IMG/VR virus record: IMGVR_UViG_3300044630_005233
Location: 1-23,786 of that record
Strand: one strand, 5' to 3'
Length of the DNA stretch: 23,786 nt
Origin: a virus
Shown: positions 1-23,786 of the stretch, piece after piece
Numbering within the stretch: position 1 is the stretch's first letter
How the letters are laid out: each line of letters starts with the position of its first letter
Program-made: the position numbers and the translations under genes
The notes under the pieces: generated by a model
The model's input: the letters and a program-made list of their open reading frames with translations, nothing else
What the model was told of the DNA's origin: nothing
Database searches by the model: none

Positions 1-142
1 GCCGCCCGCACACTGCACAGCGGTAGCCGTCTCGCAGTAGCACCGCCTTGCGGATCGCCGCCCAGGCTATCGTCTGGTAGTGGCGTCGGTCGCGTTGGAG
101 CCGCAGGCGTGGCGGGTTGAACTGCGGTACGTCACTGGGCAT
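1..142 (-). CDS. HNH endonuclease, N-terminal part (cut by window edge)
   Basis: Only the first 47 residues are inside the window. They read MPSDVPQFNPP..., then an IRKAVLLRDGYRCAVCGR stretch, which is the classic opening of an HNH nuclease: a helix with RD, then the first zinc-binding CxxC pair. The ATG overlaps the end of the preceding 56-residue gene by 11 bases in another frame. In many cos-type siphophages a small HNH protein next to terminase assists cleavage of packaged DNA. That role is inferred here, because the catalytic H-N-H residues lie beyond the edge. The RDGYRCxxCG signature makes the family call firm. Confidence 0.8.
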   Translation of the reverse strand, partial: MPSDVPQFNPPRLRLQRDRRHYQTIAWAAIRKAVLLRDGYRCAVCGR

Positions 143-302
143 CCGCTGCTGCGCCTTCCAGTGTTTCGATGCGGGCGGCGAGCCTCGCGACCGTCTGCGT
201 CAACTCCTCGAGCATCGCGTCCTTCGCAGCTGCGGCCGCTTCCTGCTTCGCTGCTTCCTCGTCTATCGCTTTCGCCTTCTCTGGATCGATGGTGATAAGC
301 AT
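132..302 (-). CDS. Small acidic coiled-coil protein (56 aa)
   Basis: This short reading frame has an AGGAGG ribosome-binding site eight bases before its ATG, directly after the stop of the 117-residue gene. The product starts MLITIDPEKAKAIDEEAAKQ and is an Ala/Glu/Lys-rich helix. It ends in a heptad-like stretch, LEELTQTVARLAARIETLEG, suggesting a short coiled coil. Its end overlaps the HNH start. No family is recognised. Position after the fibres and before HNH/terminase is all the context there is. The Shine-Dalgarno sequence and tight packing make it credible as a gene. Confidence 0.65.
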   Translation of the reverse strand: MLITIDPEKAKAIDEEAAKQEAAAAAKDAMLEELTQTVARLAARIETLEGAAADAQ

Positions 303-319
303 GGGTATTGCGCCTCCTA

Positions 320-673
320 TTATTCGGGCGGTCTGGTCGAGTGGAGCGGCTCATCCTGCGGCTCGGGATAGTTCGGCTCGGGTGGCGGCTCCGGTGGCGG
401 GATCACGGGCGTATCGACAATGGCCGACTCCGGCGGGTGAGTCGTGGCCCATACTTCGGGGCCGACGCCGATGCCGTCTGGCTGGGAGAAGTCTGCGACC
501 CATGCCTCGCGGTAGGTCGTGTCCTTCGGTACGTCTGCGTCCGTGCCGAACAGATACGGCAGGCCCGCAGGCACGTCCTTCCTGGCGACCTCCTCGATCG
601 AGAGTCCGCACTCGCACGGGTAGAGAACGACAACGCCGCCATCCTCTCGGGGGTAAATGACTACCTTGTTCAT
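320..673 (-). CDS. Conserved hypothetical phage protein (117 aa)
   Basis: The ATG at 673 forms an ATGA overlap with the stop of the upstream tail-fibre gene, so this start is preferred over one further upstream. The N-terminal half has the pattern [17 protein letters not shown]...LSIEEVARKDVPAGLPY..., then TYREAWVADF. I recognise this block from small uncharacterised proteins encoded among phage tail-fibre genes. The last 40 residues are Pro/Glu-rich (PPPEPPPEPNYPEPQDEP) and probably disordered. It might be a fibre-associated or fibre-assembly protein, but nothing in the sequence proves that. Confidence 0.75.
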   Translation of the reverse strand: MNKVVIYPREDGGVVVLYPCECGLSIEEVARKDVPAGLPYLFGTDADVPKDTTYREAWVADFSQPDGIGVGPEVWATTHPPESAIVDTPVIPPPEPPPEPNYPEPQDEPLHSTRPPE

Positions 674-2034
674 CGGATGATGCTCACCATGCAGGGCTGA
701 TCGGAATACTGCCACGCCGCTCCCGTCCACCGCCAAATCCATACCCGCACTTGCGAGGACGATAGCACCTGGGCCGACGCGAAACAGTCGGGGTTATTCG
801 CCTGCGCATGGACGGCGAAGTTCGCGTCTGGCATTGCCGTCGCGAGCGTGATCGTCGCAATGCCGACGCCGCCGCTCGCCACGCTCGATACGTTGCCACT
901 CGCGAGGATCGTCTTTGCCGCGTTGAAATGCACCCACGCACGCGGCAGGAAGGAGGGATAGAGGGCCGTTCCGTTCCCGATTGTCGCGGAAAAGGCACCG
1001 TCTTTCGTCATCAGGAGTCGGCTGACGTTGGCCGTATAGAGCGATAGGTCTTTGTTTGACGAAGTCCCGATCCCGAACGTGCCTTGATTTGAGTCGCTAT
1101 AGAGGTAGTGGTTGTGATTGCCCCATGCCGACAGGATGATGGAGCCAGACGAAACGTGCGTGGCCCTCACGATGCCAGCCGATGCCGCGTGAGCGCAGAA
1201 AGAACCTACCAATGACTGCGTGCTGTCGCTGTAATGCTCAAGGCCAGTTTCCAGCCAACTCCCCATGCCGTCGCCCGTTCCCCACGGCCCTCGCCATACG
1301 CTGATGCCAGCCTCGGCAATCGCGAAGTGCGCCCCGTCCGTCGCGGTGGAATCGAGCGTCAGACCGCTGGCGCGGGCAACGCCGTTCACATCGAGCCGGT
1401 GGACGGGGTTCACCCTCCCGATGCCGACGTTGCCCCCAGGGGAGATCGAAAGGCGCGGAAGCCCAGGAGCCTCCGGCCCAGAGAGTTGCTCGTAGATGTA
1501 GAATCCGCCGTCTATCGTCGAATCGGTTGTCGGCCCACCTACAGACACCTCCCACGTTCTTGTCACGCCCGCGATCTCGACAGCGCACGCATAGGCCGAT
1601 GTAGTCTGGAATCGCGCAGCAAAAATGCCCGTGCTGTTGAGAACGTGCAGCGGGCGAGATGGGGGCGCCGTACCCACGCCTATCCTGCCCGTCGTGGTCA
1701 GCGTGCCGGTCATGGCATCGCCCGTGAGGTTGACGTAGCGGGCATCCGCGTCGGTCTGCGTAAGGGCTCCCACCTCCGCAGCGGTCGGCAACTTGTGAAC
1801 GTGATCGGCCCGCGCGTAGGCCGTCGCCGTGCCGACTGCCGCCGTGGCTGCGAGGTTCGACGGGGCCACCGTGGCGGCTGGTGGTGCCGATACGCTGATC
1901 GTGCCATCGGCCGCGACGGTCACGCCGCTGCCGATCTTCACGCCGCCGAGGATGCTTGCCGTCGCCACGGGGAGCGGCGTGGTGGAATCAATATCTTCCC
2001 ACGCCGCTCCCGTCCAAATCTTCACGGTTGCCAT
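670..2034 (-). CDS. Tail fibre protein with receptor-binding-like C-terminus (454 aa)
   Basis: The first residues, [15 protein letters not shown], match the short W-x-G-x-x-W start of the two other small fibre genes. Residues about 25-50 carry a tail-fibre repeat ([20 protein letters not shown]). A YARADHVH motif follows at about 72-79 and a [16 protein letters not shown] block at about 96-111, both common in phage fibres. The middle resembles long beta-structured fibre shafts ([18 protein letters not shown]). The last 90 residues, starting near RAWVHFNA and rich in Ser/Val, look like a compact tip domain of the kind that contacts the host surface. No peptidase S74 chaperone is seen. An AGGAG lies six bases before the ATG. 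Confidence 0.85.
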
Positions 2035-2047
2035 CTGGCACTCCTGA

Positions 2048-2632
2048 CTACTTCACGATCCAGAGGGCTCCCGCCGCGATCGGCGTCGGCTGCGACAACT
2101 GCACGTACACCTCGTTATTCCGGCCGGCTGGGCCAGCGGGGCCGGTCGCTCCGGCGGCTCCCGCGACGCCCTGCTCGCCCTGGATACCTTGCAAGCCCTG
2201 GTCGCCCTTCGGGCCAGCGGGGCCGGCTGCGCCCTGGATACCCTGCGGGCCTTGAATCGATCCACCGCTCACCCACTGCGATGTCGCGGCATCGTAGACC
2301 CAGAACGAATCGTCGGCCTGCACGATGTACGAATCGCCCTGGGTGGCACCGGCGGGGAGATCGCCCTGCGTCGCCACCTCGCCCTTGAACGTGATCCCCA
2401 GGCCAGACGGGCCTTGAATACCCTGCTGGCCTTGCGGGCCGGCGTCACCCTTCGGGCCGGCGGGGCCAGCCTCGCCGGCGACGCCTTGAATACCCTGCGG
2501 GCCGGCTGGGCCTGCGGCCCCCTCTGCGCCCGCGGGGCCGGCGGGGCCGATCGGGCCGGCGTCGCCCTGCGGGCCACGAATCGAAACCCATGCGGTGCCG
2601 TCGAATACGAGAACGTCCTGCGTTTCAGCCAT
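2048..2632 (-). CDS. Collagen-like short tail fibre protein (194 aa)
   Basis: The protein opens with [18 protein letters not shown], then long Gly-X-Y tracts ([16 protein letters not shown]...). These are broken by a module of about 55 residues ([20 protein letters not shown], then [16 protein letters not shown]) and followed by more Gly-X-Y repeats. It ends in a short beta-like tail. Collagen-like triple helices are a known trimeric shaft in phage fibres. The ATG has AAGGAG upstream and overlaps the previous gene's end by eight bases. It probably assembles with the neighbouring fibre proteins. Which one binds the receptor cannot be told from sequence. Confidence 0.8.
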
Positions 2633-2951
2633 TGCTCTTTCTCCTTCTCAGGGTGGGAAACTTGTTCGGCCTCCACGCAGCGGCGGCGCCGATCTTCTTC
2701 ACGGGAACAGACGACGCAACGACGCCGGTGTTTTTTCTTGTGGCGCGGAGAGCCGCCGAGGCGAGCCATACGTCGCCCTTCGCGGCCGCGGGCGGCTGCT
2801 CGAGCTGCGGGCCGTAGACCTCGACCGAATGGCCGTCCGATCCGGCTGGCCCTTGCGGGCCGACAGGGCCGATGCTGCCGCCGCTGCCGCCGCCACCGTA
2901 GGCGATCTGCTGCCAGGTCGTGCCGTCCCAGAAATACAACAGGTTCGCCAC
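2625..2951 (-). CDS. Short collagen-like fibre protein, GTG start (108 aa)
   Basis: Starts at GTG with GAGGT nearby. It begins with [13 protein letters not shown], a Gly/Ser linker, and a short Gly-X-Y tract ([16 protein letters not shown]). It then carries only the front half of the module found in the other collagen-like fibres (SVEVYGP...[11 protein letters not shown]). The rest is a basic tail with KNTGVVASS and LRRRKSNG, unlike the other copies. It may be a worn or recombined relic of a longer fibre, or a small working adaptor. The intact reading frame and tight spacing to both neighbours argue that it is expressed. Confidence 0.6.
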
Positions 2952-2954
2952 GGC

Positions 2955-5645
2955 CTACCTCTTACGCTTCTTGCTTGCGTCGGTCTGCACTTGCGCCTTC
3001 ATCGCCGCCACCTCTGCCCGCAGCGATCGGATCTCCGCGATCGCCTCATCGAGCAACGCCTTCGGGGCGAAATTGCCATCCACGTAATCCTTGCGGGTGA
3101 GATGGCCCGCGGCCGTTGGAGCGGCTGCGGTGCTCTCCACGTTGGCCGATACCGACACGACATTCGATACGTTCGTGATCGTTGGCCCCGCCGAGCCGAA
3201 CCGAATCGCGGCTCCCGATGCCCGCACCTCGAGCAGCACCACCGCCGCGACGCTCGCGGTCGTTGCCAGAAGTAGGTTCGTCGTGCCTGTCCGAATCGCG
3301 ACGCCACCGCTTGAACCAAGTAGGTTGTAGGTGCCGGCCCAGGTCATCGTGTTGACCGCAGTCGGGGCCACGACCGTGCCTGTCATCGTGCCGCCGGTCA
3401 GTTTCAAAAATGCCGTGCTGCCCGCAATGGCACCATCCACGTACTTCTTGTTCGCGAGGTCGTTATCTACGGCAGGCGTGAACGGGGTCTGTGGGTTCGC
3501 CCCGAGAAACTGCACCTGTGCAGTGTCGGGGGCAGCAACGAAAGCCTGCTTCCCGCCTGGCATATACAGCCGGTAATACGCCCCGTCGTAATAGGTGTAA
3601 ACGTCGGTGCCGTTGAAGCCGGCGGGGCCGGCGTTTGCCGCGTACCGCAACGGGCCGTTCATTACGTCGCCCGCTTTGTTGACGTAGTTCCCCGCGAGCG
3701 TGGCCGCGCAGACGCCGTTGCTGTCGATGGTCAGGCCGTTGCCGATCTTGATGCCGCCAAGTGTTCCCGCGCTGGCCGTTGGCAGGGTGTAGTTGCCGGT
3801 GCCGCCGCTGACGCTGATCGTCCCGTCCGCAGTCACAGCGATGCCGCTGCCAGCCTTTACGCCTCCGAGGGTGGTCGCGGTGGCCGCGGGCAGCGTGTAG
3901 GTGCTCGACTTCGAATCGACATACTGCTTCGTCGCGGCCTCGAGCGGCTGCGTGGGATCGCCTGGCAGAGTCAGCGGGCTCCCCGCCACCACCTCGCCAG
4001 CCTTCACGGTGAGATAGTTGCTGTCGGATACCACCGAAACATTCGTCCCGTCGGAGCCGATCCAAGCGTTTTCGCACTTGATCGCCGGCTCGCCGGCCGG
4101 CACGTTGATGGTGCCGCTCATCGTGCCGCCGGCCAGAGGCAGGAAGCCGGTCGGCACCGTCGCCACCCTCGCGTCGACGTACTGCTTCGTCGCAGCCTGC
4201 AAGGCGGTGGTGGGGTCGGCTGGAAGCGCGATCGGCTTGAATGCGTCGATCGAGTTCAAGCCGAACGCGAGCAGATTCGTCGTGCCGCTTCGCACCGTCA
4301 CGCCCGCGGTCGAGCCCATGAAACAGAAGTTCGATGCGGTCTGAATGAAGTTGATCCCGTTCGGCACGTTGATCGTGCCGGTCATCGTGCCGCCGGCGAG
4401 GGGAAGGTAGGCCGTGCCGCTCGCGCTCACGCTGATCGTGCCGTCTGCCGTGACTGCGATTCCACTGCCGATCTTCACGCCGCCCAGTACGGTCGCGGTC
4501 GCGGGCGTGAGCGTCTTTGCGGCGGGCGTGAAAACGAAGCCGTCGCTGCCCAGGGTGGAGGCGTTCCCCGCGTCGGCCGATACGGCAGACGGGCCGGCTG
4601 GGCCTGGTATTCCCTGCGCTCCCTGGATTCCCTGCGGGCCTTCGGGGCCGCGCTCGCCCTGCTCACCGGCTGGGCCGGCGACGCCTGCCGGCCCTTCGGG
4701 GCCGCGGATCGGGCCGACGTTGATCCACGCCAGGCCGTCCCATACGAAGCCGTCGCCTTCGGCCGTGCCGGCTGGAAACGACGCATCGACCGGCGGGCCG
4801 TCGGGATCATGCACGAGCCATAGGTCGCCATCGACCGGCGCGGCGTCCTGCGGCGGGTACGTTGAGATCGAGCCGCGGAGCCGAACGCCCGCGCCCTGCG
4901 CTCCTGTCTCGCCCGCGGGGCCGCTGGGGCCGGCTGGCCCTGGTATTCCCTGGTCGCCCTGGATGCCTTGCTCGCCTTGAACGCCCTGGATGCCTTGCTC
5001 GCCCTGCGGGCCAGCGGGGCCGGCGATCCCGTCCGCACCGGCTGGGCCAGGCTCACCAGCCGCACCAGGCTCACCGCGTGGAATCTTGAAGGCCAGCAAC
5101 GCGCTGCTGGTGGTGCCGACGTTCACCACCTCCGCAGGCAGGCCGGCGTCGATGGTGGTCGTGGAATCAACGTCGATGGTGGCCGCTTCGCCGGCGGGGC
5201 CTTGCGGGCCTTCGGGGCCAGGCGGGCCGGCGGGAAGTTCGACCTCCGGCGCGTTCGTCCAAACCCACAAGTCGCCAACGTGATCCGCGGGCGGGGGCGT
5301 GGTGTCCGAAACTACGTGCGTGCAGTCGATGCTCTCGCCTGGTGGCCCTTGGATCGGGCCGGTGTCCACCCACTGCTCGCCGTCCCATACCGCACCGTCG
5401 CCAGGAGCGAAGCCTTCGGGCGTCCCTTCCGGCGGCGGGCTGGGGATCACCCACAAGTCGCCGTCGCTCGGGGCGTTGGCCGGTGGCCACGTTTCCGCGG
5501 TGCCTTTGATCTGGATGCCGGCACCAGGCGGGCCGGCTGGCCCCGATGGGCCTCCCCAGATCGTGACTTCGATCCGCTGCGCCGTCTCTCTCGCGTCGAT
5601 CGGCGGGAGCGGTTCGCCTTTTGCCATCGGTGTTTTGCTGCTCAT
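2955..5645 (-). CDS. Large collagen-like tail fibre protein (896 aa)
   Basis: The start [12 protein letters not shown] is chosen because its ATG overlaps the BppU-like gene's stop as ATGA. Roughly the first 375 residues alternate Gly-X-Y collagen tracts with two copies of a 60-residue module (GAGIQIKG...GDLWVI...[14 protein letters not shown] and GAGVRLRG...GDLWLV...[14 protein letters not shown]). The rest carries tail-fibre repeats: [20 protein letters not shown] and related copies, [15 protein letters not shown], and four KQYVD/KKYVD/KDYVD blocks. The C-terminus is a coiled coil (about 865-890, [20 protein letters not shown]) and a basic tail, which would hold a trimer together. It follows the baseplate gene and is the likely main fibre. 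Confidence 0.88.
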
Positions 5646-6001
5646 GCGGCAACGTCCTCGAGAACGTCCAACACTCCACGCAGGATCGTCTCGGTAACGC
5701 CTTCGGGCCGCGTCCACTTCAACCGCCAGCGATACGAGCCCGCTTCGAGCTTCACGGTGTCGGCCTCCTGCATCGAAAGAGCAAACAGCCCATTCGCGGC
5801 GTCGATCACCGTCACGTTGAACGCGGCCACTTGTTCGAACGTCCGAAACAGCATCACCGGCGCGGTGATCTCGAAGCCCTCGACCGACAGCGGCTCATTG
5901 AGATCGCGAAGGCTCACGCGCACCTGGCGATTGAACTCATCGCCGCGCACAAGTCGAATCGAGAGGGGAGCCGCGCCGCTGTCGATGGTGTATGCAGGCA
6001 T
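5642..6001 (-). CDS. BppU-like baseplate / fibre-adaptor protein (119 aa)
   Basis: The product resembles the N-terminal domain of lactococcal phage baseplate upper protein BppU and the small adaptor proteins before phage fibres. A basic-acidic [19 protein letters not shown] strand pair is followed by [11 protein letters not shown], and later [20 protein letters not shown], then [12 protein letters not shown]. That is the usual order: RGD-type opening, conversion to a target, limit term, then the returned value. The domain normally joins the baseplate to fibres, which fits its place just before the large fibre gene and its ATGA overlap with it. The upstream Shine-Dalgarno is weak. Confidence 0.65.
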
Positions 6002-6040
6002 GGCGAAGATCGTAAGGGCGAACCGCCGGCCCTTGAACGT

Positions 6041-6313
6041 CTACCGCTCGCGGAATTGCTGATCCGTCCAGTTCGCGCGGATGCGTTCGCACTCGATGCG
6101 GATCTCGTCCTCTGAGGGATCGTCGCCACGCCTGCCCGATAGTTCGCTCCGGCTCCGCTTGGGTAGGTGCCGCAACTGGTCGCGGCGGCGGGCCTTGAAC
6201 GTGTCCACCGTGATTCCCAACTCGAGACATATCTCGAAAGCCGACGCACCCGCCTCCCACAAGGCCGCTGCGGCCTCGACTTGCTCGGCGGTGAGCGTGA
6301 CGGGCGGGGTCAC
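6041..6313 (-). CDS. Small helix-turn-helix protein (90 aa)
   Basis: GTG start overlapping the RusA stop (GTGA). Residues about 8-45 form a helix-turn-helix: LTAEQVEAAAALWEAGASAF, then EICLELGITVDTFKARRRDQ, the pattern of phage and resolvase-type HTH domains. The C-terminal block EIRIECERIRANWTDQQFRER resembles the tail of small phage DNA-binding proteins. It closes the replication operon, directly before the fibre genes, so it could be a late-gene activator or part of packaging. There is no direct evidence for either. GcrA-like or terminase-small-subunit-like roles are alternatives. Confidence 0.6.
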   Translation of the reverse strand: MTPPVTLTAEQVEAAAALWEAGASAFEICLELGITVDTFKARRRDQLRHLPKRSRSELSGRRGDDPSEDEIRIECERIRANWTDQQFRER

Positions 6314-6732
6314 TGGTCTGCTCCGGCTGCGATCGTCACGCGGGTGTAGGGACTCTCGCCCCGCGCGGCGTAACGCTTCGAGACGTTGGCCCTCACCACC
6401 TGGCTATCGTCCACGAACGCGATGCCCAGGAGCGCGTCGCAGACGGCTTTCGCCAGGTTGTCCCAATCGGGCCGCGGCCTCGGCTTCGCCGCGCTCGAGA
6501 GTCCCGACTTCGTGTAGTGGCTCGGCGGTCGGGCGAATACAAACTCGATCCCGATCGCTACGTCGCCGCTCGAAGGCTTCACGCCCGACAACCTGGCCGC
6601 GAGGGCGATCGCCTCGCGGTATGGCTTCACGGGGTGCTTTCTCGGCGTGTAAGCCTGGGCGAACCCGCCGCGCGTCGTGACGCGAGGGCGTGGCTGCGGC
6701 ACCGGCTCACCTGGCAACTCGAAGGCGACCAT
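6310..6732 (-). CDS. rusA: RusA-family Holliday junction resolvase
   Basis: RusA-type endonucleases cut four-way DNA junctions made in phage replication and recombination. The start region has the family's PGEPVPQPRPRV motif. The catalytic block PRPDWDNLAKAVCDALLG supplies paired aspartates and a lysine, and it is followed by IAFVDDSQVV with another acidic pair. The 140-residue length fits RusA (about 120-140). ATG at 6732 is preferred because homologues start near the PGEP motif. A TTG at 6774, overlapping the previous stop, would add 14 residues but has no ribosome-binding site. It acts with Bet and the nuclease in the same operon. Confidence 0.9.
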   Translation of the reverse strand: MVAFELPGEPVPQPRPRVTTRGGFAQAYTPRKHPVKPYREAIALAARLSGVKPSSGDVAIGIEFVFARPPSHYTKSGLSSAAKPRPRPDWDNLAKAVCDALLGIAFVDDSQVVRANVSKRYAARGESPYTRVTIAAGADQ

Positions 6733-6770
6733 GCCCCGCGAGGCTACCGCAATCGGGAAAACATGGAAGG

Positions 6771-7061
6771 TCAAAGAGAGCGCATGCGCTCACTGATCGC
6801 GTTGATCTCGTCCCAATCCATGTCGTGACCGTAGGCCACGCCCGCGTACCGGTAGCCGGTGCAAAGGTGGAGCGACGCGCGGAGCCGCTGGATCGCACGG
6901 AGCCCCTTCCGCGTGACGCCACCAGGCAGGCAGACGCGAACGTAGGGCGAGCCGTCCAGCCAATCAATCCAGACCCGCGATACCGATCGCTTGGGATGGC
7001 CCGCGAAGGCCTGCGCCGCCAACGTCTCCAACTCCGCGGCCGTGATGAAATCCGAACCCAC
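6771..7061 (-). CDS. Hypothetical protein in replication operon (96 aa)
   Basis: GTG start with GGAGGT placed well before it. The product starts GSDFITAAELETLAAQAFAG, continues RSVSRVWIDWLDGSPYVRVC and ends NAISERMRSL. It looks like a small mixed alpha/beta protein. No family is recognised. It sits between the replication protein and RusA in the same direction, so a role in DNA metabolism is plausible by position only. The 59-base gap to the replication gene contains a TTGACA hexamer but no matching -10 element. Confidence 0.6.
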   Translation of the reverse strand: MGSDFITAAELETLAAQAFAGHPKRSVSRVWIDWLDGSPYVRVCLPGGVTRKGLRAIQRLRASLHLCTGYRYAGVAYGHDMDWDEINAISERMRSL

Positions 7062-7120
7062 CGCACACCTCCGTGAATGTCAAACTGGGGAACCTAACTG
7101 CAGGACGCTACAGGACGCGA

Positions 7121-8221
7121 TTAGAAGGGCGTTTCCCGCTCCGCGGGTGATTTACCGTTTTCGGGAGAACGAGCCCGCAGGGACGCAGCCAGGCCCGCCA
7201 CCGTTGAATCCGTGACCCGCGACCGCTTCCAGGCCTCGTACTGGGCCGCGGTCATGTTCTCCATCGCGTCAGACCGCCACCAGGCCCGCTTCCGGTCGCG
7301 CTCCTGGATTTCGTCCACCGTGAGCCGCGCGGGATTGCCGCCGCCCTGGGGCCGGTTCGACGGGACGCTGCCGCCCCGATCCTGGGAGCGGGTGAGCCAC
7401 TTCGTGACGAACGCCCGCCAGAGCGACTTGCGGGCCTTCGCCGGATTCGCCTTGAGCCATTCGCCCATGCGGGCCAGTTCTCCCGCTACGTCCACCGCTG
7501 GGTAGGCCGCGGCCCAGGCCTTGCGGTCTGCGTCCTCGATGCCTTCCCACCCAGCCGCAGGCGACCACCGAATCGAGTCGGCCGGCCGCGACCGACGCCG
7601 CTTCGGCGTTTCGGTCGTGGCAACAAAACACGAAGTGTTTTGTATTTCTTCCTGGGTAGGGGAAGGGGAAGGGGAAGGGGGGCATCCATTTCGCATATGC
7701 GATCGCATATGCGATTGGCTATGCGAATCGCATCCATCTTGCGTTTCGCCCGCGATTGGCGCGTTTCCGTCTTTTGCGCATCCGTCTTTCGAATCTGCCG
7801 CTGCCGATGGCGACTGCGGCGACGATGCGCCCTGGCAATCGTTTTGCATGGCGGTTCGCATATGCGATCGCATATGCGATCGCATATGCGATTGGCTATG
7901 CGAATCGGATGCGCCAGACCACCGTGCGGCCGCTGCCGCCTTGCCAGCCGCAGACCTCGAATCCCGATAGGCCCGCTCCTTTTCGAGCCGCGGGTTACGC
8001 CGCTTGCCGTCCTCGCCCACGGGAAACTTCCCTTCGAGTTCGGCCCACTCCGCGGCCACTCCTGGGCTGATCGCTTCCAGCCGCTTCGGGTCTGCGGGGA
8101 GACTGCCCTGCTCCCACTGGACGCAGAGCAGCGTTATGTAGTGGCCTCGCGTCGCAGCCGGCCATCCGATCGTGGCTGCGAGGAAATCGCGAGGAAAGAA
8201 ATCGAACTGCGGAGCCGCCAT
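7121..8221 (-). CDS. DUF1376 replication protein with origin inside its gene (366 aa)
   Basis: The ATG at 8221 has GGGAGG upstream and overlaps the zinc-ribbon stop. Residues 1-60 are a DUF1376 (YdaU-type) domain: FFPRDFLAATIGWPAATRGH, then YITLLCVQWEQGSLPADPKR. This domain occurs in phage replication-initiation proteins in the position of lambda O. Residues about 105-200 are low-complexity, with SHSQ and repeated SHMR units and a PSPSPSP run encoded by DNA repeats. The C-terminal part (W.GIEDADRKAWAAAYPAVD, then KSLWRAFVTKWLTRSQD) resembles the helicase-loader-contacting ends of such proteins. Initiator function is inferred from domain, repeats and neighbours. No helicase gene is in view. 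Confidence 0.8.
   Translation of the reverse strand: MAAPQFDFFPRDFLAATIGWPAATRGHYITLLCVQWEQGSLPADPKRLEAISPGVAAEWAELEGKFPVGEDGKRRNPRLEKERAYRDSRSAAGKAAAAARWSGASDSHSQSHMRSHMRSHMRTAMQNDCQGASSPQSPSAAADSKDGCAKDGNAPIAGETQDGCDSHSQSHMRSHMRNGCPPSPSPSPTQEEIQNTSCFVATTETPKRRRSRPADSIRWSPAAGWEGIEDADRKAWAAAYPAVDVAGELARMGEWLKANPAKARKSLWRAFVTKWLTRSQDRGGSVPSNRPQGGGNPARLTVDEIQERDRKRAWWRSDAMENMTAAQYEAWKRSRVTDSTVAGLAASLRARSPENGKSPAERETPF
7623..7643. repeat. AT-rich inverted repeat next to the iterons
   Basis: ACAAAACAC and GTGTTTTGT form a perfect 9-bp stem around GAA. The patch is far richer in A and T than its surroundings. It could be the easily melted element of the origin, or a protein-binding site. Confidence 0.6.
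7659..7682 (+). other. G-quadruplex-forming motif
   Basis: The plus strand has four runs of at least four G separated by AA, the canonical pattern for an intramolecular G-quadruplex. On the coding strand it encodes a Pro-Ser repeat. It sits between the AT-rich repeat and iteron array A. Confidence 0.65.
7691..7726. repeat. Iteron array A: 2 perfect + 1 degenerate palindrome
   Basis: Two tandem copies of the perfect palindrome TCGCATATGCGA are followed by a variant, TTGGCTATGCGA, with no spacer. The period is 12 bases, so each copy adds the same four residues (SHMR) and leaves the reading frame intact. Each junction makes a GCGATCGC sequence containing GATC. Confidence 0.9.
7856..7903. repeat. 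Iteron array B: 3 perfect + 1 degenerate palindrome
   Basis: Three tandem TCGCATATGCGA copies are followed by the same TTGGCTATGCGA variant and the same continuing ATCG as in array A, but with one more perfect copy. The shared flank shows the two arrays arose by duplication. They are about 130 bases apart. Confidence 0.9.
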
Positions 8222-8346
8222 CACTTGCCTCCCTTGCCATCGAAACGAAACTCTGGACTGCCGCACGACGCGCACGGCCTGGTATCTGCTTTCTCTGCGT
8301 TGCACCGGTTGCACAGCATCCGCGGCGGCATCACCGGCAGGAGCAT
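8221..8346 (-). CDS. Small zinc-ribbon protein (41 aa)
   Basis: This short frame fills the gap between the nuclease and replication genes exactly. It ends in a TGATG overlap with the replication gene start. The product has two CxxC pairs, CNRC and CASC, about eleven residues apart, the spacing of a minimal zinc ribbon, then a GSPEFRFDGKGGK tail. ATG codons at residues 6 and 10 are alternative starts, so the exact N-terminus is uncertain. Such ribbons bind nucleic acid or a protein partner, so a helper role for the replication protein is a reasonable guess. Confidence 0.6.
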   Translation of the reverse strand: MLLPVMPPRMLCNRCNAEKADTRPCASCGSPEFRFDGKGGK

Positions 8347-8353
8347 CTGACGC

Positions 8354-8830
8354 TCACCCACGGCCCACCTCCCGCAGCTGCTCCACCGGAACGTCGATCA
8401 CCGGCTCGCGATCGGTGCGGGCCTTCACCACCTGGCGACAGCCGCCGATCCGCTGCCGGCTGGCGTCCACCTGGGCGACGTTGACATACCGCAGCGTGTC
8501 CGCGAACTGCACGACGAAGACCGCCGGCACCCCCAGGCCCGTGCTGCCCAGGCTCAGCGCGAGCCATTTGCGGACGTTGAGCCAGACGGTAGGAAACTGG
8601 CCGATCCCGTGGCTGCGGGTCTTGATCTCGACAAGGGCCACCATCTTGCCGTCACGCTCGGCCCACCAGTCGATCGAATCGAACTGGGCGAACCGATGCA
8701 GCCGACAGCCCCAGGCCGCTTCGATGCGGCGGGCCGCGGCCTCCTCTGCCGCGTGATCCTCCGGCTGCGAGAACACCCGCAGGCCTTCGGCGTTCGTTCG
8801 ATAGGTGCGATCCGCGTATGCCATGCTCAT
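8354..8830 (-). CDS. PD-(D/E)XK-like nuclease (158 aa)
   Basis: The start MSMAYADRTYRTNAEGLRVF is the first ATG after the hairpin upstream; a second ATG lies two codons on. Residues about 30-90 show EEAAARRIEAAWGCRLHRFA, then DSIDWWAERDGK and VALVEIKTR. The D...ExK arrangement on a predicted strand pair is the catalytic core of PD-(D/E)XK nucleases, and a conserved-looking QFPTVWLNVRKW helix follows. Beside a Bet/RecT annealing protein this would fit an exonuclease partner or an end-processing enzyme. At 158 residues it is shorter than lambda Exo, so a VRR-Nuc or restriction-type fold is equally possible. Confidence 0.65.
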   Translation of the reverse strand: MSMAYADRTYRTNAEGLRVFSQPEDHAAEEAAARRIEAAWGCRLHRFAQFDSIDWWAERDGKMVALVEIKTRSHGIGQFPTVWLNVRKWLALSLGSTGLGVPAVFVVQFADTLRYVNVAQVDASRQRIGGCRQVVKARTDREPVIDVPVEQLREVGRG

Positions 8831-8844
8831 CCGTGAACCTGGTG

Positions 8845-8874
8845 AAAAGCCCCGCCCACGGAGTCGAACCGTGG
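8845..8874 (-). other. Hairpin with tRNA T-arm sequence
   Basis: On the minus strand CCACGG, TTCGACT and CCGTGG form a perfect stem with a seven-base loop identical in form to a tRNA T-arm (TTCRANY with G53-C61). It is followed by GCGGGGC and TTTT. No acceptor 5' strand, anticodon arm or CCA is found upstream, so this is not a complete tRNA gene. It could be a tRNA relic, an att site borrowed from a tRNA 3' end, or a weak terminator. Confidence 0.4.
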
Positions 8875-8924
8875 CACCCGCGGAGGGAACGGGCGGCGCG
8901 CCGACGCGCACGGGAACCGAAGGA

Positions 8925-9272
8925 TCAACCGTCTTGCTTGCTCTCCTCCACCGGCCTCGCGGCCATTTCCGCGATCGAGTGCGCACCGCACCAGGCCGCG
9001 GCCGTCCGCAGACTCCAGGCCCGATGCCCGTCTACACCCACCTCATGCACCAGGCGACGCAGGGCCGCGTACAACGACCGTGCCGATCTCGCCAGTTGCT
9101 CGTCCGTCAACTCCGGCAGCGGGGCGGGATCGCGGCCCTCCGTGGCCGCTTTCCCTGCCGCGCGTAACGCCGTCCGATCCTGGCGAGCCTCATGCTCGTT
9201 CCATTCGCGGGTAGTCGGAGGATGGCCCTCGTTGATCCCGCGAACCCTGATGTTGGACAGCGAGGGCTTCAT
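8925..9272 (-). CDS. Hypothetical protein after bet (115 aa)
   Basis: The ATG overlaps the bet stop as ATGA, which fixes the start. The product opens MKPSLSNIRVRGINEGHPPT and is charged and helical, including PELTDEQLARSARSLYAALR and TAAAWCGAHSIAEMAARPVE. It has no recognised domain. The HSIAEMAARP stretch could be part of a helix-turn-helix, but this is weak. Position between the annealing protein and the nuclease suggests a role in the recombination module. Confidence 0.65.
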   Translation of the reverse strand: MKPSLSNIRVRGINEGHPPTTREWNEHEARQDRTALRAAGKAATEGRDPAPLPELTDEQLARSARSLYAALRRLVHEVGVDGHRAWSLRTAAAWCGAHSIAEMAARPVEESKQDG

Positions 9273-10099
9273 TGAGCCGCCTCCGCTGCGACCTCGGCCG
9301 CGTCGAAGTGTTCCACCTGGCCGTCCGCGTCCTTCGGGATCAACAACTCGGCCCGCTGGTGGATGGCCCGCGTCAACTCGGCCACCTGGCCCGCGTCGAA
9401 CACGCCTTCCTGCGCCCGCTCCTCGACCGTCCGGCGCAGTTCGTCCAGGCGATCGAGTCCCTTCGCCCGCTTGATACAGGCCACGGCCTTGTCGAACGCA
9501 GCCGCCGGCTCGCTTGCGGGAGCCTGCCGCGTTTCCTTCGGCGGGTCGAACTTCGGCCGCACCGCCACCGGCTCGACCGTCACCGGCCGCATCCGCTCGG
9601 CCTCGTCGGGATCCACGATCCCGCTGAAACCGAACGCGTACCGCAGGGCTTGAATCACGGCCTTGTGCCGGAGCATCCGGCTCGGCCACTTGCGCCAGGG
9701 CTCCGTTCCCTGGCGACACTCCGCGAGGTATTCCGTCACCTCGACAGGATGCGCCCGATCCTTCCGGTAGACCTTCACCGTCACGGCCGACAGGTTCCCT
9801 TGCGGGTCGAGCCGGTCGATCGTTTCGAGCCCGTCAAACTGCTCATGGTCGTTGGCCATGCGCAGCCAGCCGTCGATGCCGACGATGGGCTGGATGCCGC
9901 CCCCCTTCGTCGGGAACGCGTACACCTCTTTCAGCACCGGATTCAATCCGTACTCCTGGGCCACCAGGAGGAACGCATTGAACTGGGCCGGCGTGGCCCC
10001 CTTGCAGCCGCACGTATCACGCACGACCGCCTCGAACTCCGTCGCGCTCATCCCGTGAGCCATCGCCATGCTGGCGATCACCGACAATTCACCGCTCAT
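9269..10099 (-). CDS. bet: Bet/RecT-family single-strand annealing protein
   Basis: Bet-type proteins pair complementary single strands in phage recombination. The sequence follows lambda Bet closely in pattern: FEAVVRDTCGCKGATPAQFN, then AFLLVAQEYGLNPVLKEVYA, FPTKGGGIQPIVGIDGW, and later WRKWPSRMLRHKAVIQALRY with AFGFSGIVDPDEAERM. The core covers residues about 15-175 and the rest is a charged, variable C-terminus. The 276-residue length fits the family (lambda Bet is 261). The ATG is preceded by GAGGTG. It lies beside a nuclease-like gene and RusA, a usual phage recombination set. Confidence 0.93.
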   Translation of the reverse strand: MSGELSVIASMAMAHGMSATEFEAVVRDTCGCKGATPAQFNAFLLVAQEYGLNPVLKEVYAFPTKGGGIQPIVGIDGWLRMANDHEQFDGLETIDRLDPQGNLSAVTVKVYRKDRAHPVEVTEYLAECRQGTEPWRKWPSRMLRHKAVIQALRYAFGFSGIVDPDEAERMRPVTVEPVAVRPKFDPPKETRQAPASEPAAAFDKAVACIKRAKGLDRLDELRRTVEERAQEGVFDAGQVAELTRAIHQRAELLIPKDADGQVEHFDAAEVAAEAAQ

Positions 10100-10301
10100 C
10101 GTTCACCTCCGTGCGGGGCTGGGTAAGGAACGCCTGCACGATGCCCGCCTCGTGCTGACGTTGTTTCTCTGTTGACCAGTGCGAAGCCAGGTAGCCGCAG
10201 CCCACCGCGACGCGCACGGCCTCAAACAGCGTCCAATCCCGCTCCGCTGCCAGGGCCGTGATTCGGTGCGCCCTGGCCTCGTTGCCCGTGTCATCGTTCA
10301 C
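10089..10301 (-). CDS. Hypothetical protein before bet (70 aa)
   Basis: A GTG start overlapping the CsrA-like gene's stop (GTGA) gives a 70-residue product: NDDTGNEARAHRITALAAER, then DWTLFEAVRVAVGCGYLAS. Its end overlaps the bet start by 11 bases. No family is recognised. It looks like a single helical domain. The support is the overlap pattern at both ends and the ordinary phage-like composition. Without a homologue search the confidence stays moderate. Confidence 0.6.
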   Translation of the reverse strand: MNDDTGNEARAHRITALAAERDWTLFEAVRVAVGCGYLASHWSTEKQRQHEAGIVQAFLTQPRTEVNDER

Positions 10302-10495
10302 GGCTGCGGCCTCCTGGGTTCGAGCCGCCGCTGCACCGCCTTCGCCCGCAGGATCGGGATCGACTTCGGGGCCGTGATTCGGATTCGAATGGAGCCGTCG
10401 TGCCGACGCGTCCACGAAACCGCGATCGTCTCCCCGATGTAGACCTCCTCGCCGTCTCTGGTCGTGACCGACAAGGTGCCGTATTCGTTGCTCAT
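10298..10495 (-). CDS. csrA: CsrA-like RNA-binding translational regulator (65 aa)
   Basis: CsrA dimers bind GGA motifs in mRNA leaders and block or stabilise translation. The sequence aligns along the whole CsrA fold: LSVTTRDGEEVYIG matches LILTRRVGETLMIG of E. coli CsrA, IRIRITAPKSIPILR matches VRIGVNAPKEVSVHR, and a helix with QRRLE follows. The RNA-contacting arginine after the APK strand is kept. An extra five residues precede the first strand and the C-terminal tail is basic. ATGA overlap with the upstream gene fixes the start. A leader hairpin 460 bases upstream has the shape of a CsrA target, so feedback control of this operon is possible. Confidence 0.85.
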   Translation of the reverse strand: MSNEYGTLSVTTRDGEEVYIGETIAVSWTRRHDGSIRIRITAPKSIPILRAKAVQRRLEPRRPQP

Positions 10496-10728
10496 CGCCG
10501 CACCTCGTCGCCGGTGTCGTGGAGGTACGGCTCCGCTTCCGCGAACGCGTGGCGGGCGTTGAGAATCGCGGCCTTGAACTCGATGGCCCCAGGCCGATCG
10601 ACAACGCCAAGCAGCCGGCCCAGTGCGGCCACGGCCTTCAACAATTTCGACCGGTGGTAAATGCGAGCCTGTCGCGACAGCCCATCGGCAGACAACTGTT
10701 TTCTGTAAGCGTGTTTGAAGTGTCCCAT
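10492..10728 (-). CDS. Hypothetical basic protein (78 aa)
   Basis: The product is small and basic: MGHFKHAYRKQLSADGLSRQ, then ARIYHRSKLLKAVAALGRLL, then an acidic end, HAFAEAEPYLHDTGDEVRR. It is probably helical. AGGTGA lies a few bases before the ATG, and its stop overlaps the CsrA-like start. No family is recognised. It is the second gene of the leftward early operon. Confidence 0.65.
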   Translation of the reverse strand: MGHFKHAYRKQLSADGLSRQARIYHRSKLLKAVAALGRLLGVVDRPGAIEFKAAILNARHAFAEAEPYLHDTGDEVRR

Positions 10729-10737
10729 CGACTCACC

Positions 10738-10959
10738 TCACCAGGGCAGGAGGGAGTCGAACGTGATGGCGTGGCACTCGCCCGCGTCATCCTGCACCAC
10801 CAGGCTGCGGCCCGCGGTGTCCTGCTCTTTCACAATTCCCTGCCGCCCGTGCGGGATCGAGGGGCCGGTGAACCAGACCGAAACGCCTACCAGGCTGCGG
10901 CCGTATGTCTCGGCCATGCCGTCGATCGCCCCAGCCGCCTCGCGATGATGCGCGTCCAT
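10738..10959 (-). CDS. Hypothetical protein, first gene of the replication operon (73 aa)
   Basis: The product starts MDAHHREAAGAIDGMAETYG and has a beta-rich second half: GVSVWFTGPSIPHGRQGIVK, then SLVVQDDAGECHAITFDSLL. That resembles a small SH3-like barrel of the kind that reports a mutable surface value, but no family is certain. AGGAGG lies seven bases before the ATG, and this ribosome-binding site sits in the loop of a hairpin (see that feature). It begins the operon after an intrinsic terminator. Confidence 0.65.
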   Translation of the reverse strand: MDAHHREAAGAIDGMAETYGRSLVGVSVWFTGPSIPHGRQGIVKEQDTAGRSLVVQDDAGECHAITFDSLLPW

Positions 10960-10978
10960 CTGAGCCTCCTTGCTTCAG
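10960..10978 (-). promoter_or_regulatory. Shine-Dalgarno presented in a hexaloop hairpin (CsrA-type site)
   Basis: In the transcript CUGA, a bulged A and GC pair with GC and UCAG, leaving AAGGAG as a six-base loop directly before the AUG. GGA in a hexaloop over the ribosome-binding site is the known form of a strong CsrA target. A CsrA-like protein is encoded by the third gene of this operon. Binding is inferred. Confidence 0.45.
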
Positions 10979-10991
10979 GTATCTGAAAAAC
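10976..10991 (+). repeat. CAG-N4-CTG operator-like repeat, copy 1
   Basis: CAGGTATCTGAAAAAC: a CAG/CTG dyad followed by an A-tract and C. It lies just upstream of the ribosome-binding site of the first replication-operon gene. Two related copies flank the excisionase-like gene in the same orientation. A repressor operator, Xis or integrase arm site are all possible. Confidence 0.5.
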
Positions 10992-11000
10992 CACTGGCAG

Positions 11001-11021
11001 AAAAAGCGGCTTCCGAGCCGC
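11001..11021 (-). terminator. Intrinsic terminator after the excisionase-like gene
   Basis: On the minus strand GCGGCT and AGCCGC form a perfect 6-bp stem with loop CGGA, followed by TTTTT. It would end leftward transcripts coming from the excisionase-like gene before the replication operon, or act as a control point for it. Confidence 0.75.
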
Positions 11022-11036
11022 AAGGCCAGAACCTTA

Positions 11037-11052
11037 CAGATAACTGCAAAAC
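11037..11052 (+). repeat. CAG-N4-CTG operator-like repeat, copy 2
   Basis: CAGATAACTGCAAAAC differs from copy 1 in four positions but keeps the CAG/CTG dyad and the A-tract. It lies between the excisionase-like gene and the terminator, in a stretch with several TTGCAG hexamers. Confidence 0.45.
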
Positions 11053-11099
11053 ACTGCAAGCATTTTTTTAGATGCTGCAAGAGGCCCGCGAAAACGCGG

Positions 11100-11351
11100 T
11101 CAGTCAGAGGCGTTCGATGAACGCGGGCGTCCCGTCTTGCGGGGCTCGCGGGCGACCTTCCGCACTTCGCCCAGGTCGAGCAGCACTGAGCGGCCGGAGT
11201 CGCCAATCTTGAACTGGCGAAACTCGCGAGCGCGTGCCATCTGACGGATTCGACTACGCGAGCAGCCGAGAATCTTCGCGGCCTCGTCGGTCGTGACGAG
11301 GAAGCCGCTCGGTGCGAACTCTACAAGTTTCTTGACGGGTATCACTTCCAT
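11100..11351 (-). CDS. Excisionase-like / MerR-type HTH protein (83 aa)
   Basis: The domain at about residues 18-65 is a winged HTH of the excisionase (HTH_17) type: FLVTTDEAAKILGCSRSRIR, then QMARAREFRQFKIGDSGRSV. A short basic tail follows. Such proteins bend DNA at att sites to direct excision, or act as small repressors. Divergence from the integrase gene supports an excision-control role. GGAGGG lies only a few bases before the ATG, so the GTG two codons later may be the true start. It is flanked by the CAG-N4-CTG copies, which could be its binding sites. Confidence 0.75.
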   Translation of the reverse strand: MEVIPVKKLVEFAPSGFLVTTDEAAKILGCSRSRIRQMARAREFRQFKIGDSGRSVLLDLGEVRKVAREPRKTGRPRSSNASD

Positions 11352-11364
11352 TCCCTCCACGCTA

Positions 11365-11380
11365 CAGCAATCTGAAAAAC
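11365..11380 (+). repeat. CAG-N4-CTG operator-like repeat, copy 3
   Basis: CAGCAATCTGAAAAAC has the same dyad and A-tract as copy 1. Read on the minus strand, copies 1 and 3 are each followed by an AGC and a GGAGG before the start codon of the next leftward gene. Confidence 0.5.
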
Positions 11381-11436
11381 AAGCAACAAAGCAAGGCCGT
11401 TGACTCGGTGAGCGCAACGGCCATAGCATTGGGCAC

Positions 11437-11464
11437 GACTACCCCTCCTGTGAGGAGGGGAGTC
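11437..11464. repeat. Long hairpin upstream of the integrase
   Basis: GACT, a bulged A and CCCCTCCT pair with AGGAGGGG and AGTC around a GTG loop, giving 12 base pairs. No T-run follows on either strand, so it is probably a protein or recombination site, not a terminator. Confidence 0.6.
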
Positions 11465-11561
11465 GAATGGCGGGGACAGGAATAGCCCCGCTGGATCGTC
11501 ACGGCTGGCGCAACCTCTGCGACCACGTTCCCGATAGTGGGTGCTGACTACCCGCCAGTAG

Positions 11562-12506
11562 GTGACGCAATGCCTAACGCATGGAAGCGTGCTACCTATG
11601 GGGTACTTCATCATGCTTCTGAGCGAATTTTTTTCGAGCGTCTACCGCCCCCTTCGACTGCGAGGCAAGTCAGCCGCCAGCACCAGGCTCTACGGATGCC
11701 TGCTCCGATCCTTCGACCGGTTCCTCCTGCGGCGCGGCGAGGTGTCCGATCTGGATGATCTGACGATTGCCGCTTACCTCGAGCGCAGGGCCGACGCCGG
11801 CCGGTCGCCCTACACGATCGAGCGTGAGCGGTGCGGGCTGCTCGCCCTGGCCCGCCTGGCCCGCGAGCGTGGCCTTCTGGCCGTGATGCCGTCATGCCCG
11901 CAGGGGGCGTTGCCGGAGCGCGTGCCGCAGGCATGGACGGTGGAGCAGCTGCGGACGTTGATCGCAGCCGCGGAGGCCCAGCCTGGCATGGTCGGTGCCG
12001 TGCCGGCGGGGCTCTGGTGGTCTACCCTGCTCCTGGTTCTCTACCAGACCGGCGAGCGGATCACGGCCATCGTGGATACGCCCGCGGCGAACTACCGCCG
12101 GCCGCACCTCCTGGTGACGGCCGAGTGTCGCAAGGGGAAGAAACGCGATCGGGTCTACGAACTATCCGCGGACGTTTGCGATCTGATCGAGCGGATGCCC
12201 CTTGACACTACCGGTCAAGGGAAACTGTTTCCGTGGCCGCTCTGCCGCACGTACCTCTGGGGCCGAATGAAAAAGATGGTGCGGGCCGCGGGCCTGGGCG
12301 AAGGCCGTGCCTTCCGCTTCCACGGGGTACGTCGTGCGGCCCTGTCACACTACGCCGCGGCTGGGGGCGATGCCGCGGCTATGGCCGATCACGCCAGCCC
12401 TCGCACAACCGCCCGCTGGTATCTCGATCCCAGGATCACGAACACCGGCCCCAGGCCTTGCGACGTTCTTCCCAGGATCGACGCGAGGATCATGCCGCGG
12501 CAGTAG
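11562..12506 (+). CDS. int: Tyrosine-type integrase
   Basis: Integrates and excises the phage at its att site. All catalytic residues are visible: Arg in YQTGERITAI, Lys in CRKGKKRDR, His and Arg in FRFHGVRRAALSH, His in MADHAS, and the nucleophile Tyr in TARWYLDPRI. The N-terminal SAM-like core-binding domain starts near YRPLRLRGKSAASTRLYG. The LWW, FPW and TYLW blocks are typical of planctomycete recombinases. The GTG at 11562 gives the longest frame, but ATG at 11598 or 11613 (MLLSEFF) matches better where such proteins begin. No start has a strong ribosome-binding site. It is the only plus-strand gene. Confidence 0.92.
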   Translation: MTQCLTHGSVLPMGYFIMLLSEFFSSVYRPLRLRGKSAASTRLYGCLLRSFDRFLLRRGEVSDLDDLTIAAYLERRADAGRSPYTIERERCGLLALARLARERGLLAVMPSCPQGALPERVPQAWTVEQLRTLIAAAEAQPGMVGAVPAGLWWSTLLLVLYQTGERITAIVDTPAANYRRPHLLVTAECRKGKKRDRVYELSADVCDLIERMPLDTTGQGKLFPWPLCRTYLWGRMKKMVRAAGLGEGRAFRFHGVRRAALSHYAAAGGDAAAMADHASPRTTARWYLDPRITNTGPRPCDVLPRIDARIMPRQ

Positions 12507-12930
12507 CGCGGCGAGCGCGTCGGATCGCCTCCCGAATCAGTAAGCGGCCCAACGCATCGAAGAAAACCAGTCCACGCTTCGCGGCGTTCTCCCGCATCAC
12601 CGCGAGCACCTGGGCTACTCTCTCGGGGCGGCTGCACTCATCCGGCCCCCATGCGTCCATCTGCCGCACCATCGCGTTACAGCGGCAAGTCGAGGATGCC
12701 ACGATTCGAAACGGCCAGCCGGCCAGGAGTTTCTTCAACTCCGTCCCTGGGCCACGCTGCGGAGCAGCTGCGGAGCGGGATGGCTTCGGCTCCCGCGGGT
12801 AGGCGGGGTGGTTCACGTCCACCGTCCAGCGGTCGCCGTCCTGGGCGACCACGCACGGCATCACCTCATCGAGCGTGTAGCCCCGCTCGATACAGCGGCG
12901 AACCAGGTAGTGCTTCGGGGCGATGATCAT
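12490..12930 (-). CDS. Conserved hypothetical protein with CxC motif (146 aa)
   Basis: The N-terminal part (YTLDEVMPCVVAQDGDRWTV, then DVNHPAYPREP) and the C-terminal block (GTELKKLLAGWPFRIV, TCRCNAMVRQMDAWGPDEC, GLVFFDALGRLLIREAIRRA) are separated by a charged linker. I recognise the second block from planctomycete prophage-like proteins of unknown function. CRC plus a later Cys could bind a metal. Its 3' end overlaps the integrase 3' end by 17 bases tail to tail, and its ATG overlaps the Cys-rich gene's stop. It closes the late operon. Confidence 0.7.
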   Translation of the reverse strand: MIIAPKHYLVRRCIERGYTLDEVMPCVVAQDGDRWTVDVNHPAYPREPKPSRSAAAPQRGPGTELKKLLAGWPFRIVASSTCRCNAMVRQMDAWGPDECSRPERVAQVLAVMRENAAKRGLVFFDALGRLLIREAIRRARRATAAA

Positions 12931-14093
12931 GGCAGTGGATTGAAACCAAACGCCTCGGGAGGATAACGCTTCTTTGCTTCCTCACGTTTTGCTTGGATCG
13001 CGCGCATCCCGCACCACTGCGCCCATCCGTCCACGCACTCCTGCTGTGTGGCGAACGCACCGCCGCGCTCCGGAGCGCAATCACCTTGAGCCCACCAGCA
13101 AATTGGATTCCATTTCTTGGGGCCGCACACTGCATCGAGGCCGTCCACGCACTCCTGCTGTGTGGCGAATCTTCCGCCCACCTGCTCGTAGCACATATCG
13201 CCCCAACAATCCGGCTCCCATCCGATCTTGCCGCATGCTTCTTCCCATCCGTTCTTGCACGCGGCTTCGTCAGCGAATTGTCCGTGGGCCTGCTGAGTGC
13301 AATTCCTCATCCACCCGCAATCCGGATTCCATCCGATCTTGCCGCAGACGTTTTCCCATCCGGCTTGGCATTCGCCTTGCGTTTCAAACTGGCCGTTCCA
13401 ATCTTCGAAGCACGCGCCGATCCCTCCGCAGTCCGGCGTCCACTTCGGCATCGGCGGGGGCGGCTCCGTGCAGTCGTCCGTCTCGCACACCTGAAGGCTC
13501 GGGTAGCCATTCTCCATTTCGAACGTCTTGCACCCGCACCCGTCCCAATCATCAACGCCGCCAACGTACTGCCCAATATGGCAACCGGCCTGGCACTGGT
13601 TTTCAAGCGTCCAACTGCGGCCGTTCCTGGTCAGCACCCAGGTCGAAGTCCCCACTGGGCCGGCGTTGTTCTTCGACCATGAGCCACCACCGCCCGCCAG
13701 TTTCTCGTTGATGCCGCTGCCTGAGTAGTTGCAGCAGCCAGGGGCCGCGCAGCAGTCGCCTCCACCAGGCGAACCGCTGACAACGTAGCACGAGGCTTCG
13801 CATGGCTCCTTGCAAGTGTTCTCCTCGCACTTCGCATCTTTCTTGAACGTGCCGCCCTGTTCGTCGCACTTCGCTTGCGGCAGTGTTTCGCAGCGAGTGG
13901 TGTCTCCCTCGGTGAACTCGCAGCATCCGGTCTCGCACGGTTCCGGCTTGCACTGTCCTTCGCAGCACTCGCAGCCCTCGGGACACGGGTTCGCGTTGTC
14001 GCACGGGCCTTCACAGTTTCGGCAACAGCAATCGCCCGCGGAGGGCTTGCCGTCTTTCAGTTGAACCTTGCCGTCTTTCGTGGTGATCTTCAT
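12927..14093 (-). CDS. Cys-rich repeat virion-like protein (388 aa)
   Basis: The first 115 residues are packed with cysteines (GDCCCRNCEGPCDNANPCPE, then GCECCEGQC) and include a C...GG.FKK...C motif common in planctomycete Cys-rich proteins. A Trp/Gly-rich domain follows. Residues about 225-370 form four tandem copies of a roughly 37-residue unit, C.....G.FATQQEC..GW..VCG...W.P.C, with four conserved Cys each. There is no signal peptide. Position after the tape measure and tail genes suggests a tail-tip or virion protein that would form disulfides after release. The family is unknown, and the base composition is less GC-rich than its neighbours. Confidence 0.75.
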   Translation of the reverse strand: MKITTKDGKVQLKDGKPSAGDCCCRNCEGPCDNANPCPEGCECCEGQCKPEPCETGCCEFTEGDTTRCETLPQAKCDEQGGTFKKDAKCEENTCKEPCEASCYVVSGSPGGGDCCAAPGCCNYSGSGINEKLAGGGGSWSKNNAGPVGTSTWVLTRNGRSWTLENQCQAGCHIGQYVGGVDDWDGCGCKTFEMENGYPSLQVCETDDCTEPPPPMPKWTPDCGGIGACFEDWNGQFETQGECQAGWENVCGKIGWNPDCGWMRNCTQQAHGQFADEAACKNGWEEACGKIGWEPDCWGDMCYEQVGGRFATQQECVDGLDAVCGPKKWNPICWWAQGDCAPERGGAFATQQECVDGWAQWCGMRAIQAKREEAKKRYPPEAFGFNPLP

Positions 14094-14560
14094 GGGGTGG
14101 TCGTCGTCGTACTACACGCCTCCGTCTCGATCCACTTGAGCATCCCGCTCTCCGAGCCGAGCAAGATCGTTTGCCCCTGCGAGTAGCCTTCCAGGGCCGT
14201 AAGGTCGATCGCGACCAGTTCCCAATCCTCACCAGGCCCGCGGGCCACCAGCACCGTCACGCTGGCCGGAATGGTGGCGATGCGGTTGATCGCCTTCACT
14301 GTTTCCGCGGGCGTCGTGGTCGCCTTCGGCTGCGGCGTGGCGTCCACCACCTCGAGCTCCTGGGTGGAGCCGTGTTCCCACTTCTCTTTTGTCTTGCAGA
14401 CCCGCACCCTGCCGCCGGCTGGGTAGTTGCGAGGGAACGATATTCCCTTCTCGCGACGCGTACCCTTTTCGTGCGCAACGACGGCGTTCGCGATCCGCTG
14501 CGCGTCCCGCCTGGTGAACAGGCCCGTCACGTTTTGCTGCGTGTTCGTTGGCCTGGTCAC
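14090..14560 (-). CDS. Hypothetical tail-module protein (156 aa)
   Basis: A GTG overlapping the preceding stop (GTGA) is the best start. The product begins TRPTNTQQNVTGLFTRRDAQ, then RIANAVVAHEKGTRREKG, and a middle beta part (AINRIATIPASVTVLVARGP) follows. It ends with a Thr run. The DAQRIANAVVAHE segment looks like a recognition helix of a conserved tail-region family I associate with planctomycete phages, but I cannot name a domain. It lies between two other less-known tail genes and is probably a structural or assembly protein. Confidence 0.6.
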   Translation of the reverse strand: MTRPTNTQQNVTGLFTRRDAQRIANAVVAHEKGTRREKGISFPRNYPAGGRVRVCKTKEKWEHGSTQELEVVDATPQPKATTTPAETVKAINRIATIPASVTVLVARGPGEDWELVAIDLTALEGYSQGQTILLGSESGMLKWIETEACSTTTTTP

Positions 14561-15399
14561 GATAGGGTTCCGAATACGCTGAAATCCACCTCGGGGTAAA
14601 CGCGGGCTTTCTTCATCGTGGGCTCGGCCTCCGGCATCGCCTTGCCGCTGCTGTCGAGAGCAACCGCCTGGGATACGGGTTCGCCGCCCACCTTGATCAC
14701 CTGTTTCTTTCCGTCTTTCAGTTCGTGCAGGCCTACGTCGGGGTATTCCTTGTCCCACGTTGCAGACCGGTAGGCGAAATCCCAGACGGTAGACCAGTAA
14801 ACCAACGTGCCGCCGTCGTTGTTCTCGACCACCTTCGTCGCACTCTGGAAAGCACACTTCCAGGTACGAGCCGCGTTGCCGTTCCAGGGGCCGGAGTTCA
14901 CGGCGTTACAGTGCGAGCCGGCTACCGCAGTCCAGGAGAAATCGGGAACGCACCGCACCAGGCTCAGTCGAAACTCTGCCCATTCCTGCTCGAGTTCGGG
15001 GATCGGGTCTTTCGCGCTGTTCAGGATCGGCTTGCCGTCCTTGTCGCGCAGGCAGGGGCCGGTGGTGATCGAGGCCGACGCGCTCCATACGTCGGCGGGC
15101 AGGCTCATGTTGTTCGGTTGATTCTGCTGCTCGACGGTGGGCGCAAAGTATTTCACCGTCACGCGGTAGTGCAGGCCGGAGTCGCCCGCCGCCTGGCAAT
15201 CAAACTCCTGGGCGATGCAGGCGGGATTCTCGGGGTGCGGGTCGAGAAACATCACGCCAGGAGCCTGGGATATTTCGTTCGTGCCGGTGTTCGGGGTGTC
15301 CACGCGAACGTAGAACGTCCGCGTGTAGGTGAAAGTCTCGCGGAACTTCCCCGATACGCCGCGGCCGTCCGATGATTCGATAACGTCAACGACAGCCAT
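14557..15399 (-). CDS. Putative tail protein downstream of tape measure (280 aa)
   Basis: AGGAGG lies six bases before the ATG at 15399, which shares its first base with the tape measure stop; a GTG one codon upstream is too close to that site. The protein is beta-rich: KFRETFTYTRTFYVRVDTPN, then SGLHYRVTVKYFAP, and ARTWKCAFQSATKVVENNDG. Four Cys are spread along it. In siphophages this position is held by distal tail or baseplate hub proteins. No known domain is recognisable, so the call rests on position and size. Confidence 0.65.
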   Translation of the reverse strand: MAVVDVIESSDGRGVSGKFRETFTYTRTFYVRVDTPNTGTNEISQAPGVMFLDPHPENPACIAQEFDCQAAGDSGLHYRVTVKYFAPTVEQQNQPNNMSLPADVWSASASITTGPCLRDKDGKPILNSAKDPIPELEQEWAEFRLSLVRCVPDFSWTAVAGSHCNAVNSGPWNGNAARTWKCAFQSATKVVENNDGGTLVYWSTVWDFAYRSATWDKEYPDVGLHELKDGKKQVIKVGGEPVSQAVALDSSGKAMPEAEPTMKKARVYPEVDFSVFGTLS

Positions 15400-16817
15400 C
15401 ACCTACCTCCTGCGCCCGCGATGTTGAACACGGCAGGCGGCGCGCCCACCACCAGGCCGATCTGCCTCGCGATGTCCCGCAGATAGCCAAGCGACTTCGC
15501 GGCCGTTTCGGTTTGCTTTGCGTTCGCCTGGGTCGCCGCGGCTGCGGCCCCCTCGTTGGCCTTCGTTTCGGCTGCGGCCCGCTTGGCCTCGCGATCCTTG
15601 TACGCGGCCTCCATGCGGGCGATCTCCTCGAGCGCACGATTGGCGAACTGCCCGCCGGCCGATGGCGCGCCGCCCTGTTGCTCGCCGCTGCCGAACAGGT
15701 TCGCGGCGGCCCGATTGAACAGGCTCCCCGCCTCGCGCTGCATGGTGTCGGCACGATCGAGCAACGCATCGGGTACGCCGCCCTCGCGGGCGTCCGTCGA
15801 GGCTCCGGCCACCAGGCCCGCACCGCCCACCAGGCCGGCACCCACCATTTCGGTCACGCCGTATGCCGCCTGCCCGACGCCCTTGATCTTCGTCCATAAC
15901 GAATTGAAGTTGCTCGCGGCGTCCATGAGGATCTTCGCGAACACCATCGCCCCGTCGACCATCGTGCCAACGGTCACGGCCATGATCTTCGAGAACTCCA
16001 TCGCCACCGGCACCATGCCGCCGGCGTCCGCGAGCCGTTTCAGCAAGTCCTCGATAAGCCCCGTGACGGCCGGCGAGAACGCCGCGACCACTTGCGTCTT
16101 GAATCCTTCGAAGGCGTCCGCAACGTCTCCGAAAGCGTTTTTCATCGCGATTACGTTTTGTCCGGATGCGCTGTCCAGAGCCTTGCCGAACAGGTCGACT
16201 TCCGCAGCCGCGTCCGCGATCGCCCTCCCGCCCGCTTCGAACAGCGGCCCCAGGTCTTTCCCCGTCCGTCCGAATATCTTGAGCGCGGCCGCGGTACGCT
16301 CGGCCGGCGTCGGCAGTTTGCCGATCTCGTCCACGATCTTCTCGAAAGCCTTTTCGGGGGCCATCGCCGCCAACTCTTTGGCAGACAGGCCAATCGCCTC
16401 GAAGGCCTCGGCGGCGGGCTTCGAACCCTCCTGGGCCTTGACGAGCGCCACGCCCATCTTCTGCACCGCGCTCGTCACCGCGGCCTGGCTCACGCCCACC
16501 TCGTCGGCCGCTTCGGCCAGGGCTGCGAACGCGTCGAGCGGTACGCCGATCTTCGCGGCAAAACGGGCCTGCTCCGCGATCGTGTCTGCGGTGGCCGTGC
16601 CGATGGCCGCGATGTTCCTCGCGGCGTTCGCCGCACCGCTCGCGATCCCCGCGAATAACTGCGCCCCCTGCATACCGGCGATCAGGTTCAGTTTGCCTTT
16701 CAGGCTGTCTACGCTGGTCGATACCTTCTGAAACTCGGCGCGTGCCGTGTTCACGCCTTGCACCAGGCCGCCGGTGGAGGCCGTGAAAACCGCAGCGACT
16801 TTTCCGATCACGCTCAT
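15399..16817 (-). CDS. Tape measure protein (472 aa)
   Basis: Sets tail length and threads the tube during assembly. It is Ala-rich and helical from end to end, opening with VFTASTGGLVQGVNTARAEF. A central hydrophobic region (SKIMAVTVGTMVDGAMVFAK and later GAGLVGGAGLVAGAS) and a charged coiled-coil tail (MEAAYKDREAKRAAAETKAN) are typical. At 472 residues it predicts a short tail, about 70 nm by the usual 1.5 angstrom per residue. The neighbours on its upstream side are the G/GT chaperones, the normal order. ATG overlaps the T-frame stop as ATGA. Confidence 0.9.
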   Translation of the reverse strand: MSVIGKVAAVFTASTGGLVQGVNTARAEFQKVSTSVDSLKGKLNLIAGMQGAQLFAGIASGAANAARNIAAIGTATADTIAEQARFAAKIGVPLDAFAALAEAADEVGVSQAAVTSAVQKMGVALVKAQEGSKPAAEAFEAIGLSAKELAAMAPEKAFEKIVDEIGKLPTPAERTAAALKIFGRTGKDLGPLFEAGGRAIADAAAEVDLFGKALDSASGQNVIAMKNAFGDVADAFEGFKTQVVAAFSPAVTGLIEDLLKRLADAGGMVPVAMEFSKIMAVTVGTMVDGAMVFAKILMDAASNFNSLWTKIKGVGQAAYGVTEMVGAGLVGGAGLVAGASTDAREGGVPDALLDRADTMQREAGSLFNRAAANLFGSGEQQGGAPSAGGQFANRALEEIARMEAAYKDREAKRAAAETKANEGAAAAATQANAKQTETAAKSLGYLRDIARQIGLVVGAPPAVFNIAGAGGR

Positions 16818-17131
16818 TTCAGTTTTCCTTGAGCCCGCAGCTGGGCGGCGAAGGCCGGTATCTTCGCGAACTCCGCTATCAGTTCTTCCTCGGTCTGCAC
16901 CGGCTCGCGCCAGTTCGGCATGAACTTCGATTCACGCGACGGGTCGAACTCCTCGCCCATCCCGCAGCGGATCATGGTGGTCATCCTGCCCGCTCGCCGC
17001 CACTCGTCTCCGAACGGTTCAACGTGCCAATACGCCATCCACCTCCGCACCTGGTCGAGCGTGATGCGGGCCGCGAGGGCGTCCACGTTCCACTCTCCGA
17101 GTTGCAACGCCAGCCGGTAGAGGAAAAGCAC
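16814..17131 (-). CDS. Tail assembly chaperone T-part (GT downstream frame)
   Basis: This frame resembles the C-terminal T domain of lambda gpGT: LALQLGEWNVDALAARITLD, then QVRRWMAYWHVEPFGDEW, and an acidic end. Lambda-like T parts bind the tape measure. The region is open in this frame back to the slippery site at 17149-17155, so the natural product is most likely the fusion G-T of 224 residues made by -1 frameshifting. The given start is a GTG with no good ribosome-binding site and may never be used. Confidence 0.8.
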   Translation of the reverse strand: MLFLYRLALQLGEWNVDALAARITLDQVRRWMAYWHVEPFGDEWRRAGRMTTMIRCGMGEEFDPSRESKFMPNWREPVQTEEELIAEFAKIPAFAAQLRAQGKLK

Positions 17132-17145
17132 CTCGGGGCTGGCGG

Positions 17146-17487
17146 CTATTTTTTTGCTTCTTCCTCCACCGTCGCGCTCCGCAACTCCATCACCTCGAGG
17201 CAGCGGTTGTAGATCGCCATCATCACGGCCGGCGGGAGCCGCAGCACCTCGTCGGGATCGGCCACCAGCGGCTTGCCCAGGTCGTCCACCATGCAGGCCG
17301 CAACCGTGCGGGCGATCACGCTGTCGGGGAGCAGACTCCCCTCATGGGTACGCTGCTCCTGCACGATGCCGTACCAAACGCCGAAGGCGGGGCTGCGGAG
17401 CCGCACCAGGCCCAGGCCTTCCACCTCGCACTCCTGCACCGCGCCCGTATCGAACTTCGCCACCAACTGCTCGCGACTGATTGCCAT
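17146..17487 (-). CDS. Tail assembly chaperone G (113 aa)
   Basis: Lambda gpG-like chaperones coat the tape measure with tail-tube subunits. The product starts MAISREQLVAKFDTGAVQEC, has a folded middle (GLVRLRSPAFGVWYGIVQEQ, VIARTVAACMVDDLGKPLVA), and ends EEEAKK at a TAG directly after seven A's. The final GCA-AAA-AAA-TAG codons are the slippery site. Its place between tail-tube genes and tape measure is the standard one. The sequence similarity by itself is weak; the frameshift signal and order make the call. Confidence 0.8.
   Translation of the reverse strand: MAISREQLVAKFDTGAVQECEVEGLGLVRLRSPAFGVWYGIVQEQRTHEGSLLPDSVIARTVAACMVDDLGKPLVADPDEVLRLPPAVMMAIYNRCLEVMELRSATVEEEAKK
17149..17155 (-). 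promoter_or_regulatory. Programmed -1 frameshift site (A AAA AAA)
   Basis: Seven A's on the coding strand end at the G stop codon and form an X XXY YYZ heptamer. Slipping back one base reads through I-A-A-S-P-E into the T frame with no stop. This is the conserved G/GT mechanism of long-tailed phages. Confidence 0.85.
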
Positions 17488-17488
17488 G

Positions 17489-17866
17489 CTATGTACCGCT
17501 CATCTTGAAGGTGAAAGTAGTTTCGGTCAGTTCGCCCGCGCCGCCGACGATGTTGAAGTTTCGCAGGAACGCGTTCGCCCCCGCCGCGGCACCCGAATTT
17601 GGCATCGAGAAAGTCAGCATTTCGATGCGGCCCCGATCCAGGCCCGCCAGCGGCGGCACCCCGATGCACGTAAAGGTGAATTCCGGCTGCGAGATCGAAA
17701 CCGGATCGACCACCTCGACAATGCGGGTATTCATGCCGCTGCCGACCACCTGGCTCTGCAACGATAAAAACGTCACTTCACCGCCGGCCGGATAGTCCAC
17801 GTTCGACTTCCGCAGCCAGCCCAGCCGCATACCGCCCCAGGTGACTACCGTGCCTTGTGCGTCCAC
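17489..17866 (-). CDS. Second tail-tube-like protein (125 aa)
   Basis: GTG start with GGAGG upstream. The product begins DAQGTVVTWGGMRLGWLRK and continues as beta strands (GGEVTFLSLQSQVVGSGMN, PVSISQPEFTFTCIGV, ELTETTFTFKMSGT). The opening D-x-QGT and length resemble the adjacent tail-tube protein, so the two may be paralogues. It lies between the major tail-tube candidate and the chaperone G. A tube subunit, or a tail-tube initiator or spacer, fits. No firm family is recognised. Confidence 0.65.
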   Translation of the reverse strand: MDAQGTVVTWGGMRLGWLRKSNVDYPAGGEVTFLSLQSQVVGSGMNTRIVEVVDPVSISQPEFTFTCIGVPPLAGLDRGRIEMLTFSMPNSGAAAGANAFLRNFNIVGGAGELTETTFTFKMSGT

Positions 17867-17878
17867 TGCGGCCTCCGG

Positions 17879-18220
17879 TCAGACGGCCGACATTCGAAAC
17901 TCTGCGGAGCCGGAAAGCAGTTCGCCCACCTTCGCCTCGTTCTCCCACTTCGTGCAGAGGGCGTTGCCGGTGATGCCCAACTTTTCGCACGAAATCGGAT
18001 GCGTGGTCTTTTGGTCGGGCCGCTCCGTGCCGTAGTACGTGCAGGAAACGGTATCGCCATCGACCAGCGGGGCCGGTTGGTAGGCTCGCATCGAGCCGCT
18101 GGGAAGGTCGAGCGTCGAGGCGTCCACCTCGTTCACGCTGCCGCCTACCTTCACGTTCGTCGCGAGGAACGTCACGCCGTTGAATTCGAACGTCGTGCCT
18201 TGTGAGTCTGGGATCGGCAT
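17879..18220 (-). CDS. Major tail tube protein candidate (113 aa)
   Basis: ATG at 18220 has AAGGAG six bases upstream, preferred over a TTG two codons earlier. The protein is all-beta and compact: DSQGTTFEFNGVTFLATNVK, EVDASTLDLPSGSMRAYQ, then TVSCTYYGTERPDQKTTHP. EVDAST-D-L..G is typical of small tail-tube proteins of this phage type. It comes right after the tail terminator, the usual place for the major tail protein. At 113 residues it is short for the family; no Ig-like extension is seen. Confidence 0.7.
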   Translation of the reverse strand: MPIPDSQGTTFEFNGVTFLATNVKVGGSVNEVDASTLDLPSGSMRAYQPAPLVDGDTVSCTYYGTERPDQKTTHPISCEKLGITGNALCTKWENEAKVGELLSGSAEFRMSAV

Positions 18221-18222
18221 AT

Positions 18223-18636
18223 TCAACTCCTTGCGGGGCTTTCGGTGAATCGAACGTGATAAGTGTGCAGCACCATGTACGTCGGCTTATCGCGGCCCTC
18301 GAAGAAAACCGGCTCGCCGTCGAACTCGTCCACCAGGTAGGCGTGCTGGATTATGACTTCGCCCGCCATACCCTTGAACGTGCCAGCGTAGTTGTCCACG
18401 CCGAGACGCACGGCCTCGGCCAGCTCCTTCGCCTCGCTATAGGTGAGCGCGTGAATCTCCACCTCGAAGGTGGCCGTAGGGGAGCCGGTGGCCGCGTAGG
18501 TCGTGCGCTCGCGATCGGTGGCCGTGCGGCGGTAGATCACGACCGGCGGGGCCGGCCCTTCGGCAACCGACAGCGGCCAGGTCTGGACGCCGGTAGCCTC
18601 CTCGATCACGCCTTTCAGCCATACCTCGGGATACAT
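18223..18636 (-). CDS. Tail terminator / completion protein (gp17-like, 137 aa)
   Basis: The start MYPEVWLKGVIEEATGVQTW is just after the preceding stop. The sequence has the tail-completion pattern: N-terminal helix, PPVVIYRRTATDRERTTYA, FEVEIHALTYSEAKELAEA, VRLGVDNYAG, and a late VFFEGRDKPTYMVLHTYHVR strand. Proteins of the DUF3168/gp17 type form the ring that ends the tail tube and docks to the head. Position between the gp10-like and tail-tube genes fits. An ATG 18 codons further upstream would overlap the previous gene more and is less likely. Confidence 0.8.
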   Translation of the reverse strand: MYPEVWLKGVIEEATGVQTWPLSVAEGPAPPVVIYRRTATDRERTTYAATGSPTATFEVEIHALTYSEAKELAEAVRLGVDNYAGTFKGMAGEVIIQHAYLVDEFDGEPVFFEGRDKPTYMVLHTYHVRFTESPARS

Positions 18637-18637
18637 T

Positions 18638-19186
18638 TCAACGCCCCCCGCCGAATGTTCGCGTCGGATTGCGGCCACCCGCCACCTCACGCACGGCCGC
18701 GTCGAGTGCTTCCTTCAACTCCCAGACGAGTTGTGACTTCGCTACGCCGCCCACCTGTTGCATGGTCTTATCGACCATCCTGCGGGGCTGCATCCTGCTT
18801 GTGCCGAACTCAAGCCAGATGGCTTTCCGGCTTTCCGATCCGTACTTGTAGCCCACCACCGCGACGGCCATGCCCGACTTGTTCGTGCCGATGTATTTCG
18901 ATCGCAGCGTGACGGCCCGCCGCAGAGCCCCAGGTGCTTGACGCTTCCACGCACCCGATCCCTGCGAAAACCGCCCGCGCTCGTCGCGAGTCTTGGCCTG
19001 CCGCACGACATACGCCTTGCCCTTCGGCGTGTTTCGTTTCAGCACGTTCACCGCGTTCGCCGCTTTCAGCGACCGCTTCATGGCCGCGAGCAGATGCTTC
19101 TTGGCGATATGCCGCGGCAGGGCTTCATACCGCCGAACGAGCGCGCCGATGTCGCCCTTGATCATGTCCCAATTCAGATGGATCAC
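18638..19186 (-). CDS. HK97 gp10-like head-tail protein (182 aa)
   Basis: The GTG at 19186 makes a GTGA overlap with the head-closure gene and has GAGGAG upstream, so it is taken as the start. The product is basic and begins VIHLNWDMIKGDIGALVRRY. It continues with KKHLLAAMKRSLKAANAVNV and NTPKGKAYVVRQAKTR, which is the usual P-x-G stretch. The late motif AIWLEFGTSRMQPRRMVD is the hallmark WLEFGT(s)-x-x-x-P-x-x-F/M of gp10-type proteins. These act at the head-tail joint in tail assembly. Confidence 0.85.
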   Translation of the reverse strand: MIHLNWDMIKGDIGALVRRYEALPRHIAKKHLLAAMKRSLKAANAVNVLKRNTPKGKAYVVRQAKTRDERGRFSQGSGAWKRQAPGALRRAVTLRSKYIGTNKSGMAVAVVGYKYGSESRKAIWLEFGTSRMQPRRMVDKTMQQVGGVAKSQLVWELKEALDAAVREVAGGRNPTRTFGGGR

Positions 19187-19515
19187 GTTACTTGCTCCTC
19201 GCACGAAACCTCGTGTTCCTCGCGATTGTTCTTTTCCACGACGCCCGTGATATGCAGCAGCCGGCCCCCGCGGGTGATCCACCGCACGCGCATGTTGCCG
19301 GTCAGACCTTCCAGGTATCGGATCCGCACCAGGTGCGACACGCTGCCGCCGAGTTGCTGCCGCTGCTGCTGCTCGGTGTAGGAGATCGCTTCGATATGGG
19401 CGCGGCGGCGGGCGAAGTGTTCCCAGGTCTGGACGCTTTCGCCCAGTTCGTTCCGCACTTCGACGGGCCGCTCGATGGCGACCAGTTCGCGTAAGGCTCC
19501 GGCGGGCAGGCCCAT
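19183..19515 (-). CDS. Head closure / head-tail adaptor protein (SPP1 gp16-like, 110 aa)
   Basis: ATG at 19515 overlaps the connector stop and has GGGAGG five bases upstream. The sequence has the adaptor pattern: MGLPAGALRELVAIERPVEV, NELGESVQTWEHFARRRAHI, then YTEQQQRQQLGGSVSHLVRI, RYLEGLTGNMRVRWITRGGR and LLHITGVVEK. Phage_H_T_join proteins close the head channel and receive the tail. Order connector, closure, gp10, terminator is standard. Confidence 0.9.
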   Translation of the reverse strand: MGLPAGALRELVAIERPVEVRNELGESVQTWEHFARRRAHIEAISYTEQQQRQQLGGSVSHLVRIRYLEGLTGNMRVRWITRGGRLLHITGVVEKNNREEHEVSCEEQVT

Positions 19516-20138
19516 CAAAACCTCCCGCTCCAACTTTCAGCGGCCACCAAGGCGTCGAACGCGATCGGAAGCACGACGGCCCCGCTCTCGGTGCTGACGG
19601 CCTCGCGATTCTTGTAGAGGTGTCCCACCACCAGAAGCACGGCCGCTTTCAGCGTCTCCGGCTGCGGGCTTCCTGGCGGGAGCCCCGCCCAGTAGGTGAT
19701 CGTTGCAGAGCCCCGCCAGCCGCGGCGCGGGTACAACGCAGCCGGCCGCGCGTCCGCGTCTACTTCGAACTGGTCGGCTGGCACTTCGCCGTCTGCGGTG
19801 GTGACGGTGATCGGGTGGGTGGCGTCCACCAGCACCGGCGGGTAGGGCAACTCGATCCCCCCGCTGTTGCAGCCGCAGGAGCAGCCGCAGCCGGTATGCC
19901 CGCAGACCTTCGCCCGATACTGCGTGGCGCACATTGTGACGCCCAGGCGTGACTCGACCAGGCGGCGAGCCGCGGCGATCAAGCCTTGAACGTAGGCGTC
20001 ATCCTCTGCGTTCTCCGGCAGGATTCGCAGATGCTCCTTCGCTTCGGTGAGCGTGACGGGCTCGACTCGCGGGGGCGTGGCGACAACGACCGTGCGAGGC
20101 TTCAAGGCAGACGGGCCGCAGGAAACCGAATTGCACAC
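19515..20138 (-). CDS. Head-tail connector (gp6-like, 207 aa)
   Basis: GTG start with AAGGAGGTGA just upstream. Residues about 25-70 have the gp6/gp15 adaptor signature: PVTLTEAKEHLRILPENAED, then DAYVQGLIAAARRLVESRLG. Later strands lead to ITYWAGLPPGSPQPETLKAA and the helix VLLVVGHLYKNREAV. These proteins form the 12-mer ring under the portal. Unusual is a Cys cluster at about residues 78-92 (VCGHTGCGCSCGCNSGG) inserted where the family has a plain loop; it could bind metal or form disulfides. Confidence 0.88.
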   Translation of the reverse strand: MCNSVSCGPSALKPRTVVVATPPRVEPVTLTEAKEHLRILPENAEDDAYVQGLIAAARRLVESRLGVTMCATQYRAKVCGHTGCGCSCGCNSGGIELPYPPVLVDATHPITVTTADGEVPADQFEVDADARPAALYPRRGWRGSATITYWAGLPPGSPQPETLKAAVLLVVGHLYKNREAVSTESGAVVLPIAFDALVAAESWSGRF

Positions 20139-20150
20139 TCGCTCACCTCC

Positions 20151-20348
20151 TTACCGCGACAGGGTGGCCCGCCTCACCTCCGGCGACACGATCGCCGCCT
20201 CTGACCGAAAGCCTTGCAGCAAATCGGCCTGCTGCTCTGCCACGGCCATGCCTCGCTCGATCAACAGACCGGCGAGGTCTGCCGTCAGCACGACAACCTC
20301 GCCCTTCTTGTAGGATCGAAACGAACGCAGCAGCCGCACGCGCTTCAT
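20151..20348 (-). CDS. Small conserved protein between capsid and connector (65 aa)
   Basis: The product MKRVRLLRSFRSYKKGEVVV, LTADLAGLLIERGMAVAE is a small beta-type domain of a kind often found in this place in phages; KKGEVV and LI.RG.A are the repeated features. No Shine-Dalgarno is seen, and a very stable hairpin lies directly upstream, so it may be translated weakly or by coupling. Function is unknown. Confidence 0.75.
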   Translation of the reverse strand: MKRVRLLRSFRSYKKGEVVVLTADLAGLLIERGMAVAEQQADLLQGFRSEAAIVSPEVRRATLSR

Positions 20349-20356
20349 GTAGTGGC

Positions 20357-20395
20357 AAGCGGGGGGGCGGGGCGTCCCTGCCCCGCCCCCCGCTT
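20357..20395. terminator. Very stable GC hairpin after the capsid gene
   Basis: About 15 base pairs of nearly pure G/C (one bulged base) with loop of six lie between the capsid stop and the next gene. Read leftward only TT follows the stem; read rightward TTTT follows. It may partly terminate or protect the 3' end of capsid mRNA. Confidence 0.55.
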
Positions 20396-20407
20396 TTGTT
20401 CCTGGGG

Positions 20408-21697
20408 CTACTTCGTGCTCTTGGTCGCCATCGGGGCCGACTTCGCATCGACGCCACCGGCGAGCGGGGCGGCAGTCCCGCCGAGCAACTTCACGCAGAA
20501 CGACGGGCCGGTGGACGCGATGCCGAACCGCTGCGTCCCGACGAAAACCGTCTGGTCGTACTCGATGGCCCGCTCGCGGCTCGCGTTGATCGTGAGCCCG
20601 TTGCTGCGATCCACGATCGTCGTCGCCTGGGCGAAGTCGCCGTAGACGCCGAGCGTACCCTCGGGGAGCGAGAGGCACTTGTAGACCGGCGAGCCGAACA
20701 CGGTCAGCCGCTGCGGCTGCGTGATGTCCGAGCCGATGCCGCCAGCCGCGGCAGCGGTCAGCATACCGATGCCGGCGGGCGACATGATCCAGGCGGTGTT
20801 TACCGCGTTCGGGTTCACCTGGGCCATGAGGGCGGCCATCACCTCGGGGGTGATCTTGTCCGTCACGGTGACGCTCTTGGTGATCTGCGGCAGCAGACCC
20901 GTCACGCCAGCCGCGGAGTCGCCTTCGAGCCACGACTTGTCGATTTTCTTCGCGAAGGCATACGCGAACTTGCGGGCCACCAGTTCAGCGACCGAAACGA
21001 CCGCGTCCGCGATCAGTTCGTTTGAAACCTGGGCTCGCGCGCCGATCTTCTCGACGTTGATCGTCACCCCGCGGGTGCCGATCTCGACGGGGAGAATCTC
21101 GCAGTTTTCGAGATAATACTGCGCCTCGACTTCCTCGTCGTTGTAGGGGATCGTGATCCGGTTGCTCGACACGCTCATGCGTGAGCAGACTTGCCACGCA
21201 ACGCTCGAGTAGGTGAGCATCCCCATGATGCCGCGATAGAAGTCACCGGCGACCAGTTCGACGCCGCGGCCGTCATAGGTGGGCGACTTCTCGCCCATGC
21301 TGTTCGGCTCCTCGGTCGTGCCGGTGAAGTCGCCGCGGAGTTCACCGCGAGCGATGTCGCGGAGCATCCGGCCCACGCGGAAGGCGACCCGCTCGGGCAT
21401 CCCGCGAACGGCGTCCCACTCCGGTTCGACCACCGCCACCTCGCGCTTCGGCACCACCAGGCCGCGCGGCTCGCACTCGCCCACGGTCGACTTCATGCGG
21501 GCAATCTTCTCGTTGATCTCGTTCCGCGCCCGCAGCTGGGCCGTGATCGCCTCGGCACGGCCGGCGATCTGGTTTTGCTCGTCCTCGATCTGCTTGGCGG
21601 CCTCGGTGCCGGCCTCGACATCGACGGCACGGAGTTCCTCGAGGCGGGTGGCGATCTGGGCGGCTTCGTCTTGCAGTTTGCGGGTGGTCACGTCCAC
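20408..21697 (-). CDS. Major capsid protein, HK97 fold (429 aa)
   Basis: GTG start with AGGAGA six bases upstream. Residues about 1-90 are a charged coiled-coil (KLQDEAAQIATRLEELRAVD, IEDEQNQIAGRAEAITAQLR), like the HK97 delta domain that serves as scaffold. From about 140 the HK97 capsid fold is clear: ELVAGDFYRGIMGMLTYSSV, SVSSNRITIPYNDEEVEA, EIGTRGVTINVEKIGARAQV, SNELIADA, then AAGVTGLLPQ, TAWIMSP, RLTVFGSPVY and VYGDFAQATTIVDR. A final RFGIASTGPSFCVKL strand ends the fold. No prohead protease is in view; it may lie off the right edge. An upstream in-frame ATG lacks a good site. Confidence 0.93.
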   Translation of the reverse strand: MDVTTRKLQDEAAQIATRLEELRAVDVEAGTEAAKQIEDEQNQIAGRAEAITAQLRARNEINEKIARMKSTVGECEPRGLVVPKREVAVVEPEWDAVRGMPERVAFRVGRMLRDIARGELRGDFTGTTEEPNSMGEKSPTYDGRGVELVAGDFYRGIMGMLTYSSVAWQVCSRMSVSSNRITIPYNDEEVEAQYYLENCEILPVEIGTRGVTINVEKIGARAQVSNELIADAVVSVAELVARKFAYAFAKKIDKSWLEGDSAAGVTGLLPQITKSVTVTDKITPEVMAALMAQVNPNAVNTAWIMSPAGIGMLTAAAAGGIGSDITQPQRLTVFGSPVYKCLSLPEGTLGVYGDFAQATTIVDRSNGLTINASRERAIEYDQTVFVGTQRFGIASTGPSFCVKLLGGTAAPLAGGVDAKSAPMATKSTK

Positions 21698-21787
21698 GGT
21701 ATTTCTCCTGGGAATGGAAACGACGGGGCAGATGCTACGGCCAACCGCCATACCCTTGAACGTCGTTTCGTACTCTGGCAGTAGGAA

Positions 21788-22567
21788 CTACCGCCCGATG
21801 ACATTCGCGAACCGCTTCGACTCCCATTCCACGAACGCCCGCAGGCGATCCAGGTCGGGGTATTGCGGATCGCGATGCTCGACCACCTCCACCATCCGGC
21901 GGCAGTAGCGTTCCATCTCCGCGGCGTATCGCTCCGTCTCCTGGCGAGTTGTCATGCCTGCCTGCCGTCGGGCCATCGCCCCGTGAACGTAGGCGTTCCA
22001 CTCATCGAGCAGATACAGCGGCTCGCGATCCCAGTCGGCCCGCTGCTTCACCAGGTACAGATCGAATATGTCGCCGCGCTCCGCGGCTGGGATCGCAGCC
22101 GCCACCTGGCCGATCGTGACTTGCGGGTGCCGCGAAAACTGAATCGCCCGCCCGTCGAGTAGGTACAGCCCGCAGCCGCCGCACCCAGGCGACACGATGC
22201 CCGAAAGCCCATGCGTCGCTTCGTGCGCCCAGGTCACGGGACAGTCGGGGTCTTGCGGATCACGCCAGTACGTCGGGCGATCCACTCGCGACAGGACATC
22301 GGCCAGCACCGGCGGGCCGGAAACTGGGGGGTGCCGGACGGCTGGCGCGGCCCCCTGGATTAGCCCCAGGGCGGGCCAGGGGTCGGCGGGGGGTGTACGG
22401 GGAAGGGGGGAGGCCCGAAAGCCCCTTAGATCGCAAACCTGGGGGCCTGGCGGGGTGTTATCCCGATTACGGGAAAACCCTGGAAACCTCCCCCGCGGTG
22501 CGGCAGGGGAGGCTTCCAGGGCCAGGATCACCAGGCCCAGGCCGGCGAGGGTGCGAAGGTGGTACAT
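21788..22567 (-). CDS. Exported HExxH zinc peptidase-like protein (259 aa)
   Basis: A signal peptide is visible at the start (YHLRTLAGLGLVILALEASP, then AA). A Pro-rich linker follows. The motif TWAHEATHGLSG is a HExxH zinc-binding helix, and LLDEWNAYVHGAM about 75 residues later could supply the third ligand (Glu), as in gluzincins. CGGCG lies between. The C-terminus is charged helix. Such an enzyme would act outside the cytoplasm, for instance on cell-envelope protein. Its place between secreted proteins and capsid gene is odd for a phage. It is not a known prohead protease type. Confidence 0.65.
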   Translation of the reverse strand: MYHLRTLAGLGLVILALEASPAAPRGRFPGFSRNRDNTPPGPQVCDLRGFRASPLPRTPPADPWPALGLIQGAAPAVRHPPVSGPPVLADVLSRVDRPTYWRDPQDPDCPVTWAHEATHGLSGIVSPGCGGCGLYLLDGRAIQFSRHPQVTIGQVAAAIPAAERGDIFDLYLVKQRADWDREPLYLLDEWNAYVHGAMARRQAGMTTRQETERYAAEMERYCRRMVEVVEHRDPQYPDLDRLRAFVEWESKRFANVIGR

Positions 22568-22597
22568 CGCGGCCCCCTGGCCTGGTGTCTGCTTGGG

Positions 22598-23128
22598 TCA
22601 ATCGCAGGGGCCGAGAGCCCGCCGCACGGCAGCGTCCACCGCGGCCTGCTTCGCGTTCGCATCGGCCTTCTTGGCGTGGCGGTACGCTGCGGCCGCTTGC
22701 ACGGCCGAACGCTTGGCCGCGCGTGATTCGCGGTTCGCGTTCTTCCACGCATCGCGGACGCTCACCGGAGCGAAGGCGTCACCGCCCCCGCCACCGCTGA
22801 CCGGCGCGCCGGTTTCGCATCGACCGTCCTCGCAGACGCCGCCGGCGGGGGTGGCCTCGCCAAACGTGATGTCCACCTTGACGTCGATCTTCGAAGGATC
22901 GACCAGCACGGAGCGAGTCTCCTCCTCGACGGCCTGCTCCTCGATCACCTGGGCCTGCCGATAGCCGCCACCGTGGCAACCACCGCCGACCCGCGGCGTC
23001 GGAGCCGCCACGCTACGCTTCGCGGGGGCCTGCGTCCGGCCGTGGCAGTCGCCCGCCTCGACGGCTCCGACAAAGCAGACTCCGGCGACGAACGCCCACG
23101 CAAACACAAGCCACTTCGAATCGTTCAT
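22598..23128 (-). CDS. Exported hypothetical protein (176 aa)
   Basis: The N-terminus NDSKWLVFAWAFVAGVCFVG, then AVEAGD, is a clear signal peptide. The mature part has CHG pairs (GDCHG, GGCHGGG), an acidic middle, CEDGRCETG, a Gly run, and an Ala/Lys/Arg-rich helical end (SRAAKRSAVQAAAAYRHAKK). No domain is recognised. AAAGGAA lies before the ATG. It is packed between the CAP protein and the zinc peptidase-like gene, so the three are probably made together and may act in the envelope. Confidence 0.7.
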   Translation of the reverse strand: MNDSKWLVFAWAFVAGVCFVGAVEAGDCHGRTQAPAKRSVAAPTPRVGGGCHGGGYRQAQVIEEQAVEEETRSVLVDPSKIDVKVDITFGEATPAGGVCEDGRCETGAPVSGGGGGDAFAPVSVRDAWKNANRESRAAKRSAVQAAAAYRHAKKADANAKQAAVDAAVRRALGPCD

Positions 23129-23140
23129 GCTGTTCCTTTC

Positions 23141-23614
23141 TCAGTTGAAAACCTGCGTCCAGTAAGGGCGACCGTTTGCCGAATAGGCCAGACCGACGCC
23201 GATGGCCGAAGTGCTGGGGGCGAGGATGTTCTTCCGGTGGCCGGATGAATTCATCCAAGTCCGCACGACTTCCTGCGGCGACTGCTGGCCATACGCGACG
23301 TTCTCGCGGTAGCCCATTCGCGAATGGTACATGCGACCCCGCGAGGCTTGAACCTCTGACCACTGCCGCGCATCGACCATGAGCCGGTCGCTGGCCGCGA
23401 GTGGCCGCAGACCTCGGCGGGCGCGCTCTGCGTTGACCAGCCGCACGACCTCATGCTCCTGGTTATTGCCGACAACCCGACGCACGACCGGCACGCGCTC
23501 GAGGATGGGCGGCGAGGCCTGGCAGGCGGCCGGCTTGAGAACCGCCGCGGCTGGCGAAATGGAAAGCAGCGAATACGTCACCAGCACGACCGCAACCGTC
23601 GATTTCCCTTTCAT
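23141..23614 (-). CDS. Exported CAP/SCP-domain protein (157 aa)
   Basis: The start overlaps the preceding stop as ATGA. Signal peptide: KGKSTVAVVLVTYSLLSISP, then AAA. From about residue 55 it is a CAP (SCP/PR-1) domain: VVRLVNAERARRGLRPLAAS, MYHSRMGYRENVAYG, VVRTWMNSSGHRKNILAPST and AIGVGLAYSANGRPYWTQVF. The H, E and H positions of the CAP cavity are kept. Bacterial CAP proteins are extracellular, with unclear activity. In a phage late operon this is unusual; it might aid lysis or modify the host surface. Confidence 0.88.
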   Translation of the reverse strand: MKGKSTVAVVLVTYSLLSISPAAAVLKPAACQASPPILERVPVVRRVVGNNQEHEVVRLVNAERARRGLRPLAASDRLMVDARQWSEVQASRGRMYHSRMGYRENVAYGQQSPQEVVRTWMNSSGHRKNILAPSTSAIGVGLAYSANGRPYWTQVFN

Positions 23615-23786
23615 GGCTTCGCGTCTCCGTAAAGGACTGCAAGGATCAACTCTTTGCAGAGGGACGCCGCTTTCGCGTGGCCCTCCTTCTCCAGCCGGTT
23701 TTTCAGGTCGATCAACTCCGTGGCCGTCCGCTTCTCGAAGTCACCGCGGGCGAACGTCGGAAACACCATCGAGCCGATCCAGATCG
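23611..23786 (-). CDS. C-terminal end of an unrecognised gene (cut by window edge)
   Basis: The frame is open from the right edge and ends at a TGA that overlaps the CAP start. The visible end is MVFPTFARGDFEKRTATELI, then DLKNRLEKEGHAKAASLCKE and LILAVLYGDAKP, mostly charged helix; residues before it (IWIGS) could be the end of a hydrophobic stretch. An ATG at the first M could also be the real start of a 52-residue protein, but no upstream ribosome-binding site can be judged. No family is recognised. Confidence 0.55.
   Translation of the reverse strand, partial: IWIGSMVFPTFARGDFEKRTATELIDLKNRLEKEGHAKAASLCKELILAVLYGDAKP

Follow-up and report, generated by a model that had tools for sequence, protein, structure and literature searches.

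The window analysed here, the whole 23,786 bp stretch of a linear IMG/VR virus fragment, carries on its minus strand a gene of the DUF1376 type (8221–7121; 366 aa). Around this gene lie genes for RusA, a PDDEXK nuclease, RecT, a CsrA-like protein, an excisionase-like helix-turn-helix (HTH) protein and an integrase, and the capsid and tail genes are found farther from it. From this gene content, the fragment probably derives from a temperate tailed phage. Scanning of the window ORFs revealed no helicase and no helicase loader, P-like or other, that could be recognised. The CsrA-like protein is a phage-encoded regulator (10298–10495, minus strand; Pfam 5.6e-10). Three collagen-like, G-P-rich open frames occupy 2048–5717 (minus strand), and a protein with a CAP (cysteine-rich secretory) domain, possibly a host or phage cargo gene, is encoded at the record end (23141–23614, minus strand). 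DUF1376 was found in 4 of 294 genomes of Planctomycetota, and a genome scan for relatives returned only three MAGs, two of them planctomycete; with the domain rare in that group and MAG relatives few, a planctomycete host is only suggested.

The N-terminal domain of the gene product (aa 1–105; 7907–8221, minus strand) is the proposed iteron-binding part. When the 366 aa window protein was searched against Pfam, no family was matched, PF07120 (DUF1376) falling below threshold, whereas 50 of 52 aligned N-terminal sequences did match PF07120. The PHROG match of the window protein is phrog_9327, 'primosomal protein' (2.5e-7). Close relatives are 48–70% identical to the window, and in alignment with DUF1376 proteins (A5) the RD, GW, RGHY and KFP positions are invariant or nearly so; as judged from this alignment, the domain is conserved and shared with DUF1376 proteins. 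The AlphaFold2 model of the domain (pLDDT 86.6) comprises four helices, a small strand pair and a long helix, and reads as winged-helix-like. A Foldseek search of the PDB returned nothing significant, with winged-helix proteins among the weak matches, and the winged-helix reading therefore refers to predicted secondary structure only. The C-terminal domain (7124–7642, minus strand), common to L004, L005 and L021–L080, has a confident helical core in the predicted structure and would, by proposal, recruit a helicase or its loader. None of 35 members of this domain had a Pfam match, and a fold search against the PDB gave no match. Comparison of a sequence profile with PDB chains gave nothing significant.

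The linker between the two domains contains TCGCATATGCGA, the 12-mer that occurs most often in the window, in five exact copies (7691, 7703, 7856, 7868 and 7880), and no further match with up to two mismatches occurs in the 23,786 bp. Two degenerate units, TTGGCTATGCGA (TCGCATAGCCAA on the coding strand; 7715–7726 and 7892–7903), differ from it at three positions and extend both arrays in register with the 12-bp period. The first array (7856–7903, minus strand) thus consists of three perfect copies and one degenerate unit, and the second (7691–7726, minus strand) of two perfect copies and one degenerate unit, separated by a spacer at 7727–7855 (minus strand). All perfect copies share one frame of the minus-strand gene, in which they read SHMR. 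Since 43-nt segments of the arrays are near-copies (7691–7733 versus 7868–7910; 98% identity), one array probably arose by duplication of the other; the presence of two arrays may raise local initiator loading or may reflect a recent duplication. Two separate arrays per linker, of the GATGCTCCAAGCA type, were also seen in L130 and L138, and the iteron of cyanophage L178 is nearly identical to that type.

Adjoining the second array, between the arrays and an inverted repeat, is a tandem repeat (7654–7682, minus strand) that reads (TTCCCC)n, polypyrimidine, on the coding strand and (GGGGAA)n, polypurine, on the other, and which was absent from the initial annotation. It is followed by a hairpin (7623–7643, minus strand) whose arms, 7623–7631 and 7635–7643, form a perfect 9-bp stem (ACAAAACAC-GAA-GTGTTTTGT) with a loop of 3 nt that reads TTC on the coding strand. 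The order towards the 3' end of the gene is therefore arrays, (TTCCCC)n tract, hairpin. A candidate unwinding element at 7621–7650 (minus strand) has the lowest GC content of any 30-mer in the window (30%), tied with one at 11040. The latter (11040–11070) is the only other 30-mer equally AT-rich, and adjoins the excisionase-like HTH gene. The initial annotation had described five perfect copies and two degenerate units in two arrays, in phase with the reading frame as SHMR, beside an AT-rich inverted repeat; exact positions and frame bear out this description of the arrays, and the tied lowest-GC 30-mer contains the inverted repeat. The window thus holds the features of an in-gene origin: tandem iterons in mid-gene, an adjacent AT- or purine-rich element and an inverted repeat past the tract. 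Cumulative GC skew, which the same annotation had put forward as a check, was flat at the linker, with no switch; in a linear fragment such as this it was uninformative, and it lent no support.

Because an IMG/VR scan for the exact double iteron gave no further record, relatives were sought through the protein domains: the C-terminal domain yielded 61 loci (C-set) and the N-terminal domain 80 (N-set). In N-set linkers, repeated 8-mers take up 77 of 180 nt, versus 15 in control windows. Ranked by repetition within the respective locus, the linker came in the top 5% for 43 of 57 genes of the N-set and for 32 of 48 of the C-set; the window linker beside the C-domain outranks all 765 of its own control windows. 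The order of elements in relatives is the N-domain, iterons 11–12 bp apart, a homopurine/homopyrimidine tandem repeat, mostly a hairpin, and the C-domain. A search for repeats in the linkers of homologues had been suggested earlier, and its outcome was favourable in that most have iterons and the tract, mostly with the hairpin, but part of one C-domain group (L052, L063, L065 and L070) shows little linker repetition.

The hairpin stems of relatives pair perfectly over 6–11 bp and comprise at least 10 different sequences, for example ACATCC/GGATGT, ACCGGC/GCCGGT, GATTTCTCC/GGAGAAATC, GTCTTCTGC/GCAGAAGAC and ACAAAACAC/GTGTTTTGT, so that the stem sequence varies while pairing and position are kept. 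A planctomycete MAG has GAAGAACAC-TTC-GTGTTCTTC at the hairpin position, and most of the C-domain group L029–L066 have no clear hairpin. As each hairpin was the best stem found by a search of the region, single cases may be due to chance and it is the recurrence that counts as evidence. Three distant DUF1376 phages (L083, L179 and L182) carry a near-identical hairpin, TTCACTTCGTTCAGAA, past the tract, with CTTCG in its loop as in the window; this hairpin may serve as a conserved signal for single-strand loading.

Taken together, these sequence comparisons indicate that the linker is very probably a theta-type phage replication origin of the lambda-type, in-gene kind, and that the DUF1376 product is the initiator that binds its iterons. 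The N-terminal domain would bind the ~12-bp iterons, with a core at each helical turn and on roughly one helix face; on loading of several protomers, the adjacent tract and AT-rich hairpin would be strained and melted. The C-terminal domain would then recruit the host replicative helicase or its loader. The iterons might instead form an operator through which the DUF1376 protein or another regulator controls its own operon, with no origin function. Palindromic sites together with a domain predicted to be winged-helix-like would be in keeping with a repressor, and initiators often autoregulate, but the sites lie in mid-coding sequence, away from a promoter, and are followed by a melting-type tract and a hairpin in the order known from lambda. 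DUF1376 genes moreover stand beside replication genes, a helicase loader or DnaB gene adjoining the DUF1376 gene in several phages, and we regard an operator without origin function as distinctly unlikely. The sites may still serve autoregulation as an operator.

The distribution of the 8-bp core GCATATGC also speaks for a DUF1376 initiator. Within the N-domain subclade of the window, 19 of the 24 genes have the core in their linker (39 copies). It is absent from all 38 other DUF1376 relatives and from all 46 genes that combine the window's C-domain with another N-domain; in 122.6 kb of other sequence from the same loci there is one copy. Sister IMG/VR phages (L089–L123) share with the window the N-domain subclade, the GCATATGC iteron and the 12-bp period, but differ in the C-terminal domain, in having a single array and in reading frame. 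Because the core is confined to the subclade and the frame differs in the sisters, the repeat goes with the N-terminal domain. In a tree of that domain, whose deep forks are weak (103 columns, 60 rows), the palindrome-bearing sequences need one change (support 92/86), and the window lies inside, beside L087 and L088. These two closest relatives (~70%) have no palindrome, and GATGGCAAACCG stands in its place.

The C-domain of the window, by contrast, groups with genes such as L005, L021 and L023, in which N-domains and iterons differ. Other iterons among C-domain relatives are GTTACGCGTAAC, present three times in L005, GGAACGC on both strands in L004, and TGTCCGG in L024. Since its C-domain kin have other N-domains and other iterons, the window gene looks like a natural chimera whose iterons arrived with the N-domain. 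L021 and L024 also have, close to their homologous gene, large open frames with scores for tail fibre proteins. The same linkage bears on a further reading, in which the arrays are some other cis-acting phage site, namely a partition site, a packaging signal or a recombination site. Arrays of short palindromes do occur at such sites, and RecT and RusA genes are near, but the arrays are linked to the N-domain that their own gene encodes, relatives stand beside helicase-loading genes and the order of elements is that of ori lambda; we therefore hold such a site to be highly unlikely.

The same comparison separates a DNA element from a repeat at the peptide level. The window 12-mer recurs in sister phages with the same N-domain, with 0–2 mismatches and a 12-bp period, but is read there in another frame, as DRICD, ERICE or DGICE in place of SHMR. 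The in-frame position of the window copies is thus not significant in itself, as the sisters carry the repeat in a different frame. An 11-bp repeat in L031, CGCATAGCAAA, passes through all three frames. Across relatives, GCAWA reaches 23.3 per kb in 62 linkers versus 1.3 per kb in the remainder of the same genes, with 80, 77 and 51 occurrences in the three frames, and neighbouring GCAWW motifs are spaced 11 bp apart 87 times and 12 bp apart 41 times, about one helical turn. As frames vary, GCAWA is enriched in all of them and GCAWW spacing is 11 or 12 bp, the linker repeat behaves as a DNA element, and these comparative sequence data favour DNA sites over a peptide repeat. Palindromy is a trait of one subclade; what DUF1376 relatives have more commonly is a GCAWA/GCAWW core that recurs at intervals of 11 or 12 bp.

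It could be argued from the single SHMR frame of the window copies, and from arrays that resemble a duplication, that the gene has a flexible SHMR-type linker and that its DNA became repetitive as a side effect of slippage or of selection on the protein. This explanation was rejected on the change of frame in relatives and is extremely improbable, given that the same 12-mer encodes DRICD or ERICE in sisters, that the L031 array runs through all three frames and that copies in L004 lie on both strands. A selfish palindromic element or CRISPR-like array inserted into the gene, for which a 'CRISPR spacer' annotation in one relative's linker might speak, is scarcely credible and was rejected on the confinement of the motif to one position, as the motif is nearly absent outside the linker (the one copy in 122.6 kb) and each N-domain clade has its own motif at a constant position. 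The annotation in question stands inside the DUF1376 linker of Vibrio phage 1.183.O (MG592549; L184 2855–2884), where the repeats of the linker were probably misread as a CRISPR array.

Beyond the window, we lean towards a broader reading of the in-gene origin, which is suggested by the pattern of sequences across relatives: that the DUF1376 family consists of phage initiators with the origin in their linker, that a cassette of N-domain and iterons has been swapped among unrelated C-domains, that tract and hairpin form a conserved loading element, and that oriJ of the Rac prophage lies in ydaU. In the literature searched, only five papers mention DUF1376, and none was found that connects it with 'initiator'; a lambda-type in-gene origin is a known kind, and DUF1376 initiators with N-domain-linked iterons appear undescribed in that literature. 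If the reading is correct, a widespread domain of unknown function, DUF1376, would gain a function and a mechanism, and phage origins could be found from sequence by the rule of linker repeats (11–12 bp in the window's relatives), tract and hairpin. The natural swaps of N-domain and iterons would also allow initiator specificity to be studied, and the E. coli Rac prophage would have a concrete candidate site for its origin.

The N-terminal part of lambda O binds DNA and its C-terminal part contacts the helicase loader. The lambda origin lies in gene O (J02459 39034–39190) and, like the window, has in-gene iterons with inverted symmetry, a purine-rich AT tract and an inverted repeat: iterons ATCCCTCAAAACGAGGGA in three reading frames are followed by ACAAAAGAAAAAAGAAAAG and then by GTCAGAGAATTC...GAATCCTCTGAC. 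The lambda-O-like in-gene origin proposed in the initial annotation is thereby supported by sequence, the order of iterons, tract and inverted repeat being that of lambda. The two differ in that lambda iterons are 18–19 bp long at 20–24 bp (12 bp at a 12-bp period in the window), that the lambda tract is purine-rich AT and the window tract GC-rich, and that lambda has the P-like loader for which no counterpart was recognised in the window ORFs scanned. The window protein has no O-family Pfam match, and so seems to work like O without being a recognisable sequence relative. O binds the 19-bp lambda iterons, which have the form of imperfect inverted repeats, and unwinding requires the AT tract (PMC7466680). 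A self-complementary iteron is therefore not new in kind.

A similar arrangement is described for SPP1, in which gp38 binds oriL repeats inside gene 38 (PMC6316719); direct repeats and an AT-rich DUE lie within its own gene, and loader and helicase genes follow (PMC6316719). Among DUF1376 genes of annotated phages and of E. coli K-12 Rac (n = 16), linker repeats were in the top 5% of the locus in 12, and the full or partial order of elements was present in lambda O, Rac ydaU and most of these 16 diverse genes. The annotation 'DNA replication protein O' has already been given to one ydaU homologue, so a replication role had been guessed by annotators before. In the Rac prophage, the DUF1376 gene ydaU (L165 3620–4477) is followed by the ATPase gene ydaV. 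In the ydaU linker, both strands carry repeats of the TGTTCAAACA type, and an AT/purine stretch and a GC hairpin are also present. Rac ydaU thus shares with the window the DUF1376 domain, linker repeats, tract and hairpin, and differs in its iteron. The function of ydaUVW has been described as undetermined (PMC11014345), and the prophage has an active origin, oriJ (PMC3945230), for which we propose, from the arrangement of these elements, the ydaU linker as the candidate position.
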